A stretch of DNA of 64,000 nt. It comes from Sphingobacterium corticibacterium. Its GTDB lineage: Bacteria; Bacteroidota; Bacteroidia; Sphingobacteriales; Sphingobacteriaceae. The stretch spans positions 744,001 to 808,000 of the forward strand of contig NZ_SGIT01000001.1 in NCBI RefSeq assembly GCF_004208525.1, given 5' to 3'. Each line of letters starts with the position of its first letter. Within the stretch, counting starts at the first letter, position 1. The position numbers were made by a program, and so were the translations under genes. Shown piece after piece: positions 1 to 64,000 of the stretch. The notes below the pieces were generated by a model. The model was not told the origin of the DNA, ran no database searches, and worked only from the letters and a program-made list of their open reading frames with translations.

Positions 1-702
1 ATCAAACTATTGGAACTCTACGGCGACGAGACAATTGATTATACAACTTCTGTCGAACGGTTCAGCAACCCGTCAGCAATGAATTTAAACAGCGAAAACG
101 CTATAAATCCTTCGCACCCTATATTGAATACATTGGACAAGCAATCTAAATATTATACATTGAGCGGTCAGGCACAAAAAAGAGCCTCATTACCGTCTGT
201 CAGTATTTTGGGAGGTTATGCACACCGTGGAACAGGTATCAGCCCGAACGGAACGGTATCGGGTGCTTGGAAAGACGGCTTTAGCAACACCACCAATAAT
301 TTTTTGGCAGGTATCGGCATTACGTGGAATATCACAAGCCTGCATACCAACCGTATGAAAGGCGAACAGCTTTTTAAAGAAGCGGAAAGTATCAAACTGC
401 TCCAAACGCAGTACGAGCAGACCATGCAAGCGGATCTGTCCGCATCAAAGACAAAAATCGTACAGCAATACGAACAGCTCCAAAAAACAAGGCTTGCCGT
501 ACAGCAGTCGCAGGATGCTTACGAAATGTACCTCGCAAGATACAAAAGCGGTCTTATTGCATTGAGCGAGCTTTTGCAGATAAGAGCCTTGTTGGAGCAG
601 GCTGAAAACACCCATATCGCGGCATCACGGGATTATTGGGTTCTCCTGGCTTATGAGGCAGAGCTGACTGCCAATTTCGATTTTTTGTTTAACAATCTTT
701 AA
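1..702 (+). CDS. TolC-family outer membrane efflux protein (5' end outside window)
   Basis: This is the C-terminal part of an outer membrane channel of a tripartite efflux pump; the reading frame is open from base 1, so the true start lies upstream of the window. The visible 233 residues contain a glycine-rich beta-strand stretch (around ILGGYAHRG and GIGITWNI) followed by long amphipathic, Gln/Leu-rich helices (about residues 110-220), the barrel-then-coiled-coil order of the second TolC repeat. It ends 10 bases before the RND pump gene and clearly belongs to the same operon. Family assignment is firm from this context; the substrate of the pump is unknown. Confidence 0.85.
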   Translation: MKLLELYGDETIDYTTSVERFSNPSAMNLNSENAINPSHPILNTLDKQSKYYTLSGQAQKRASLPSVSILGGYAHRGTGISPNGTVSGAWKDGFSNTTNNFLAGIGITWNITSLHTNRMKGEQLFKEAESIKLLQTQYEQTMQADLSASKTKIVQQYEQLQKTRLAVQQSQDAYEMYLARYKSGLIALSELLQIRALLEQAENTHIAASRDYWVLLAYEAELTANFDFLFNNL

Positions 703-712
703 TTAATCGTAT

Positions 713-3700
713 ATGAACATCATAAAATTTGCGTTAAGGAAACCGATTGCGATTATGGTTGTCGTACTGTCGATTGCTTTCTTTTCCTATAACACCGTAA
801 AAAAAATCAACGTAGATATATTCCCCGAAGTGGAATTACCTACGATATACATCGCTATGCCCTACGGGGGATTGTCCCCTGCCTATATGGATGGGTTTAT
901 GGCGAACGAGTTCCAAAAGGTACTTTTATTCGTCAGTGGTGTAGAAAACATCGATTTCAAAAGCGTACAGGGAATGACCCTGATGAAACTGAGCTTTTAC
1001 CCTGGAACCGATATGGCGCAGGCTGCTGGAGAGGTAGCCACCTTTACCAACCGGGCAATGGGGTTTCTGCCAGCTGGAGCGGTTCCGCCTATGGTCGTCC
1101 GCTTTGACGGTAGCTCACTTCCCGTAGGACAGCTGGTTTTTGAGAGTGAACAGCGTTCGGTCAATGAATTACAGACACTTGCCATCACGCGAATACGGCC
1201 GATGTTTACCGAAATCCCTGGCATTACTTCTCCAGCTCCATTCGGAGGGAACGTCCGGACAATCGTGGTCAATATAAACCCCGAAGCCATGCAGGCAAAC
1301 GGGTTAAGTCCTGAAGAAATTACAGCCGCTATTACCAAGAACAGCCTGCCGTCGCCTGCGGGAAATATTCGCATCGGCGATAAAAACTTAATGGCTCCGA
1401 TTAACTCCATTGCCAAGAACCCCGAAGAATTTCTGAATACACCTGTAAAAACAAACGATAATAGGACTATATATGTCCGTGATGTCGCAAGTGTATTGGA
1501 CGCAGCAGACCAGACCGTAGGTTATGCAGTTGTTAACGGCAAAAGATCGGTGTACCTGCCGATTATCAAAAAGGCGGATGCCTCCACATTGGACGCCGTA
1601 GAAAACTTAAAGTCTTCTATTCCCATGCTGAAAAACCAACTGCCCGAAGACGTGGATGTCCATTATGAATTTGACCAATCGACCTACATCGAAAGGGCAC
1701 TTTCCACGCTTATCCACGAAGGAATTTTGGGTGCAGTATTTACTGGTGTGGTTATTTTACTCTTTTTGGGCGATAACCGTGGGGCAATCATCGTTGTATT
1801 GACCATTCCGATTGCGATTTTGTCAGCTGTTTCCGTTTTGCACCTTTTCGGGCAGACCATAAACATTATGACCTTGAGCGGTCTTGCCTTGTCAATTGGT
1901 ATTCTCGTCGATGAAGCCACCGTAACGATAGAGAACATACACCAGCATTTTGAAATGGGCAAGCCCAAACAGCGAGCCATTTTGGACGCTTTGCTCGAAA
2001 TATCTATCCCTAAATTGCTGATTTTGATCTGTATTCTTGCCGTACTGACCCCTGCCTTTATTATGACGGGTATTCCAAAGGATATGTTTATGCCTTTGTC
2101 TATGGCTGTGGCTTTTGCTATGATAGCTTCCTTTTTGGCTTCGCAGACCTTTGTGCCGATTTTGGCAAATTGGTTGATGAAGAACAAGCACAGCAACGAA
2201 ACCAATACGCCGAGAAAACGGGCTTTCTTTGAAAAATTTCGCGTAAACTATGCTTACCGTATGCGTAAATGGTCAACCAAAGCCTTGCCTCTTTTTGCAT
2301 TATATCTATTAGTTGCAGGAGGGATTGCCGCATTGCTGTTGAACGTCGTCGGAACAGATGTCATGCCGGTTTCCAATAACGGAGACTTTCAGTTACGCAT
2401 ACAAGCTCCGCAGGGGAGTAGGCTCGAAAAGACCGAGAAAATCGTCAGTGAAATTACCGATGAAATCCGTGGGGTTATTCCCGAAAACGGTATCAAACTG
2501 ACCTCTGCATTCGTGGGAACGCATTCGGCAGGAACGCCCATCAATCCGATATTCCTGTTTACGAGTGCTTCACACGAGGCGGTTTTGCAGGTTTCTGTCA
2601 ATCAGAAAGTGTATACGGGTTCCATAGAAGATTTGAAAGAAGAAATAAGGGTAAAATTACAAGAAAAACATCCCGATGTCGCTTTCAACTTTGAGCCAAT
2701 GGAATTGACCGAGAAGATTATGGGACAGGGTGCAATGACCCCGATTGAGGTCAAAGTCGGTGCAAGACAAATAAACGGTGCTTTTGCACACGCATCTAAG
2801 ATTGCGGAAAATTTGAAGAAAGTACCTTACCTGCGTGATGTCCGCATAGCGGAAGCGATTGCTTATCCTACATTGGAAATTGACGTAAATCGTGATCTTG
2901 CCGGACAGTTCGGACTGACCATGCAGGACGTAACCCGAAGCCTTGTAACAGCTACTTCATCTACACGATATACGGATAAAAACCTTTGGATTGACCCCAA
3001 TTCAGGATTGGTATTCCAAACGCAGGTACAGATACCGGAGGCTACGATGCAATCGGAGGAAAAACTTCGGTCAATTCCATTAAAGAAAGGAAGTCTTCGT
3101 CCGGTATTGGAAGATGTGGCAACCATTCGTAAGGTTACTTCTCCTGCACAGGTAAACCGTAAAGGCCCAAATCGATACGTTACCGTTGTAGCCAATGTGT
3201 ACGGAAAGGATTTAGGAAGTGCTTCTACAGTCGTCAAACAGGCAATTGCAGATGCAGGAGAACCACCCCGCGGCACGACGGTTTGGACAGCGGGAACATT
3301 ACAGTTATTGGAAGATACCTTGGATAGTCTTATGGCAGGTTTGGGCGTAGCCATTATTGTTATTTTCCTAATGCTTTCAGCTTATTACCAATCGTTTAAA
3401 GTGCCGTTGGTCATCCTTTCAGTATTACCCGCCGTAATTGCGGGAAGTCTAATCCTGCTCTACCTTACAGGCAGTACGCTCAACTTGCAATCCTATATGG
3501 GGATTATTATGTCGCTTGGCGTATCGGTATCAAATGCCGTGCTATTGGTCAATCAAGCCGAATTTTATCGGAAAAAAATGGCATTGAAACCCGCTAATTC
3601 GGCAAGACTTGCTGCTTCGTCACGATTAAGACCCGTTTTGATGACCGCGACAGCGATGTTTGCGGGAATGTTGCCGATGGCAATGGGTTTAGGGGACGGA

Positions 3701-3922
3701 GCTGAGCAAGTTGCGCCATTGGGTAGGGCGGTTATCGGCGGACTTATAGCTTCCACAGTGTCCATTCTGTTATTGGTTCCGCATTTCTTTTCTTCTTTGA
3801 TGTCGAGAACTTCCATTATCAGCCCGTCCTTAGACCCTGATGATGATGAAAGTAGATATTATACAGAACAATCAGAAAAAAACTCGCTTAATAGTCGTAT
3901 TACGGATGATGAAAAACATTAA
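713..3922 (+). CDS. RND-superfamily efflux pump, inner membrane permease
   Basis: This 1069-residue protein has the full RND architecture: TM1 at the N terminus, a large periplasmic loop, TM2-6, a second periplasmic loop and TM8-12, and would drive proton-coupled export through the TolC partner. TM4 carries D400-E401 where AcrB-type pumps have an Asp-Asp pair, and TM10 reads GVSVSNAVLL with Ser940 where AcrB has the relay Lys940. It therefore belongs to a divergent RND branch, and its proton relay must be built differently. The C-terminal tail is acidic and Ser/Asp-rich. The gene follows the TolC gene by 10 bases and precedes the adaptor gene by 77 bases. Metal versus drug specificity cannot be told from sequence. 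Confidence 0.93.
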   Translation: MNIIKFALRKPIAIMVVVLSIAFFSYNTVKKINVDIFPEVELPTIYIAMPYGGLSPAYMDGFMANEFQKVLLFVSGVENIDFKSVQGMTLMKLSFYPGTDMAQAAGEVATFTNRAMGFLPAGAVPPMVVRFDGSSLPVGQLVFESEQRSVNELQTLAITRIRPMFTEIPGITSPAPFGGNVRTIVVNINPEAMQANGLSPEEITAAITKNSLPSPAGNIRIGDKNLMAPINSIAKNPEEFLNTPVKTNDNRTIYVRDVASVLDAADQTVGYAVVNGKRSVYLPIIKKADASTLDAVENLKSSIPMLKNQLPEDVDVHYEFDQSTYIERALSTLIHEGILGAVFTGVVILLFLGDNRGAIIVVLTIPIAILSAVSVLHLFGQTINIMTLSGLALSIGILVDEATVTIENIHQHFEMGKPKQRAILDALLEISIPKLLILICILAVLTPAFIMTGIPKDMFMPLSMAVAFAMIASFLASQTFVPILANWLMKNKHSNETNTPRKRAFFEKFRVNYAYRMRKWSTKALPLFALYLLVAGGIAALLLNVVGTDVMPVSNNGDFQLRIQAPQGSRLEKTEKIVSEITDEIRGVIPENGIKLTSAFVGTHSAGTPINPIFLFTSASHEAVLQVSVNQKVYTGSIEDLKEEIRVKLQEKHPDVAFNFEPMELTEKIMGQGAMTPIEVKVGARQINGAFAHASKIAENLKKVPYLRDVRIAEAIAYPTLEIDVNRDLAGQFGLTMQDVTRSLVTATSSTRYTDKNLWIDPNSGLVFQTQVQIPEATMQSEEKLRSIPLKKGSLRPVLEDVATIRKVTSPAQVNRKGPNRYVTVVANVYGKDLGSASTVVKQAIADAGEPPRGTTVWTAGTLQLLEDTLDSLMAGLGVAIIVIFLMLSAYYQSFKVPLVILSVLPAVIAGSLILLYLTGSTLNLQSYMGIIMSLGVSVSNAVLLVNQAEFYRKKMALKPANSARLAASSRLRPVLMTATAMFAGMLPMAMGLGDGAEQVAPLGRAVIGGLIASTVSILLLVPHFFSSLMSRTSIISPSLDPDDDESRYYTEQSEKNSLNSRITDDEKH

Positions 3923-3999
3923 CGGTCCTTTCTGTGCATTGAAAACAAATACTTTCAGAAAAAACAAACGATATAATAAAATTTAAAACCATACATAAA

Positions 4000-5109
4000 A
4001 TGTACCACAGTATTTCCATAAATAAAAAATCAGTAGCACTATTGGCTATGACAACCTCGTTGATATTGGTTCTTTCCGCTTGTTCTCAAAAACCAGAGAA
4101 AAAAGAACGACCACAGAATGTGGAAGTGAAAGCAGTTAGTTATCCGACGGCTCCTGTACAATTGATCAATCCCGAATATGAAATATCGGTGCCGGCAGAA
4201 CTGAAACCCTATGAACAGGTAGCGGTATATGCAAAGGTTAGCGGATTTGTCCAGCAGTTGTACGTGGACAGAGGTGACCACGTTCACAAAGGACAGCTTT
4301 TAGCCGTATTGGAAGCTCCTGAAATGGAACAGCAATACCTTTCGAGTAAATCATCTGAGCAAAAAGTTTATAACGATTATCGCTATGCAAGGCAGGCTTA
4401 TGATAGGTTGGTGGATGCTTCCAAAACTACGGGTGCAGTAGCGGATATTGAATTGGATAGGGCAAAAAGTGCCATGGAAAGTGCTAAATCGGCTTACGAT
4501 GCCTCCAAAGCAGGTACGGCACATTCCTCACAGCTGCAGCAGTACCTGCGTATCACAGCCCCTTTTGATGGTGTGATTACGCAGCGAAATGTTTCGGTCG
4601 GAGCATTGGCAGGAACAGGAAGCAACGTGCCTTTATATATAATCGCACAGGGCAATAAGCTCCGTCTGACTTTATCCCTGCCCGAAAAACACGCATCATC
4701 TGTTCAGCAAAGTATGCCGGCCACGTTTACGGTTAGCTCACAGCCCGGAAAAATGTTTAATGCCAAACTTTCCCGTTCATCGGGTTTGCTCGATCAACAG
4801 GACCGTTCCCTTACTTTAGAGTTTGATGTGAGCAATCCCTCGGGCGAATTGCAAGGAGGAGATTATGCACAGGTCAAATTAAAACTAAAACGTAAAAAGC
4901 CATCGCATTGGGTTAACAGCAAGAGCGTTTTAAACACGCAATCGGGAACGTATGTCTTGACGTTAAATAATGAAGAAGTGAAACGGATTGCTGTAGACGA
5001 GGGTATACGTATAGATACGCTGATAGAGGTATTTGGTAACCTTTCTCCCGAAGACAAGATTATTGTTAAACCGTCGGAAGAGATTAAAGTGGGCAAAGCC
5101 GAGCTTTAG
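4000..5109 (+). CDS. RND efflux periplasmic adaptor (membrane fusion protein), lipoprotein
   Basis: The 369-residue product starts with a lipoprotein signal peptide (lipobox LSAC, Cys28) and would be anchored in the inner membrane, bridging pump and TolC channel. After the signal it shows the lipoyl-like half motif (KVSGFVQQLYVDRGDHVHKG, about residues 80-99), a short coiled-coil hairpin, the second lipoyl half (ITAPFDGVITQRNVSVGA, near residue 190) and a beta-barrel region. It is the last gene of the TolC-RND-adaptor set, an order less usual than adaptor first, and is followed by a strong terminator. The family is certain, the transported compound unknown. Confidence 0.92.
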   Translation: MYHSISINKKSVALLAMTTSLILVLSACSQKPEKKERPQNVEVKAVSYPTAPVQLINPEYEISVPAELKPYEQVAVYAKVSGFVQQLYVDRGDHVHKGQLLAVLEAPEMEQQYLSSKSSEQKVYNDYRYARQAYDRLVDASKTTGAVADIELDRAKSAMESAKSAYDASKAGTAHSSQLQQYLRITAPFDGVITQRNVSVGALAGTGSNVPLYIIAQGNKLRLTLSLPEKHASSVQQSMPATFTVSSQPGKMFNAKLSRSSGLLDQQDRSLTLEFDVSNPSGELQGGDYAQVKLKLKRKKPSHWVNSKSVLNTQSGTYVLTLNNEEVKRIAVDEGIRIDTLIEVFGNLSPEDKIIVKPSEEIKVGKAEL

Positions 5110-5179
5110 CGAAAATCAAATTTTAGGATTATAATTTTATCAAAGCTATTGTAGCTTATTATTTTATATGGTAACTTGT

Positions 5180-5213
5180 TAAGCCAATCGAAAGCAAGAT
5201 TGGCTTATTTTTT
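5180..5213 (+). terminator. Intrinsic terminator of the efflux operon
   Basis: A 10-bp perfect stem (TAAGCCAATC / GATTGGCTTA) with an eight-base loop is followed by a run of T. It lies 70 bases after the adaptor stop codon and closes the efflux operon. Confidence 0.85.
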
Positions 5214-5248
5214 GTAAAGATATACTATATAACCAACGTATAAGGCTT

Positions 5249-5758
5249 ATGGTGAGAAGATGCTTTTATGTGATGCTGTTTCAGATGCTAATAACGACGA
5301 CGGCGTTATTCGGACAAAAACTTTCTCTTCCGGAAATTAGAAAGGATTTTAAAATTGGACATAAGGATGAAGCTACATGTAAAAAGCATCTGAATGCGTT
5401 AGAGGAATATGCAGACTGTCCAGTAGAGCGAGGTTATGAGGCCGCATACCATATGTTTATGGCAAACCATATAGGGAATCCCTTTAAGAAAATGGGTTAT
5501 TTCAAAAATGGAAAAAAAATGCTCGAAGAGGAAATAGCGCGTAATCCAAGTGATATAGAATTACGGTATATTCGCTTGTGTATTCAATATTATATCCCGT
5601 CTTTTTTGGGATATAAAGGTAATATAGAGGAAGATAAAGATTTTTTAGTAAATAATTTGTATAAACTAAAAGATCAGAAAACCAAAGAACTCATTTATAC
5701 TTATTTAAAAGGAGCGAAGATGTATTCTGAGGCAGAATTAGCATTACTAGGCCGTTAA
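5249..5758 (+). CDS. Hypothetical exported protein
   Basis: The 169-residue product begins with a likely signal peptide (hydrophobic stretch to about residue 22, FGQ cleavage context) and is otherwise soluble, helical and Lys/Glu-rich. It includes a segment (EEIARNPSDIELRYIRLCIQ) that resembles the helix pairs of TPR-like proteins, but no full TPR consensus is visible. I do not recognise the family. It sits alone between the efflux terminator and guaA, is visibly AT-richer than the upstream operon, and its ATG at 5249 is the first in frame. Confidence 0.6.
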   Translation: MVRRCFYVMLFQMLITTTALFGQKLSLPEIRKDFKIGHKDEATCKKHLNALEEYADCPVERGYEAAYHMFMANHIGNPFKKMGYFKNGKKMLEEEIARNPSDIELRYIRLCIQYYIPSFLGYKGNIEEDKDFLVNNLYKLKDQKTKELIYTYLKGAKMYSEAELALLGR

Positions 5759-5799
5759 AGGAAATCAATTAAAATCGTTAAAAATACAAGGCGAATATG

Positions 5800-5807
5800 T
5801 AACTTTG
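5800..5807 (+). promoter_or_regulatory. guaA promoter -7 element
   Basis: TAACTTTG matches the Bacteroidota consensus TAnnTTTG exactly and ends only four bases before the guaA ATG, so the transcript would be leaderless or nearly so. Confidence 0.6.
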
Positions 5808-5811
5808 CGCC

Positions 5812-7362
5812 ATGTCCGAAAAAATTATCATTCTCGATTTTGGCTCACAATATACACAGCTTATAGCACGCCGTGTTCGAGAGCTTAACGTTTACTGTGA
5901 AATTCATCCTTATAATAACTTACCGGTATTTGATGATGAGGTGAAAGGCGTTATCTTTTCTGGTAGTCCGTATTCTGTTAGACAGGAGGATGCCCCCCAA
6001 ATTGATTATGCCGATATCCAAAATCGTTTTCCGTTATTAGCTGTATGCTATGGCGCGCAGTATCTAGCACAGCAGTCGGGCGGAGAGGTATTACCATCCG
6101 AAATTAGGGAGTACGGTCGTGCGAACCTGCAATTTGTGAATCAGGAAAGCGTCTTATTGAAAGGTGTACCGGTGCAATCACAAGTATGGATGTCCCATGG
6201 CGACACCATTAAAGAAATTCCTTCCAATTTTAAGATTATTGCCAGTACGGACAAAGTACGGGTGGCGGCGTACGAAATAGAAGGTACACGTACGTATGGT
6301 ATCCAGTTTCACCCGGAGGTGACACATAGTACCGACGGACAAGTATTGTTAAAGAATTTTGTGGTTGATATATGCGGTTGTTCACAAGACTGGACGCCAG
6401 ATACCTTTGTGGAAACAACGGTAGCCGAATTAAAAGCACAACTGGGTGACGATCATGTGATCATGGCGTTGTCGGGAGGCGTAGACTCTACCGTAGCAGC
6501 CGTATTATTACACCAAGCTATTGGAAAGAATCTTCATTGTATTTTTGTGGATCATGGCTTACTTCGTAAAAATGAATACGAACAAGTGTTAGATTCATAC
6601 AAAAATATGGGGCTAAATATAAAAGGAATCAATGCGAAAGAATTATTTTTTGGCCGTTTAGCGGGTGTTTCAGAACCCGAGCAAAAACGAAAAATAATAG
6701 GTGCGTCTTTTATTGATGTGTTCGATCAAGCGTCCAAGGATATTCAACATGAATTACCGGAAGGCGTGGAAGCAAAATGGCTAGGACAGGGGACAATCTA
6801 TCCCGACGTCATTGAATCTATTTCTGTGAAAGGTCCATCGGCAACTATTAAATCGCACCATAATGTCGGTGGTTTACCGGATTTTATGAAATTGAAGGTG
6901 GTAGAGCCATTAAAAGCTTTGTTTAAAGACGAGGTACGCCGTGTAGGGAAAACATTGGAAGTGGATGCTAATATTTTAGGACGACATCCTTTCCCCGGCC
7001 CGGGACTTGCTATTCGGGTGCTGGGCGATATTACGGAAGAAAAGGTACGGATTTTGCAGGAAGCTGATGACATCTATATCCGTAACCTAAAAGACGCGGG
7101 ATGGTATGATAAAGTATGGCAGGCAGGAACGATCTTTCTACCAGTCCAATCTGTAGGAGTGATGGGGGATGAGCGTACATATGAACACGTGGTCGCGTTA
7201 CGCGCAGTGGGTTCATTAGACGGTATGACAGCCGATTGGATTCACTTGCCATACGATTTGTTAGCAAAAATTTCAAACGAAATCATCAATCATGTTAAAG
7301 GAATTAATAGAGTTGTCTATGATATCAGTTCAAAACCACCAGCTACGATCGAGTGGGAATAG
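5812..7362 (+). CDS. guaA: GMP synthase (glutamine-hydrolysing)
   Basis: GuaA converts XMP to GMP with ATP and glutamine, the last step of guanine nucleotide synthesis in the cytoplasm. The 516 residues cover the class I glutamine amidotransferase domain (nucleophile Cys79 in AVCYGAQ, His/Glu in FHPEVTH near residue 170), the ATP pyrophosphatase PP-loop (SGGVDST, near residue 222) and the C-terminal dimerisation domain ending PPATIEWE. Length is normal for the family. The start is fixed by the conserved opening [20 protein letters not shown]. Its 3' end overlaps the next gene. Its pathway partner guaB is about 46 kb away in this window. Confidence 0.98.
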
Positions 7363-8602
7363 ACTATTTTTCGTATTAATCTTAGGTGTCTTTTTTTTTC
7401 TGGGAGCTTGTTCCCCTAAAACCAGGGTATTAAAGTCTCCAGATCATAGTGGAGGGAATGTAGGGGGAACTCTTCCAAAAGAAGAGAAACCGGAAATTAC
7501 CGACAAGGAGGAAACAGCAGAGGATGCTCGTAGAGCAGAAGCAGCAAGAAATAGTGTCACACTAGTTCTACCTTTTCAATTGGATAAGATCGCTCCACAT
7601 ACATTATCAAAGGAAGATGTTAATCGCTCGGCTATTGCACTAGATTTTTACCAAGGTTTTCAATTGGGGCTAGACGAATTGGCGCAGAAAGGAAGATCTT
7701 TTTCACTGAATGTAGTTGATTCGCGCGATAACGAACTACATAACCAATCTATTGCAAGGTCAGAGGATGTTACCAATGCTGCGCTGATTGTGGGACCGGT
7801 ATTCCCGAAAGAGATTACGACTTTTGGTACACATCGGTCAAATAAAAAGGTGTTGCAAGTAAACCCCTTGGCCGCTACAAAAGCACGAGACTTTAATCTG
7901 CCTAATTTGGTGTCGTTAACACCATCTATTGATGTACACACAAAAGCTATGGCTAAACGCGTAGCACATGATTATAAAACGGGTGATGTCGTTATTATTT
8001 ATAATACATCAGATAATGATGGAAAGCAGTTTTTGAGTGGTTTTCTATCCGAGTTGAAAAGTGCGAATTCCTCCGTTCAGGTAAGATCCGTATCCTCTAT
8101 CCCTCAATTAAATGAACAGATTAGTTTAACCGGTACGAATTTGGTTGTAGCGGGTACAACGGACAGATTCCAATTGCGGTCTTTCGTGAGCAATTTGGAA
8201 ATAAAATCTTCAGAGGAATTTTACACCTTTCGTGTATACGGCCATCCGTTATGGGACCGTATTGACTTTAGTATATATGAGCGTTTTGGTGATTTCCAAC
8301 CTGTTATTACCACAGAGAGCCATATGAAAGCATGGACAAGGGCGGCCAAAGAGTTTAAAGATCAATACTATTCATTGTATGGTGTTAATCCTTCGGATTA
8401 TTCTTATAAAGGATATGACGCCGCACGATATTTCGGAAATTTACTGGCGAAATATGGAGACGATTATCCAGCACATATCACAAAAGAGAAATTCGAGGGT
8501 TTATTTAGCACGTATACGTTTGATTATAACGAGGGATGGGGGTTTGTAAATAATGCTGTTTCGTTTAAGAATTATCAAGGCTCTTCGTTTCAATTGAAAT
8601 AA
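7319..8602 (+). CDS. Lipoprotein with periplasmic-binding-protein fold (LppC/Peripla_BP_6-like)
   Basis: The product has about 427 residues from the ATG at 7319. It begins with a lipoprotein signal ([12 protein letters not shown]) followed by a charged linker, then a domain resembling ABC-transporter ligand-binding or LpoA-type proteins ([36 protein letters not shown]). It may bind a small ligand or act in envelope assembly; no transporter genes are next to it. The start overlaps the end of guaA by 44 bases in another frame; an alternative ATG at 7292 adds nine residues. It is followed after one base by the RNA methyltransferase gene, so the three genes may be cotranscribed. Confidence 0.75.
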
Positions 8603-8603
8603 T

Positions 8604-9797
8604 ATGGAAGCTAATCCACGTAGAGTTGAGCAGCAATTGCGAAATTTTCAGCGCGCCTTGGATGCTTATAATAATACGGAACCCTTTGCCCGGTTTCTTA
8701 CCAAATTTTTTAAAGAAAATAAACAGATGGGATCATCCGATAGACGGATGATCTCTCGCTTATGTTATAATATATTCCGGCTAGGATGTTCTCTACAAGA
8801 TTTACCCACGGTTGACCGCCTTGTTATCGCTGAATTTTTATGTGAAACGCAGAGTGCTGTTGTAGAATGCTACAAACCGGATTGGATTGCCAATATTAGC
8901 GCCTCTATAGCGGAAAAGATATTTTTTTTAGATACGCAGGGATATGATGTGAGGAACCGCCTTTTTCCCTTCGCGTCTCGTTTGTCCCCCACCATAGATA
9001 CCGAACAATTTGTATTAAGTCACTTGATACAGCCCGATTTATTCATTCGTGTGCCGAATAATAATAAAGTGGTTGTAGAACGGGAGCTTGTCGAACATGG
9101 AGTTGCCTTTGCACCTGTTTTTGGAAATGCTTACCGTTTAGAAAATGGGAGTAAACTGCAAAATATAAAGAAGATAGAGGGTTTATATGAAGTGCAGGAT
9201 TTATCCTCCCAGCAAAGTCTCGAAGGTCTTTCTTTAACTCCGGGAGAAAAATGGTGGGATGCGTGTGCCGCTTCGGGCGGAAAATCACTTTTATTACTAG
9301 ATCGTTGTCCACTTATTGACTTGCTAGTCTCCGACATACGGCAAAGTGTACTTCGCAATCTAGATGAGCGTTTTGATAAAGCAAAGATAAAGACGAATTA
9401 TAGGAAGAAAGTGCTGGATTTAACGCAGGATATTGATCATTTGATGAACGGGGAGACTTTTGATGCCATATTGGTTGACGCACCTTGCTCCGGTTCTGGA
9501 ACCTGGGGACGTACACCCGAGATGCTCAGCCAGTTTGACGAAGAACGGATACAGACTTTTGCTTCTCTTCAACGTCAAATCGTGGACACTGTCGTTCGGT
9601 ATCTTAAACCACAAGGAATATTAGTGTACATTACCTGTTCCGTATTTGAAGCAGAAAATGAACAGCTTGTACGGTATCTGGAAGATAAACATGCATTGGT
9701 CGTGGAAGAAGGTGGTATTATAAAAGGATATAATAGAAAATCGGACAGCATGTTTGCCGTCCGACTGCGAAAACCTACTCACATTTACCGGGAATAA
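8604..9797 (+). CDS. RsmB/NOP-family RNA cytosine-C5 methyltransferase
   Basis: This 397-residue SAM-dependent enzyme should methylate cytosine in rRNA or tRNA. An N-terminal helical, NusB-like region leads to the catalytic domain: SAM-binding WWDACAASGGKSLLLLD (near residue 215), motif IV DAPCSGSGTW with its Cys, and motif VI TCSVFEAENE with the catalytic Cys. These two cysteines are diagnostic of m5C RNA methyltransferases. Which RNA is the target cannot be told, so no gene symbol is given. Its 3' end overlaps the convergent uspA-like gene by 23 bases. Confidence 0.9.
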   Translation: MEANPRRVEQQLRNFQRALDAYNNTEPFARFLTKFFKENKQMGSSDRRMISRLCYNIFRLGCSLQDLPTVDRLVIAEFLCETQSAVVECYKPDWIANISASIAEKIFFLDTQGYDVRNRLFPFASRLSPTIDTEQFVLSHLIQPDLFIRVPNNNKVVVERELVEHGVAFAPVFGNAYRLENGSKLQNIKKIEGLYEVQDLSSQQSLEGLSLTPGEKWWDACAASGGKSLLLLDRCPLIDLLVSDIRQSVLRNLDERFDKAKIKTNYRKKVLDLTQDIDHLMNGETFDAILVDAPCSGSGTWGRTPEMLSQFDEERIQTFASLQRQIVDTVVRYLKPQGILVYITCSVFEAENEQLVRYLEDKHALVVEEGGIIKGYNRKSDSMFAVRLRKPTHIYRE

Positions 9798-10242
9798 CAA
9801 GTACCGGGCAATTTGCTTTTCGTATAACTGATTCGGATACGCTACCCGAGATAAAGTGTTCAAAACCTGTACGTCCATTAGATCCCATAACGATAAGATC
9901 CGCTGTCCATTCGGTAGCGGTACTGAGAATTTCGTCCCGAACATGGCCTACTTTGTTAAATAGAAAGACTTCCTGCGCCCCTTCAAAATGAACGGCTACA
10001 CTTTCCAAAAAACGTTGAGCGGATTCTTGCTGTATCTCCGAAACTTCTGGTACTACAATGGGTTGTTGCCCTAATAGCGGATCTGCTCCGTAGTTGGCAG
10101 GCGATGTCGGAGGGACGACAGTAACCAGTGCAATCGACGAACGGAACTCCCGAACCAAGTCTTTTGCGTAATCAATTGCCTTAACGGTACATGGTGTATC
10201 GTCCACGGCTAAAAGTATGCGATTGAATCTATGACTGCTCAT
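9775..10242 (-). CDS. Universal stress protein (UspA family)
   Basis: A single-domain Usp of 155 residues, cytoplasmic, probably ATP-binding: it carries the opening RILLAVDDTPCTVKAIDYA and the C-terminal G-2X-G-9X-G-(S/T) motif (GSNGRTGFEHFISGSVSESV). Such proteins are induced under stress or growth arrest and act through nucleotide binding, but the specific role is unknown. It is a one-gene unit, convergent with the RNA methyltransferase. Confidence 0.92.
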   Translation of the reverse strand: MSSHRFNRILLAVDDTPCTVKAIDYAKDLVREFRSSIALVTVVPPTSPANYGADPLLGQQPIVVPEVSEIQQESAQRFLESVAVHFEGAQEVFLFNKVGHVRDEILSTATEWTADLIVMGSNGRTGFEHFISGSVSESVIRKANCPVLVIPGKCE

Positions 10243-10325
10243 CTTTTGTGGCTATATAAAAAGTGATATATTCGTAAATATAAAACAGCGTTGCTGTGGT
10301 ATTTGTTTTTATAAAAACAACTCAT

Positions 10326-11096
10326 ATGAATATAGGTATCTGTAACTTATCGGCAATTCCCTTAAGAGCAACGAATAGCCACCGCAGCGAAATGGTGAAT
10401 CAAGTACTTTTTGCAGAGCGATTTGAAATACTCCAGGAGGAAAAGGAATGGGTGTACATTCGTATGTTCGATATTGATTATGAAGGCTGGTTACAGCGCG
10501 GTCAGTTTGTATTCTTACCGGAAAATAATTTTATAGCTACCTCGGAAGACAATTTCCTAATTGTTGATATCGCAGGAGCAACAGCTTTCGTTGACGATCA
10601 AAAAGTGCGTTTATTTCCAGGAACGAAGATTTCTGCGCAACTTTTGCAAAAGCAGTATTCGGATTTTCCATATCGGATTGAAGGAAATTTACGTAAACCA
10701 AATGTAATAGACTTTGAAGGAGAATTGCCCAAATTGATAGATTATTATTATAACAGTCCTTATCTGTGGGGTGGACGTATCCAGGCGGGCATCGATTGTT
10801 CGGGACTTAGCCAAACGATATATACTCACTTCGGAATACAGTTGCCACGTGACGCATACCAGCAAGCCGAAAAAGGTGAGGTGGTCGATTTCTTACCCGA
10901 AATTAAACCTGGAGATCTAGCTTTCTTTGATAATGAGGAACGTCGGATTACACATGTTGGCATTATGATCGATGCAGAAACGATTTTCCACGCTTCTACA
11001 AACGTACGTATAGATAAAATGGATTCCGAGGGTATCTTTAATAAAGAACAAAACCGCTATACCCATAAGCTTCGCATTGTGAAAAGATTCTGGTAA
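10326..11096 (+). CDS. NlpC/P60 family cell-wall peptidase with SH3-like domains
   Basis: The 256-residue protein joins N-terminal SH3-like segments (about residues 1-120) to a C40 peptidase domain with Cys158 (AGIDCSGLSQTIY), a His in THVGIMI and a second His in IFHAST. Such enzymes cleave gamma-D-Glu-diamino-acid bonds of peptidoglycan or of muropeptides. No signal peptide is visible, which suits a cytoplasmic muropeptide-recycling (YkfC-like) role. The ATG at 10326 (MNIGICNLSAIPLR) is preferred to an upstream GTG at 10296. It is followed after 15 bases by a TPR protein. Confidence 0.85.
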   Translation: MNIGICNLSAIPLRATNSHRSEMVNQVLFAERFEILQEEKEWVYIRMFDIDYEGWLQRGQFVFLPENNFIATSEDNFLIVDIAGATAFVDDQKVRLFPGTKISAQLLQKQYSDFPYRIEGNLRKPNVIDFEGELPKLIDYYYNSPYLWGGRIQAGIDCSGLSQTIYTHFGIQLPRDAYQQAEKGEVVDFLPEIKPGDLAFFDNEERRITHVGIMIDAETIFHASTNVRIDKMDSEGIFNKEQNRYTHKLRIVKRFW

Positions 11097-11111
11097 TTAC
11101 TATTTTTGGTC

Positions 11112-12092
11112 ATGTCTTTAAAAAACAATAGATACTTTCTTCTGGCAAGTGCCCAGCTTTTTCCTTTAACTTTTTTAGAACCCATAGAGATCGCGGTAGA
11201 GGATCAGGCATTGGTTGCAGCTAGAGAAGCGTTCTTATCCTATAAAAGTGGGCAACTGAAAATCGCACTTGAACAATATACAAAAGCCATTCAACGATTT
11301 TCCGACCAACCCTTTTTCTATGCTTGCCGATCAATTCTAAATATGGCTTTGGGTGATGAAGAAGGTGCATTTTATGACTATCAGGTAGCCAAAGGGTTAG
11401 ATTTTAATTATCAAGCTTTTTTGGAGTGGGTAGAAAATAGACCCTCGGAAGAGAGACCTTTAGAAAGGAATACCGAGCTGAAGCAGTTATTGTCTGATGC
11501 GTTGGAAACAACACAGCAATTTGATTACGAGCATACGCTAAAATTGTATGCATACGCCCATGGAAAATATCCGGAGGACGTGGATGTGCTCGTATATCGG
11601 GGCGCTTTACATATACGGTTATTGAGATATGATAGGGCCTTGACTGATTTGAATCAGGCAATAACCATGAATCCGACACATTTTCAAGCATATCTGTTTC
11701 GGGCTAAATTATTTAAAGCTATCCAAGAACACGAAAAAGCGAAAGAAGATTTTGATAAAGCCATAGAGATTCAGCCAGAAGCTGGCGTCATTTACGAAGA
11801 AAGAGGAGGCTTTTTAGTTGATTTAAAATACTACGAAGAGGCTTTGTTGGATTTTAATAAATTAGTAAGTTTGCTTCCCGAAGATTTTTATGTGTATGCA
11901 TTGCGCGCAGATCTTTTTGAGAAAATGGAAAATTGGGAAGCTGCGCTGCACGATTACTCAAAAGCAATAGCGCTAAATCCTTATTATTCCGATCTATATG
12001 CTTATCGCGCCGACATGAAGGATCGACTAGGCGATACAATGGGTGCGGCCGAAGACCGCCGTATGTTTGAAGAATTGGAAAAGGAGGATTAA
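11112..12092 (+). CDS. Tetratricopeptide (TPR) repeat protein
   Basis: The 326-residue product consists largely of 34-residue TPR units (for example ALTDLNQAITMNPTHFQAYLFR-type units, repeated from about residue 150 to the end; one or two more near residue 30). TPRs are protein-interaction scaffolds; the partner is unknown. No clear signal peptide. The ATG at 11112 is chosen over a TTG six bases upstream. It may be cotranscribed with the NlpC/P60 gene. Confidence 0.8.
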   Translation: MSLKNNRYFLLASAQLFPLTFLEPIEIAVEDQALVAAREAFLSYKSGQLKIALEQYTKAIQRFSDQPFFYACRSILNMALGDEEGAFYDYQVAKGLDFNYQAFLEWVENRPSEERPLERNTELKQLLSDALETTQQFDYEHTLKLYAYAHGKYPEDVDVLVYRGALHIRLLRYDRALTDLNQAITMNPTHFQAYLFRAKLFKAIQEHEKAKEDFDKAIEIQPEAGVIYEERGGFLVDLKYYEEALLDFNKLVSLLPEDFYVYALRADLFEKMENWEAALHDYSKAIALNPYYSDLYAYRADMKDRLGDTMGAAEDRRMFEELEKED

Positions 12093-12106
12093 CGCATGTT
12101 TTATTC

Positions 12107-12994
12107 CTATTTTAACGTTTGATTGAAAAAATCAACCGTTCTTTTCCAAGCTAGATCTGCGGCTTCTTTATCGTACCGTGGCGTAGTATCGTTGTGGAAT
12201 CCATGGTGCGTACCTGGGTAAGAATATGCTGTATATTCTTTTTTATCGGCCTGGAGAGCTTTTTCATAAGCGGGCCAGCCCTTATTTACATTCTCGTCTG
12301 ATTCCGCAAATTGTAACAAAAGAGGAGAATTTATGTTTGGAACTTCTTCCAAAGGGGCTTGACCACCGTAAAAAGGTACCGCTGCCGATAATTCTGATAT
12401 ACGTACGGCCATCATATTAGAAATCCAACCGCCAAAACAGAAACCTACAACACCAACTTTACCATTGCATAGCGGATATTTTTTTAGATAATCAAAAGCA
12501 GCAATAAAGTCTTCCAGCATTTCATCGCGATTGCGTTTTTGTTGTAATACACGGCCATCATCATCGTTTCCGGGGTATCCGCCTAATGGTGACAACGCAT
12601 CAGGAGCCAAGCTAACGAAACCGGCTAAAGCTGCACGACGTGCAACATCTTCTATATGTGGATTTAACCCTCTGTTTTCATGGACAACCACAATACCTCC
12701 GAGTTTTCCCGTAGTGCTTTGAGGCATGGATAGTAATCCTTTGATAGCTCCGCCTCCTTTGGGTGATTGATAGGTTATATATTGCGATTCTAATCGCGGG
12801 TCATTGGCTTTTATCTGAGCCGTATTTTTATAATCGGGTGTTAAAAAACTCATTAAAGAAGATACAGTCAATCCGCCTACCGCATATAAGGACAGCCTTT
12901 GCATAAACTCGCGTCGGTTGAGGCGATTGTGTGCATAGTCATTGTAAAGTTCAAATACCTTAGGATCAAGTTCTTCTTTTTTTATGGTTTTCAT
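12107..12994 (-). CDS. Dienelactone hydrolase family protein, probably Tat-exported
   Basis: An alpha/beta hydrolase of about 295 residues with the dienelactone hydrolase triad: nucleophile Cys186 (GFCFGG), Asp near 233 (AESDENVN) and His near 264 (GTHHGFHN). Near the N terminus, NRREFMQRLSLYAVGGLTV resembles a twin-arginine signal placed after a hydrophilic lead of some 25 residues, suggesting folded export. I prefer the start MKTIKKEELDP (12994) over an ATG 24 bases upstream. The substrate is unknown; family members hydrolyse lactones or esters. Confidence 0.85.
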   Translation of the reverse strand: MKTIKKEELDPKVFELYNDYAHNRLNRREFMQRLSLYAVGGLTVSSLMSFLTPDYKNTAQIKANDPRLESQYITYQSPKGGGAIKGLLSMPQSTTGKLGGIVVVHENRGLNPHIEDVARRAALAGFVSLAPDALSPLGGYPGNDDDGRVLQQKRNRDEMLEDFIAAFDYLKKYPLCNGKVGVVGFCFGGWISNMMAVRISELSAAVPFYGGQAPLEEVPNINSPLLLQFAESDENVNKGWPAYEKALQADKKEYTAYSYPGTHHGFHNDTTPRYDKEAADLAWKRTVDFFNQTLK

Positions 12995-13076
12995 ATCATG
13001 GAGGTTTTTAGGATACATTCCTATTATAACTAAACGATGGTTACTTATATTTTGTTTTGTTTGTAATACAAAAAGC

Positions 13077-13084
13077 TATCTTTG
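13077..13084 (+). promoter_or_regulatory. Promoter -7 element of the MFS transporter gene
   Basis: TATCTTTG matches the Bacteroidota -7 consensus. It lies 27 bases before the ATG at 13112 and overlaps a TTG that could otherwise be read as an upstream start, which supports the ATG. Confidence 0.6.
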
Positions 13085-13111
13085 TCTCGCGAAATAAGAT
13101 CTCATAAATTT

Positions 13112-14398
13112 ATGCAGACAAAAATCAGTCTACCTTTTACAGGATACGAAAAATTTGTAATCTTCATCTTAGCTATCAGTCAGTTTACGGTTATCTTGGA
13201 TTTCATGGTGATGTCGCCTTTGGGCGACCTGCTTATCAAATCTATGGATATGCATGCCTCATCGTTTGGTATCGTGGTATCCGCGTATGCTTTCAGTGCA
13301 GGTGTTTCCGGACTTTTAACGGCTGGTTTTGCAGACAAGTATGATCGGAAGAAACTATTATTGTTTTTTTATACAGGCTTTATTATCGGTACGATCTGTT
13401 GTGGGATTGCCCATACATTTTACACGTTAGTAGCGGCAAGAATTATAACCGGCCTGTTCGGTGGGGTTATTGGCTCTATTTCCATGGCCATTATCACAGA
13501 TCTGTTTGCATTGGAAAAAAGGGGACGGGTAATGGGTTTTGTTCAGATGGGATTTGGTGCCAGCCAGGTTTTAGGCATTCCAATCGGACTATATATAGCA
13601 AATAAAATGGGTTGGGAAGCGCCATTCTTATTTATAGCCGGATTGGCCGTACTCATTGCGATTGTTATCGTCTTGCGATTAAAACCAGTGGATGCTCATT
13701 TAGGGATGGAAGTACAGAAAAAAGCTATTAGTCATTTAGTACAAACGCTAAAGAAAAAACCGTATCGTATCGGCTTTTTAACAACCGCGGTGTTGTCTGT
13801 CGGTGGTTTTATGATGATGCCATACGGAACAGTGTTTGCCGTAAATAATCTGGGAATAAGCAACGAACAATTACCTTTTTTATTTATGGCATCGGGTGTA
13901 AGTTCGCTTCTTATTATGCCATTTATTGGCAAAATGAGCGATAGGGTGAATAAATATAAATTATTTGCCATTGCGACGATTTGGTTGATGATTGTTTGTG
14001 TTATTTATACGAACCTTTCTACAACTCCTTTTATGTGGGTATTGGTTATTAATATCTGCATGATGATGGGAATTATGAGCCGAATGGTGCCATCGTCGGC
14101 GCTGATATCAGCCGTTCCAGATATGCAAGATCGTGGTGCATTTATGAGTATCAATGCATCGCTACAGCAAATAGCTGGAGGAATTGCAGCAACAATTGCG
14201 GGGCTTATCGTCTTTCAGCAAAATAAATTCAGTCCATTAGAACATTACGATATTGTCGGTTATACGGTTGTTGCCGTATCATTGGTTTCCATATTGCTCA
14301 TGTATAGCGTAGATAAACTTGTTAAAACTAAGATGAGAAACATACCCTCATCTGTTTTAGATGAAGCAACGGGGTCATCGACTCAGGAACAGGCTTAA
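13112..14398 (+). CDS. MFS transporter (DHA1-like efflux family)
   Basis: A 428-residue integral membrane protein with about 12 predicted TM helices. Between TM2 and TM3 it has the MFS motif A-like sequence GFADKYDRKKLL, and a second half-repeat (GKMSDRVNKYKL) in the C-terminal bundle. The N-terminal half (QFTVILDFMVMSPLGDLL) is like drug/sugar efflux members, so export of a small molecule is likely, but the substrate is unknown. Its stop overlaps the convergent DUF72 gene by four bases. Confidence 0.88.
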   Translation: MQTKISLPFTGYEKFVIFILAISQFTVILDFMVMSPLGDLLIKSMDMHASSFGIVVSAYAFSAGVSGLLTAGFADKYDRKKLLLFFYTGFIIGTICCGIAHTFYTLVAARIITGLFGGVIGSISMAIITDLFALEKRGRVMGFVQMGFGASQVLGIPIGLYIANKMGWEAPFLFIAGLAVLIAIVIVLRLKPVDAHLGMEVQKKAISHLVQTLKKKPYRIGFLTTAVLSVGGFMMMPYGTVFAVNNLGISNEQLPFLFMASGVSSLLIMPFIGKMSDRVNKYKLFAIATIWLMIVCVIYTNLSTTPFMWVLVINICMMMGIMSRMVPSSALISAVPDMQDRGAFMSINASLQQIAGGIAATIAGLIVFQQNKFSPLEHYDIVGYTVVAVSLVSILLMYSVDKLVKTKMRNIPSSVLDEATGSSTQEQA

Positions 14399-15276
14399 AA
14401 CAACGTGTTTTCTTTGTTTGGTATACGGAGGTTTGAACCTATTTCCTTGTTGAGGTGTTCAATGAAATGTGTTGCTAGCAAAGGTGATTCCAACTCTATG
14501 TTTTGATGTATAAAAAAATATAATTGTTGCAAACCAGCTTCTTTCCATTTCTTGATGACCTTTACCCATTCAACCAACCGCTCATAGTCTGATGGATGAT
14601 TAGCACCAACATAGCGTATAAACGCCGTCGGAGTGGTTAAACGCATATGCACCATATCACGGCGCCCGGCGGTATCGACGAGTACGTTGGTCGTATGCGT
14701 ATCTTCGAATAACTTGTATAAGTTCTCACTGATATTTTTGTCTGAGAACCACTCTTGATTACGAACTTCTACAGCCAATGGATAACCTTTCGGAAAGCTA
14801 TGTAAGAATTTTTCCAGTCTGTCAAAATCCTTTGGTTTATAATTATCGTGCATCTGTAAGAATGCCATACCCAGTTTCTCTTCAAATAATACAGTGGCAT
14901 CTACGAAATCCTTTATTTTTTCATCGGTGTTGAGGAGTCTGGAATAATGACTAACCGATTGTGGGATTTTGGGGAAGAACTTAAAATCATCAGGTGTTTT
15001 GTCTTTCCAGGTTTTCACCTGTTCTTTGGAAGGAGAATTGTAAAATGTTGCATTTAACTCAATGGAATTAAACTGTCTGGAATAGTATACCAATTCATCT
15101 TTAGTCCCCCGAGGGTAGAACCCCTTTAAATCTGCTTTGTTCCATTTTGCACAGCCTACACTTATTTCTAGTGGTTTCTTTTGTGGATGTGCCTCCAGCA
15201 ACTGGAATGTCTCCGACGGAGTAGGAGGAAGCGAAAAATCAATTTCTTCCGGATTACTTACTTGTCCAAATTTCAT
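14395..15276 (-). CDS. DUF72 (YecE-like) family protein
   Basis: A 293-residue cytoplasmic protein with the TIM-barrel-like DUF72 signature (ISVGCAKWNKADLKGFYPRG, FNSIELNATFYNSP, VEVRNQEWF, RLTTPTAFIRYVG). The biochemical function of the family is not established. A candidate -7 box lies three bases before the ATG, overlapping the T-tract of the ychF terminator. It is convergent with the MFS gene. Confidence 0.88.
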   Translation of the reverse strand: MKFGQVSNPEEIDFSLPPTPSETFQLLEAHPQKKPLEISVGCAKWNKADLKGFYPRGTKDELVYYSRQFNSIELNATFYNSPSKEQVKTWKDKTPDDFKFFPKIPQSVSHYSRLLNTDEKIKDFVDATVLFEEKLGMAFLQMHDNYKPKDFDRLEKFLHSFPKGYPLAVEVRNQEWFSDKNISENLYKLFEDTHTTNVLVDTAGRRDMVHMRLTTPTAFIRYVGANHPSDYERLVEWVKVIKKWKEAGLQQLYFFIHQNIELESPLLATHFIEHLNKEIGSNLRIPNKENTLF

Positions 15277-15279
15277 ACT

Positions 15280-15287
15280 CGAAGATA
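15280..15287 (-). promoter_or_regulatory. Candidate -7 element of the DUF72 gene
   Basis: On the minus strand TATCTTCG (one mismatch to TAnnTTTG) ends three bases before the ATG, and overlaps the T-rich end of the upstream ychF terminator. A leaderless transcript is implied. Confidence 0.4.
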
Positions 15288-15325
15288 AAAAAAAAATAAA
15301 AAACGCCCAACAATAGTCGGGCGTT
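15286..15325 (-). terminator. Intrinsic terminator of ychF
   Basis: On the minus strand a 7-bp perfect stem AACGCCC / GGGCGTT with a 10-base loop is followed by a long T-rich tract. It starts 24 bases after the ychF stop. Confidence 0.85.
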
Positions 15326-15348
15326 CATTTTATAATGAGTTTAGTTTA

Positions 15349-16449
15349 TTATACATTAAATCTAAAGTGCATAATGTCGCCATCTTCAACGATATAGGTC
15401 TTTCCTTCTACACTAAGCTTACCTGCCTCTTTAACCGCACTCTCTGAACCATATTGAATGAAATCGTCATATTTGATAACCTCGGCACGGATGAAGCCTT
15501 TTTCGAAATCCGTGTGGATAACCCCCGCAGCCTGAGGTGCCGTAAAACCTTTCTCGATCGTCCAGGCGCGTACTTCTTGAACACCAGCGGTAAAATAAGT
15601 AGCAAGATCCAATAGAGAATAAGCTGCCCGAATTAATTTATATACGCCAGACTCGTCCAATCCTAGATCGTCTAGGAACATTTTACGCTCTTCATACGAT
15701 TCAAGTTGGGCAATTTCGGACTCAATTTGTGCGGAGATGACGAGTACTTCTGCATTCTCATCTTTGACAGCTTCTTTCACACGGTCTACATAGGCGTTTC
15801 CTGTTGTTACCGAAGCTTCGTCTACGTTGCATACATATAAAACAGGCTTTATCGTCAACAGGGCAAGATCACTGATAAACTCAAAATCCTCCGGTTGGAT
15901 AGGAGCCGTTCGGGCGGATTTACCAGCTTCGAGGTGTTCTTTGACAACAGACAGGATTTCATATGTTCTCTTTGCGTCTTTATCACCGCCTGTTTTTGCC
16001 ATTTTTTCTACTTTCTGGACACGTTTTACAACGGTATCCAAATCTTTCAGCTGCAATTCCGTATCAATGATTTCTTTATCGCGAATGGGATCCACAGAAC
16101 CATCTACGTGTATCACATTACCGTCGTCGAAACAACGCAATACGTGAATAATAGCATTGGTTGTGCGTATATTTCCTAAAAATTGATTTCCTAAGCCTTC
16201 GCCTTTTGAGGCTCCCTTTACTAAACCCGCTATATCAACGATTTCAATGGTATTGGGAACGACGCGTTGTGGTTTGACAATTTCTGCCAATTTATTTAAT
16301 CTATCGTCAGGTACGGTAATAACACCGACATTAGGTTCTATGGTGCAAAAAGGAAAATTTGCCGCCTGTGCTTTTGCATTGGACAGGCAGTTGAATAATG
16401 TTGATTTACCTACATTTGGTAAACCTACTATACCACATTGTAAAGCCAT
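15349..16449 (-). CDS. ychF: Ribosome-binding ATPase YchF (Obg-family)
   Basis: YchF is a universally conserved P-loop ATPase that binds ribosomes and responds to redox stress. The 366 residues show the Walker A GLPNVGKST (residues 9-17), switch region DIAGLVKGASKGEGLGNQFL, the altered G4 motif NVDE in place of NKxD (the hallmark of ATP preference) and the C-terminal TGS domain (TAPQAAGVIHTDFEKGFIRAEV). Length is typical. A TATCTTTG box lies 25 bases upstream and a strong terminator downstream, so it is monocistronic. Confidence 0.97.
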   Translation of the reverse strand: MALQCGIVGLPNVGKSTLFNCLSNAKAQAANFPFCTIEPNVGVITVPDDRLNKLAEIVKPQRVVPNTIEIVDIAGLVKGASKGEGLGNQFLGNIRTTNAIIHVLRCFDDGNVIHVDGSVDPIRDKEIIDTELQLKDLDTVVKRVQKVEKMAKTGGDKDAKRTYEILSVVKEHLEAGKSARTAPIQPEDFEFISDLALLTIKPVLYVCNVDEASVTTGNAYVDRVKEAVKDENAEVLVISAQIESEIAQLESYEERKMFLDDLGLDESGVYKLIRAAYSLLDLATYFTAGVQEVRAWTIEKGFTAPQAAGVIHTDFEKGFIRAEVIKYDDFIQYGSESAVKEAGKLSVEGKTYIVEDGDIMHFRFNV

Positions 16450-16474
16450 GAAAATTTCAATTTTTTGAATCGCA

Positions 16475-16482
16475 CAAAGATA
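16475..16482 (-). promoter_or_regulatory. ychF promoter -7 element
   Basis: TATCTTTG on the minus strand, an exact match to the consensus, 25 bases before the ychF ATG. Confidence 0.6.
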
Positions 16483-16716
16483 GCGAAAATCAACTATTTT
16501 TTGTCTGTTATTTTTGTTTCATTCAACGGATATACGGCATTGTCACGGGACATTATAAATTCTTCCTCATCCAACATGAAATAAATTGTGTATATTAACG
16601 CTGGGTGTGGGGAATGGGCATCTCTGGAAGCTACCTAATTTGAAATATATCCTTTTTTAAGTTTAATCAATAAAAATTTTTTAATTTCGAATCAAATTTA
16701 TAATTGGAAATAGCGT

Positions 16717-17715
16717 ATGGTGAAGGCGATAAAACCCATCCTAAGTTTGGGGGCTGTCATAGGTGCAGCAATATCGTTTGTGGGATGTCAGGGGAGCATG
16801 AACACAAAAGCAGCAAGTTCATTAACGGATACGGTAGTGGTTGATAGCTCTTTCGTGATAGACAGCACGTCGGTCGTGAAAGATACGGCCGTACAGAAAG
16901 AGAAAGGATATTTAACCGAACGATGGCGAAATCCTGTTCAGGTTCCGGTATTGGATACATTGAACCCTATCAGCAAAGATTCGCTGGCAAGATTTGTAAG
17001 ACTGGAGCGTCGCCGTGTTCGGGACTCCGTAACGCAAGAATTAGATAAACTTCCTAAACATGTTTATTTTACCTTTGATGATGGTCCCTTGATAGGGAGT
17101 TCGGCAATTGATTCTATTTCAAAAGCAAAAAATATTAAAATTAATGCATTTTTAGTCGGTAGGCATGCCAATATGTCGAAACGACTGAAGAAAGATCTTC
17201 AGCGGTATAAGGATAACACTTTGGTAGAATGCTATAATCATAGCTATACCCATGCCGGCAATAGATTTAATACCTTTTATAGCAATCCAGTTAGTGCGTA
17301 TGAAGATTTTGAGAAAAATGAATTGGATTTGGAATTGAAGCATAAAATAGTGCGTTTGCCCGGGCGTAATATCTGGATTTATGATGACATAAGGCGGATA
17401 GATCTAAAAAGTGGTGCCAGTACAGCGGATATGTTGTATACGAACGGATACAAGATTTATGGATGGGATGTGGAATGGAGAATTCATAGTGCTTCGGGTA
17501 AACCTGTACAATCCGTTGAGGAAATATATACGCGTATTCGGAATTATATGAATAACAAGTCGTCTATGGAGCCGAATAATGTTGTGTTGCTGATGCACGA
17601 TGATATGTTCCAGAGCAAAAAAGGACAGCAATTGCTGTCCTCGTTGATCGATACTATTCAAACCACAACGGATTATAAGTTTGAATTTATAAGCGATTAT
17701 CCGTTTCGGTACTAA
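16717..17715 (+). CDS. Polysaccharide deacetylase family lipoprotein
   Basis: A 332-residue probable lipoprotein (signal AAISFVGC, Cys24). After an Asp/Thr/Ser-rich linker of about 90 residues comes a carbohydrate esterase 4-type NodB fold: YFTFDDGP (motif 1, general base and metal Asp), HSYTH (motif 2, metal histidines) and RLPGRN (motif 3). It should remove acetyl groups from an N-acetylated glycan in the periplasm or at the surface; the substrate is unknown. An imperfect -7 box (TAATTTCG) lies at 16682. Its 3' end is six bases from the convergent accA. Confidence 0.82.
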   Translation: MVKAIKPILSLGAVIGAAISFVGCQGSMNTKAASSLTDTVVVDSSFVIDSTSVVKDTAVQKEKGYLTERWRNPVQVPVLDTLNPISKDSLARFVRLERRRVRDSVTQELDKLPKHVYFTFDDGPLIGSSAIDSISKAKNIKINAFLVGRHANMSKRLKKDLQRYKDNTLVECYNHSYTHAGNRFNTFYSNPVSAYEDFEKNELDLELKHKIVRLPGRNIWIYDDIRRIDLKSGASTADMLYTNGYKIYGWDVEWRIHSASGKPVQSVEEIYTRIRNYMNNKSSMEPNNVVLLMHDDMFQSKKGQQLLSSLIDTIQTTTDYKFEFISDYPFRY

Positions 17716-17721
17716 TTGTTT

Positions 17722-18675
17722 TTATTCTACAACAACCCCCATTTTACTAAACTTATCGATGCGCTCCGCCACAAGGCTATCGGCATCTTTTCGCGTTAGT
17801 TCAGTAAGGTCGCTTAATATCTTTGCTTTTAGGTTTTCAGCTGCCAAGGCTGGATCTTGATGTGCGCCACCCATAGGCTCACCAATGATACCGTCAATTA
17901 ATCCATTTTTCAGCATATCTTCTGCTGTCAGTTTAAGGGATTCTGCTGCTTTTTCTTTCTGATCCCAACTCCTGTAGAGAATAGAAGAACAAGACTCTGG
18001 CGAGATAACCGAATACCAGGTGTTTTGCATCATGTAAACACGATCTCCCACGCCAATTCCTAGTGCACCACCAGAAGCACCTTCTCCAATAACAATACAG
18101 ATAACAGGTACTTTAAGCACAGACATTTCCAAGAGATTGCGAGCGATAGCTTCGCCTTGTCCACGTTCCTCTGCTTCCAGGCCAGGATAAGCCCCCATGG
18201 TATCGATTAATGTTACTACCGGTTTATTAAATTTCTCTGCCATCTTCATCAATCGAAGTGCTTTTCGATATCCTTCAGGGTTGGCCATTCCAAAATTTCG
18301 GTATTGACGTTCTTTAGTGTTTTTTCCTTTTTGGTGTCCAATTACCATCACGGATTGGCCGTTAATAGAAGCAAATCCACCAACAATAGCTTTGTCGTCC
18401 CGTACCGTACGGTCGCCATGGAGTTCGATAAATTCATCGCAGATCATCTCAATGTAATCGAAAGTCTGCGGACGGTCTGGATGACGGGACATCTGAACCT
18501 TTTGCCAGCCGGTCAGGTTGGCATAAATATCTTGTTTGGTGTGTTCGAGCTTTTCCGCTAGTTCATTAACAGTAGCACTCATATCTACCTTGGTCTTTTC
18601 CTGCACTTGTAAGACCTTTTCTATTTGGGTTTGCAAGTCTGCAATAGGCTTTTCAAAATCAAATGTTGTTTGCAT
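17722..18675 (-). CDS. accA: Acetyl-CoA carboxylase carboxyltransferase subunit alpha
   Basis: AccA, with AccD, transfers CO2 from carboxybiotin to acetyl-CoA, the committed step of fatty-acid synthesis. The 317 residues align over the whole family length: N-terminal helical region, [25 protein letters not shown], and the CoA/oxyanion region [27 protein letters not shown] and [15 protein letters not shown]. It is not beside accD here. Upstream on its strand is a weak TAACTTAG box about 45 bases before the start. Confidence 0.97.
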
Positions 18676-18845
18676 AATTATATGTGTCTAGCGCATTTCA
18701 GCTCGCTAAGTTAGCTTATTTTATGCTTTTTCAGAAATAAGAACGAAAAAAGCTATACTTCCTAATAAACCAGCACTCTTTTTGCCGAGACACAATTGTA
18801 TTGGAATATCAGTGGAAAAGTGATAATTTAGGACATTTTATGATC

Positions 18846-19715
18846 ATGACAGAAGAAAAGAAAGATACCAATCCCATACCATTTTTAGTGAAGCTGGTTT
18901 TATGGATTTTATTATACGCCTCGTTTTGGTATTCCGGCGATTTTTATGAGCAACATCCTCGGCTGAATAAAGTGTCCGATGGACTTAATCTGTTTTTGAC
19001 AGCCAGCATATTGTTTTCTATAGGTCGGTATATCATTATAACCATATATAATAAGAGGCATGAAAAGCGCATAGTACGTGGTAATTTCGTGTTGGGTATT
19101 AATCGGCTTACGGTAGTACTCAACACATCTGTAGCGTTGATCAGTTTTATGATTGCTTTTGGTATAGACCCGCGAGAGTTTGTTACTAGCTTAACCATTG
19201 TGGCAATGGCAATAGCGGTTACATTTCGGGAATATATTACCAACTTGATATCGGGATTGTTTATTATGTTTTCGGATCAGCTGTCGGTAGGCGATAGGGT
19301 AAAGGTTGGCGAACATAAAGGGCGTATTGTCGATATCAATTTTTCTAGTCTGATTATACAAAATGAAGATGACGATATGGTCATGGTACCTAACAACATG
19401 GTTTTTACGTCTCCGATAATCAACTTGTCTGCACATCGCTCGACGCTTTTTTTGGTGAAATTTGAATTGCCGCTACAGGCTGCAGTGGAAGTGGATAAGT
19501 TGGAAAAAAGCATACAAGCGCTTCTGGCAAATCATCCTTATCTAACCGGAGAAGATGATTTACAGCTTAAAGTCGTTGAAATAGGGAAAGATTATGCTAA
19601 ATACAAGATGGAAATGCATGCAAAAAGCAGTAGTAACAAAGTACATAAACAAGTAGAAAATGAAGTGTTTAAAGAGGTTCTGAAGTTTAAGAAGGATTAT
19701 GATGTAGAGACTTAA
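18846..19715 (+). CDS. Small-conductance mechanosensitive ion channel (MscS family)
   Basis: The 289-residue membrane protein has three to four N-terminal TM helices (about residues 10-130), the pore-lining helix followed by the MscS beta-domain (GDRVKVGEHKGRIVDINFSSLIIQNEDDDMVMVPNNMVF) and a C-terminal cytoplasmic domain. It should release solutes during hypo-osmotic shock. The ATG at 18846 gives a normal start; an ATG six bases upstream and a TTG at 18801 are alternatives. It converges with coaA, whose stop is one base away. Confidence 0.9.
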   Translation: MTEEKKDTNPIPFLVKLVLWILLYASFWYSGDFYEQHPRLNKVSDGLNLFLTASILFSIGRYIIITIYNKRHEKRIVRGNFVLGINRLTVVLNTSVALISFMIAFGIDPREFVTSLTIVAMAIAVTFREYITNLISGLFIMFSDQLSVGDRVKVGEHKGRIVDINFSSLIIQNEDDDMVMVPNNMVFTSPIINLSAHRSTLFLVKFELPLQAAVEVDKLEKSIQALLANHPYLTGEDDLQLKVVEIGKDYAKYKMEMHAKSSSNKVHKQVENEVFKEVLKFKKDYDVET

Positions 19716-19716
19716 G

Positions 19717-20658
19717 CTATATTTTACGAACCTTTATTTGTTTAACAAAATGATGAGATCCTTTTTCCAGAATTAAATCCGCGCGGTAGCGGGTAGGTAA
19801 TATGTTCTTATGCAGGTTTGGGAGGTTAATGGTATTCCAGATAGTTGTAGCCATGGCAATACTTTCTTCTTTATCTAGATTGGCATAACGATGAAAATAG
19901 GAGGCCGGATTTTGGAAAGATGTTGCACGTAAAGATTCAAATCTATTAATATACCAATTTATTAAATCCTTCTCATCGGCATCGACATAAATAGAATAAT
20001 CAAAATAATCTGAAACGAAAACGCTGTTTCCAGTAGATGAGTTAACCTGCAATACATTTATCCCTTCCACAATAAGTATATCCGGTTGTGCTATGATTTG
20101 GCTTTCGTGCGGAATGACATCGTATTCCAAATGTGAATAAACAGGTACTTCAAACTGGGGAAGCCCAGATTTCATCGATGCAAGAAAACTCAGTAATAGT
20201 TTGGTGTCGTAACTCTCTGGAAAGCCTTTACGTATATTCCGTTCTGCTAAAATTTTGTTAGGGTACAGAAAACCGTCTGTTGTTACCAGCTCCACTTTGG
20301 GTTTGGTTGGAAGCATGGAGAGCACTTTCTGCAGCACACGTGCGGTTGTACTTTTTCCTGCAGCTACAGATCCAGCTATCCCTATGATAAAAGGAAGGCT
20401 ATTCGTAGCCTTGTTTAGAAAATTATTTACAGCAGCATGCTGGTCTTTTGTACGCTTAATCAAAATACCCAACAAGTGTGCTAACGGGAAATATATTTCT
20501 TCAATTTCGGTAACAGTGAGGGGTTCATTTAAAGCCCGTAAATTTTTCACATCCTCCCCCGCAAGGTGATGTGAAAAATGGCCGTTTAAATTTTTCCATT
20601 CCGTCCTGTCAAATAACTGAAATGGTGTATCAACCTCGCTGTTGTTAGTTGAAGACAT
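19717..20658 (-). CDS. coaA: Type I pantothenate kinase
   Basis: CoaA phosphorylates pantothenate, the first step of CoA biosynthesis. The 313-residue protein has the prokaryotic type I PanK fold: P-loop GSVAAGKST (residues 96-104), TTDGFLYPN, RKGFPESYD, VEGINVLQ and the C-terminal RYRADLILEKG. It shares a nearly identical promoter-region element with the SpmAB gene two kilobases away and is the last gene of the minus-strand run SpmAB-mgsA-osmC-coaA. Confidence 0.96.
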   Translation of the reverse strand: MSSTNNSEVDTPFQLFDRTEWKNLNGHFSHHLAGEDVKNLRALNEPLTVTEIEEIYFPLAHLLGILIKRTKDQHAAVNNFLNKATNSLPFIIGIAGSVAAGKSTTARVLQKVLSMLPTKPKVELVTTDGFLYPNKILAERNIRKGFPESYDTKLLLSFLASMKSGLPQFEVPVYSHLEYDVIPHESQIIAQPDILIVEGINVLQVNSSTGNSVFVSDYFDYSIYVDADEKDLINWYINRFESLRATSFQNPASYFHRYANLDKEESIAMATTIWNTINLPNLHKNILPTRYRADLILEKGSHHFVKQIKVRKI

Positions 20659-20680
20659 TTATTTAAATTTTGAATGTCGG

Positions 20681-20713
20681 CAAACATAGATAAAATGCTT
20701 CGCATTCACGAAT
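20681..20713 (-). promoter_or_regulatory. coaA promoter with embedded palindrome (copy 1 of a repeated element)
   Basis: Read on the minus strand, a TTCG -33-like box is followed by a 20-base spacer and TATGTTTG (20681-20688), 22 bases before the coaA ATG. The spacer holds the palindrome AATGCGAAGCATT, whose GCGAAGC core is a very stable mini-hairpin in single-stranded DNA. 30 of 33 bases are identical to 22822-22854. Confidence 0.6.
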
Positions 20714-20726
20714 ACATTATAAAAAA

Positions 20727-21128
20727 TTATATTAAATTGCTTTGTATGACAATAGGATTACTTAATATTTTATGTATCGGACATTTGTCGGCAATTTTCA
20801 ACAGGCGCTGTCTTTGCGTTTCATCGAGATTGCCATCCAGACGGATATGACACTTGATAAAATTAGTTTCCTGTAACTCACCCTTCTGTTTACTGACGGA
20901 TAAGGAAATTTCGATAGCATCTACATCCCATTTTTTTCGATCGGCATACATACGCATCGTAATCGCTTTACAGCTACCGAGGGATGATAACAGGAGTTCC
21001 GCTGGTGCCGGTCCTAAATCCTGACCGCCCAAGTCTTTTGGTTCATCGGCAATAAGCACGTGGGGCTGTATATGAATTTCTGTTTTGTATGGATCTTTTC
21101 CAATTTTTGTAATAACGCTTTTAGTCAT
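20727..21128 (-). CDS. OsmC family peroxiredoxin-like protein
   Basis: A 133-residue cytoplasmic protein with the two conserved cysteines of OsmC/Ohr relatives: LLSSLGSCKAITMRMYADRK and ADKCPIHKIL. Family members reduce organic hydroperoxides with dithiol help. The KCPIHK form places it in the YhfA/OsmC-like branch, so the exact substrate is uncertain. It starts 17 bases after mgsA ends and is probably cotranscribed with it. Confidence 0.88.
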   Translation of the reverse strand: MTKSVITKIGKDPYKTEIHIQPHVLIADEPKDLGGQDLGPAPAELLLSSLGSCKAITMRMYADRKKWDVDAIEISLSVSKQKGELQETNFIKCHIRLDGNLDETQRQRLLKIADKCPIHKILSNPIVIQSNLI

Positions 21129-21145
21129 ATGTCCCCGCTGATTGT

Positions 21146-21514
21146 TTAGGTAAATAATCCTTCAATAATTAGGCTTCCGGTTGCTGGATTTGTAGCTAAT
21201 GGTACATTATATAAATCAGATATCCGCATCAACATTTGAATATCAGGTTCATGAACGTGTTTACCTAATGGATCCCGGAAGAATATGATTCCGTCGACTT
21301 TACCTTCCGCCGTTAGTGCAGCGATCTGTGCATCACCTCCTTTAGGACCACTTAGTTTGAGCTCCACTTCTAACCCCGTTTTTGCTATGTAGGATCCAGT
21401 AGTACCTGTCGCAATGATGTGCGCTTCCTGAAGAAATTCAATATGGTCTTTTACAAATGCCACCATGTCTGCTTTCTTTCCGTCGTGTGCAATTAATGCA
21501 ATTGTTTTCTTCAT
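21146..21514 (-). CDS. mgsA: Methylglyoxal synthase
   Basis: MgsA converts dihydroxyacetone phosphate to methylglyoxal, a bypass that relieves sugar-phosphate build-up. The 122 residues contain the phosphate-binding and catalytic segments IALIAHDGKKADM, TGTTGSYI, SGPKGGDAQIA and FFRDPLGKHVHEPDI; the Asp in GGD and the histidine in HVHEPD are the known active-site positions. It lacks the N-terminal extension of the 152-residue E. coli enzyme, like other short members. A TATCTTAA box lies about 40 bases upstream. osmC follows directly, a sensible pairing of electrophile production and detoxification. Confidence 0.95.
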   Translation of the reverse strand: MKKTIALIAHDGKKADMVAFVKDHIEFLQEAHIIATGTTGSYIAKTGLEVELKLSGPKGGDAQIAALTAEGKVDGIIFFRDPLGKHVHEPDIQMLMRISDLYNVPLATNPATGSLIIEGLFT

Positions 21515-21573
21515 CTATTTAAATTTTGTTTTAGTGTTTTCTTTAGCACTTTAAGATAGTTAAAAATATTGGG

Positions 21574-22803
21574 CTATCCAAAGAAAATATAAGCTACAAT
21601 AATAGCGGCGATAATACCAACAAGTTCCGCTAAAAGCGCACAAGGTAATGCATGTCGTGTCTTTTTGATCGCTACCGATCCAAAATAAACAGCCAACACG
21701 TAAAATGTAGTTTCGGTAGAACCCTGTATTACACACGCCACACGGGCAGCAAAATCATCAGCACCTTTTGTTGCCATCAGCTCTACCATCAGTCCCCGCG
21801 CACCCGAACCACTCAATGGTTTCATGAATGCGACGGGCAATGCTTCTACAAAAGAAGTGTCTATTCCTACTAATGCGATGAGCGAAGAGATGCCCTGTAC
21901 CAAATAATCCATCGTGCCAGAAGCTCGAAACACCGCTATACCCACTAAAATGGCTACCAGATAGGGGATAATTTTCACGGCCACTTCGAATCCCTCTTTT
22001 GCGCCTTCGATAAAGGCATCATATACGTTGATACGTTTAAATAAAGCTAGGGCAATGAATGAAACAAAGATGCTAAATAAAACGAGATTACCGAATACGC
22101 GGGATATCACATCAATTTCCGCAGGTGCTAATGTGCTGAAATAATATAATGCACTGCCTACCAAAACAAGCAATCCACCCAAATAGAGGATAATCGTTTT
22201 ATGAAAGAGGTTAATTTTTTGGTAAATGGCAACCATAACAAGTGCGGCTAGTGTCGAAAAGAAAGTCGCAATAAGAATAGGTAAAAAGATGTCGGAGGGT
22301 TGTGCAGCGCCGGCTTCTTGTCTATAGGCCATAATAGAAATAGGTAGCAACGTTAGACTTGATGCATTTAATACAATAAACATAATCTGCGCGTTGCTGG
22401 CGGTATCTTTCTGGGGATTAAGTTCCTGTAGTTCCTTCATTGCTTTTAATCCTAATGGCGTAGCGGCATTGTCCAGACCTAAAGCATTGGCCGAAAAATT
22501 CATCAGTATGGAACCCAATGCGGGATGGTTTTTAGGGATTTCGGGAAAAAGCCGGTTAAAAAAAGGCCCGACGGCTTTAGCAAAGATATTAATCATACCT
22601 CCTTTTTCTCCTATTTTCATAATCCCTAGTGCAAACGTCATCATACCGATTAAACCGAGAGATATGGTGGCACCATTAGCTGCGCTTTCAAAGAGAGAAT
22701 TCACAATATTTTGGAAAACCTCGGTATCGCCGCCAATAAGCTTAACGATAGCAACTAGAAATGTTATTAAGAAAAAAGAGACCCAAATGTAATTTAGTGC
22801 CAT
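21574..22803 (-). CDS. Nucleoside-recognition (Gate) domain membrane protein, SpmA-SpmB fusion
   Basis: A 409-residue polytopic membrane protein with about ten TM helices made of two Gate domains in tandem, corresponding to Bacillus spore maturation proteins SpmA (N-terminal half, SANALGLDNAATPLGLKAMKEL) and SpmB (C-terminal half, MKPLSGSGARGLMVELM, ACVIQGSTETTFYVLAVYFG). The organism does not appear to sporulate, so the role is something else, perhaps transport; this is unresolved for the family. Its promoter region is nearly the same as that of coaA. Confidence 0.85.
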   Translation of the reverse strand: MALNYIWVSFFLITFLVAIVKLIGGDTEVFQNIVNSLFESAANGATISLGLIGMMTFALGIMKIGEKGGMINIFAKAVGPFFNRLFPEIPKNHPALGSILMNFSANALGLDNAATPLGLKAMKELQELNPQKDTASNAQIMFIVLNASSLTLLPISIMAYRQEAGAAQPSDIFLPILIATFFSTLAALVMVAIYQKINLFHKTIILYLGGLLVLVGSALYYFSTLAPAEIDVISRVFGNLVLFSIFVSFIALALFKRINVYDAFIEGAKEGFEVAVKIIPYLVAILVGIAVFRASGTMDYLVQGISSLIALVGIDTSFVEALPVAFMKPLSGSGARGLMVELMATKGADDFAARVACVIQGSTETTFYVLAVYFGSVAIKKTRHALPCALLAELVGIIAAIIVAYIFFG

Positions 22804-22821
22804 ACGTGTTTTTTTGCTGCG

Positions 22822-22854
22822 TAAACCTAAATAAAATGCTTCGCATTCACGAAT
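22822..22854 (-). promoter_or_regulatory. SpmAB-gene promoter with embedded palindrome (copy 2 of the repeated element)
   Basis: On the minus strand the element ends in TAGGTTTA (22822-22829), a near-consensus -7 box 18 bases before the ATG; the AATGCGAAGCATT palindrome lies two bases before it in the same register as in the coaA copy. Further upstream both copies are AT-rich. Confidence 0.55.
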
Positions 22855-22876
22855 TCCTTAAAATAAAAATTATTTT

Positions 22877-22931
22877 GAGTAATTCATTTTTATATGCAAT
22901 TTAATTACGCATAATATAAAATGAATTATTC
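22877..22931 (-). terminator. Long AT-rich inverted repeat after the patatin gene
   Basis: Arms of 21 and 23 bases (22877-22897 and 22909-22931; left arm begins GAGTAATTCATTTT) pair with a small bulge around an 11-base loop. It lies about 100 bases after the patatin stop and is followed on the minus strand by a T-rich stretch. It may be a terminator, but the stem is unusually long and AT-rich for one. Confidence 0.45.
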
Positions 22932-23026
22932 ATCATCGTATGTTTTCAAATGCATTCATGAGCACTACGTGGTTTATTCCGCTCTCCTCTGCCATCAAGG
23001 GCCATTTTATAGAGGAAATTTAGGAC

Positions 23027-24076
23027 TTAATTTTTTAAAAAATTCCATACGGATCGATCCGAGTTATTTTTTTTGTCCTGTATGATTTCAGCGACTATTT
23101 GATTCATCCGTTCTTCATGTTCACTGATTAATTTATCCCCTAACGAGATCAGTTTTTGGATATTAGACGGAGAAGCAGAATCCATGGATGGGTTGATAGA
23201 GGAGAGACTACTAGGTTCTATACGGATATAATTACTCGATTTGTTAACAGACCGGAACAATTGTTTTAAGTAATAGTCTGTACTTTCCGCAGAGCTACTG
23301 CTCATGATATCGACTAATGCAGGTCCGATGGAGATAGCCCACTTCTTTTTGAAATCTTCGTAATTATACGATATTTTTGACAACCCGGTTCCCAAAGAAA
23401 GAATCCAAATATCATTTATTTTATACGTATTATAGCTTTTAATGACCTCTAAAAGAGCGGATAGGGAAGGGTTGTGGGCAAAGACACCGCCATCAACTAA
23501 GGGATAGCGCGTTTCAGCGAGAGAAAATATCTCTGCCACCGAGAAATACGTAGGCGCAGCGGACGTCGCACGACAGGCATCTCGTATGTAAAAGTCGCGC
23601 GAGTCACCATGCGATATGGCCTTTTGTTGTCGGAAAAGATGATTTTTACGTAATTCAATATTATATGCAGTGATAATGCAAGGCTTGAGCAGTTCACTAA
23701 GCCTTTTATCTCCAAAATAACTTTTCAAAACATTTTCCAATATCGTCTCATCGTAAAGTTCGCTTAACAAACCGAATTTGCTCAGAAAACGACGCCAAGT
23801 TGAAGCAGAAAATATTTCTGTACCGTGGTCTACATAAATATCCAGTGCATCCTTCGCGGTATACTTTTGTTTTTTCGGATCGCTATCATCCGGGCATAAT
23901 AATATAGATAAAAGGATTCCGCCGGTGCTTGTACCTGCAAAAAAATCAAAATAGTCGGTTAAATGCGCTTTGGGATTATTAGTTGCCTGTTGTATTTTTT
24001 CTTCTAACGCTACCAAAAACATTCCTGGAATGATACCTCGGATACCGCCGCCGTCTATTGAAAGTATTCTCTTCAT
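23027..24076 (-). CDS. Patatin-like phospholipase
   Basis: A 349-residue soluble acyl hydrolase with the Ser-Asp dyad of patatins: oxyanion loop DGGGIRG (residues 8-14), nucleophile Ser50 in GTSTGG and Asp195 in DGG. Patatins cleave phospholipid acyl chains. Relatives serve as CapV effectors of CBASS antiphage systems, but no cyclase, sensor or ancillary gene is nearby, so a stand-alone lipase is the simpler reading. The region is AT-rich with about 220 bases of non-coding DNA downstream, and may be a later acquisition. Confidence 0.88.
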   Translation of the reverse strand: MKRILSIDGGGIRGIIPGMFLVALEEKIQQATNNPKAHLTDYFDFFAGTSTGGILLSILLCPDDSDPKKQKYTAKDALDIYVDHGTEIFSASTWRRFLSKFGLLSELYDETILENVLKSYFGDKRLSELLKPCIITAYNIELRKNHLFRQQKAISHGDSRDFYIRDACRATSAAPTYFSVAEIFSLAETRYPLVDGGVFAHNPSLSALLEVIKSYNTYKINDIWILSLGTGLSKISYNYEDFKKKWAISIGPALVDIMSSSSAESTDYYLKQLFRSVNKSSNYIRIEPSSLSSINPSMDSASPSNIQKLISLGDKLISEHEERMNQIVAEIIQDKKNNSDRSVWNFLKN

Positions 24077-24185
24077 ACGCTCATTCGGTTTATCTTTTAA
24101 ATCTAGGTAAAAAAGGTCAAACCGGCGAATTTTTTATATCTTGCCCTATTAAATATAAATCAAGAAACGAGTGCTGAAGCAACAA

Positions 24186-24686
24186 ATGGCTATAAAATTT
24201 CGGTTAGAAAAACTAATTCCTGCTGATTTTCCGATATATTTCGATTTGGTTGGTAATGAAGATGTAATGGCGATGATTACAGAGCGGGCTATTCCGCTAG
24301 AAGAAGCAAAATCGGATTACGAGAAGCGGATGTTGGAAAATCAGTTTCATAGTGATTTTGGACATTTTAAAATCATGGAGGAAAAATCCGATAATTTTAT
24401 AGGGGTTGGAAAATTGGAAATAGAGGCACCCGATAGTAATAAGGCCGAGTTGGGATATATGCTTCTACCTAAATATTGGGGAAAGGGGATTGCAAGTGAG
24501 GTTGCCTATCAGCTAATCGGAGCAGCGAGGAAACATGTCTTTATTAAAAAGTTGTTTGCCATCATAGACCCCAAAAATATCCCATCTAGAAAAATCCTAG
24601 TTAACAATGGTTTTGTTTCTAAGGAATTTACGGATTTTGATGGTTTACCGGGAGAGGTTTTGGAATTGGTAATTCCGCGAAATTAA
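24186..24686 (+). CDS. GNAT family N-acetyltransferase
   Basis: A 166-residue acetyltransferase of the RimJ/RimL-like type, using acetyl-CoA. Motif A is visible as LGYMLLPKYWGKGIASEVAYQL (Gly-Lys-Gly pyrophosphate loop) and the C-terminal part has NIPSRKILVNNGF, typical of this family. The substrate is unknown. The ATG at 24186 is preferred over a GTG at 24171. A TATCTTG sequence about 40 bases upstream may be its promoter. Confidence 0.85.
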   Translation: MAIKFRLEKLIPADFPIYFDLVGNEDVMAMITERAIPLEEAKSDYEKRMLENQFHSDFGHFKIMEEKSDNFIGVGKLEIEAPDSNKAELGYMLLPKYWGKGIASEVAYQLIGAARKHVFIKKLFAIIDPKNIPSRKILVNNGFVSKEFTDFDGLPGEVLELVIPRN

Positions 24687-24694
24687 ACGAACTA

Positions 24695-24988
24695 TTATTT
24701 TTTGTTCAGATACTCTATCTTGTAATCACCGATATGATTGTTGCTCTCCGCAATTTTCTTTTTGTGGGTAAAGTAGTTAAATAATCCGATAGCAATCAAG
24801 ATGGCCGAAATGCCGATAAATATATTTTCAATAATTCGTCCGTATTCTACCGTAGTCAAATTATTTATACTTATGCCCGCAACCAAAAAATACATGGACG
24901 TGCGTATAAAAGCCAATAAAGTGGATTGATTGGCTAGAATTGTTCTTTGCAAAGCTAATTTTTCCCGTAAAATCAAATCCTTATTCAT
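24695..24988 (-). CDS. DUF202 (YidH-like) small membrane protein
   Basis: A 97-residue protein with the DUF202 signature LALQRTILANQSTLLAFIRTSMYFLVAG and two TM helices. Function is unknown; members occur widely as small inner-membrane proteins. It lies between a convergent GNAT gene and the tRNA-Ser gene. Confidence 0.82.
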   Translation of the reverse strand: MNKDLILREKLALQRTILANQSTLLAFIRTSMYFLVAGISINNLTTVEYGRIIENIFIGISAILIAIGLFNYFTHKKKIAESNNHIGDYKIEYLNKK

Positions 24989-25045
24989 CTTATCTGCTGT
25001 AACTTCCTTCGGATCGAACCCTGCAGATTCTCATCCCTAAACGCT

Positions 25046-25082
25046 ATAAAAGTAAAAGTCCATCTTTTGGATGAACTTTTAC
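25046..25082 (-). terminator. Intrinsic terminator after tRNA-Ser
   Basis: On the minus strand a 13-bp stem (GTAAAAGTTCATC / GATGGACTTTTAC, one G-T pair) with a five-base loop is followed by TTTTATA. It begins four bases after the tRNA end. Confidence 0.85.
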
Positions 25083-25086
25083 CTTG

Positions 25087-25173
25087 CGGAGAGAGCGGGA
25101 TTCGAACCCGCGGTACCGTTTCCAGTACGACAGTTTAGCAAACTGTTCCTTTCGGCCACTCAGGCACCTCTCC
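25087..25173 (-). tRNA. tRNA-Ser (anticodon GCT)
   Basis: An 87-base class II tRNA: acceptor GGAGAGG pairs with TCTCTCC, anticodon stem-loop CAGTTTGCTAAACTG has GCT at the anticodon, a variable arm (GTACTGGAAACGGTAC) of serine-tRNA length follows, and the T-arm has GGTTCGAATCC. The discriminator is G and CCA is not encoded. It would read AGC and AGU codons. Confidence 0.96.
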
Positions 25174-25188
25174 TTTATTTGAGTAGTG

Positions 25189-25219
25189 CAAACATAACGC
25201 AAATATTTCAATCCACAAA
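25189..25219 (-). promoter_or_regulatory. tRNA-Ser promoter
   Basis: On the minus strand TTTG (25216-25219), a 19-base spacer and TATGTTTG (25189-25196) match the full Bacteroidota sigma-factor consensus, 15 bases upstream of the mature tRNA 5' end. Confidence 0.75.
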
Positions 25220-25269
25220 GCTTTAAACCCGTTTTTTTACTAAAAACGAATAAACATCTGACACTCAAT

Positions 25270-27423
25270 TTAATTTTTTGTATTAGGCGTTGCAAGAGCA
25301 GTTTTCTTGTTGACATCATAGTCAATCCGTACGTGATAAATGCTCTTTAGCATCGATTTAAAAATATCCGAAACTTCGGTAATATCACGCATCGTAATAT
25401 CAGAATTAATAAACTGCCGTTGAGCAATTTTGTAATCCACAATCTTATCTACCAAGTTATTGATAGACTCCTCGGTAGGCTCTTTCAACGCTCTTGAAGC
25501 AGCTTCTACCGAATCTGCAATCATGAGTACGGCAGTCTCTTTAGAAAAAGGTACCGGGCCTGGATATTTGAAGATGCTTTCGTCTACCAATTTGTCTGGA
25601 TTGTTCTTGAGGGCCATATTATAGAAATAATCGACTTTCGTTGTGCCGTGGTGTGTGCGTATAAAATCAATAATAACATCTGGCAGTTGGTTTTTCTTCG
25701 CCATTTCAATGCCTTTATGCACGTGCGATATAATAATTTGAGCAGATTGTTCCGGTGTAAGCTCTGCGTGGGGGTTGATGTCTGTTTTTTGGTTTTCGAT
25801 GAAAAACAAAGGATTCGACATTTTCCCGATATCGTGATATAATGCTCCTGCACGAATTAACAACGGATTTCCACCAATTTTATAGATAGCTGCTTCTGCA
25901 AGATTAGCAACCTGTAAGGAATGCTGAAAAGTTCCAGGCGCTTTTAAGGAAAGTTCCCGTAACAAACGGGAATTACTATTGGTCAATTCCATTAACGTCA
26001 GATCGGAGACGATGCCAAATAAGCGCTCGAATGCATATATTAATGGATAGGCGAGGAGCGTTAATCCGACGCTAACAACGAAAGGTATAATGTCTGTCCA
26101 GTAAATAGTGCTTATAGATCCGTTACGTGTTAACACTAAACCCACATAAGCGATGATATAAGTCCCTAGAATGATAAGCGATGATACTAAAAACTGTTCC
26201 CGTTTGACGAGTGTTCTGATGCTGTAAATAGCCACCATACCGGTCATAAACTGTAAAAACACGAACTCAAAGCTATTTGGTACAAATAGGGCGGCTAGCA
26301 ATACCATGAGCAAATGGATGTTCAGGGCTACACGTGTGTCGAACAACACCCTAAAGATAATTGGAACACTACAGTAGGGGATGTAATAAAGGTTAGGGAT
26401 TTTCATGTTGATGGCCCATGAGAGCACACCAAGCATGGATATAATGACGATTAAAATAATAAATAGCAACCTGTTACTATCAAATATAGTTGATCGGAAA
26501 AAATACAAGAAGACCATTAAAAGGGATACACACATGGAGATGACGACAAAGTGGCCAAGCATAACGTATCCCTGATTACCGCTAATGCGCGCTTCATCCT
26601 CAAAAACCTTACGTAAAGAAGTCAATTTCTGGTAAGTTTCATTACTGATGATTTTATCTTTTTCTGCGATAAGTTCTCCTTTTTGTACCATTCCACGGGT
26701 AGTAGAAATATTAGCCAACGCATTCTGTTCCGCTTTGTTTGTTAGATTTTCATGAAAAATGTAATTAATCGTAACGTAGTTTTTGAGCGTCTCTGCCAGC
26801 CAGCTCTTCTGATCTATTTTGTTATTTCTGGAAAGGTTGCTTTCGATATACTGGTTAGCCGATTCGATGGTGAAAATATCTGCCGTATTTTTCTGTTGGG
26901 CAACATTATCTTGAAGTAGTGTGAAATTATACTGGCTTTGGGCTTGGTCCACCTGTTCCGCGTTCAGCCCCTTGTTTTGATAACGGTTATTCAACGAGAT
27001 AATACCTCTATTGTAAACGTAACTAAGAAGGGCATTTCCGACAGACTGGTATGTTTCTTTATCTTGATTAGATATGGAATCCATATTTGCTATTTGCCAT
27101 TTCTCCGCAATATCCGTATTAAATTGATCAATTTGTTCTTTGCTGACACTACTGTTTAAATTGTATATAGGTTGTACGGTCTTCAAGATCTGCTCTCTAT
27201 CTTTATTAAGCTCCTCCTGTGTTTTTAAGATGGCAAAATTATAGGGAGATACAAGGTTCTCATGATTCCATACTTTTCCTTTTTCAAATTCGTACCGAAA
27301 GCGTGGTTGTTTAGGTAAAAAAATACAAATCAATATGATTGCCAAAATGATCATGGCAGATTTCACTATAAAAGAATTGTTTTGATTCTTGTCGCGAAGA
27401 TAATTGATCTTGAGTTTAGCCAC
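25270..27423 (-). CDS. 7TM-HD family phosphohydrolase (PgpH-like, probable c-di-AMP phosphodiesterase)
   Basis: A 717-residue inner-membrane protein: one N-terminal TM (about residues 20-42), a long extracytoplasmic domain (about 45-280), a block of seven TM helices (about 290-480) and a cytoplasmic HD domain with H-(x)n-HD-(x)n-D metal ligands (GTFQHSLQVANLAEAA, ALYHDIGKM, IIISHVHKGIEMAK, RTHHGTTKVDYF). Listeria PgpH of this architecture hydrolyses c-di-AMP; the same reaction is inferred here. Length and domain order fit the family. It is on the opposite strand to rpe. Confidence 0.9.
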   Translation of the reverse strand: MAKLKINYLRDKNQNNSFIVKSAMIILAIILICIFLPKQPRFRYEFEKGKVWNHENLVSPYNFAILKTQEELNKDREQILKTVQPIYNLNSSVSKEQIDQFNTDIAEKWQIANMDSISNQDKETYQSVGNALLSYVYNRGIISLNNRYQNKGLNAEQVDQAQSQYNFTLLQDNVAQQKNTADIFTIESANQYIESNLSRNNKIDQKSWLAETLKNYVTINYIFHENLTNKAEQNALANISTTRGMVQKGELIAEKDKIISNETYQKLTSLRKVFEDEARISGNQGYVMLGHFVVISMCVSLLMVFLYFFRSTIFDSNRLLFIILIVIISMLGVLSWAINMKIPNLYYIPYCSVPIIFRVLFDTRVALNIHLLMVLLAALFVPNSFEFVFLQFMTGMVAIYSIRTLVKREQFLVSSLIILGTYIIAYVGLVLTRNGSISTIYWTDIIPFVVSVGLTLLAYPLIYAFERLFGIVSDLTLMELTNSNSRLLRELSLKAPGTFQHSLQVANLAEAAIYKIGGNPLLIRAGALYHDIGKMSNPLFFIENQKTDINPHAELTPEQSAQIIISHVHKGIEMAKKNQLPDVIIDFIRTHHGTTKVDYFYNMALKNNPDKLVDESIFKYPGPVPFSKETAVLMIADSVEAASRALKEPTEESINNLVDKIVDYKIAQRQFINSDITMRDITEVSDIFKSMLKSIYHVRIDYDVNKKTALATPNTKN

Positions 27424-27509
27424 TTGCTTGTCGTTTTTATGCTATCCAATATAATTTACAACAAATGTACTAAATACTAATTTACTCGCATAATAGCCTT
27501 AAACTTCCG

Positions 27510-27517
27510 TATCTTTG
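27510..27517 (+). promoter_or_regulatory. rpe promoter -7 element
   Basis: TATCTTTG, exact consensus, 18 bases before the rpe ATG at 27536. It overlaps a TTG that extends the frame upstream, supporting the ATG as start. Confidence 0.65.
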
Positions 27518-27535
27518 CAAAAAGATATAAAGAAC

Positions 27536-28216
27536 ATGCCAATAACAAAACATCTGATAGCCCCCTCTGTTCTGGCCGCTGATTTTGCGAAGCTTTATGA
27601 TGATATCCAAATGATAAACAATAGTGAGGCGGATTGGTTTCATATTGATATTATGGATGGTGTTTTTGTGCCGAATATCTCTTTTGGCTTTCCGGTTATG
27701 CAGGCGATTGCGAAATACGCAACTAAGCCATTAGATGTACACTTGATGATTGTAGACCCAGATCGTTATCTAAAAAACTGTAAGGATTCAGGTGCTTCTA
27801 TGATTACCGTGCATTACGAAGCCTGTACACACCTTCACCGCACATTGGCAGCTATTAAGGAACTAGGTTGTAAAGCCGGTGTCGCCTTAAATCCCCATAC
27901 GCCGGTGTCGTTGTTAGCGGATGTCATTCGGGATATCGATTTAGTGTTAGTCATGTCGGTGAACCCTGGATTTGGAGGCCAGAAGTTTATTGAACGTACC
28001 TATGATAAGGTGAAAGCTTTAAGAGCTTTAGCCGCAGGCGTGAACGATAGTTTATTAATCGAGATTGATGGGGGAGTAACCCTACAAAATGCTGCATCAC
28101 TGTTGCAGGCTGGAGCAAATGTATTGGTAGCAGGTTCCTTTGTGTTTAATGCGGCAGATTCTATGGAGACGATTAAAAAATTAAAGGCTGTTGATTATAC
28201 TTTACGTTCGGTATAG
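27536..28216 (+). CDS. rpe: Ribulose-phosphate 3-epimerase
   Basis: Rpe interconverts ribulose 5-phosphate and xylulose 5-phosphate in the pentose phosphate pathway. The 226-residue TIM barrel has the usual signatures: IAPSVLAADFAKL, WFHIDIMDGVFVPNISFG (metal His/Asp), PLDVHLMI, VMSVNPGFGGQKFI (phosphate loop) and EIDGGVTLQNA. The ATG at 27536 gives the conserved N terminus. Confidence 0.97.
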   Translation: MPITKHLIAPSVLAADFAKLYDDIQMINNSEADWFHIDIMDGVFVPNISFGFPVMQAIAKYATKPLDVHLMIVDPDRYLKNCKDSGASMITVHYEACTHLHRTLAAIKELGCKAGVALNPHTPVSLLADVIRDIDLVLVMSVNPGFGGQKFIERTYDKVKALRALAAGVNDSLLIEIDGGVTLQNAASLLQAGANVLVAGSFVFNAADSMETIKKLKAVDYTLRSV

Positions 28217-28365
28217 CCATAGATTTTCTTTAATTATAAACTCCAATAATGAGATTGTTTATCAAAGTGATCAGCCTCATTGTTTTTGGTGGCATATATT
28301 CAGTTTAGAATAATTCCAAATTAAGCAATCAGGTGCTTATTTTCTCGATAAAGTTTGTTTTTTTT

Positions 28366-28373
28366 TACTTTTG
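28366..28373 (+). promoter_or_regulatory. Candidate acnB promoter -7 element
   Basis: TACTTTTG fits TAnnTTTG and lies 122 bases before the acnB ATG, which would give an unusually long leader. That leader contains a 7-bp inverted repeat AACCGTT / AACGGTT (28444-28450 and 28468-28474), about 20 bases before the start. Confidence 0.45.
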
Positions 28374-28495
28374 CGCTGAAAAAAAGAGTGTTGTTTTTCG
28401 GTAAATTGTCGCAAGAGCAACTAGTAATAAAAAAAGAAGTAATAACCGTTGACATTTATAATTACAAAACGGTTTTAGCTTGATAATACACCATT

Positions 28496-31267
28496 ATGAG
28501 TATATATAACGATTACATTCAGGAAATCGAAGAGAGAAAAGGACAAGGTCTTCATCCTAAACCTATTGATGGAGCGGAATTGTTAAGTGAAATCATTGAA
28601 CAGATTAAAGACTTGAATAACCCATATAGGAAAGATTCAATTCAGTTTTTCGTGTACAATACCTTGCCTGGAACGACGCCCGCTGCAGGTGTAAAGGCTA
28701 AATTTCTCAAGGAAATTATCCTTGGACAGTTTTTTGTCGAAGAAATTACGCCAGCTTTTGCATTTGAGTTGTTGTCGCATATGAAGGGTGGGCCTTCCAT
28801 CGAAGTATTGCTTGATCTAGCTTTAAGTGAAGATGCTGCAATTGCCAAAGAAGCCGCAAAAGTTTTGAAAACACAAGTATTCCTTTACGATGCGGATACG
28901 GATCGTTTAAAATCAGCTTACGAAAGTGGAAATGCTATTGCGAAAGAGATTTTGGAGAGTTATGCAAAAGCGGAATTTTTTACAGAGTTACCTGAAGTGC
29001 CTGAAGAAATAAACGTTGTTACTTATATCGCTGCCGAGGGAGATATTTCTACAGATTTATTATCTCCGGGTAATCAGGCGCATTCACGTTCTGACCGTGA
29101 GTTGCATGGAAAATGTATGATGTCGCTTCATGCGCAAGTGGAAATCAAAGCCTTACAAGCGAAACATCCGAATGCAAGTGTGATGTTAATTGCCGAAAAA
29201 GGGACGATGGGCGTAGGTTCGTCGCGTATGTCGGGAGTCAATAATGTTGCGCTCTGGACGGGTAAACAAGCGAGTCCTTATGTGCCGTTTGTAAATATTG
29301 CGCCGATCGTAGCAGGAACAAATGGGATTTCGCCGATTTTTCTAACGACAGTAGATGTGACCGGAGGTATCGGTATTGATTTGAAGAACTGGGTTAAAAA
29401 AATCGATGCCAATGGGAGACCCGTGTTGAACGAAAAAGGTGAACCGATTTTAGAACAAGTGTATTCTGTAGCTACCGGTACCGTATTGACCATTAATACG
29501 AAAACAAAAAAATTATATAACGGTGATCAGGAGTTGATTGATATTTCCAAATCATTAACTCCTCAGAAAATGGAGTTCATTAAAGCTGGAGGTTCTTATG
29601 CTATTGTGTTCGGTAAAAAAATCCAGACATTTGCAGCAAGAATTTTGGAGGTAGAAGCTCCGCAGGTATTTGCAGCTTCTAAGGAAATCACCGTCGAAGG
29701 ACAAGGATTGACAGCTGTTGAAAAAATATTCAACAAAAATGCTGTTGGTGTAACAGCCGGTAAAATTTTGCATGCTGGTTCAGACGTTCGCGTACAAGTT
29801 AACATCGTTGGCTCGCAAGATACAACAGGTTTGATGACGGCCCAGGAATTGGAATCTATGGCAGCTACTGTAATCTCACCTATTGTTGATGGAGCCTACC
29901 AATCGGGGTGTCATACAGCTTCGGTTTGGGACAAAAAAGCACAGGCTAACATCCCGAAATTAATGAAGTTTATGAACGATTTCGGGTTGATTACAGCGCG
30001 GGATCCGAAAGGTGAATATCATGCGATGACCGATGTTATCCATAAAGTGTTGAACGACATTACCGTCGACGAATGGGCAATCATCATCGGTGGTGACTCC
30101 CATACGAGGATGTCTAAAGGGGTAGCTTTTGGGGCTGACTCGGGAACCGTTGCGTTGGCTTTAGCGACAGGTGAGGCTTCTATGCCGATTCCGGAATCCG
30201 TAAAAGTAACTTTCAGAGGAGAGATGAAAGATTATATGGATTTCCGCGATGTGGTTCACGCAACACAAGCCCAAATGCTTAAACAATTTGGTGGTGAAAA
30301 CGTATTCCAAGGAAGGGTTATCGAAGTTCATATCGGAACACTTCCCGCTGACCAAGCCTTTACATTTACCGATTGGACGGCAGAAATGAAAGCGAAAGCA
30401 TCTATCTGTATTTCGGAAGATGATACCTTGATCGAGTCATTGGAAATTGCGAAACGTAGAATCCAGATCATGATTGATAAGGGAATGGATAACAACAACG
30501 CGGTGCTCCAAGGCTTGATTAATAAGGCGAATAAACGTATTGAAGAAGTAAAATCTAGTGAAATACCAGCATTGAAGCCAGATGCAGATGCAAAATATTA
30601 TGCAGAAGTAGTTATTGATTTGGATATCATCGATGAACCAATGATCGCCGATCCGGATGTCAACAACGAAGATGTTTCCAAGCGCTATACACACGATACG
30701 ATCCGTGATTTGACTTATTACGGTGGTGATAAAAAAGTAGACCTTGGTTTCGTCGGCTCGTGTATGGTACACAAAGGTGATTTGAAAATTGTCTCCAAAA
30801 TGCTGCGTAATATAGAAGAACAGCAGGGGGAAGTGAAATTTAATGCGCCGTTGGTTGTGGCTGCTCCGACTTATAATATTATTGATGAGTTGAAAGAAGA
30901 AGGAGATTGGGAATTGTTGGAGAAATATTCCGGATTTGAGTTTAACGACGCTGCACCAAAGGGGGCTGCCCGTACAGAATATCAAAATATGATGTATTTG
31001 GAACGTCCAGGTTGTAATCTCTGTATGGGTAACCAAGAAAAAGCGGAGAAAGGTGATACGGTAATGGCTACGTCAACCCGTCTTTTCCAAGGTCGTGTAG
31101 TCGAAGATTCGGAACGTAAAAAAGGTGAATCTTTGTTGGCTTCAACTCCGGTTGTCGTGTTATCGGCAATTTTGGGAAGAATTCCGACAATTGAAGAATA
31201 TAAAGCGGCTGTAGTCGATATCGATTTGACTAAATTCACACCGTCAAACAAGCAACTTGTTCATTAG
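28496..31267 (+). CDS. acnB: Aconitate hydratase B / 2-methylisocitrate dehydratase
   Basis: AcnB isomerises citrate to isocitrate in the TCA cycle and can dehydrate 2-methylisocitrate. The 923 residues have AcnB-type domain order: N-terminal HEAT-like domain (about 1-160), swivel-like domain, then the catalytic domains with the [4Fe-4S] ligands in FVGSCMVHKGDL and GCNLCMGNQ, and IIGGDSHTRMSKGVAFGADSGTVALAL. It is slightly longer than the 865-residue E. coli enzyme. It ends at a very strong terminator and is followed by the unrelated acnA. Confidence 0.97.
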   Translation: MSIYNDYIQEIEERKGQGLHPKPIDGAELLSEIIEQIKDLNNPYRKDSIQFFVYNTLPGTTPAAGVKAKFLKEIILGQFFVEEITPAFAFELLSHMKGGPSIEVLLDLALSEDAAIAKEAAKVLKTQVFLYDADTDRLKSAYESGNAIAKEILESYAKAEFFTELPEVPEEINVVTYIAAEGDISTDLLSPGNQAHSRSDRELHGKCMMSLHAQVEIKALQAKHPNASVMLIAEKGTMGVGSSRMSGVNNVALWTGKQASPYVPFVNIAPIVAGTNGISPIFLTTVDVTGGIGIDLKNWVKKIDANGRPVLNEKGEPILEQVYSVATGTVLTINTKTKKLYNGDQELIDISKSLTPQKMEFIKAGGSYAIVFGKKIQTFAARILEVEAPQVFAASKEITVEGQGLTAVEKIFNKNAVGVTAGKILHAGSDVRVQVNIVGSQDTTGLMTAQELESMAATVISPIVDGAYQSGCHTASVWDKKAQANIPKLMKFMNDFGLITARDPKGEYHAMTDVIHKVLNDITVDEWAIIIGGDSHTRMSKGVAFGADSGTVALALATGEASMPIPESVKVTFRGEMKDYMDFRDVVHATQAQMLKQFGGENVFQGRVIEVHIGTLPADQAFTFTDWTAEMKAKASICISEDDTLIESLEIAKRRIQIMIDKGMDNNNAVLQGLINKANKRIEEVKSSEIPALKPDADAKYYAEVVIDLDIIDEPMIADPDVNNEDVSKRYTHDTIRDLTYYGGDKKVDLGFVGSCMVHKGDLKIVSKMLRNIEEQQGEVKFNAPLVVAAPTYNIIDELKEEGDWELLEKYSGFEFNDAAPKGAARTEYQNMMYLERPGCNLCMGNQEKAEKGDTVMATSTRLFQGRVVEDSERKKGESLLASTPVVVLSAILGRIPTIEEYKAAVVDIDLTKFTPSNKQLVH

Positions 31268-31293
31268 TTGTAGGTAATTTCAATCGTACGGAC

Positions 31294-31332
31294 AGCACCC
31301 GAAATCCATATGGATTTCGGGTGCTTTTTTTT
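31294..31332 (+). terminator. Terminator after acnB (perfect 32-base palindrome)
   Basis: Bases 31294-31325 form a perfect palindrome (arm begins AGCACCCGAAATCC) followed by T8. It separates acnB from acnA and, because it is a palindrome, would also fold on the other strand. Confidence 0.92.
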
Positions 31333-31364
31333 GTATGTGAACGCTCGCTTTCCATTCTTGACAA

Positions 31365-31396
31365 TTTGATATTTATTCCATTTTTTCGTATCTTTC
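31365..31396 (+). promoter_or_regulatory. acnA promoter
   Basis: TTTG (31365-31368), a 20-base spacer and TATCTTTC (31389-31396, one mismatch to consensus) lie 44 bases before the acnA ATG. Together with the upstream terminator this shows separate transcription from acnB. Confidence 0.6.
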
Positions 31397-31440
31397 GCTA
31401 AATCAAATTGTTAATAAACGAATTTATTTAGAGAGAGAAT

Positions 31441-33708
31441 ATGGCTTTTGACATTGAAATGATTAAGAAGGTGTATAGCCAATACGACGAGCGCATTGCT
31501 GCTGCGCGTCAAGTGGTTAACAAACCTTTAACGCTTGCTGAGAAAATTTTGTATACACATTTATGGGCAGGAAACGCAACCGAAGCTTATGAGCGAGGAG
31601 CTTCTTATGTAGATTTTGCACCGGATCGTGTTGCCATGCAAGATGCTACGGCACAAATGGCATTATTACAGTTTATGCAAGCCGGACGCCCTAAAGTAGC
31701 GGTACCTTCAACTGTTCACTGTGACCACTTAATTCAAGCAAGGGACGGTGCGGAACAGGACTTGACACGAGCGAAAAACGAAAGCTCAGAAGTATTTAAT
31801 TTCTTATCTTCTGTATCCAATAAATATGGAATAGGTTTTTGGAAACCGGGAGCAGGTATTATCCACCAAGTGGTGTTGGAGAACTATGCTTTCCCTGGTG
31901 GAATGATGATTGGTACGGATTCGCACACGGTGAATGCTGGAGGGTTAGGTATGGTGGCTATTGGTGTTGGTGGAGCTGATGCGTGTGATGTCATGGCTGG
32001 TTTGCCATGGGAACTTAAATTCCCTAAACTAATCGGTGTTAAATTAACGGGTAGGTTGTCTGGATGGGTAGCACCAAAAGATGTTATCCTAAAAGTTGCT
32101 GGTATCTTAACCGTGAAAGGTGGTACAGGGGCTATCGTAGAGTATTTTGGTGAAGGAGCAGAATCTCTTTCATGTACAGGTAAAGGTACAATCTGTAACA
32201 TGGGGGCGGAGATTGGAGCAACAACTTCGACTTTCGGTTACGATGCTTCTATGGAACGTTATTTGCGTGCTACAGGTAGGGCTGACGTAGCTGACGCGGC
32301 AAATGTTGTAAAACAACATCTAACAGCAGATCCTGAAGTTTACGTTGATCCGGAGCAATATTTTGATCAGTTAATCGAAATCAATTTGTCTGAATTGGAA
32401 CCGTCGTTGAATGGTCCATTTACACCAGACTTATATACGCCGGTTTCGCGTATGCACGAAGAAGCTGAAAAGAATGGCTGGCCGTTAAAGGTAGAGTGGG
32501 GCCTGATTGGTTCGTGTACAAACTCTTCCTACGAGGATTTATCCCGTGCGGCTTCTATTGCTAAGCAGGCTATTGATAAAGGTCTGGTTACAAAAGCGGA
32601 ATTTGGTATTAACCCGGGTTCGGAACAGGTACGATATACAGCAGACCGTGACGGTTTGCTAAAAACGTTTGAAGATTTAAACGCTACTATCTTTACGAAC
32701 GCTTGTGGCCCTTGTATCGGTATGTGGGATCGTGCTGGAGCTGATAGACAAGAGAAAAATACCATTGTCCACTCGTTTAACAGAAACTTTGCAAAACGTG
32801 CTGACGGTAATCCAAATACGTACGCCTTTGTGACTTCTCCGGAAATGGTGGCCGCGATTGCTATCGCTGGTAATCTAGGGTTTAACCCAGTTACGGACAC
32901 GTTGACTAACAAAAACGGTGAGCAGGTTAGACTGGATCCGCCAACAGGTGATGAATTGCCGTCAAAAGGTTTTGATGTGGAGGATCCGGGATATCAGGCG
33001 CCAGCAGCAGACGGTTCGGCAGTAACAGTGGACGTGTCGCCTACATCTGACCGTCTTCAATTATTAGAACCGTTCTCCGCATGGGAAGGCACAGATCTTA
33101 TAGGATTGAAACTGTTGATAAAAGCCAAGGGTAAATGTACGACTGATCATATATCGATGGCAGGCCCTTGGTTGAAATACAGAGGGCATTTGGATAATAT
33201 TTCTAACAATATGCTTATTGGAGCGGTCAATTTCTTTAATGATAAAACAGATTTTGTGAAGAATCAATTGACTGGTGAATATGCGGCAGTGCCAGCTACA
33301 CAGCGCTCATACAAAGCTGCGGGTGTCGGTTCGATCGTCGTGGGTGATGAAAATTATGGTGAAGGATCTTCTCGTGAACATGCGGCCATGGAGCCTCGTC
33401 ATCTAGGTGTGCGTGCGGTATTGGTTAAATCTTTTGCCCGTATCCACGAAACGAACTTAAAGAAACAAGGTATGTTGGGCTTAACGTTTGACAATAAGGA
33501 CGATTACGATAAAATTCAAGAGGACGATACCATCGATATCATCGGCTTAACAGAGTTTGCTCCTGGAAAACCATTGACTATTGTCTTGCATCATGCTGAT
33601 GGTACGCAAGATAGTATTTTGGTTAACCATACGTACAATGCACAGCAGATTGAATGGTTTAAAGCTGGTGGGGCATTGAATATTATCCGTGCAAATCAAG
33701 CGAAATAG
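31441..33708 (+). CDS. acnA: Aconitate hydratase, mitochondrial-like type
   Basis: A 755-residue aconitase of the mitochondrial type, catalysing the same TCA-cycle step as the neighbouring AcnB but with a different domain order. Visible are [32 protein letters not shown], the iron-sulfur ligands in [11 protein letters not shown] and [10 protein letters not shown], a linker, and the swivel domain with [12 protein letters not shown] and [13 protein letters not shown] (substrate-binding Ser/Arg). Length matches eukaryotic mitochondrial aconitase. I use acnA for the non-AcnB class. It has its own promoter and terminator. Confidence 0.95.
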
Positions 33709-33731
33709 ATTTAAGTAAGTAAACGAATGCG

Positions 33732-33766
33732 AAAGCCGCGGCTCTTTAATAGGTCGTGGCTTTTTC
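33732..33766 (+). terminator. Intrinsic terminator after acnA
   Basis: A stem AAAGCCGCGGCT / GGTCGTGGCTTT (12 pairs including G-T pairs) with an eight-base loop runs into T5. It sits 23 bases after the acnA stop, in the gap to the convergent methyltransferase gene. Confidence 0.8.
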
Positions 33767-33773
33767 TATGATC

Positions 33774-34955
33774 TTAAATGCGCTTCGTGTACACAACCAC
33801 AAGCCGGTCATCATATAGTGTCGTGAAATATAAATAATCTTCTCCGCCCTCTTTAATTTTGAATTTCTTTCGGATCTGTTCGACTTTTAAAGGAAAATTT
33901 TTAGTGACGATATTGGCTTTCGCTACACCAGTGTTTTTTTTAAATCTAGAAAACGGAACAACTTGTTGTATGCGAAATACACGTCCAGGAAAATCCCCGA
34001 TGAAATCATCGTGGCTATACAGATGGCTGTGCTGATGTAGTTTTTGAAGATGGAAGGCGGAAGCGACAGATTTAAAAGCGCCCGCTTTCGTAATGGCCAC
34101 ATCAGGGTCATATAGAAAGTTTGTTGGTTCCCCCAATGTTGGTACCGTTTCCTTCTCTTGTATATAATTAAAAGAGAACGTCTGCGATTTGTCTGTCGAT
34201 AGACGTACGGCATGAATAGTCGGTATGCCTTGAAAAGATTTTTCCTGGACAAACAACAATTCCTTACAATCGTTTTCGATGCTGATGACGTATACTTCTC
34301 TAACATGTGGCAGTACATTTAACGCCCCCGAGATATCGAGTAGTGGTGCTAATTTAGTGAGGAGCGTATCCGAATGTTCAAAAAATAAGGATTGATAAGC
34401 GAGTATATTGGGTTCGCAATCTTCTAGCCGGAAAACTTTTTGATTTTTTACTCTACGGGATGGATCGGTATAAATATAATCATATCGTTTACGCGATGAA
34501 GCTAAGAAAGTGATGCCATCTCCCGTGTGAAATTGTACGTTGTCTATAGCTAATTCAAGAAAATTATGCGCTACGATTTGCGACAGTTGGGGGTTGATTT
34601 CACAATGTATTACTTTTTTTGCACGTTGTGCAAAAAAATAGCTGTCCACACCAAACCCTCCCGTCAAATCTAACACCGTACAGTCTGGTGAAAGAAGGGA
34701 AACCTTGAACTTTCCAGTCTTGGCAGAGGAACACTGCTCCAGGTTAAGTTTTTCGGGGAAATATAAGGCTTTGTCTTGTTTTAGCCATTCCGGCATTTTA
34801 CTGCTCACTTTTTGCCAGCCGGTTATCTGTTGTGCAAGTTCTGACGATGAGACGCCCTCAAATGGACTTTTTTTCAACGCAATCCGGCTTGCATCCATGT
34901 CAGCATGCTGTCGGATAAACGTCTGAACTTCCGCTGACAAAATGTTTCCGTTCAC
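33774..34955 (-). CDS. Class I SAM-dependent methyltransferase with THUMP-like domain
   Basis: A 393-residue cytoplasmic protein with a Rossmann methyltransferase core: SAM motif I TVLDLTGGFGVDSYFFAQ (near residue 95), acidic motif II VIHCEINPQ, and a YTDPSRR motif IV. The C-terminal part (VEQIRKKFKIKEGGEDYLYFTT) is the THUMP-like domain usually found with it. Target is unknown, probably nucleic acid. The start appears to be GTG at 34955. It follows lysC by three bases, so it is translated from the same message. Confidence 0.8.
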   Translation of the reverse strand: MNGNILSAEVQTFIRQHADMDASRIALKKSPFEGVSSSELAQQITGWQKVSSKMPEWLKQDKALYFPEKLNLEQCSSAKTGKFKVSLLSPDCTVLDLTGGFGVDSYFFAQRAKKVIHCEINPQLSQIVAHNFLELAIDNVQFHTGDGITFLASSRKRYDYIYTDPSRRVKNQKVFRLEDCEPNILAYQSLFFEHSDTLLTKLAPLLDISGALNVLPHVREVYVISIENDCKELLFVQEKSFQGIPTIHAVRLSTDKSQTFSFNYIQEKETVPTLGEPTNFLYDPDVAITKAGAFKSVASAFHLQKLHQHSHLYSHDDFIGDFPGRVFRIQQVVPFSRFKKNTGVAKANIVTKNFPLKVEQIRKKFKIKEGGEDYLYFTTLYDDRLVVVYTKRI

Positions 34956-34958
34956 CCT

Positions 34959-36227
34959 TTAGCTCCTTAACTCCTTAACTAGTAACTGGCAGGTGTAACT
35001 ATCTTTCAGCTCCCGGATAATTTCCTTATTCACCAATACCCGATCGATAGTTTCTTGATTATAATAGCGTATCGTAATAAGTTCCAAACCCTTTTCAACA
35101 CTTACCTTATAGCGTTTTTCCAATTCTTCGAGCAAGACATCCACATTAGCACCGGTATCATCAATACTAACACAGAAGCTTATGGCGCTGTTGTGCATCA
35201 TATTTATTTTGATACGGTGGTTATGGAAGAGGTTGAATATATGGCTTAAGTTATCCTCTACAATAAAAGAAAAATCCCGCGGCTGTATACTCACAAAAAC
35301 CTGATTGACTTTAAAAATAAAAGAAGGAATAGGCAGTCCATCATTCGTCGTACGAATCAGTGTTCCGGGTTGCTCGGGAGCGACAAAAGAGCGTACATTT
35401 AACGTGATTTTCTTGTTCTGTAACGGTTTAATTGTCTTCGGATGGATAACTGTTGCCCCGTAATACGTTAACTCAATAGCGTCGGTATAGGATAATTCCG
35501 GAATGAGTTCTGTCGGATTAAACCATTTTGGATCAGCATTGAGCACACCGGGTACATCTTTCCATATGGTCACATTATCAACCTGTAGGCAAGCTGCGAA
35601 TATAGCTGCCGAATAATCGGATCCCTCGCGACCCAGCGTTGTGGTGAAGTTTTCCGAGGTAGAGCCGATAAAACCTTGTGTGATAATGATTTGATTGTCG
35701 AGTATACTTGGTAATTCTCTGCGGATTTTATCTTCTGTTTTTTGCCAGTTAACGTCTGCTTCCCGATAGGTGTTGTCCGTAAAAATGTAATCACGTGCAT
35801 CTATCCATTTGATAGGCAACCCAATGTGGGTACAGTAAGCAGCGAGGATTTTTGAAGAAACAATTTCGCCGGCAGAAACAATCTGATCATGCAGATAGTC
35901 GTATGCATCTTGTGGTTCTTCTTCCAGTATCCATTCAATTTCTACGAAGCAATTTGCAATTTCATCAAATATGGCATGATGCGATACGCCGAAAAGTGCT
36001 GTCAGAATCTGTTGATGTGCTGTTTTTACCTTTTCCAACAAGTCAAATGCTTGCCCGGTCTGGTCCGCAAAATGTTGGGTAACCTCGGTCAGTGCATTGG
36101 TGGTTTTACCAAGTGCAGAAACCACCACAAGCAACTCATCTTCCTTATATTTAGTTATAATATCGGCTACATTTCGTATGCTGTCCGCATCTTTTACTGA
36201 TGCTCCGCCAAATTTAAATACTTGCAT
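34959..36227 (-). CDS. lysC: Aspartate kinase
   Basis: Phosphorylates aspartate, the entry reaction to lysine, threonine, methionine and diaminopimelate synthesis. The 422 residues contain the signature MQVFKFGGASVKDADSIR, the catalytic TTLGREGSDYSAA, and C-terminal ACT-like regulatory segments (about residues 280-422). It is the monofunctional kind, not fused to homoserine dehydrogenase. Which end product inhibits it cannot be told. It is in a minus-strand operon (yggS, DUF3298 lipoprotein, lysC, methyltransferase) with gaps of 25, 11 and 3 bases. Confidence 0.93.
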   Translation of the reverse strand: MQVFKFGGASVKDADSIRNVADIITKYKEDELLVVVSALGKTTNALTEVTQHFADQTGQAFDLLEKVKTAHQQILTALFGVSHHAIFDEIANCFVEIEWILEEEPQDAYDYLHDQIVSAGEIVSSKILAAYCTHIGLPIKWIDARDYIFTDNTYREADVNWQKTEDKIRRELPSILDNQIIITQGFIGSTSENFTTTLGREGSDYSAAIFAACLQVDNVTIWKDVPGVLNADPKWFNPTELIPELSYTDAIELTYYGATVIHPKTIKPLQNKKITLNVRSFVAPEQPGTLIRTTNDGLPIPSFIFKVNQVFVSIQPRDFSFIVEDNLSHIFNLFHNHRIKINMMHNSAISFCVSIDDTGANVDVLLEELEKRYKVSVEKGLELITIRYYNQETIDRVLVNKEIIRELKDSYTCQLLVKELRS

Positions 36228-36238
36228 TAAAACGTTTT

Positions 36239-37063
36239 TTATTTTACAATATCTAACAACCGCTGACCTTTTTCCGTCGTTACCTCTTCCAATGCATTAT
36301 ATGGAACAATGAGTGTAGTCGGTCCCTCCGCATACGATTTGATCTCGTAAGGGTTATAGTGAAACAAAAGTCCCACACGGGTCAGGCCAAAGTTGTCTGC
36401 CAGGGTAAAGGTTTCATCATCAAAAAAATAATTACTTCCATAAGCGCTGGTATCGCTCAACTTTTCTTGTTTTCTGAAATAACCTTCTACAATTTGGCGT
36501 AATACAAGTGTGTCTTGAAAAATATCAGCCAATGAAAGCTTCTTTTTATTTTGCGTATCGTAGTTAGACCAGATTTCAATTTCTATTCCGTGTGCACCTC
36601 CTGTGTACTCACTAATCGCATTCTTTAAGGTTAGAAATCCGGGTACATTCAACATAACTTCACAATCTTGATTTCTGAACCAAGCATGAAAAGCATGATT
36701 TTCACTATTGATTTGTTCTTCGGCATATTCATTGAATCCACCTAGAAAGCTTTCTGCTACTTGGTCTGCTTTATGCTCACCATCGACAAAGATTGCTTCT
36801 CGAACCAAGGAATCTATTTCTGTAGAAAAAACAGGATAACGTGCCGCATAAAATGTCGTGTCCAAGGTCATTTCGTCACCGGAAAAATAAGGGCTGATCT
36901 CCTTGAAAACCTCCATGTGATAATCCAGCGTGTCTGTCATCAACGGAGAAGCATCTTCTGCTATTGTTGATACGCTTTCCTGTGATTTGTTTCTACTGGT
37001 ACAACTGTGGGCGAATAAGAAAATGCCCAGTCCGATACTATATATTAAATGCTTTTTCACCAA
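36239..37063 (-). CDS. DUF3298/RsiV-like lipoprotein
   Basis: A 274-residue probable lipoprotein (signal GLGIFLFAHSC). The body has the DUF4163-DUF3298 arrangement seen in RsiV-type proteins: an N-terminal half, then ISEYTGGAHGIEIEIWSNYDTQNKKKLSLADIF and a C-terminal LTRVGLLFHYNPYEIKSYAEGPTTLIVPY. RsiV itself is an anti-sigma factor that binds lysozyme, but this protein has no cytoplasmic anti-sigma domain. It may bind an extracellular ligand. Confidence 0.8.
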   Translation of the reverse strand: MVKKHLIYSIGLGIFLFAHSCTSRNKSQESVSTIAEDASPLMTDTLDYHMEVFKEISPYFSGDEMTLDTTFYAARYPVFSTEIDSLVREAIFVDGEHKADQVAESFLGGFNEYAEEQINSENHAFHAWFRNQDCEVMLNVPGFLTLKNAISEYTGGAHGIEIEIWSNYDTQNKKKLSLADIFQDTLVLRQIVEGYFRKQEKLSDTSAYGSNYFFDDETFTLADNFGLTRVGLLFHYNPYEIKSYAEGPTTLIVPYNALEEVTTEKGQRLLDIVK

Positions 37064-37088
37064 TTGCTAGTTTCTTAACCGTTAACCA

Positions 37089-37781
37089 TTAATCATTGTT
37101 CTTATAATGTTTGATAATACGTTTCCCGAAAATGGTACTTCCGAGTCGGACCATATTTGCCCCCTTCTCTATAGCCAGATTGTAATCCGACGACATACCC
37201 ATAGATAGGGTATCAAAGGTATCCTCCTTACGGAAAAAACTAGTCTTGATGCCATCGAACAACATTTTTAGTTCATAAAACTCTTCTTTGATCACCTTCT
37301 CGTTTTCGGTATTGGTGGCGATGCCCATAAGCCCACGGATACGCACATGCTGTAAATCCTGAAAGTCATGGCTACGCAGCATTTCGATAAGCTCTGCATG
37401 ATCGAAACCAAATTTGGTGGCTTCATCTGCAATATACACCTGTAGAAGACAGTCGATGACCCGGTGGTGCCTGCCGGCGTGTTTATCGATTTCTTTTAAA
37501 ACCTTTAATGAATCAACAGATTGTATCATGGATACAAAAGGAGCAATATATTTCACTTTATTTGTCTGTAAGTGACCTATAAGATGCCAGGCAATATCTT
37601 TCGGTAATGCTTCATATTTCTCAACCATTTCTTGTACCATGTTTTCACCAAATATGCGCTGACCCGCAGTATAGGCTTCCATGATTTCTTCGTTAGATTT
37701 TGTTTTGGAAACGGCAATAAGGGTAACACCGATTGGTTTGAGGTCGACTTGTAAAGATTCAATATTTGTTGCAATACTCAT
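37089..37781 (-). CDS. YggS/PLPBP family pyridoxal phosphate homeostasis protein
   Basis: A 230-residue cytoplasmic protein of the alanine-racemase-like PLP barrel. The PLP lysine lies in LIAVSKTKSNEEI; FGENMVQEMVEKYE, WHLIGHLQTNKVKYI, RGLMGIATN and SMGMSSDYNLAIEKGANMVRLGSTIFG are family signatures. It balances intracellular PLP and amino-acid pools and has no known catalytic turnover. First gene of the lysC operon. Confidence 0.95.
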   Translation of the reverse strand: MSIATNIESLQVDLKPIGVTLIAVSKTKSNEEIMEAYTAGQRIFGENMVQEMVEKYEALPKDIAWHLIGHLQTNKVKYIAPFVSMIQSVDSLKVLKEIDKHAGRHHRVIDCLLQVYIADEATKFGFDHAELIEMLRSHDFQDLQHVRIRGLMGIATNTENEKVIKEEFYELKMLFDGIKTSFFRKEDTFDTLSMGMSSDYNLAIEKGANMVRLGSTIFGKRIIKHYKNND

Positions 37782-37841
37782 TTTGGTGTAATTTCAAATG
37801 TTCTGAAAATGAAAAAAAGCGGTTATTATGATGCCTTTTTG

Positions 37842-37849
37842 TAATTTTG
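37842..37849 (+). promoter_or_regulatory. Promoter -7 element of the DUF4296 gene
   Basis: TAATTTTG, exact consensus, 14 bases before the ATG at 37864; it lies inside the frame upstream of that ATG and so decides the start. Confidence 0.6.
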
Positions 37850-37863
37850 TACAAACTTACAAA

Positions 37864-38568
37864 ATGCAGCGCTTAATACTTATTATATTGTCTTCGTTTT
37901 TTTTGATGATCTCCTGTAATCGGTCGAAGCCAAAAGGAATCCTTTCGGAAAAGACGATGGTAGATTTGATGACGGATGTACATCTGGTGGATGGCTATTT
38001 GAATACCTTGCCAGTGGATAGTACCCGTAAAGTTATCGGCAGCTTGTATGGAGAGGTATTTGAAAAATACGGTATCGACTCGATTAAATTTAAGGATAAT
38101 ATTGCTTATTATTTAGGCAACCCTATAGTTTCTAAGGAATTGTATACCAAAGTGACAAAAAAAATAAATGGCTATGAGGATGACTATCGTCGGGCAGATT
38201 CTTTGAGAAACGTGTGGGTCTCAGATAGTATACGTATCGTCCAGAGGTTTGAACGTTTAAAAGAGGATGCACGTAGGTTAATTCTAGAGGTACAGGTGGA
38301 TACGGTGCCATTGACATATCGTGTGCATCAAAACGATTTTATGAATGGCGCAGGACTATATGCTATTCAGACATATCAACCAACGATCCAGCCTTCGGTA
38401 TCAAAAGAAGCAGATGAACCGAATGCAGAAGAAACGGAAAAGTCTCCACTGGATTCGAATACGATATCTGTTGAACGGAAACCGGCGATGGTACCTAAAC
38501 GTGTCCGACCAACTCCGATGCGAAACCCTACGTCGAAAAAAGTAGAAGCGAAGCCGCTTGAAAATTAA
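37864..38568 (+). CDS. DUF4296 domain-containing lipoprotein
   Basis: A 234-residue protein, typical of Bacteroidota. The signal peptide ends in a lipobox (FFLMISC), followed by the DUF4296 domain (TMVDLMTDVHLVDGYLNTL to about residue 100) and a long, Lys/Pro-rich, probably disordered tail. Function is unknown. The stop lies seven bases before the mutS2 start, so both are likely on one transcript. Confidence 0.85.
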   Translation: MQRLILIILSSFFLMISCNRSKPKGILSEKTMVDLMTDVHLVDGYLNTLPVDSTRKVIGSLYGEVFEKYGIDSIKFKDNIAYYLGNPIVSKELYTKVTKKINGYEDDYRRADSLRNVWVSDSIRIVQRFERLKEDARRLILEVQVDTVPLTYRVHQNDFMNGAGLYAIQTYQPTIQPSVSKEADEPNAEETEKSPLDSNTISVERKPAMVPKRVRPTPMRNPTSKKVEAKPLEN

Positions 38569-38575
38569 GAATTTT

Positions 38576-40951
38576 ATGATTTTTCCCAAAAATGCAATAG
38601 ATAAATTAGGTTTTATTGAAATTAAAGACCTGATAAAAGATAAATGTTTGAGTGAGTCTGGAAGAGAAATGGTGGAGAAAATTCAGCCTCAAGTGAAACT
38701 TGATAATATCGATAGGTTTCTTCGTCAAACACAAGAGTTTAAGGATTTGTTGGTTAACGATGCACCGCTTCCTGTGGACCATTTGTACCCTATAAAGCCG
38801 TTAGCAGAAAAAGCCCGTGTAGAAGGTTCTTTTTTAGCAGAGGAGGAGTTTCATCGTATTTTACTTTCATTGCGTACGGTGTATGCTATTATCCGCTATT
38901 TCAACGAACGGCAAGGGCAGTATGTGCATCTGGAATTGCTTTTTGAACATCTTCCTATCGAAAAACAGATTATCCGACAGATTGAGGTGGTGATAAACGA
39001 CAGCGGGAAAATGAAAGATAATGCATCTCGTTTGTTGTTGGACTTGACGCAACAAATACTTAAAAGTGAACAGGAAGCACGTAAACGTATCGATCAGGTA
39101 TTTAAGCAGGCACAAAATAACGGTTGGACAGCAGACGGAAACTTAACGATTAGAGACGGTCGCTTGTGTATTCCTATACTCGCGGAAAACAAACGTAAAT
39201 TAAAGGGCTTTATACATGATGAATCTGCTACTGGACAAACAGCTTATATAGAGCCAGAAGAAGTTTTTCACCTTAACAATAAGGTGAGAGATTTGGTGTT
39301 TGAGCGTAGACGGGAAGTTATACGGATATTGACGGAATTAACCAGCGAATTGCGTCCGCATGTTCCGTTATTATTAGCGTATCATGGTTTATTAAGTAAA
39401 CTTGATTTTGTTCGGGCGAAAGCGCTATTTGCCATTGATATGGAGGCCGAGATGCCGGAATTATCAACGGAGGCAGATATTAACCTCGTTAATGCGCGGC
39501 ATCCGCTGTTGTTAATTAATTCGCGCAGAGAAAATCATCCGTCCGTCGTTCCCTTAAATATCAAAATAGATCGCGAAGACCGCATAATTCTAGTTTCTGG
39601 ACCAAATGCCGGCGGTAAATCGGTTTGTATGAAAACAGTTGGTTTGCTACAGCTTATGGTGCAATCGGGACTGCTCATCCCGGCGGAGCCAACCTCTAAA
39701 GTGGGGGTTTTCCGACAGATATTTGCGGATATTGGCGATGACCAATCTATCGAGAGTGACTTGAGTACCTATAGTGCGCACCTGTCAAAAATGAAGCATT
39801 TCACCGAGTTTGCAAATGCGAGAACGTTGATCCTGATTGACGAGTTTGGTACAGGGACGGATCCGTTATTTGGCGGGCCGATTGCTGAAGCGGTTTTGGA
39901 AGCGTTGAACAAAAAAGAGGTGCGTGGTGTGATAACAACGCATTACTCCAACCTTAAAGTATTTGCGAGTAATACAGCCGGATTGGAAAACGCATCTATG
40001 TTATTCGATAATGTCGCGATGCATCCGCTATATATCTTGCAGGTAGGAAAACCCGGAAGTTCATACGCTTTTGAGATAGCACAGAAAATAGGTTTGCGTA
40101 AAGAGATCTTACATGTGGCCAAAGACAAAATAGGTGCTCGTCAGAAGAAAGTGGATACGTTATTAGTGGATCTGGAGCGTGATAAAAAGGAAATATACGA
40201 CACGAAGACGGCGATCGCTATGCGAGAACGCGAGTTAGAAAAATTAAAGAACGAATACGAAAACTTGCAGGGATATCTGGAAGAAAATAAGAAACAGATT
40301 ATTCGGGCAGCGAAGGAGGAAGCTCGCCAGATTTTGAAAAATGCGAATAAACTGGTGGAGAATACGGTTGCCGAAATTAAATCCGTACAGGCGGATAAAG
40401 ATAAAACCAGGGAAATACGACGTCGTTTGCATGCCGAGGTGGATAAGCACACCGAGAAGAAACCTGTGACCAAACAAGCTGTGGCTGCACAAATGGACGA
40501 ATCCATCAAAGTAGGGGATTGGGTAAAAATTCTGGGAGCTGATACAGAAGCGCAAGTCATAGAGGTTGCGAAAGGGAACAATCTGATTTTGGCACTTGGA
40601 GAACTGCGTACGGTGGTCAAGAAAAATAAAGTGGTTAAATTGCAGGGAAAGGAAAAAGCTAATGTGGTCAAGAAGCACAAAGCTATTTCTACGGAATCGG
40701 CAGCCGATTTTCAGCCAGAACTTGATGTCAGGGGAATGCGTACAGAAGATGCTTTACGCCAGTTGGAAACCGTGCTGGATCGCGCAGTGATGATCGGTTA
40801 CCCGTCGTTGAAAATTTTGCATGGCAAAGGAGACGGTATACTCCGAAAATTTATTCGGGATTATCTGCGTAAATATAGTCACATATCCCATTTTGAAGAC
40901 GAACATGCTGATCGTGGGGGAGATGGAATTACCTACGCTTATATTCAGTAA
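38576..40951 (+). CDS. mutS2: Endonuclease MutS2 (MutS-like ATPase with Smr domain)
   Basis: MutS2 acts on recombination intermediates and, in some bacteria, on collided ribosomes. The 791 residues show the lever/clamp helices, the MutS ATPase (Walker A SGPNAGGKSVCMKT near residue 340, DIGDDQSIESDLSTYSAHL, LILIDEFGTGTDP Walker B), a long coiled coil (about 510-640), a KOW-like segment and a C-terminal Smr nuclease domain (LDVRGMRTEDALRQLE, KILHGKGDGILRK). The ATG at 38576 is preferred over an upstream in-frame TTG that would overlap the previous gene. Confidence 0.96.
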   Translation: MIFPKNAIDKLGFIEIKDLIKDKCLSESGREMVEKIQPQVKLDNIDRFLRQTQEFKDLLVNDAPLPVDHLYPIKPLAEKARVEGSFLAEEEFHRILLSLRTVYAIIRYFNERQGQYVHLELLFEHLPIEKQIIRQIEVVINDSGKMKDNASRLLLDLTQQILKSEQEARKRIDQVFKQAQNNGWTADGNLTIRDGRLCIPILAENKRKLKGFIHDESATGQTAYIEPEEVFHLNNKVRDLVFERRREVIRILTELTSELRPHVPLLLAYHGLLSKLDFVRAKALFAIDMEAEMPELSTEADINLVNARHPLLLINSRRENHPSVVPLNIKIDREDRIILVSGPNAGGKSVCMKTVGLLQLMVQSGLLIPAEPTSKVGVFRQIFADIGDDQSIESDLSTYSAHLSKMKHFTEFANARTLILIDEFGTGTDPLFGGPIAEAVLEALNKKEVRGVITTHYSNLKVFASNTAGLENASMLFDNVAMHPLYILQVGKPGSSYAFEIAQKIGLRKEILHVAKDKIGARQKKVDTLLVDLERDKKEIYDTKTAIAMRERELEKLKNEYENLQGYLEENKKQIIRAAKEEARQILKNANKLVENTVAEIKSVQADKDKTREIRRRLHAEVDKHTEKKPVTKQAVAAQMDESIKVGDWVKILGADTEAQVIEVAKGNNLILALGELRTVVKKNKVVKLQGKEKANVVKKHKAISTESAADFQPELDVRGMRTEDALRQLETVLDRAVMIGYPSLKILHGKGDGILRKFIRDYLRKYSHISHFEDEHADRGGDGITYAYIQ

Positions 40952-40965
40952 CGGTGGGGCTTTGT

Positions 40966-41610
40966 TTAGCCTAAATTATTAAATGAATACACATAATCCA
41001 GTGTGATAATAGCATCGTTTGCGCGACGGATATTTTTTTGTGTACCCGTTATTTCATAAACAACCGTAAGATGTTCTCCATTTTTCTCTACGCCTTTGCG
41101 TTGAGGCTTTACTTTATGCTCTTTCATGAAATTTTCAAATTCACCTAAATGGGCTACTTCGATATTTTGAAAAGTGACGTGGATAGTTCGTATAAAGTAA
41201 ATGTTGGCAAGTAGGTTTTCCATCTTTTGGAATAGGGACAGAATTATCACCATGCAAAAAGTGAGCACAAAGCCAAGCGCATAGTTCTCAAAGCCAATCA
41301 TCATACCGACACCTGCCATAGACCAGATGACAGCTGCTGTTGTCAATCCCTGTACGGTAAATTTGCCTTGATAAATGACGCCTGCACCTAGAAAACCAAT
41401 TCCGGTCACAATATTGGCAGCGATACGGTCATCGGATATATTTCCCATACGGGATGTTAAGGTAAATATGGTAGAACCCAAACAAATGAGGATAATGGTA
41501 CGAAAACCCGCAGATTTATTTTTAAACTCTCGTTCAAAGCCTACCACAGCACCACATAAAATGGATATTAATACACTCTGGATAGGCACGTCTTCTAGCC
41601 ACTCAAACAT
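40966..41610 (-). CDS. MgtC/SapB family membrane protein
   Basis: A 214-residue protein with about four TM helices carrying the MgtC signature: GAVVGFEREFKNKSAGFRT and GIGFLGAGVIYQGKFTVQGLTTAAVIWSMAGVGM, plus a C-terminal cytoplasmic ACT-like domain. MgtC proteins are linked to low-magnesium growth and F-ATPase control in pathogens; for this one the role is inferred only by family. Its stop is 15 bases from the mutS2 stop (convergent). Confidence 0.88.
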   Translation of the reverse strand: MFEWLEDVPIQSVLISILCGAVVGFEREFKNKSAGFRTIILICLGSTIFTLTSRMGNISDDRIAANIVTGIGFLGAGVIYQGKFTVQGLTTAAVIWSMAGVGMMIGFENYALGFVLTFCMVIILSLFQKMENLLANIYFIRTIHVTFQNIEVAHLGEFENFMKEHKVKPQRKGVEKNGEHLTVVYEITGTQKNIRRANDAIITLDYVYSFNNLG

Positions 41611-41696
41611 ATCTTATTATCAATTAATAGCAACTGCCGTCATCGTGCATTGCTAGTATAACGGTTTCGTACATAGAAAGTTTAATGGTTTTGTGT

Positions 41697-42407
41697 TTAA
41701 AAATTCGGTTTCATTAAATATTTATCATAGAATCGGAAGATATGGTCGGCAGCTTCTTCTGCCGTATCTACAAAACGGTAAAGTTTTAAGTCTTCTTCGG
41801 AAATATAGGCATTACCCAACATGGAATTCGCAATCCAATCGAATAATCCTTTCCAATATTCAGTTCCGACCAAAACGATCGGGAAGCGGGCAATCTTTCC
41901 GGTTTGGATTAAGGTGATGGCTTCAAAGAGTTCATCCATCGTGCCAAACCCACCAGGCATCACAATGTATCCCTGCGAATATTTTGTGAACATAACTTTA
42001 CGTACGAAGAAATAATTGAATTCTAACAGCTTGTCCCGGTCAATATATTTATTGTGAAACTGCTCAAAAGGCAATTCGATATTGAGTCCAACCGATTTAC
42101 CGCCGGCATCGTGCGCGCCTTTGTTGGCGGCTTCCATAATGCCTGGACCTCCCCCTGAAATTACACCATAACCCTTGTCCGCAAGTAAACGTGCTATTTC
42201 CACCGTAATTTCATAATATTTGTGGTCGGATTTGGTCCTCGCAGAACCAAATATGGATACACAGGGACCTATTTTGGCTAATTTTTCAAAACCATCGACA
42301 AATTCTGCCATGATTTTGAAAATCTGCCAAGAGTCTTTTACTTTTATTTCTTGCCAAGTTTTATTGGCAAATGATCTTCTTATTTTGTCATCTTTAACCA
42401 TATACAT
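41697..42407 (-). CDS. LOG family protein (TIGR00730, lysine-decarboxylase-like fold)
   Basis: A 236-residue Rossmann-fold protein with the LOG motif PGGFGTMDELFEAITLIQTGK and GPCVSIFGSAR, GYGVISGGGPGIMEAANKGA. Members cleave nucleoside 5'-monophosphates to free base and ribose 5-phosphate, as in cytokinin activation, or have related roles. The start MYMVKDDK (42407), or M two codons later, is chosen because an upstream extension would run across recR. A TATCTTGG box is at 42428-42435 on this strand. Confidence 0.85.
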   Translation of the reverse strand: MYMVKDDKIRRSFANKTWQEIKVKDSWQIFKIMAEFVDGFEKLAKIGPCVSIFGSARTKSDHKYYEITVEIARLLADKGYGVISGGGPGIMEAANKGAHDAGGKSVGLNIELPFEQFHNKYIDRDKLLEFNYFFVRKVMFTKYSQGYIVMPGGFGTMDELFEAITLIQTGKIARFPIVLVGTEYWKGLFDWIANSMLGNAYISEEDLKLYRFVDTAEEAADHIFRFYDKYLMKPNF

Positions 42408-42446
42408 GATTCCACTTGTTGAGTTTTCCAAGATAGGGATTTTTTT

Positions 42447-42454
42447 TATTTTTG
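42447..42454 (+). promoter_or_regulatory. recR promoter -7 element
   Basis: TATTTTTG matches TAnnTTTG and ends three bases before the ATG at 42458, so the message should be leaderless or almost so. Confidence 0.5.
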
Positions 42455-42457
42455 CAT

Positions 42458-43072
42458 ATGCATTTTTCGTCGCGACTTTTAGAACAGGCAGTAGAAGAAT
42501 TTGGGCGTTTGCCCGGAATAGGTAAAAAAACTGCTTTACGGTTGGTACTGCATTTGTTGAAACAATCAAATAGCGACGTGAACCGTTTCACCCATTCCAT
42601 AGATCAACTTAAAGAACAGATACGTTATTGTAAGACGTGTTTTAATATTTCCGATCACGAAGTATGCGAAATCTGTTCGTCTGTAAAGCGGGATCATGAA
42701 ACAATTTGTGTGGTGGAAGATACCCGGGATGTAATGGCCATAGAGAACACGAATCAATATCAAGGCGTTTACCATGTGCTAGGCGGACTTATTTCGCCGA
42801 TGGATGGGGTAGGACCTTCCGATCTCAAGATAGAAGCACTTATGGAACGATTGAAGAAAGGTGAAGTGCGGGAGATTATTTTGGCCCTTAGCGCGACGAT
42901 GGAAGGCGATACCACAATTTTCTATCTGTATAGAAAATTGAAGGATTTTGATGTACAGATTAGTACGATAGCTAGAGGTATAGCTTTTGGTGGTGAACTG
43001 GAATACGTCGATGAAATAACGTTAGGACGGTCTATTGCTACGCGAGTACCTTATGAAAGAAATATAGGGTAA
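42458..43072 (+). CDS. recR: Recombination mediator protein RecR
   Basis: RecR works with RecO (and RecF) to load RecA on single-stranded DNA gaps. The 204 residues show the helix-hairpin-helix (RLPGIGKKTALRLVLHLL), the four-cysteine zinc finger CKTCFNISDHEVCEIC, the Toprim domain (TICVVEDTRDVMAIE, YHVLGGLISPMDGVGP) and the C-terminal Walker-B-like part. The ATG at 42458 gives the conserved MHFSSRLLEQAVEEF start; it is not in an operon with dnaX as in many Proteobacteria. Confidence 0.96.
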   Translation: MHFSSRLLEQAVEEFGRLPGIGKKTALRLVLHLLKQSNSDVNRFTHSIDQLKEQIRYCKTCFNISDHEVCEICSSVKRDHETICVVEDTRDVMAIENTNQYQGVYHVLGGLISPMDGVGPSDLKIEALMERLKKGEVREIILALSATMEGDTTIFYLYRKLKDFDVQISTIARGIAFGGELEYVDEITLGRSIATRVPYERNIG

Positions 43073-43076
43073 AACC

Positions 43077-44327
43077 CTATATTTTCTTATGTATTTTATA
43101 AAGTCTACCACCATCTGTAATTGCCAATATTTCGCCGTTTTTACCTTGTACGACATCTCGGAAGCGCTGTCCTTCTTTTTCCAGAAGGCGTTCTTCGCCC
43201 ACTACTTTATTGTCTTTAATAACAAGCCGTGCAATATGCATACTGCTTAAGCCTCCGCTAAATATGTTATTTTTCCATTCTGGAATAGCGTCACCTGTAT
43301 AAAAGATCAGGCCGCTTGGTGATAATACGGGATCCCAATAATAAACGGGTTGCTCTAGTCCCTCTTGTTGTTGGATGGGGGGATTTCCTATTTCTTTTCC
43401 ACTGTATTCTAAACCATAAGTGATCGTTGGCCATCCATAATTCTTTCCTGCTTCTATGCGGTTAAGTTCATCCCCTCCACGTGGGCCGAATTCTGTTTCC
43501 CATAAATCTCCGGTTTCTGGATGTAATGCCAAACCCTGCACATTCCGGTTTCCGTAGCTATAGATTTCCGGACGAGCCTCGCCGTCTGAAGCAAAAGGGT
43601 TGTCGGGTGCTGCTTGGCCGTCTTTTGTGATGCGGACAATTTTTCCTAAAGCAGATTTCAGGTCTTGTGCTTGTGGTCTTGTTTCGAGATCAGAACGTTC
43701 ACCTGTACTCACAAATAAGTTCCCCGTTTTATCAAAAATAATACGTCCGCCATAATGTTGTTTGCCATCATAGGTTGGCAAAGCTTGGTAAATAACCTGC
43801 GCATTCTCAATGGACTTCTCATCATCAGCTAGACGTCCTTTGGCTACCGCCGTGTGATTGCCACCAGATACAGGTTCAGAGAATACCCAATATACCATTC
43901 TATTAGATGCAAAATTAGGATCGAGTGTAAGTCCAAGAAGTCCGCCTTGGCCACGTGCATCCACTTTTGGGATGCCGCCAATTGCTTCGCTAAGTTCGCC
44001 ATTGTCAGAAACGATGCGCATGTTGCCTTCATTTTCGGTAATTAATAGGCGGCCATCAGGAAGTGCCACAATCCCCCAAGGAGATTTGAGTTTGTCTGTG
44101 ACCACTTCGCTTTCGTACGGTGTCTGTGTCTTTACCCCTGGAGCCCGAGTCTGACCTTCAAAAGCAGGTTTGTAATCTGTATTGGGGTTGTTTTTTTCTA
44201 CGGGAGGATAAACACTGTCGGTTGCAGCATGGTCGTCTGACGCTTTGGAAGCCCCGTTAGTATTGCAAGAGGTAGCAACTAATGAAGCCGTCGATAATAA
44301 TAAAAAAGCTGGAAATGTTCGTTTCAT
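43077..44327 (-). CDS. PQQ-dependent sugar dehydrogenase (glucose/sorbosone type), lipoprotein
   Basis: A 416-residue exported protein (signal ending LVATSC) with a six-bladed beta-propeller of the soluble quinoprotein glucose dehydrogenase/Yli-I family: LKSPWGIVALPDGRLLITENEGNMRIV, GQGGLLGLTLDPNFASN, GGRIIFDKTGNLFVSTGERS, NVQGLALHPETGDLWETEFGPRGGDELN. It would oxidise sugars outside the cytoplasm. No PQQ synthesis genes are in the window. A promoter-terminator pair lies in its upstream region and may attenuate it. Confidence 0.88.
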   Translation of the reverse strand: MKRTFPAFLLLSTASLVATSCNTNGASKASDDHAATDSVYPPVEKNNPNTDYKPAFEGQTRAPGVKTQTPYESEVVTDKLKSPWGIVALPDGRLLITENEGNMRIVSDNGELSEAIGGIPKVDARGQGGLLGLTLDPNFASNRMVYWVFSEPVSGGNHTAVAKGRLADDEKSIENAQVIYQALPTYDGKQHYGGRIIFDKTGNLFVSTGERSDLETRPQAQDLKSALGKIVRITKDGQAAPDNPFASDGEARPEIYSYGNRNVQGLALHPETGDLWETEFGPRGGDELNRIEAGKNYGWPTITYGLEYSGKEIGNPPIQQQEGLEQPVYYWDPVLSPSGLIFYTGDAIPEWKNNIFSGGLSSMHIARLVIKDNKVVGEERLLEKEGQRFRDVVQGKNGEILAITDGGRLYKIHKKI

Positions 44328-44402
44328 CTGTCAAATATTATTTTTTAGTATGTCTTTTTCATTTAAGCATTAAATGTATGAAAATGTTTTGATAAGGCAT
44401 AA

Positions 44403-44467
44403 AAAAAGGTTTTCAAACGGGGAGAATGAAAACCTTTAGCTAACCAATTATAAACCTAAATTATGAT
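44403..44467 (-). ncRNA. Candidate small RNA or attenuated leader
   Basis: On the minus strand the transcript from the promoter at 44472-44503 would run about 65 bases and end in a perfect 11-bp hairpin (AAAGGTTTTCA / TGAAAACCTTT, 44406-44438) with the C-rich loop TTCTCCCCGTT and a T7 tract. Upstream, AGGTTT (about 44453-44458) could pair with AAACCT in the 3' arm and break the terminator. It is either an independent small RNA or a conditional leader of the sugar dehydrogenase gene, whose ATG is 76 bases beyond. Confidence 0.45.
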
Positions 44468-44471
44468 ACTG

Positions 44472-44503
44472 CAAAGGTAGTAGTATTTTTTTATAAATGC
44501 AAA
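44472..44503 (-). promoter_or_regulatory. Promoter of the candidate small RNA/leader
   Basis: On the minus strand TTTG (44500-44503), a 20-base spacer and TACCTTTG (44472-44479), a full match to the Bacteroidota consensus. No other gene start is close to it. Confidence 0.65.
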
Positions 44504-44559
44504 TATTTTAAAAAAACATTACGGGTCATGAAAATACTACGATGGACTTAAAAAATAAT

Positions 44560-44567
44560 TACCTTTG
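44560..44567 (+). promoter_or_regulatory. SulP gene promoter -7 element
   Basis: TACCTTTG, exact consensus. It overlaps the TTG at 44565 that would give the longest frame, and so argues for a start further down, at 44595. Confidence 0.6.
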
Positions 44568-44594
44568 ACGCGGTTAAAATATATCCTTTTTATC

Positions 44595-46106
44595 TTGAAA
44601 TTACTGGAAAATATCAGTTTAAGAAATGAAATTCTGGCAGGATTGACCGTAGCCATGACGATGATTCCAGAATCTCTTTCGTTTGCCATCCTAGCAGGTC
44701 TTTCACCGTTAACAGGATTATATGCTGCTTTTTTAATGGGGCTGGTGACATCTATTTTGGGAGGCAGACCGGGCATGGTATCGGGCGGAGCTGGTGCTAC
44801 AATCGTTGTATTAATTGCATTGGCAGCCGGGCACGGTGTCCAATATCTTTTTGCCGCGGTAGTGTTGGCAGGTATATTGCAATTACTAGTTGGTCTATGT
44901 AAGCTAGGCAAATTTGTTCGTTTAATTCCGCAGCCGGTAATGTATGGATTCTTGAATGGTTTGGCAATTATTATTTTTATGGCCCAAGTCCAACAATTCA
45001 GGCTACTTACGGATCCGTCCTCTTGGATGACCGGTGCATCTCTTTATACGATGATTGGGCTAACGGGCCTAACGATTCTGATCGTTATAGGATTCCCGAA
45101 GATAACGAAGAAAATTCCGGCATCTTTAGTTGCTATTTTAATGGTATTTACCTTGGTGACCATATTTGGCATCAATACAAAAAAAGTGGCAGATATTGCA
45201 TCGGTAAGTGGAACGCTTCCTACTTTTCGTATTCCCGATATCTCATGGACATTAGATACGCTGAAATTAATCTTTCCCTACTCATTGGTTATGGCAGGAG
45301 TGGGGCTTATCGAATCACTTTTGACCCTTAATATGGTCGATGAAATAACAAATACAAAAGGAAAGTCAAACCAGGAAGCGGTGGCACAAGGCTTGGCGAA
45401 TATGGTAAATGGTTTTTTCGGCGGTATGGGGGGGTGTGCGATGGTCGCACAGACACTGGTTAATCTCGATGCCGGTGCTCGCACCCGAATTTCATCGTTC
45501 ATCGGTGCCGTGACTATTATGGTTATCATTTTAGTGGGCGCACCGTTTATCGAACAGATTCCGATGGCGGCTTTGGTGGGGGTGATGATGATGGTTGCCA
45601 TTGGTACATTTCAGTGGGTAAGCCTACGTATTATTAATAAATTTCCGAGATCAGATATTTTTGTAGGCATGTTAGTCGCGGCTATTACAGTTGTGCTGCA
45701 CAACCTTGCTTTAGCGGTATTAGCTGGTGTAATTGTTTCCGCACTGGTTTTTGCATGGGACAACGCCAAACGTATTCGTGCTAGAAAATACATCGACGAA
45801 GATGGGGTGAAACACTACGAAATATATGGCCCATTGTTTTTCGGATCTACAGCTGCGTTTATGGAAAAATTCGATGTATTCGATGATCCAAAATATATTA
45901 TTATTGATTTTAAAGAGAGTAGGGTGGTAGATATGTCTGCCATAGATGCGTTGAATAAGATTACGGGACGATATGCAAAACAGGATAAGCATGTACAATT
46001 GAGACATCTTAGTCCAGATTGCCGTTCCTTATTAAAAAATGCACAAGGTTTTGTCAAAATCGATATAGCGGAAGATCCCACGTATAAGGTTATGCCAAAC
46101 GATTGA
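44595..46106 (+). CDS. SulP family inorganic anion transporter
   Basis: A 503-residue permease: 12-14 membrane spans (SulP signature GLTVAMTMIPESLSFAILAGLSPLTGLYAAF near the N terminus) and a C-terminal cytoplasmic STAS domain (about residues 410-500, IIIDFKESRVVDMSAIDALNKI). Relatives carry sulfate, bicarbonate or other anions; here the substrate is unknown. There is no ATG in the first 70 bases of the frame: I place the start at TTG 44595 (MKLLENISLRNEI), because the TTG at 44565 lies inside the promoter. Confidence 0.86.
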   Translation: MKLLENISLRNEILAGLTVAMTMIPESLSFAILAGLSPLTGLYAAFLMGLVTSILGGRPGMVSGGAGATIVVLIALAAGHGVQYLFAAVVLAGILQLLVGLCKLGKFVRLIPQPVMYGFLNGLAIIIFMAQVQQFRLLTDPSSWMTGASLYTMIGLTGLTILIVIGFPKITKKIPASLVAILMVFTLVTIFGINTKKVADIASVSGTLPTFRIPDISWTLDTLKLIFPYSLVMAGVGLIESLLTLNMVDEITNTKGKSNQEAVAQGLANMVNGFFGGMGGCAMVAQTLVNLDAGARTRISSFIGAVTIMVIILVGAPFIEQIPMAALVGVMMMVAIGTFQWVSLRIINKFPRSDIFVGMLVAAITVVLHNLALAVLAGVIVSALVFAWDNAKRIRARKYIDEDGVKHYEIYGPLFFGSTAAFMEKFDVFDDPKYIIIDFKESRVVDMSAIDALNKITGRYAKQDKHVQLRHLSPDCRSLLKNAQGFVKIDIAEDPTYKVMPND

Positions 46107-46114
46107 GGACATGA

Positions 46115-47077
46115 TCAAAGCTTTTCGAGTGCTAACGACAGTGATTTCAAATCTTGTTTCATTAAAGTGATATGAGATTCGAGCTGATCGTACATATCAG
46201 CCCGATTGGCCAGTTGTTCGGTTGTATATTTACCACCGTTCCCAAAATATATTTGCTCGATGGATGCATTTTCTTCCTCCGAAATCTGCCCAAAGTTTTT
46301 CCATTTGTCAATGATTTGCATTCTAACTGACGGCGTCTCGTTCGTGGGGTCATTATAATTGAGATAGTACCATACAGACGGTGGGAAGTTAGAAGAAACT
46401 TTTTTTCCCTTCCAAACTTCCCGAAGCGCGTTTCGTTCATGATAGAAGTCAATCTTTCGATTGTTGAAGAGCATTATTAGACCTAACGAGGCTTCGGTAA
46501 TACCAGTCGCAATTCCGACCGTATTGCTTGCCGTTTCGTTTTTTATAACACCACCTGTCGTAATAGCACCCGCTGCACCTACTACAATGGCCGCTACCGT
46601 AAGTTTAGATTCTAGTTCACTCTCTCCACCTTTTAAATAATTGGCGACTTGGCTGGTTCGTTCTTCTTCACAATCCATTTCCGAAGCTATTGCAGAGACT
46701 TCAAGAGAAGCCATATTAATTTTATGATCGATGCGTTGTTTTAATTCCAGGAGGCTAATTCGTTTTTCAAGATCTGCGGGATTATTATCATTTTTTAAAC
46801 GAACATAAGACGTGAGATCGGTTAAAATACCAATCGCATTAGCCATATTTAAATTTTCATAGCTTAAATAAGTAGATAAGGTCTTATCGATAGGGAGTGT
46901 ATGAAGAGGTTGTGGCATATCATCCTCCGTATAATCGTAGATATTTTGTTGGTTGCAATTACTAACTACCGTTTGTTGCTGTATATGTGCGTCTTTTACA
47001 ACACTGCATGCTATGAAAGTCGATAATATGAAAACCACAAATAACCATGGGGTGAGAGATTTTATACGCATATCCAT
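46115..47077 (-). CDS. Hypothetical lipoprotein with central glycine-rich hydrophobic segment
   Basis: A 320-residue product with a lipoprotein signal (FILSTFIAC). Residues 90-150 are helical and charged; a glycine/alanine-rich hydrophobic stretch (VAAIVVGAAGAITTGGVIK, near residue 185, and GIATGITEASLGLIMLF) may insert in or cross a membrane; the C-terminal third is helical and ends in a Leu/Ser-rich segment. I do not recognise the family. It is convergent with the SulP gene and separated from fabH by 43 bases on the same strand. Confidence 0.65.
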   Translation of the reverse strand: MDMRIKSLTPWLFVVFILSTFIACSVVKDAHIQQQTVVSNCNQQNIYDYTEDDMPQPLHTLPIDKTLSTYLSYENLNMANAIGILTDLTSYVRLKNDNNPADLEKRISLLELKQRIDHKINMASLEVSAIASEMDCEEERTSQVANYLKGGESELESKLTVAAIVVGAAGAITTGGVIKNETASNTVGIATGITEASLGLIMLFNNRKIDFYHERNALREVWKGKKVSSNFPPSVWYYLNYNDPTNETPSVRMQIIDKWKNFGQISEEENASIEQIYFGNGGKYTTEQLANRADMYDQLESHITLMKQDLKSLSLALEKL

Positions 47078-47120
47078 GAAAACTAAAGCCTGGAATGAAT
47101 ATAAGTATATATTTTGATAT

Positions 47121-48119
47121 CTATATCATCCATCGTAACAAGCTGGCGCCCCAAGAGAACCCCGCGCCGAATGCGGTCAACATCAATAGATCACCTTTTT
47201 GTATCAGCTTAATATTTTCCCAGATACATAAGGGAATGGTTGCTGCAATCGTATTACCACGATACTCAATATTGGTCAGTGTTTTGTCCTCTTGGATATT
47301 AATCTCCTTACCGACAGCATCGATAATACGTTTATTAGCTTGATGTGGCACTAACCAGTCTATATGCTCTATACCCAGTTGGTTGCGTTGCAGTACGCTT
47401 TTGCATGCATTGCTCATGGACTGTACAGCCTGTTTAAATACGACTTTTCCGTCTTGTCGCAAATACCTACGTTCATCACTAAATATATCATCATGGGTAG
47501 GGTGTAGAGAGCCGCCGCCTTCAATATTTAAGAACTCACGTCCGTCGCCGTTACTTTGCATAAAGGCATCAATGATACCTGCTTCTGCGGACGGTTCTAA
47601 CCAGATTACGCCAGCCCCGTCACCAAAAAGAATATTGGTAGAACGGTCATGGATATTGACAAATGCACTGATATTGTCCGCTCCGACAACGAGTACATTT
47701 TTGTATCGCTCCGTTTCTACTAACGACGCCCCCATATCCAATGCATATAGAAATCCCGAACAAGCAGCATTCATATCAAAAGCCCACACATTTTTTAAGT
47801 TTAGTTTTTGTGCTATAATATTTGCTGTTGCAGGCATCAGCATGTCTGGTGTTGAAGTGGCGACAATGATAGCATCTATTGCAGAAATATCTTTATCGTA
47901 GCGTGTGCACAAATCCCGGATAGCCATAACGGCCATATCCGAGGTGGCCAATCCCTGTTCTAAAATACGACGCTCTTTAATTCCGGTACGTTTTACGATC
48001 CATTCGTCCGACGTATCGCATACCTGTTCTAAATCAAAGTTAGTTCGTCGTCCTTGTGGAAGGTAGCCACCGATAGCAGTGATCGCAGCATAAGGTCGGG
48101 ATGAATAAATATTTTGCAT
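47121..48119 (-). CDS. fabH: Beta-ketoacyl-ACP synthase III
   Basis: FabH condenses acetyl- or branched acyl-CoA with malonyl-ACP to start fatty-acid chains. The 332 residues carry the Cys120-His-Asn triad: NAACSGFLYALDMG, WLVPHQANKRIIDAVG and EYRGNTIAATIPL. The IKERRI and TGIKERR region and DMLMPATAN follow family consensus. It is not next to plsX or other fab genes. A TACCTTTG promoter box lies 29 bases upstream. Many Bacteroidota have several FabH paralogues; this could be a housekeeping or a specialised one. Confidence 0.94.
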   Translation of the reverse strand: MQNIYSSRPYAAITAIGGYLPQGRRTNFDLEQVCDTSDEWIVKRTGIKERRILEQGLATSDMAVMAIRDLCTRYDKDISAIDAIIVATSTPDMLMPATANIIAQKLNLKNVWAFDMNAACSGFLYALDMGASLVETERYKNVLVVGADNISAFVNIHDRSTNILFGDGAGVIWLEPSAEAGIIDAFMQSNGDGREFLNIEGGGSLHPTHDDIFSDERRYLRQDGKVVFKQAVQSMSNACKSVLQRNQLGIEHIDWLVPHQANKRIIDAVGKEINIQEDKTLTNIEYRGNTIAATIPLCIWENIKLIQKGDLLMLTAFGAGFSWGASLLRWMI

Positions 48120-48148
48120 AAATTTGGTTTCTCAAAATAAAAACAGGG

Positions 48149-48156
48149 CAAAGGTA
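48149..48156 (-). promoter_or_regulatory. fabH promoter -7 element
   Basis: TACCTTTG on the minus strand, exact consensus, 29 bases before the ATG. Confidence 0.6.
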
Positions 48157-48304
48157 CGGAATTTTATGATTAGTTTGGAGTCAAGCGCGCCGGAAGATAA
48201 TGCATTTTTCGTAAGTTAAGCGTAAAAAAATAGAAACAATTTGGCTAGTTGTTTGTACTATTATGTAAGGAATAATACATAACTCTACAAAATGGAAAGC
48301 GCGC

Positions 48305-49699
48305 ATGAAAGACACGCAGAACCTGAAAACCACTATTGAAAACATAACGGAGGCCAACAGTAATGGTGCCGCTAATCCCCATAAATCAACCCACCCCAAA
48401 CAAGTTTTAAGTGTAATTGATGCTATTGTTGTTATCGTCGGCATTGTTGTCGGAGCCGGTATTTTCCGAACTCCATCTATTGTTGCAGCAAATACAGGAA
48501 GCTCGGAATTATTTTTTGGCGTATGGGTTTTAGGAGGTGTAATATCATTAATCGGCGCGATGTGTTATGCCGAGTTGAGCACGGCTTTCCCCAATACCGG
48601 TGGTGATTATCATTTTTTGCATCGTGCTTTCGGTCGGCGTTTTGCTTTTCTATTTGCTTGGGCAAGGATGAGTATTATCCAAACAGGTTCCATCGCATTG
48701 TTGGCTTTTATCGTAGGCGACTATATGAGTGAATTGTATAGCTTAGGCACATTTTCTTCGTCTATTTATGCCGCAATAGTGGTTATTGGGCTAACACTTG
48801 TCAATATTATCGGGGTACATGTTGGTACAGGAGCACAAAAGCTGTTGGTCAGCCTGCAGTTTATCGGATTGTTCGTCTTAATTGTTGCCGGTCTTTTTTT
48901 TGCGCCCGAAAGTAGCGCCAGCACAACTGTTGCTCCCGTAAGTTCAGGTATAACAGCAGCAATAGGTGGAGCGATGGTAATGGTACTATTAACATTTGGC
49001 GGATGGAATGAGGCAGGATATATATCCTCCGAGATGCGCGGCGGTAGTAAAAAGATGGCACTGGTAATGATCGCCAGCATTCTTATTATTACGGTGATCT
49101 ATCTGTTGATAAATATGGCTTATCTCCATGTTTTGGGTATTGATGGACTAGCTTCTTCGGAAGCAGTTGGTGTAGAAACCATGCGTGTTGTTATGGGAGA
49201 CACGGGTGTGTTTTTTATAGGCTTATTGGTTATTCTGGCAGCATTGACGTCTACCAATGCAACCATCTTTACGGGGGCACGCACCAATCATGCGTTAGGG
49301 CGGGATTTTTCTGTTTTTTCTTTCATGCGCACCTGGAAATCCAAAACTTCCACGCCAGTTAATGCACTTGTGACACAGGGTGTAATAGCCATCTTTTTGA
49401 TCATTGTAGGCTCTTTTGCCCGTAGTGGATTTGAATCTATGGTAGATTTTACGGCACCGATTTTCTGGTTTTTTATTTTATGTACAGGGGTGTCGCTGTT
49501 TGTCTTACGCTATAAAGAGCCTCATGCCCCCCGTCCGTTCAAAGTGCCACTATACCCGGTGCTTCCGATTATATTTTGTTTGACCTCCATTTACTTGCTC
49601 TATTCCAGCTTAATGTTTGCCGGAAGAGGAGCTTGGCTTGGAGTAGGCGTGTTGCTGTTAGGTACTGTTTTTTTCTTTTTCATACCAAAATCGAAATAA
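48305..49699 (+). CDS. APC family amino acid permease
   Basis: A 464-residue permease with a hydrophilic N-terminal lead of about 40 residues and 12 TM helices. The APC substrate-site glycines are in IVGIVVGAGIFRTPSIVA (TM1) and the second half has GGWNEAGYISSEMRGG (TM6). It imports or exchanges an amino acid; which one is unknown. A 7-bp inverted repeat (TTATGTA / TACATAA) lies at 48261-48282, just before the start. It is transcribed alone. Confidence 0.9.
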   Translation: MKDTQNLKTTIENITEANSNGAANPHKSTHPKQVLSVIDAIVVIVGIVVGAGIFRTPSIVAANTGSSELFFGVWVLGGVISLIGAMCYAELSTAFPNTGGDYHFLHRAFGRRFAFLFAWARMSIIQTGSIALLAFIVGDYMSELYSLGTFSSSIYAAIVVIGLTLVNIIGVHVGTGAQKLLVSLQFIGLFVLIVAGLFFAPESSASTTVAPVSSGITAAIGGAMVMVLLTFGGWNEAGYISSEMRGGSKKMALVMIASILIITVIYLLINMAYLHVLGIDGLASSEAVGVETMRVVMGDTGVFFIGLLVILAALTSTNATIFTGARTNHALGRDFSVFSFMRTWKSKTSTPVNALVTQGVIAIFLIIVGSFARSGFESMVDFTAPIFWFFILCTGVSLFVLRYKEPHAPRPFKVPLYPVLPIIFCLTSIYLLYSSLMFAGRGAWLGVGVLLLGTVFFFFIPKSK

Positions 49700-49739
49700 T
49701 AGATAAAATATATTTTTTGACCCTTTAAATTAAAACAAG

Positions 49740-50267
49740 ATGAATGCATTGAAAAATTATTTACTAGTTCTTTGCTTATTAGTAGGCTTTCAGGTATTTG
49801 CACAAACACCTAATCTAGACGTGCCTTATGTACCTACAAAACAACCAGTCGTAGATGCCATGTTGGATTTGGCAGGTGTGAAAGCAGGGGATGTTCATTA
49901 TGACTTAGGTTGTGGTGATGGACGTATTGCGATTTCTGCTGCTAAACGTGGTGCTATCTCTACGGGTGTAGACATTGATCCACAACGTATCAGAGAAGCA
50001 AATGAAAATGCAAAAGAAGCAGGTGTAACTGATAAAGTAACTTTTGTACAGGGAAATCTGTTTGATTTTGACTTTAGCAAGGCAGATGTATTGACGCTTT
50101 ATTTACTCCCGGAGGTCAATTTAAAATTGCGATCCAAAATTTTAAAAGAATTGAAGCCGGGAACGCGCGTGGTATCGCATGCGTTTGATATGGGCGATTG
50201 GGAAGCCGAAAAAACCATCACGGTAGATGGAAGTACGATATTTTTATGGACGGTTCCTAATCGTTAA
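49740..50267 (+). CDS. Class I SAM-dependent methyltransferase with signal peptide
   Basis: A 175-residue protein whose first 22 residues look like a signal peptide (LVLCLLVGFQVFAQ). The rest is a compact methyltransferase core: AMLDLAGVKAGDVHYDLGCGDGRIAISAA (SAM motif I), GVDIDPQRI (acidic motif II), FVQGNLFDFDF and a YLLPE segment at motif IV. It resembles the family of small periplasm-predicted methyltransferases. SAM is not known in the periplasm, so either the leader is an anchor or the enzyme has another role. Confidence 0.82.
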   Translation: MNALKNYLLVLCLLVGFQVFAQTPNLDVPYVPTKQPVVDAMLDLAGVKAGDVHYDLGCGDGRIAISAAKRGAISTGVDIDPQRIREANENAKEAGVTDKVTFVQGNLFDFDFSKADVLTLYLLPEVNLKLRSKILKELKPGTRVVSHAFDMGDWEAEKTITVDGSTIFLWTVPNR

Positions 50268-50506
50268 TAACTTTTTATGTTAAGAGAGGGGTCATGCAAT
50301 TGTATTATCCCTCCATTAACTCCTTAATGCCAAATGAAAAATTTTGATAACGGTAGAAATATCATTTTTGTAGTACCCCATTCTATCAAAACTATTCTCG
50401 ATGCGGGAAATGTGCGGGGTAGAGGGACGCATCAAATTTTAAAGCGGCGACTTTTATGAATTCGTGTTTATTTTGGTATTCATGAGCTTCCTCTGGTCGG
50501 TTTTTG

Positions 50507-50533
50507 TTTCTTTTTTTGAGAGAAAAAAAGAAA
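50507..50533 (-). terminator. A/T inverted repeat after metQ
   Basis: An 11-bp perfect inverted repeat (TTTCTTTTTTT / AAAAAAAGAAA, five-base loop) lies six bases beyond the metQ stop. It has no GC stem, so it may be a weak terminator only. The rest of the 271-base gap 50268-50538 shows no gene. Confidence 0.35.
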
Positions 50534-50538
50534 AGAAA

Positions 50539-51348
50539 TTACCACCCTTTTATAGCCCCGCCTTTAAATACCTTTTCCGCTACAGCCTCTACTTCTTCTG
50601 ATTGATAAGCTTTTGCAAAACTTAATACTTTTTCATTCTCCTTATTATCTTCCCGACTCACGATGATATTTACATAGGGAGACTTCTCGTTTTCGATAAA
50701 AATTCCATCATTTTTTGCAATGAGGCCGTGGCTCGCAGCAAAATTGTTATTAATCACTGCTACAGCGACTTTATCGTCATCCAATGTGCGCGGCAGTTGC
50801 GGAGCTTCCAGTTCCAAGATCTTTAGATTTAATTTGTTTTCCGTAATATCTTGTAAATTAGGTAGTAATCCTACGTTATCTTTAAGCTGAATCAACCCGA
50901 CTTCCTGCATGAGCAAAAGTGCTCTGCCCAAGTTGGTGGGATCATTCGGGATAACTACCGTAGCCCCGGGTTTGAGTTCACTTATGTTTTTTATTTTCTT
51001 AGAATAACCTGCCATAGGGTAAACAAACGTATTTCCAACAATGGCTAATTTATAGCCGCGACTTGCCATTTGATTATCTAAATACGGAGTGGTTTGGAAG
51101 ACGTTTACATCAATGTCACCCTGATGTAGCGCTTCATTCGGCATAACGTAATCGTTAAAAGAAACCAGTTCGACTTCTAAATTATATTTTTCTTTTGCAA
51201 CTTTTTTGGCTTCTTCTGCCAAACTGTATTCAGGACCCGCTTGTACACCGACACGAAGGATATCAGCAGAACGGTTAGCCCCGCCACAGGATAAAAGGGT
51301 AGCTATAATAATAGCCGAACTAAATAAAGATTTAATCATCTTGTGCAT
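50539..51348 (-). CDS. metQ: Methionine ABC transporter substrate-binding lipoprotein
   Basis: A NlpA/MetQ family binding protein of 269 residues with a lipobox (ATLLSC) and the conserved ligand-loop sequences VELVSFNDYVMPNEALHQGDIDVNVFQTTPYLDNQ, GYSKKIKNISELKPGATVVIPNDPTNLGRALLLMQ and AVINNNFAASHGL. It captures methionine (D/L) and delivers it to MetI. Last gene of metNIQ. Confidence 0.94.
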   Translation of the reverse strand: MHKMIKSLFSSAIIIATLLSCGGANRSADILRVGVQAGPEYSLAEEAKKVAKEKYNLEVELVSFNDYVMPNEALHQGDIDVNVFQTTPYLDNQMASRGYKLAIVGNTFVYPMAGYSKKIKNISELKPGATVVIPNDPTNLGRALLLMQEVGLIQLKDNVGLLPNLQDITENKLNLKILELEAPQLPRTLDDDKVAVAVINNNFAASHGLIAKNDGIFIENEKSPYVNIIVSREDNKENEKVLSFAKAYQSEEVEAVAEKVFKGGAIKGW

Positions 51349-51382
51349 ATCTTATCACTTATAATTCATCATTCATAACGCT

Positions 51383-52039
51383 TCACTTCCTATGATCCAC
51401 GTATTTCGATAGTCGATCGCCGATAAACTGTATACCAAATACAATGCCGATCAACAATACCAACACCACATTCATAATGAATGCATCATAACCTACATAA
51501 CCATACTGATAACCAATATGTCCTAAACCTCCAGCACCTACGGCACCACCCATAGCAGAATATCCCACTAGCGTGATAAGGGTAAGGGAAGTACTGTTGA
51601 TTATTGCAGGAAGAGCTTCAGGAATCAGCACTTTGCGTACAATCTGCATTGTTGTCGCCCCCATCGAGCGCGCTGCTTCAATGATGCCATAAGGGATTTC
51701 TAGTAGACAGTTCTCTATCAGTCGTGCTACAAATGGTGCAGCACCGATGCTTAGCGGTACTATAGCGGCATTCATACCAATCGATGTACCTACTAAAGCA
51801 CGTGTGAAGGGGATCATCCATACGATGAGAATGATGAAAGGAATCGAACGGAAAATGTTGACGAAAAATGCAATCGTAGTATTTAACGACTTGTTGGCGA
51901 GTAATTGTCGCTCCCGTGTTAAAAATAATAATATGCCTAGTGGAAGCCCAAGTAGAAAACTGAAGAATCCGGCAGAAAATGTCATGGCGATCGTTTCCCA
52001 AGTGCCTTTTGCTAATAACCAAAATGTTGCTTCTGACAT
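51383..52039 (-). CDS. metI: Methionine ABC transporter permease
   Basis: A 218-residue membrane protein with five TM helices. It has the EAA loop typical of MetI (IEAARSMGATTMQIVRKVLIPEALPAI) and the family pattern FVNIFRSIPFIILIVWMIPF. It forms the channel for methionine import with MetN. It starts 11 bases after metN ends. Confidence 0.94.
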   Translation of the reverse strand: MSEATFWLLAKGTWETIAMTFSAGFFSFLLGLPLGILLFLTRERQLLANKSLNTTIAFFVNIFRSIPFIILIVWMIPFTRALVGTSIGMNAAIVPLSIGAAPFVARLIENCLLEIPYGIIEAARSMGATTMQIVRKVLIPEALPAIINSTSLTLITLVGYSAMGGAVGAGGLGHIGYQYGYVGYDAFIMNVVLVLLIGIVFGIQFIGDRLSKYVDHRK

Positions 52040-52050
52040 AACTGTTCTTG

Positions 52051-52797
52051 TTAATCAATTGTCCATGCTGGATTCAGCAATTCCTGTGTAATAGATGATT
52101 TCGGATATTTAAATAATTCGTTCATCTCATTTTCTTCAACGAGCTGGCCCTGAGAGATAACAGCTGCCCGTTTACAGATGGCGCGCACAACTTCCATCTG
52201 ATGGGTGATCAAAACGATGGTGATGCCCAGTTCGCGGTTTATACGTCTCAAAAGCGAAAGGATGGCCCGGGTTGTTTGTGGATCTAGCGCACTGGTCGCT
52301 TCATCGCAAAGCAGAATCTCCGGGTCAGAAGCCAATGCTCGGGCAATCGCTACACGCTGTTTTTGTCCGCCAGATAATGCAGCAGGATATTCGTCTCGTT
52401 TTTCTGATAAATCTACCATATGGAGCAGGCTACTTACTTTTTTCTTTATTTCTGCTTTAGGCATTCCTGTTAGTTCTAGCGGAAAAGCAATGTTGTCAAA
52501 AACCGTGCGAGAAGAAAGTAAGTTAAAATGTTGGAAAATCATCCCTATTTTCCGTCGAAGAGGAATTAATTCTTGCTCCGAAAGCGACACAATATTCTGC
52601 CCCGACAAGAATATGTTTCCCGAAGTGGGACGTTCCAAGAGGTTAATGGTACGCACAAGCGTACTCTTACCTGAACCGGAATAACCGATAATACCGAAAA
52701 TATCCCCTTTATGGATATGGAGCGTAATATTTAGGAGCGCCTGAATCTCCTTTTTTTTCTTATAGAATATTTTGCTGACTTGCTCTAGCTTAATCAT
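52051..52797 (-). CDS. metN: Methionine ABC transporter ATP-binding protein, lacking the NIL regulatory domain
   Basis: An ABC ATPase of 248 residues powering methionine uptake: Walker A GYSGSGKST, Q-loop, signature LSGGQKQR, Walker B ILLCDEATSALD and H-loop THQ. Typical MetN is about 340 residues and ends in an ACT-like NIL domain that binds methionine and shuts transport; here the protein ends after the ATPase (TQELLNPAWTID) and metI follows at once, so that domain is absent. The start MIKLEQVSKIF is chosen since an upstream frame extension would cross the terminator and promoter. Confidence 0.88.
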   Translation of the reverse strand: MIKLEQVSKIFYKKKKEIQALLNITLHIHKGDIFGIIGYSGSGKSTLVRTINLLERPTSGNIFLSGQNIVSLSEQELIPLRRKIGMIFQHFNLLSSRTVFDNIAFPLELTGMPKAEIKKKVSSLLHMVDLSEKRDEYPAALSGGQKQRVAIARALASDPEILLCDEATSALDPQTTRAILSLLRRINRELGITIVLITHQMEVVRAICKRAAVISQGQLVEENEMNELFKYPKSSITQELLNPAWTID

Positions 52798-52808
52798 ATA
52801 ATCTAGTG

Positions 52809-52816
52809 CAAAGATA
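52809..52816 (-). promoter_or_regulatory. metNIQ promoter -7 element
   Basis: TATCTTTG on the minus strand, exact consensus, 11 bases before the metN ATG. The T-rich stretch of the upstream terminator occupies the -33 region. Confidence 0.6.
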
Positions 52817-52834
52817 GTATTTGTTCCGCTTTTT

Positions 52835-52869
52835 AAAAAAAATATCGGTATACCTGTTTGATATACCGA
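52835..52869 (-). terminator. Intrinsic terminator upstream of metN
   Basis: On the minus strand an 8-bp perfect stem (TCGGTATA / TATACCGA, nine-base loop) is followed by T8. It lies between the barrel-protein gene and the metN promoter. Confidence 0.8.
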
Positions 52870-52886
52870 CATCTCGATGATATTCT

Positions 52887-52953
52887 AAGGTTAGGAAGTT
52901 ATAAAGTTAAGGAGTGAGAAAGAGACTTCCTTAACTTTATAACCTTCTAACTT
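52887..52953 (-). repeat. Long imperfect inverted repeat before the metN terminator
   Basis: Arms of about 29 bases (52887-52915, containing AAGTTATAAAGTTAAGGA, and 52925-52953) pair almost throughout with a short GA-rich loop. It lies 20 bases after the stop of the outer-membrane barrel gene, so both structures may belong to its 3' end. Confidence 0.6.
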
Positions 52954-52974
52954 CTTAATTACCCTGTTCTATAT

Positions 52975-53475
52975 CTATTTTAATGTAAATTTAAATCCCA
53001 ACGTAAAGCGTGCCGGCTCAAAATTGCTGTTGTGTGTAAGGTTCCACCACGGTTTCCAATCGAAGTGGAAAGCCAATGGCGCAGACGGAATTTTAAACTC
53101 TAAACCAGCAGCAGGACGTAAAGCAAAAAAGGTGCGATCACCATCTCTATTATCATACCACCAGCGTCCACCGTCGACGAAGGCAAGCTGGGGACCTACG
53201 CCTACGTACCAATTTAATCCATTGGTTCCAGCTATAGCCTGATTGTAAGAATAATCAACCCCTAATACCGTAACATCGTCCCCGAATAGTACTTGGGCAT
53301 TTCCAGCATTTGCACCGTCAAAAAAATGCTTTATTTGCGGGCCCACCAATGTAGGGCCGTCTCCGACGTCAATCCCCAACCCTAAGGCTGTTCGATAACG
53401 GGCTTGCGCATTTGCCTCTTGTGCGCCGATAGCGACGAACGAAGCTGCCAATAATGATAAAAATACTTTTTTCAT
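52975..53475 (-). CDS. Small outer membrane beta-barrel protein (hypothetical)
   Basis: A 166-residue exported protein (signal peptide ending ANAQ) made of alternating hydrophobic/hydrophilic strands such as RYRTALGLGIDVG, TVLGVDYSYNQAI, LNWYVGVGPQLAFVDGG and FTLGFKFTLK, ending on a basic residue after an aromatic-rich strand. Such features fit an eight-stranded barrel. Function unknown, no partner visible. Its own stop is followed by two stacked hairpins. Confidence 0.72.
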   Translation of the reverse strand: MKKVFLSLLAASFVAIGAQEANAQARYRTALGLGIDVGDGPTLVGPQIKHFFDGANAGNAQVLFGDDVTVLGVDYSYNQAIAGTNGLNWYVGVGPQLAFVDGGRWWYDNRDGDRTFFALRPAAGLEFKIPSAPLAFHFDWKPWWNLTHNSNFEPARFTLGFKFTLK

Positions 53476-53653
53476 GATATACTTCTCTAATATAATTTCA
53501 AAACTTACCGATTATCGATAAGTTGGTTTTTTTAAATTACATCAATGCAAATAGTTTGCCAAACTATCAAAATGATACAAGAATGCATATTAACAAAGCA
53601 AGTGTAAGCCTATTGTCAAAGCGTTCTATTGTCGATATAAAAAAATGATAATT

Positions 53654-55191
<1,538 letters not shown>

Positions 55192-55289
55192 AGATCAGAT
55201 AAATTCCTTATAGTACTTGGATTTACATGCAGTAATTGTTAAATTGCTTTCAATCGATCAATAATTGTAATATTTAAATACAAAAAGCT

Positions 55290-55409
55290 ATGGGTAAAGG
55301 AGATAAAAAAACACGTAGAGGAAAAATTATCATGGGATCGTATGGAAAGAAAAGACCTAGAAAACATCCCAAATTGAAAGTGGAGGATAAAAAAGAAGAA
55401 GCTGTCTAA
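55290..55409 (+). CDS. 30S ribosomal protein bTHX
   Basis: A 39-residue basic protein, MGKGDKKTRRGKIIMGSYGK followed by KRPRKHPKLKVED and a charged tail. The GKGDxKTxRGKIxxGSYGKxRP pattern is that of Thx, the small peptide bound in the 30S head of Thermus and present in Bacteroidota. It lies 98 bases after guaB and has no obvious Shine-Dalgarno. Its last codons are part of the terminator stem, so message end and protein end coincide. Confidence 0.9.
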   Translation: MGKGDKKTRRGKIIMGSYGKKRPRKHPKLKVEDKKEEAV

Positions 55410-55428
55410 CTAGACAGCTTCTTCTTTT
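55391..55428 (+). terminator. Terminator overlapping the end of the THX gene
   Basis: An 18-bp perfect inverted repeat (arms 55391-55408 and 55411-55428, core AGCTGTCTA / TAGACAGCT) whose 3' arm ends in TTCTTCTTTT. The 5' arm contains the last six codons of the THX gene including part of the stop. As it is symmetric it could also serve the convergent permease gene. Confidence 0.75.
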
Positions 55429-55448
55429 ATAAGGATAAAGGAAAGAGG

Positions 55449-56915
55449 TCATCGCTGTGATTTCCGCACTTTGCTGTGTTTTCGGCTATAGAACCAATAG
55501 ATGGCGATACCGATAAGAAGCCATATTCCTAGGCGTTCCCAACTTTCTATCGGTAAAGATGCCATGAGGAGTAAACAGACAATAACGCCCAAAATAGGCA
55601 GGAATGGTACTAAAGGTGTTTTAAAAGGCCGTTCCAATTCGGGGTTTGTTTTGCGGAGAACTAATACACCGATACAGACAAGGGTAAAAGCAAATAACGT
55701 TCCTATACTGACCATATGGCCTAGGTCAGAAACAGGTACAAAGCCGGCAAATAAAGAAACAAATACCATAAATATCGCGTTTGTTTTCCATGGTGTCTGG
55801 TTCTTGGACAAATCGGAGAACATCTTTGGTAGTAGGCCGTCTTTGCTCATGGAGTAAAAAACCCGACTCTGTCCCAGCAACATCACGAGGATAACAGATG
55901 TATAGCCTGCAATGATGGTGATGATCAACGCTGTATTTAGAAAAGTATAACCTGTATTTGCAAATGCCGTGGCAACCGGCTTGGCGTCACCTTCGAAAGA
56001 TTTATAGTTTTCCAACCCGGTCATTACATAAGAGAAAAGTACATACAAAATCGTACATACGACAAGTGAACCGATAATACCGATAGGCATGCCGCGTTTG
56101 GGGTCTTTAGCTTCCTGTGCGGCAGTACTTACTGCGTCGAATCCGACGAAGGCAAAGAACAGCACGCCTGCTGCTCGCAAAATACCTGAAATACCAAATT
56201 CGCCGAAGTAGTCGCTGCGTAGGAATGCCCATAAACCCATTTCACCATTTTTCAACATTTCTTCTCCTTCATTCGTAGGGATAAAGGGTTTATGGTTGGA
56301 CGAATCAATGAAACTCCATCCCAATGTGATAAAAATAAGCACCACCGCCACTTTTAGAATGACCAGAATATTATTAACTGTCGACGATTCTTTTGTTCCT
56401 CTCATTAATAATAAGGACAATAAGCAGACAATAAGAATAGCCGGAATATTAACGTAGCCGCCTTCCCAAGGGCCTTTTAAAAATTCGTGCGGTATAGTGA
56501 GGCCGAAAGTCATTAAAAGCTCGTTGACATAATGCGACCAACTGACGGCTACCGTGGCACTGGCCAGCGCATATTCCAACACGAGGTCCCAGCCGATAAT
56601 CCATGCCATAAATTCACCCATCGTCGCGTAGGAATAAGTATAAGCACTACCGGCGACCGGAATCATAGAGGCAAACTCAGCATAACACAGTCCGGCAAAA
56701 GAACAGGCTACGGCAGCGATAATGAATGAAAGGATAACGGCAGGCCCTGCATTTTCAGCGGCAGCAATCCCCGTTAGGGAGAAGAGCCCTGCTCCAATAA
56801 TAGCGCCTACACCTAGAGAAACCAAGCCGGTACTTGAAAGTGTTCGTTTTAAGGTGTGCTCTCCACTTTCCTTCGCTTCCTGTATAATTTGTGGTATAGA
56901 CTTTTTATATAGCAT
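55449..56915 (-). CDS. APC family amino acid permease (cationic amino acid/YfnA-like)
   Basis: A 488-residue permease with about 12 TM helices and the APC TM1 motif SLGVGAIIGAGLFSLTGIAAAENAGPAVILSF, TM3 SAYTYSYATMGEFMAWIIGWDLVLEYALAS and TM6 FFAFVGFDAVSTAAQEAKDPKRGMPIGI, the pattern of the CAT/YfnA branch. Substrate probably a cationic or branched amino acid; not certain. An extra loop near residue 220 is hydrophilic. It ends 20 bases from the THX terminator. Confidence 0.9.
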   Translation of the reverse strand: MLYKKSIPQIIQEAKESGEHTLKRTLSSTGLVSLGVGAIIGAGLFSLTGIAAAENAGPAVILSFIIAAVACSFAGLCYAEFASMIPVAGSAYTYSYATMGEFMAWIIGWDLVLEYALASATVAVSWSHYVNELLMTFGLTIPHEFLKGPWEGGYVNIPAILIVCLLSLLLMRGTKESSTVNNILVILKVAVVLIFITLGWSFIDSSNHKPFIPTNEGEEMLKNGEMGLWAFLRSDYFGEFGISGILRAAGVLFFAFVGFDAVSTAAQEAKDPKRGMPIGIIGSLVVCTILYVLFSYVMTGLENYKSFEGDAKPVATAFANTGYTFLNTALIITIIAGYTSVILVMLLGQSRVFYSMSKDGLLPKMFSDLSKNQTPWKTNAIFMVFVSLFAGFVPVSDLGHMVSIGTLFAFTLVCIGVLVLRKTNPELERPFKTPLVPFLPILGVIVCLLLMASLPIESWERLGIWLLIGIAIYWFYSRKHSKVRKSQR

Positions 56916-56945
56916 AATATTATTATATATAGAGACAGTGCTTTC

Positions 56946-57644
56946 TTATTTCGTAGATTTAAATTTGCTGTAAGAATCAAGGACATAAGCCCGTACATCT
57001 TCTGGCGACGCTGTTTCGATAAATTCAAGTGAGGGGCGAAATTGTTCTCTAAAGAGTGCCATTTCTGTATCTGTAAGTGGTACAAGGGCACGAATAGCCT
57101 GTGCACTAAATAACCGATCCACTTTTCGATTATGTTGTTCTTCCAGTAGAAGATCGAGGTTATTGCGCGCCATTTTACTCTGCCTTCCGAATAAACGAGA
57201 AAGTGAAATCCGTAATCCACCACGGTTTTGCGATGCCTCGGTAACCTGTCCTTCAGTTTTAGCTTTTTCGATTTCGTATGCCAAACGACTGTCAGTAAGA
57301 CGACTGATAACAACCTCATCGATCGTGATGGTTTTACTGTCACGGATGAGATAGACCCGCTGTATCCCTTCTTGATAAACAAAAGCCGTGTCTATTTCAT
57401 ATCCCGGCTGTGTAAAAGTCAATAGATCATTGATTTGTCCGCCTACCGTAAAATTACCTTCCGTATCGGTCTGGGTGGTCTCGTTTGTCCGAAGGTTTTT
57501 AACGGTTACATCGCGCAACCGCTGACTGCTTTCCAGCTCGTGTACAATCCCTTTGATTTCCTGCCCATTGGCCGAACGGCTTATACCCAGCCCGGAAAGC
57601 AACAAAAGGAAAAGGAGCGCGTAATGTTGTATCTGTTTTCTCAT
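56946..57644 (-). CDS. Exported protein with carboxypeptidase-regulatory-like domain
   Basis: A 232-residue secreted protein (signal peptide to SANGQ). Residues 27-110 form a carboxypeptidase-D regulatory-like fold (GIVHELESSQRLRDVTVKNLRTNETTQTDTEGNFTVGG), often found on TonB-dependent receptors, but no receptor domain follows. The C-terminal half (KAKTEGQVTEASQNRGGLRISLSRLFGRQSKMARNN) is helical and charged. Role unknown. Upstream lies the M1 peptidase gene on the same strand, 41 bases away. Confidence 0.78.
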   Translation of the reverse strand: MRKQIQHYALLFLLLLSGLGISRSANGQEIKGIVHELESSQRLRDVTVKNLRTNETTQTDTEGNFTVGGQINDLLTFTQPGYEIDTAFVYQEGIQRVYLIRDSKTITIDEVVISRLTDSRLAYEIEKAKTEGQVTEASQNRGGLRISLSRLFGRQSKMARNNLDLLLEEQHNRKVDRLFSAQAIRALVPLTDTEMALFREQFRPSLEFIETASPEDVRAYVLDSYSKFKSTK

Positions 57645-57685
57645 GAATATTTGTCTATCTTATATCTTCTTATTTCTCACGCATC

Positions 57686-59635
57686 TTAATTATTGGGCCA
57701 CACGTTGTTATAGGGGTCCATGTCTGGATAAACATTGTCGGGATCAATAACCACACGCGTAAGCGCTTCGGTAGATTTCAGTTTAAAGCGCCAAGATGTA
57801 TTACGTTGCCATATCTCAACCGGAAGTTTTTTCCTTATTTTTTTTCCGGACACGGTGGTTGCTTCGATGACAACAGGCATGGCCATCTTTTGTAGATTAT
57901 CAATCGTTATAATAGCGCCATGTTTTGGGTCTAACCCCTCATATTCTACTGATCGGACAGCTTGATCCAATGCCCAGTTGTTTTTAAACCAACCACGCCA
58001 AAACCAAGCTAGATTTTCGCCTGTTTCATTTTCTATGGTACGAAAAAAATCATCGGGTGTAGGATGCTTGTATGCCCAATGCGCAATATACTTACGGAAT
58101 GCGCTGTCAAAACGCTCCGCACCAATTACCTCATCGCGTAACAAACGTAGGCCATAAGCAGGTTTGTAATAGGCAAGAATCCCAATATTTTTTTCTTTCA
58201 TATTTTGGGGAGAAGACATGATCGGTTCTAAATCAGGTCTGGAAAATGCCGGCGCCATACTATTACGATTTCCAAACTTTTTATGATATTCTCCCTTATT
58301 GAATTCCTCAGTCGATAAACCGTTGATAAACGTATTAAAGCCTTCATCCATCCATGCGTGAAGCCTTTCGTTGCTTCCTACAATCATTGGAAACCAGTTG
58401 TGTCCGAATTCGTGATCGGTTACGCCCCATAAGTTACCTGCTTTGGCGGTAGCGCCACAAAAAGAAATAGCCGGGTATTCCATCCCGCCGACGTTAGACG
58501 CCACATTGACAGCAACTGGGTAGGGGTATTCAAGCCATTTTTTGCTGTAATGTTCGATAGATGCCTTCGTATATTCCGTAGAACGCTCCCAAGCATTGCC
58601 ACCGTTACTTTCAGCAGGATAGGCAGAGAGGGCCAATGCAATTTTTCCACTAGGATTATTGATCCTCGCACCGTCAATAATAAAAGCTTTGGAAGAGGCC
58701 CAGGCGAAGTCATGCGCATTATCCAATTTATATTTCCAGGTTAGACGTTTCTTGTTCGGGCGTGAAGCAGCGTTGGTCACTTCTTCTGCCGATCGAATTA
58801 AGATTGTTCTTTCACTTTCAAATGCTTGTTTATATCGGGCAAGCTGCTCGGTGGTCCACACTTCTGCCGGATTAAGGAGCTCTCCACCTGCCACGACGAT
58901 GTGATCGGCAGGCGCTTCAATCTCTACGCGGTAATCTCCAAACTCCAGATAAAATTCACCCGGACCTGTATACGGTTCGGTATTCCAGCCTAAAATATCA
59001 TCATATACACATACGCGAGGATACCATTGCGCGATGGTGTATATCTTTCCATTCTTCGTGTCTAATATGCCTGTCCTGTCCGCTCCGTATTCCGGAACGG
59101 TGTATGAAAATTCCATTTCTAAGGTAACCGATTGACCGCCAGCTTTTAATACTTTAGGCAATTCCAATCGCATCCGAGTATCGATAACCTCGTAATTTGC
59201 CACTGAACCATCGGAAAAACGAAGATTTGTTAATTGAAATCCGCCATTGAAATCAGAGGCTGCCGAGCCATACCGACTATCTTGCAGCGGAATGGTCGCT
59301 TGTCCACGTGATGCCTCCTGAAAGAGGTTCTGATCCAGTTGAAACCAGAGATGTTGTAAATCATCCGGACTATTGTTGGTATAGTCGATGGTCAAATGCC
59401 CCGAAACGATATCGGTCTGTTCGTCGAGGGAAACACGGATGGTATAATCCGCTCTGTTTTGCCAGTAGGCATGTCCTGGTTTTCCACTAGCAGAACGATA
59501 GGGTGAGCCGTTTTGCGTATAAAAAATGGGATCGAAAGCTTCTGTATAGTCGTATACACTGTTCGTTTGTGCACTTACTTGGCCTATGGCCAGCATGACG
59601 GCACTCAACGAGGTACAAATTATTTTTTTAATCAT
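57686..59635 (-). CDS. M1 family zinc metallopeptidase
   Basis: A 649-residue exported aminopeptidase-type enzyme. Signal peptide ends VSAQ. An N-terminal M1 beta-sandwich leads to the catalytic domain with GGMEYP (substrate N terminus binding) and HEFGH followed 18 residues later by a glutamate (WMDEGF), completing the HEXXH-(18)-E zinc site. The C-terminal domain has the FWRGWFKNNW pattern typical of Bacteroidota members. It would trim peptides in the periplasm. The start MIKKIICTSL is preferred to a frame extension that runs into the ArsC-like gene. Confidence 0.92.
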   Translation of the reverse strand: MIKKIICTSLSAVMLAIGQVSAQTNSVYDYTEAFDPIFYTQNGSPYRSASGKPGHAYWQNRADYTIRVSLDEQTDIVSGHLTIDYTNNSPDDLQHLWFQLDQNLFQEASRGQATIPLQDSRYGSAASDFNGGFQLTNLRFSDGSVANYEVIDTRMRLELPKVLKAGGQSVTLEMEFSYTVPEYGADRTGILDTKNGKIYTIAQWYPRVCVYDDILGWNTEPYTGPGEFYLEFGDYRVEIEAPADHIVVAGGELLNPAEVWTTEQLARYKQAFESERTILIRSAEEVTNAASRPNKKRLTWKYKLDNAHDFAWASSKAFIIDGARINNPSGKIALALSAYPAESNGGNAWERSTEYTKASIEHYSKKWLEYPYPVAVNVASNVGGMEYPAISFCGATAKAGNLWGVTDHEFGHNWFPMIVGSNERLHAWMDEGFNTFINGLSTEEFNKGEYHKKFGNRNSMAPAFSRPDLEPIMSSPQNMKEKNIGILAYYKPAYGLRLLRDEVIGAERFDSAFRKYIAHWAYKHPTPDDFFRTIENETGENLAWFWRGWFKNNWALDQAVRSVEYEGLDPKHGAIITIDNLQKMAMPVVIEATTVSGKKIRKKLPVEIWQRNTSWRFKLKSTEALTRVVIDPDNVYPDMDPYNNVWPNN

Positions 59636-59639
59636 AGCA

Positions 59640-59990
59640 CTATGTAAGTTTGTCTTGGTATTCCTCCTCGTCGAAACCAAGTATAATCCCTTTAGGTGAT
59701 TCTATTAAGGGTCTCTTAATCATACTATTGTTTTTTAACAGTACGTGGTTGGCAGTAGCTGCATCCACGACTTCCGCTTGCTCTTCTGCGGACAGCTTTC
59801 GCCAGGTTGTTCCTTTTTTATTGACCAAGGATTCCCAAGATACTTTCTTTTCCCATCCCGTGAGCTGCTCCAAGGTTGCAGGCTCCTTTTTGTAGTCATG
59901 AAACGTATAAGAAATGTTGTTGTCATCCAGCCAGGTCAAGGCTTTTTTTACTGTGTTGCAATTCTTGATTCCGTATACCTGTAATGCCAT
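59640..59990 (-). CDS. ArsC/Spx-family thioredoxin-fold protein (YffB-like)
   Basis: A 116-residue protein of the arsenate reductase-related fold: QVYGIKNCNTVKKALTWLDDNNISYTFHDYKK and NNSMIKRPLIESPKGIILGFDEEEYQ. It keeps Cys11 but lacks the CXXC of Spx, as in YffB. It binds glutathione-like thiols or acts as a disulfide-related regulator; the true function is not known. Its ORF ends four bases before the M1 gene start, so cotranscription is likely. A TATCTTTA box at 60020-60027 is its probable promoter. Confidence 0.85.
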   Translation of the reverse strand: MALQVYGIKNCNTVKKALTWLDDNNISYTFHDYKKEPATLEQLTGWEKKVSWESLVNKKGTTWRKLSAEEQAEVVDAATANHVLLKNNSMIKRPLIESPKGIILGFDEEEYQDKLT

Positions 59991-60035
59991 TAGCTATTCT
60001 TTTAAATTCGTTGATGTGATAAAGATATTAATATT

Positions 60036-60500
60036 ATTAAAAATTAGTGGTGTTCTTTTCCGTTATTGTGTTGTTTCGTTTGCTATTTGTGCAGCAACGC
60101 GAATATATTGTGATACAAAACAAATTCCTTGTCCGGCTTTTTTGTTTTGTTATCCGGTGGTTTTCTTTCTCCGGGCAACAACATAAGTTTATCGTGGTAT
60201 AAAACAAATTCCTTGCCCGACTTTTTTGTTTTGTTGCCCGATGGTTTTCTTTCTCCGGGCAATAGCACAAGCTTATCGTGACATAAAACAAACTCCTTGC
60301 CCGACTTTTTTGTTTTGTTGCCCGATGTTCTTCTTTCGTAGGACAATAGCACAAGCTTATCGTGACATAAAACAAATTCCTTGCACGGCTTTTTTGTTTT
60401 GTTGCCCAATGTTTTTCTTTCTCAGGACAACAACGCAAGTTTATTGCCCCATTCTTTTGTTTTGTTGGACAACTTTTTTGCAAACTTGTCCGTTTTTTAT
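60036..60500. repeat. 84-base tandem repeat array
   Basis: Four contiguous units start at 60120, 60204, 60288 and 60372, each 84 bases long, with degenerate partial copies on both sides. Neighbouring units are about 90 percent identical. Each holds the sequence TTGCCCGA, a TTTTTTGTTTTG tract, and in unit 2 a perfect hairpin TTGCCCG / CGGGCAA (60234-60240 with 60256-60262). Because 84 is a multiple of three and the unit lacks stops in several frames, long open frames arise on both strands; I do not consider them genes. The array fills part of the 820-base space between divergent arsC-like and fba genes. Confidence 0.9.
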
Positions 60501-60598
60501 TTTCTGATTCCTTTGTTACTCAGGAACTAAAAACACCATTTAAACATATTTAAGTGCGGTTTTTTGAAGGGAATAGCGTTGAAAAAAACGTCTTCCAT

Positions 60599-60658
60599 GG
60601 GGTAATATCCTGCCAAAAAGATTTTTAAGGTTTCCTAATTTTGGCGGGATTTTATCCC
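60599..60658. other. Long imperfect hairpin between the array and fba
   Basis: 20-base arms (60599-60618, ending CCTGCCAAAA, and 60639-60658, beginning TTTTGGCGGG) pair with only one mismatch and two G-T pairs, around a 20-base loop. It is 90 bases upstream of the fba promoter. Sequence 60501-60598 and 60659-60747 shows nothing else recognisable. Confidence 0.65.
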
Positions 60659-60747
60659 AGTCGTTTAAAATAATTATCCTATATTAACGCCAGATGCCTG
60701 GTTATCAACATACGTTATACCGGGTGCTGTGTATTTAATACACTAAG

Positions 60748-60778
60748 TTGTAAAAAACAAAAAAACTCCCTACCTTTA
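60748..60778 (+). promoter_or_regulatory. fba promoter
   Basis: TTG (60748-60750) with a 20-base spacer and TACCTTTA (60771-60778, one mismatch at the last base), 32 bases before the fba ATG. Confidence 0.55.
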
Positions 60779-60810
60779 GTCGCAAATAACACAAGTAATA
60801 AAATAAAAAT

Positions 60811-61890
60811 ATGAGCCTAAAAGATTTTAAGGGTGTTTTAACCGGCGATCAAGTACAAGAACTATTTGAAATAGCTAAAGAACATAAGTTTGCATTACCT
60901 GCGGTCAACGTGATCGGAACAAATTCGATCAACGCTGTTTTGGAAACAGCGAAGGCGGTGAACTCACCGGTCATTATTCAATTATCCAATGGTGGAGCTC
61001 AGTTCTATGCTGGGAAATCATTGAATAACGACGGTTTGCAAGCCTGTATTTTGGGAGCTGTATCAGCTGCACAGCACGTACATTTGTTAGCGGAACATTA
61101 TGGAGTAGCTGTTATATTACATACTGACCATGCTGCCAAAAAATTGTTGCCATGGATTGACGGTCTTTTGGATGCGGGCGAAAAATTCTTCGCACAACAC
61201 GGAAAACCGTTGTTCTCTTCGCATATGTTAGATTTATCAGAGGAGCCAATTGAAGAGAATATAGAGATCTCCAGAAAATATTTAGAGCGCATGAAGCCGC
61301 TTGGTATGACGGTTGAAATTGAATTAGGTGTAACAGGCGGCGAGGAAGACGGTGTAGATAATACGGATGTAGATAGCTCAAAATTGTATACACAGCCGGA
61401 AGAAGTAGCTTATGCATATGAAGAGCTATCCAAAGTTTCCGATAAATTTACGGTAGCAGCGGCATTTGGTAATGTACATGGGGTATACAAGCCTGGTAAT
61501 GTGAAATTGCAACCGGTTATTTTACATAACTCACAAGAATATATCCGGGAGAAATTTAATTTATCTGCTGAGAAACCGGTAAATTTTGTTTTCCACGGTG
61601 GTTCTGGATCTTCGCCAGAAGAAATTGCAGAAGCGATTTCCTACGGCGCTATCAAAATGAATATTGATACAGACATGCAATGGGCATTCTGGGATGGTAT
61701 TCGCGCTTATGAAGCAAAAAATCGGGATTATTTGCAAGCCCAGATAGGGAACCCGGAAGGTGCGGATTCTCCAAATAAAAAATATTATGATCCGCGGGTT
61801 TGGCTGCGTAAAGGTGAAGAAACGTTTGTAGAACGTTTAAAACAAGCCTTCAGCGAATTAAACGCTATTGATGTAAATACGAAATTGTAA
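60811..61890 (+). CDS. Fructose-bisphosphate aldolase, class II
   Basis: A zinc-dependent aldolase of 359 residues that splits fructose 1,6-bisphosphate in glycolysis and runs backward in gluconeogenesis. Zinc ligands are visible in LHTDHAAKK, in FGNVHGVYKPGNVKL and in VFHGGSGSS; the DLSEEPIEENIE segment and the length match the E. coli FbaA type. Its upstream region is the long non-coding stretch with the repeat array. A strong terminator follows. Confidence 0.97.
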   Translation: MSLKDFKGVLTGDQVQELFEIAKEHKFALPAVNVIGTNSINAVLETAKAVNSPVIIQLSNGGAQFYAGKSLNNDGLQACILGAVSAAQHVHLLAEHYGVAVILHTDHAAKKLLPWIDGLLDAGEKFFAQHGKPLFSSHMLDLSEEPIEENIEISRKYLERMKPLGMTVEIELGVTGGEEDGVDNTDVDSSKLYTQPEEVAYAYEELSKVSDKFTVAAAFGNVHGVYKPGNVKLQPVILHNSQEYIREKFNLSAEKPVNFVFHGGSGSSPEEIAEAISYGAIKMNIDTDMQWAFWDGIRAYEAKNRDYLQAQIGNPEGADSPNKKYYDPRVWLRKGEETFVERLKQAFSELNAIDVNTKL

Positions 61891-61910
61891 CATTTACTAT
61901 TGATCGCTTA

Positions 61911-61949
61911 AAACTTAGCTTGCGGGCCACCGCGAGCTAAGTTTTTTTT
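61911..61949 (+). terminator. Intrinsic terminator after fba
   Basis: A 14-bp stem (AAACTTAGCTTGCG / CGCGAGCTAAGTTT, one G-T pair) with a six-base loop and T8. Confidence 0.9.
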
Positions 61950-62028
61950 ATGCCATCTTTTTCCTAAAATTTCCTAATAAATTTTTTTACATCACTCTTT
62001 TTGCTATATTTATAGAAGAACGATATAG

Positions 62029-62913
62029 ATGATGAATAAGCAACGGTTTTTAAGTTTTTTGGAGTTTGAGAAGCGTTATTCCTCCCATACCATTTTGGCT
62101 TATGCGTTGGAAATAGATCGTTTTCTCCACTTTCTATCAACCGAAGAAATCGTTTTTGAAGAGGTAGACTATCGGGTTATTCGACATTATTTGGCGGTAA
62201 TGAAAGAGAACGGTAGACAAGCTTCTAGTATTAACCGATCTATATCGTCCTTGCGTTCTTTTTATAAGTTTCTAGTCAGGGAAGGCGTTGTAACTTCAAG
62301 CCCTATGCAGTTGGTGCACGCACTTAAAACACCCCGGAAATTACCTGTGGTAGTCGAGCAGGAAAAAATAGTCGAATTGTTAGATAGGGGGGCAATGGAT
62401 TCGGAAAGCTTTGAGGAAGCACGTGACTTTATTATTTTAGAGTTATTGTTTGGCACGGGTATAAGACTTTCGGAATTGCTTGCGATTCAAGAACGCGATA
62501 TTGATACCTATAATCGGAGGATACGCATATTTGGAAAGCGGGGTAAAGAAAGGTTAGTGCCTGTACACCAAACACTGTTGGAAGAAATCAGACGCTATTT
62601 AATATTGAAATATGCACAAGATTTTAAAAACAAATCAACCTATTTAATCGTTACCAAAGAAGGAAAGCAGGCTTATCGTTCCTTGATTTATCGGACAGTA
62701 CGGCAATATCTAGGGCGTATTACCTCTCAGCAGAAAAAAAGTCCGCATGTATTACGACATACCTTTGCTACGACACTTTTGAATAATGGAGCGGATTTAA
62801 ATGCCATCAAGGAATTACTGGGACACGCTGGTTTAGCGGCAACACAAGTTTATACGCATAACTCTGTAGAAAGATTAAAATCTATTTATAAACAAGCCCA
62901 TCCAAAGGCTTAA
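62029..62913 (+). CDS. Tyrosine recombinase XerC/XerD-like
   Basis: A 294-residue site-specific recombinase with an N-terminal SAM-like core-binding domain and a C-terminal catalytic domain containing the R-K-H-R-H-Y set: GTGIRLSEL (Arg), GKRGKERLVPV (Lys), SPHVLRHTFATTLL (His, Arg), LGHAGLAATQVYTH (His, Tyr). Size and lack of extra domains indicate a chromosomal Xer enzyme acting at dif, not a phage integrase. ATG codons at 62029 and 62032 are both possible. hpf follows after 15 bases. Confidence 0.93.
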   Translation: MMNKQRFLSFLEFEKRYSSHTILAYALEIDRFLHFLSTEEIVFEEVDYRVIRHYLAVMKENGRQASSINRSISSLRSFYKFLVREGVVTSSPMQLVHALKTPRKLPVVVEQEKIVELLDRGAMDSESFEEARDFIILELLFGTGIRLSELLAIQERDIDTYNRRIRIFGKRGKERLVPVHQTLLEEIRRYLILKYAQDFKNKSTYLIVTKEGKQAYRSLIYRTVRQYLGRITSQQKKSPHVLRHTFATTLLNNGADLNAIKELLGHAGLAATQVYTHNSVERLKSIYKQAHPKA

Positions 62914-62928
62914 AAAAAAGGAGGAAAA

Positions 62929-63273
62929 ATGAACATTACTGTGCAATCTATCAAGTTTGATGCTGATCAAAAATTAGTTGATTTTATCAAAAAGAGAACA
63001 GCTAAGTTAGAACAGTTTTTGGACAACATCATCGAGAGCGTATGTTATCTTCGTTTGGAAAACGTAGACGATGAAGCCAACAAAGTGGTGGAATTGAAGA
63101 TGAACATACCTGGAAACCAATTATTTGCCAAAGCACAGGCGAAAAGTTTCGAAGAAGCAACTGATCTTGCCGTAGAATCACTACGACGACAGATCAATAA
63201 ACATAAGACGAAAACCAGGACAGCAGTAAGTAATCACAAGGAGTTATTGAGTAATCCGGAAGAGGAATTTTAA
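62929..63273 (+). CDS. hpf: Ribosome hibernation promoting factor / RaiA family
   Basis: A 114-residue short-form HPF that binds the small ribosomal subunit in starved cells and stabilises inactive ribosomes. It has the beta-alpha-beta-beta-beta-alpha fold with IKFDADQKLVDFIKKRTAKLEQFL and FAKAQAKSFEEATDLAVESLRRQINKHKTK, and lacks the C-terminal dimerisation domain of the long form. It is preceded by a full Shine-Dalgarno AAGGAGG, four bases before the ATG, uncommon in this phylum. Confidence 0.94.
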   Translation: MNITVQSIKFDADQKLVDFIKKRTAKLEQFLDNIIESVCYLRLENVDDEANKVVELKMNIPGNQLFAKAQAKSFEEATDLAVESLRRQINKHKTKTRTAVSNHKELLSNPEEEF

Positions 63274-63296
63274 AAGAAACAAATCAAAAAAGAGAG

Positions 63297-63323
63297 AAGC
63301 TGATCGAGAGATCAGCTTTTTTT
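63297..63323 (+). terminator. Intrinsic terminator after hpf
   Basis: A 9-bp perfect stem AAGCTGATC / GATCAGCTT with loop GAGA and a T7 tail, 23 bases after the hpf stop. Confidence 0.9.
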
Positions 63324-63344
63324 ATATATTTTGCAACTAATTTA

Positions 63345-63376
63345 TTTGGATTGAATCTGAATAACATCTATATTTG
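63345..63376 (+). promoter_or_regulatory. Promoter of the small conserved protein
   Basis: TTTG (63345-63348), a 20-base spacer and TATATTTG (63369-63376), full consensus, 20 bases before the ATG at 63397. Confidence 0.7.
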
Positions 63377-63396
63377 CTCAGCGAATTTTAACAACG

Positions 63397-63759
63397 ATGA
63401 TCTGTCCATTAGCACACGTAGAAGAAGTATTCAAAACAGCACACGGAACCGTGTACCAATGTAGTCGAAAAAACTGCTATTGGCTCGAATTTCAACATAC
63501 TACAACGGCCTTTAAGATTTCTGATTTCTTTCTATTAAAAAAACGTGTAGATGGGATGGATATTGCGCGTATGTTGGCAGATACTTCCCGTGCTGCCGAT
63601 TTTGAAATTATGATGCCTCACCGTACAGAAAGGTGTTTTATTCTTTCCGTTCAGGATATTCTAAATTTAAAGGAAATTTTGGCTGGAGCAAAGTTCATGA
63701 TAGAGCTAAACAGCGAAATAAAGAAGATCCTTCGTAAGGATGCTTTGCTTGTTATCTAG
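63397..63759 (+). CDS. Small conserved hypothetical protein (cysteine-containing)
   Basis: A 120-residue cytoplasmic protein. The N-terminal part has three cysteines (MICPLAHVEEV, and YQCSRKNCYWLEFQHTT), which could form a metal or redox site with His7; the rest is mixed helix/strand (FKISDFFLLKKRVDGMDIARML). I do not recognise a characterised family, though it has the look of a lineage-specific conserved protein. It has its own promoter and stands alone. Confidence 0.7.
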   Translation: MICPLAHVEEVFKTAHGTVYQCSRKNCYWLEFQHTTTAFKISDFFLLKKRVDGMDIARMLADTSRAADFEIMMPHRTERCFILSVQDILNLKEILAGAKFMIELNSEIKKILRKDALLVI

Positions 63760-63860
63760 TCTTTTAATTGTACTGATTCTAAACAAGTTAAGTCGGACGA
63801 GCTGTAATTTAGACTTAATTTGTATTGTATTTTCTTTATCCATTTTGAGTTTTCTTGGTT

Positions 63861-63868
63861 TATCTTTG
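63861..63868 (+). promoter_or_regulatory. Promoter -7 element of the ferritin-like gene
   Basis: TATCTTTG, exact consensus, with no good -33 box; the lack of one is often seen where an activator helps. Confidence 0.6.
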
Positions 63869-63872
63869 TACA

Positions 63873-63895
63873 AACAATGTGGGGAATACATTGTT
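63873..63895 (+). promoter_or_regulatory. Dyad in the leader of the ferritin-like gene (candidate operator)
   Basis: A perfect 8-bp inverted repeat AACAATGT / ACATTGTT with a seven-base spacer starts four bases after the -7 box, across the expected transcription start. Confidence 0.45.
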
Positions 63896-63935
63896 GTTTA
63901 TTAAAGTATATAAGATTATATTAAGCAAGATAAAT

Positions 63936-64000
63936 ATGAAAGACCTATTGAAATTGAAATCTTCGTTATCTGAGGAGATAGAAAATATATTAAATGCACA
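63936..64000 (+). CDS. Probable ferritin (3' end outside window)
   Basis: Only the first 21 codons are inside the window: MKDLLKLKSSLSEEIENILN and the next residue Ala. This opening resembles the N terminus of Bacteroidota bacterial ferritins, where a helix beginning with such a lead carries the first iron ligand soon after. The assignment rests on this short stretch alone and could be wrong. Confidence 0.45.
   Translation, partial: MKDLLKLKSSLSEEIENILNA

Follow-up and report, generated by a model that had tools for sequence, protein, structure and literature searches.

Structure of the array between arsC and fba

The 64-kb window, by which we mean the whole 64,000-nucleotide stretch of DNA analysed here, contains a tandem array situated between two divergent genes, as a sequence-only reading of the window had described: an ArsC/Spx-family gene on the minus strand and the class II fructose-bisphosphate aldolase gene fba on the plus strand (Table 1). 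Tandem Repeats Finder places an 84-bp tandem repeat at 60106-60444, with 4.0 copies, 87% matches, and a score of 461, and an ungapped repeat comparison finds five places at an exact 84-bp spacing between 60022 and 60525, the outermost being degraded; the 84-base array claimed in that reading is real, together with its degraded end copies. The top lags in the autocorrelation of the array (420 bp) are 84, 21, 63, and 105; therefore, the 84-bp unit consists of four 21-bp blocks (84 = 4 × 21). This 21-bp phase extends as far as about 60507, and the units of the array include the TTGCCCGA block. The units are contiguous at both 84 and 21 bp without unique spacers, in agreement with the earlier view that this is not a CRISPR array.

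We surveyed 21-bp arrays across the window, upstream of a gene family named B (described below), at the palindrome places, and upstream of fba, using a period score that is a statistic devised for this analysis. The window array has a 21-bp-period score of 17.5, the sole strong signal across the whole 64 kb. The next-best 21-bp periodicities in the window, 6.2 at 40081 and 5.8 at 3331, are possibly heptad-repeat coding sequences.

Each of the four best 84-bp units has a weak fold (z −1.64, −2.87, −0.30, and −1.11), including unit 2, where the hairpin noted earlier is indeed present. The palindrome beyond the hinge, just past the coordinates given in the earlier reading, folds more strongly than the units, with z −4.17 and −3.89 on its two strands. 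Five neighbour genes were scanned, those for the ArsC-family protein, fba, an aminopeptidase-like protein, a XerC/D-like protein, and HPF. The XerC/XerD-like recombinase gene is located at 62029-62913, ~1.4 kb downstream of the palindrome, and is followed by the HPF gene; this stretch looks like an ordinary chromosomal neighbourhood.

Table 1. Coordinates of the array and its neighbours in the window.
Feature	Coordinates	Strand	Remarks
21-bp-phased tandem array, orphan copy	60055..60507	+	~21 units of 21 bp; higher-order 84 bp; left edge approximate
Four best 84-bp units (starts 60120, 60204, 60288, 60372)	60120..60455	+	Repeat finding
Hinge, AAAAAC ... TTTAAA ... TTTAA ... GTTTTTT	60508..60597	+	Aligned with 18 other copies
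Palindrome, arms ~20 bp, 17/20 Watson-Crick pairs, inner GCCAAAAAGATTTTT...ATTTTGGC	60598..60659	.	Alignment, folding
ArsC/Spx-family protein gene, neighbour	59640..59990	-	Transcribed away from array
Class II fructose-bisphosphate aldolase (fba), neighbour	60811..61890	+	Not the array's usual partner

A composite unit of array, hinge, and palindrome

When the own genome was searched with the element as DNA, its final 47 bases alone recurred, once, at C1:690371, and the array unit sequence has no match elsewhere by DNA search. Comparison of C1:690371 and more distant matches indicates a composite unit, consisting of the array, the hinge, and the palindrome. In each of the 19 copies first aligned, the 420 bp preceding the hinge have a top lag divisible by 21. 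In the same 19 copies, both sides of the 20-bp palindrome stem have changed at 9 of the 20 pairs while the stem is kept, and 95.8% of the stem cells are paired, compared with 89.3% in shuffled and 32-56% in slid versions. A search of the genomes of relatives with a covariance model of the hinge and palindrome revealed that the composite unit recurs in 31 of the 93 genus genomes (E 0.01), frequently in several copies each; among 295 class genomes, under stricter filters, the own genome was the sole match. A mobile repeat such as a MITE or REP was rejected, because the 47-bp end was found only once more in the genome and the array sequences differ by locus.

Eighty places of the unit were taken with their flanks for neighbour and array analysis. 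An array with a score of at least 5 exists at 29 of the 30 palindrome places with a gene of family B and at 34 of the 43 without B, where the places lacking an array are slightly overcounted, as the strand of L114 was miscalled (the array on its other side is L179) and perhaps that of L127 likewise. Among the orphans, no linked decay of array and palindrome was observed, the palindromes being equally good with or without an array. At the seven places where the palindrome precedes an HU-HIG gene, no array was found. These array-less palindromes (L134, L140, L143, L144, L147, L148, and L152) are located 73-79 bp before genes of 127-aa HU-HIG (PF18291) DNA-binding proteins, one of the seven being assigned by a scan and the others by similarity. 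Three B loci or palindromes, L194, L195, and L127, show a strong lag of 104 instead of 105, and L107 (G110) contains a strong 69-bp tandem repeat downstream of the palindrome (z 31.8), which is not a multiple of 21.

Gene family B and its cassette

The first gene past the palindrome belongs to family B (~205 aa) in 30 of the 80 places, and the loci with B come from Sphingobacterium, Parapedobacter, and one Sphingobacteriaceae bacterium. The B protein is basic, with a median pI of 9.1. One member scanned against NCBIfam, PHROGs, and PADLOC had no match; in Pfam, fn3-type entries were the only matches for 39 members, and these were weak. In the AlphaFold2 model of B (pLDDT 87.8), residues 13-100 form a four-helix domain and the C-terminal half is an fn3 domain; for the helical half, the PDB matches listed include no close one. 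Genome searches, which covered one genome per species, found B in 40 of 251 family genomes, 38 of 295 class genomes, and 6 of 395 phylum-sample genomes, two of them outside the class, and the own genome has 12 B matches (12 of 16 candidates scored). One B protein searched against plasmid and phage collections was not found at E 1e-4. A phage origin was rejected because of this absence and because the window element has no DNA match to phages.

In 42 of the 60 Sphingobacterium/Parapedobacter B loci, an AraC-type (HTH_18) gene with the same orientation is situated upstream of the array, and the upstream gene is of the HTH_18 AraC type in both loci scanned by profile. D2, a gene for an acidic coiled-coil protein (median pI 4.7 over 45 ORFs, two of which are non-D2 proteins), lies downstream of B in 45 of the 60 loci, and 41 loci possess both the AraC-type gene and D2. 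Towards the HTH at its C terminus, the AraC-type gene of L115 (own genome, C7:178200-181400) diverges from that of S. micropteri L119 in a way that resembles a frameshift. Among the B genes without an AraC-type gene, L040 has a 727-aa kinase-like protein and L044 a short-chain dehydrogenase upstream, and a 727-aa protein of the L040 kind is found downstream of B in L215.

The palindrome stands before B in 40 of the 60 named loci in the scan also used for the wobble test given below, and a −7 box, TAnnTTTG, precedes B in 36 of the 60. Each of these 36 loci shows a C at −25 and −24 from TAnnTTTG; these bases belong to the palindrome foot and lie where the −33 box would be. An inverted repeat scoring at least 12 precedes B in only 2 of the 29 class loci.

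The 21-bp step upstream of B across the phylum

Periods of 11-30 were compared upstream of 60 of the 61 named genus B loci, leaving out L271, a B fragment of 24 residues. The top period was 21 in 58 of the 60, with L264 and L265 as exceptions; the median 21-score was 15.0, and the other periods reached at most 2.4, except the harmonics 14 (6.8) and 28 (3.1). The score was at least 6 in 55 of the 60 loci (315-bp windows), and the arrays have a median length of 25 units, with a 10-90% range of 17-31 (58 loci). The unit sequences differ by locus, for example CCAGACGGGAAAAGGTAAAAC at L145 and ATGAAGCTGTTTTTGTAAAAG at L118. Thirteen of 15 further genus loci also score at least 6, and at 21 bp so do 18 of the 22 loci from other genera of the family; of the latter group, L205 carries a 22-bp array with a score of 27.3, and in L181, L201 (5.7), and L208, the array is absent or weak. 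The B genes L186 and L210 have no clear array.

The class sample comprised the best B match, one locus per genome, from 29 of the 38 genomes with a match. Two of these loci, L301 and L307, start at the end of a contig and were dropped, leaving 27 testable loci from 12 families outside the own family. A 21-bp array was found at 21 of the 27, with scores of 6.0-56.6, while L316 and L327 have 20-bp arrays and L322 a 22-bp array. L321, L324, and L326 have no array, L324 and L326 scoring 4.6-5.0 and being counted as none after inspection. Outside the class, arrays exist at all three B genes tested, with scores of 12.6, 17.0, and 29.5; two entries of the phylum-level set, L332 and L334, coincide with L115 and L117. 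Since the arrays stand before B across the family, class, and phylum and their units differ, the two-turn spacing is kept and the sequence is not.

Two controls were used. Upstream of fba, a score of at least 5 was reached in 2 of 50 genomes, exactly the two that carry the element. The region downstream of B was a less clear-cut control: the maxima there were 2.0-8.0, equal to or above the upstream score in 4 of 60 loci (L213, L243, L264, and L265); such high downstream scores are perhaps due to D2, which codes for long helices or heptads.

The window copy as an orphan

Of 50 genomes, two carry the element at the arsC-fba locus, namely the own genome and G034. In the relative G031, whose fba protein shows 99% identity, a plain gap of 237 bp separates the two genes, and G014 keeps, by eye, the left end and the right flank of the G034 version, with the middle gone. 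The window and G034 arrays look unlike by eye, yet they share some units (0.13-0.15 versus 0.02-0.05 when shuffled), and to about the same degree the window array shares units with L057, the orphan at the parC locus (0.18 versus 0.04-0.06). Taken together, the restriction to 2 of 50 genomes, the plain gap, the deletion remnant, and the shared units point to an old orphan that seems to have been lost repeatedly, and we see no sign that fba needs the array.

We found no credible remnant of B or of the AraC-type gene beside the window array, in a search that detected the positive control L133/L271. This control, an orphan of S. wenxiniae, retains a B remnant of 27 codons, showing one route by which orphans arise. 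Some orphan arrays share units with the arrays of AraC-type loci from their own genome or clade: L042 with L043, both from G020 (0.23 versus 0.03-0.05 shuffled), and L052 (G034) with L053, L048, and L131 (0.17-0.22 versus 0.02-0.07). Unit sharing within a genome is above that of unrelated pairs (p 0.003), but not above that of orthologous loci (p 0.94).

What the step could serve

A translated repeat peptide, which the earlier reading had kept in play, would fit several features: both 84 and 21 are divisible by three, one minus frame of the four-unit stretch is stop-free, and several arrays contain long, spurious-looking open frames. However, 59 arrays contain 23 stop-free frames, compared with the 19.7 expected from column shuffles, and steps of 20 and 22 bp would break the frame, so that coding is not supported; we rejected this reading and give it next to no credence. 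A curved-DNA element, in which the bend alone matters and the two-turn repeats add up, would account for a fixed period with free sequence. The bend computed with a wedge table is indeed higher than that of mononucleotide shuffles (mean z 1.78, 80 arrays). Compared with period-preserving shuffles, there is no clear excess (mean z 0.50, p 0.08): 13 of the 80 arrays exceed a z of 2, and the array of the window lies below these shuffles (z −1.16). Curvature was rejected on this ground and is very improbable as the function of the array. It is a little less implausible, though still unlikely, that the array is an RNA in the style of type III toxin-antitoxin systems, transcribed and ended by the palindrome, with the repeat RNA binding the basic protein B and the orphans being solitary RNAs. 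Such an RNA agrees with the order of repeats, hairpin, and ~200-aa gene in the genus loci, with array sequences that differ among the B copies, and with a basic B followed by an acidic D2. Against it, no TAnnTTTG promoter peak reads into the array in 80 loci. The mismatches in 94 distinct palindromes from 140 segments are 39 G.T and 49 A.C; with as many A.C as G.T, neither strand is favoured as RNA, and the symmetry may also be kept by template switching within the palindrome. Moreover, the C-terminal half of B is an fn3 domain and its helical half lacks a close PDB relative among the matches listed, inverted repeats are rare before B in the class, and a step of 20-22 has no known RNA reason. 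A structured RNA, another of the readings offered at the outset, found no support and was rejected: Rfam 15 gave over 59500-61000 a single sub-threshold match of 14 bits against a gathering threshold of 290, the units fold weakly, and the palindrome shows no wobble bias.

A local minisatellite, in which replication or repair near B genes repeatedly makes functionless 21-bp tandem copies of any sequence present there, is somewhat harder to dismiss, although we regard it as improbable. It is consistent with array sequences that vary by locus, with the fba copy missing from 48 of the 50 genomes, and with the deletion remnants in G014. Against it, the 20-22 bp step persists phylum-wide upstream of one gene family, the period survives in arrays with diverged units, and the conserved columns cluster in one ~8-column block per unit (83 arrays, mean z 0.94, p 3e-7), although the clustering is not significant in the window array alone (z 0.65). 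A private minisatellite is refuted in the wider sense, since arrays of the same build precede one gene family throughout the phylum, although the window unit sequence itself is unmatched elsewhere by DNA search. One conserved block per unit is what is expected of a binding site. Among the readings offered at the outset, a protein-binding array is thus the best fit, as the two-turn step is kept, the sequence is free, and 20- and 22-bp versions occur; we infer a control region at the DNA level, where a protein would sit at every second turn and always on the same face of the helix.

A candidate reader of the array

The distance between array units was compared with protein distances in 40 of the 42 loci with an AraC-type gene, L219 and L253 being left out for their split frames. 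It correlates with the AraC distance at r 0.45 for the N-terminal part, 0.41 for HTH1, and 0.35 for HTH2, versus 0.29 for the B distance, which adds nothing when all AraC parts are given (partial r −0.12). Among the 48 closest pairs, in contrast, the B distance correlates best (0.575 versus 0.27-0.38 for the AraC parts). HTH1 was therefore rejected as the specificity determinant, being no better than the rest of the AraC-type protein, with B the best among the closest pairs. The AraC-type gene is absent at 18 of the 60 genus loci, and its profile has no match in the 29 class loci (left flanks of at most 1.5 kb); hence, it cannot be the universal reader. No common upstream gene was found within 1.5 kb in the class loci, and no AraC-type gene stands beside the window array. 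Judged from these comparisons of sequence, the AraC-type protein is a candidate reader in Sphingobacterium and Parapedobacter, not a universal one.

Proposed model

We tentatively favour, at slightly less than even chances, a helically phased protein-binding array that controls B. The array would be a control region on the DNA with roughly 17-31 head-to-tail sites (median 25), one per 21 bp and rarely per 20 or 22, and the two-turn step would set all bound proteins on one face of the DNA. A cognate DNA-binding protein would bind the array cooperatively and switch gene B; in Sphingobacterium and Parapedobacter, the AraC-type protein would be the most likely binder. At many loci of these two genera, the foot of the palindrome replaces the −33 box of the B promoter. 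The orphan in the window would titrate or answer the same factor, or be a decaying relic.

A wider form of this model, which is possible but clearly more doubtful, is a phylum-wide system of addressing. In such a system, B copies in Bacteroidota would each carry an array of some 17-31 sites whose private sequence is recognised by a cognate factor evolving along with it, the spacing being conserved and the sequence serving as a variable address, and the orphans would be extra addresses or sinks. The occurrence of arrays before most tested B copies suggests an undescribed way to mark or control these genes.

Comparison with known systems

The half-sites of araI are spaced by ~21 bp, and known AraC-type operators have few half-sites. 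The arrays resemble such operators in that an AraC-type gene adjoins them in 42 of the 60 genus loci and that the length of a unit would fit one two-HTH domain; the class arrays differ, without a profile match to an AraC-type gene in their loci. Iteron arrays of plasmid origins also consist of direct repeats of about two turns, whereas the B arrays are situated on chromosomal contigs, no Rep gene is found among the neighbours tested, and B is absent from the plasmid collection. CRISPR arrays are likewise intergenic repeat arrays that are different at each locus, but the window array has no spacers, and no cas genes occur among its five neighbours tested. Type III toxin-antitoxin loci such as ToxIN and CptIN share with the genus loci the tandem repeats, a hairpin, and a ~200-aa gene, but the B arrays have units of 20-22 bp in many more copies, and B has an fn3 domain. 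PHROGs, PADLOC, and NCBIfam gave no match and Pfam only weak fn3 for B, and the model of four helices plus fn3 does not present B as a ToxN/CptN/TenpN endoribonuclease.

A documented likeness in geometry is with the ptx and fha promoters, where BvgA dimers bind every 22 bp, or two turns, along the same face of the DNA, and the last dimer adjoins the −35 region (PMC7250471). Both systems share a step of two helical turns and sites on one face, the face being a prediction for B. The BvgA promoters have six and three sites and one regulator, whereas the B arrays have ~17-31 units, a sequence of their own at each locus, a tie to one gene family phylum-wide, and predicted binding. In the literature searched, which covers a minority of subscription journals, no description of B-linked arrays was found. 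If a known regulator binds, the mechanism of the array itself would be of a known kind. The array comes with a multi-copy gene family that is unnamed in four protein-family libraries (weak fn3-type matches only in Pfam), and the link between array and B makes it testable what reads the arrays and why one genome keeps up to a dozen versions. A spacing kept throughout the phylum while the sequence is given up points to a geometric rule for proteins or structures sitting on DNA, and what is new compared with these systems is the combination of a fixed period, a free sequence, and a phylum-wide tie to one gene family.
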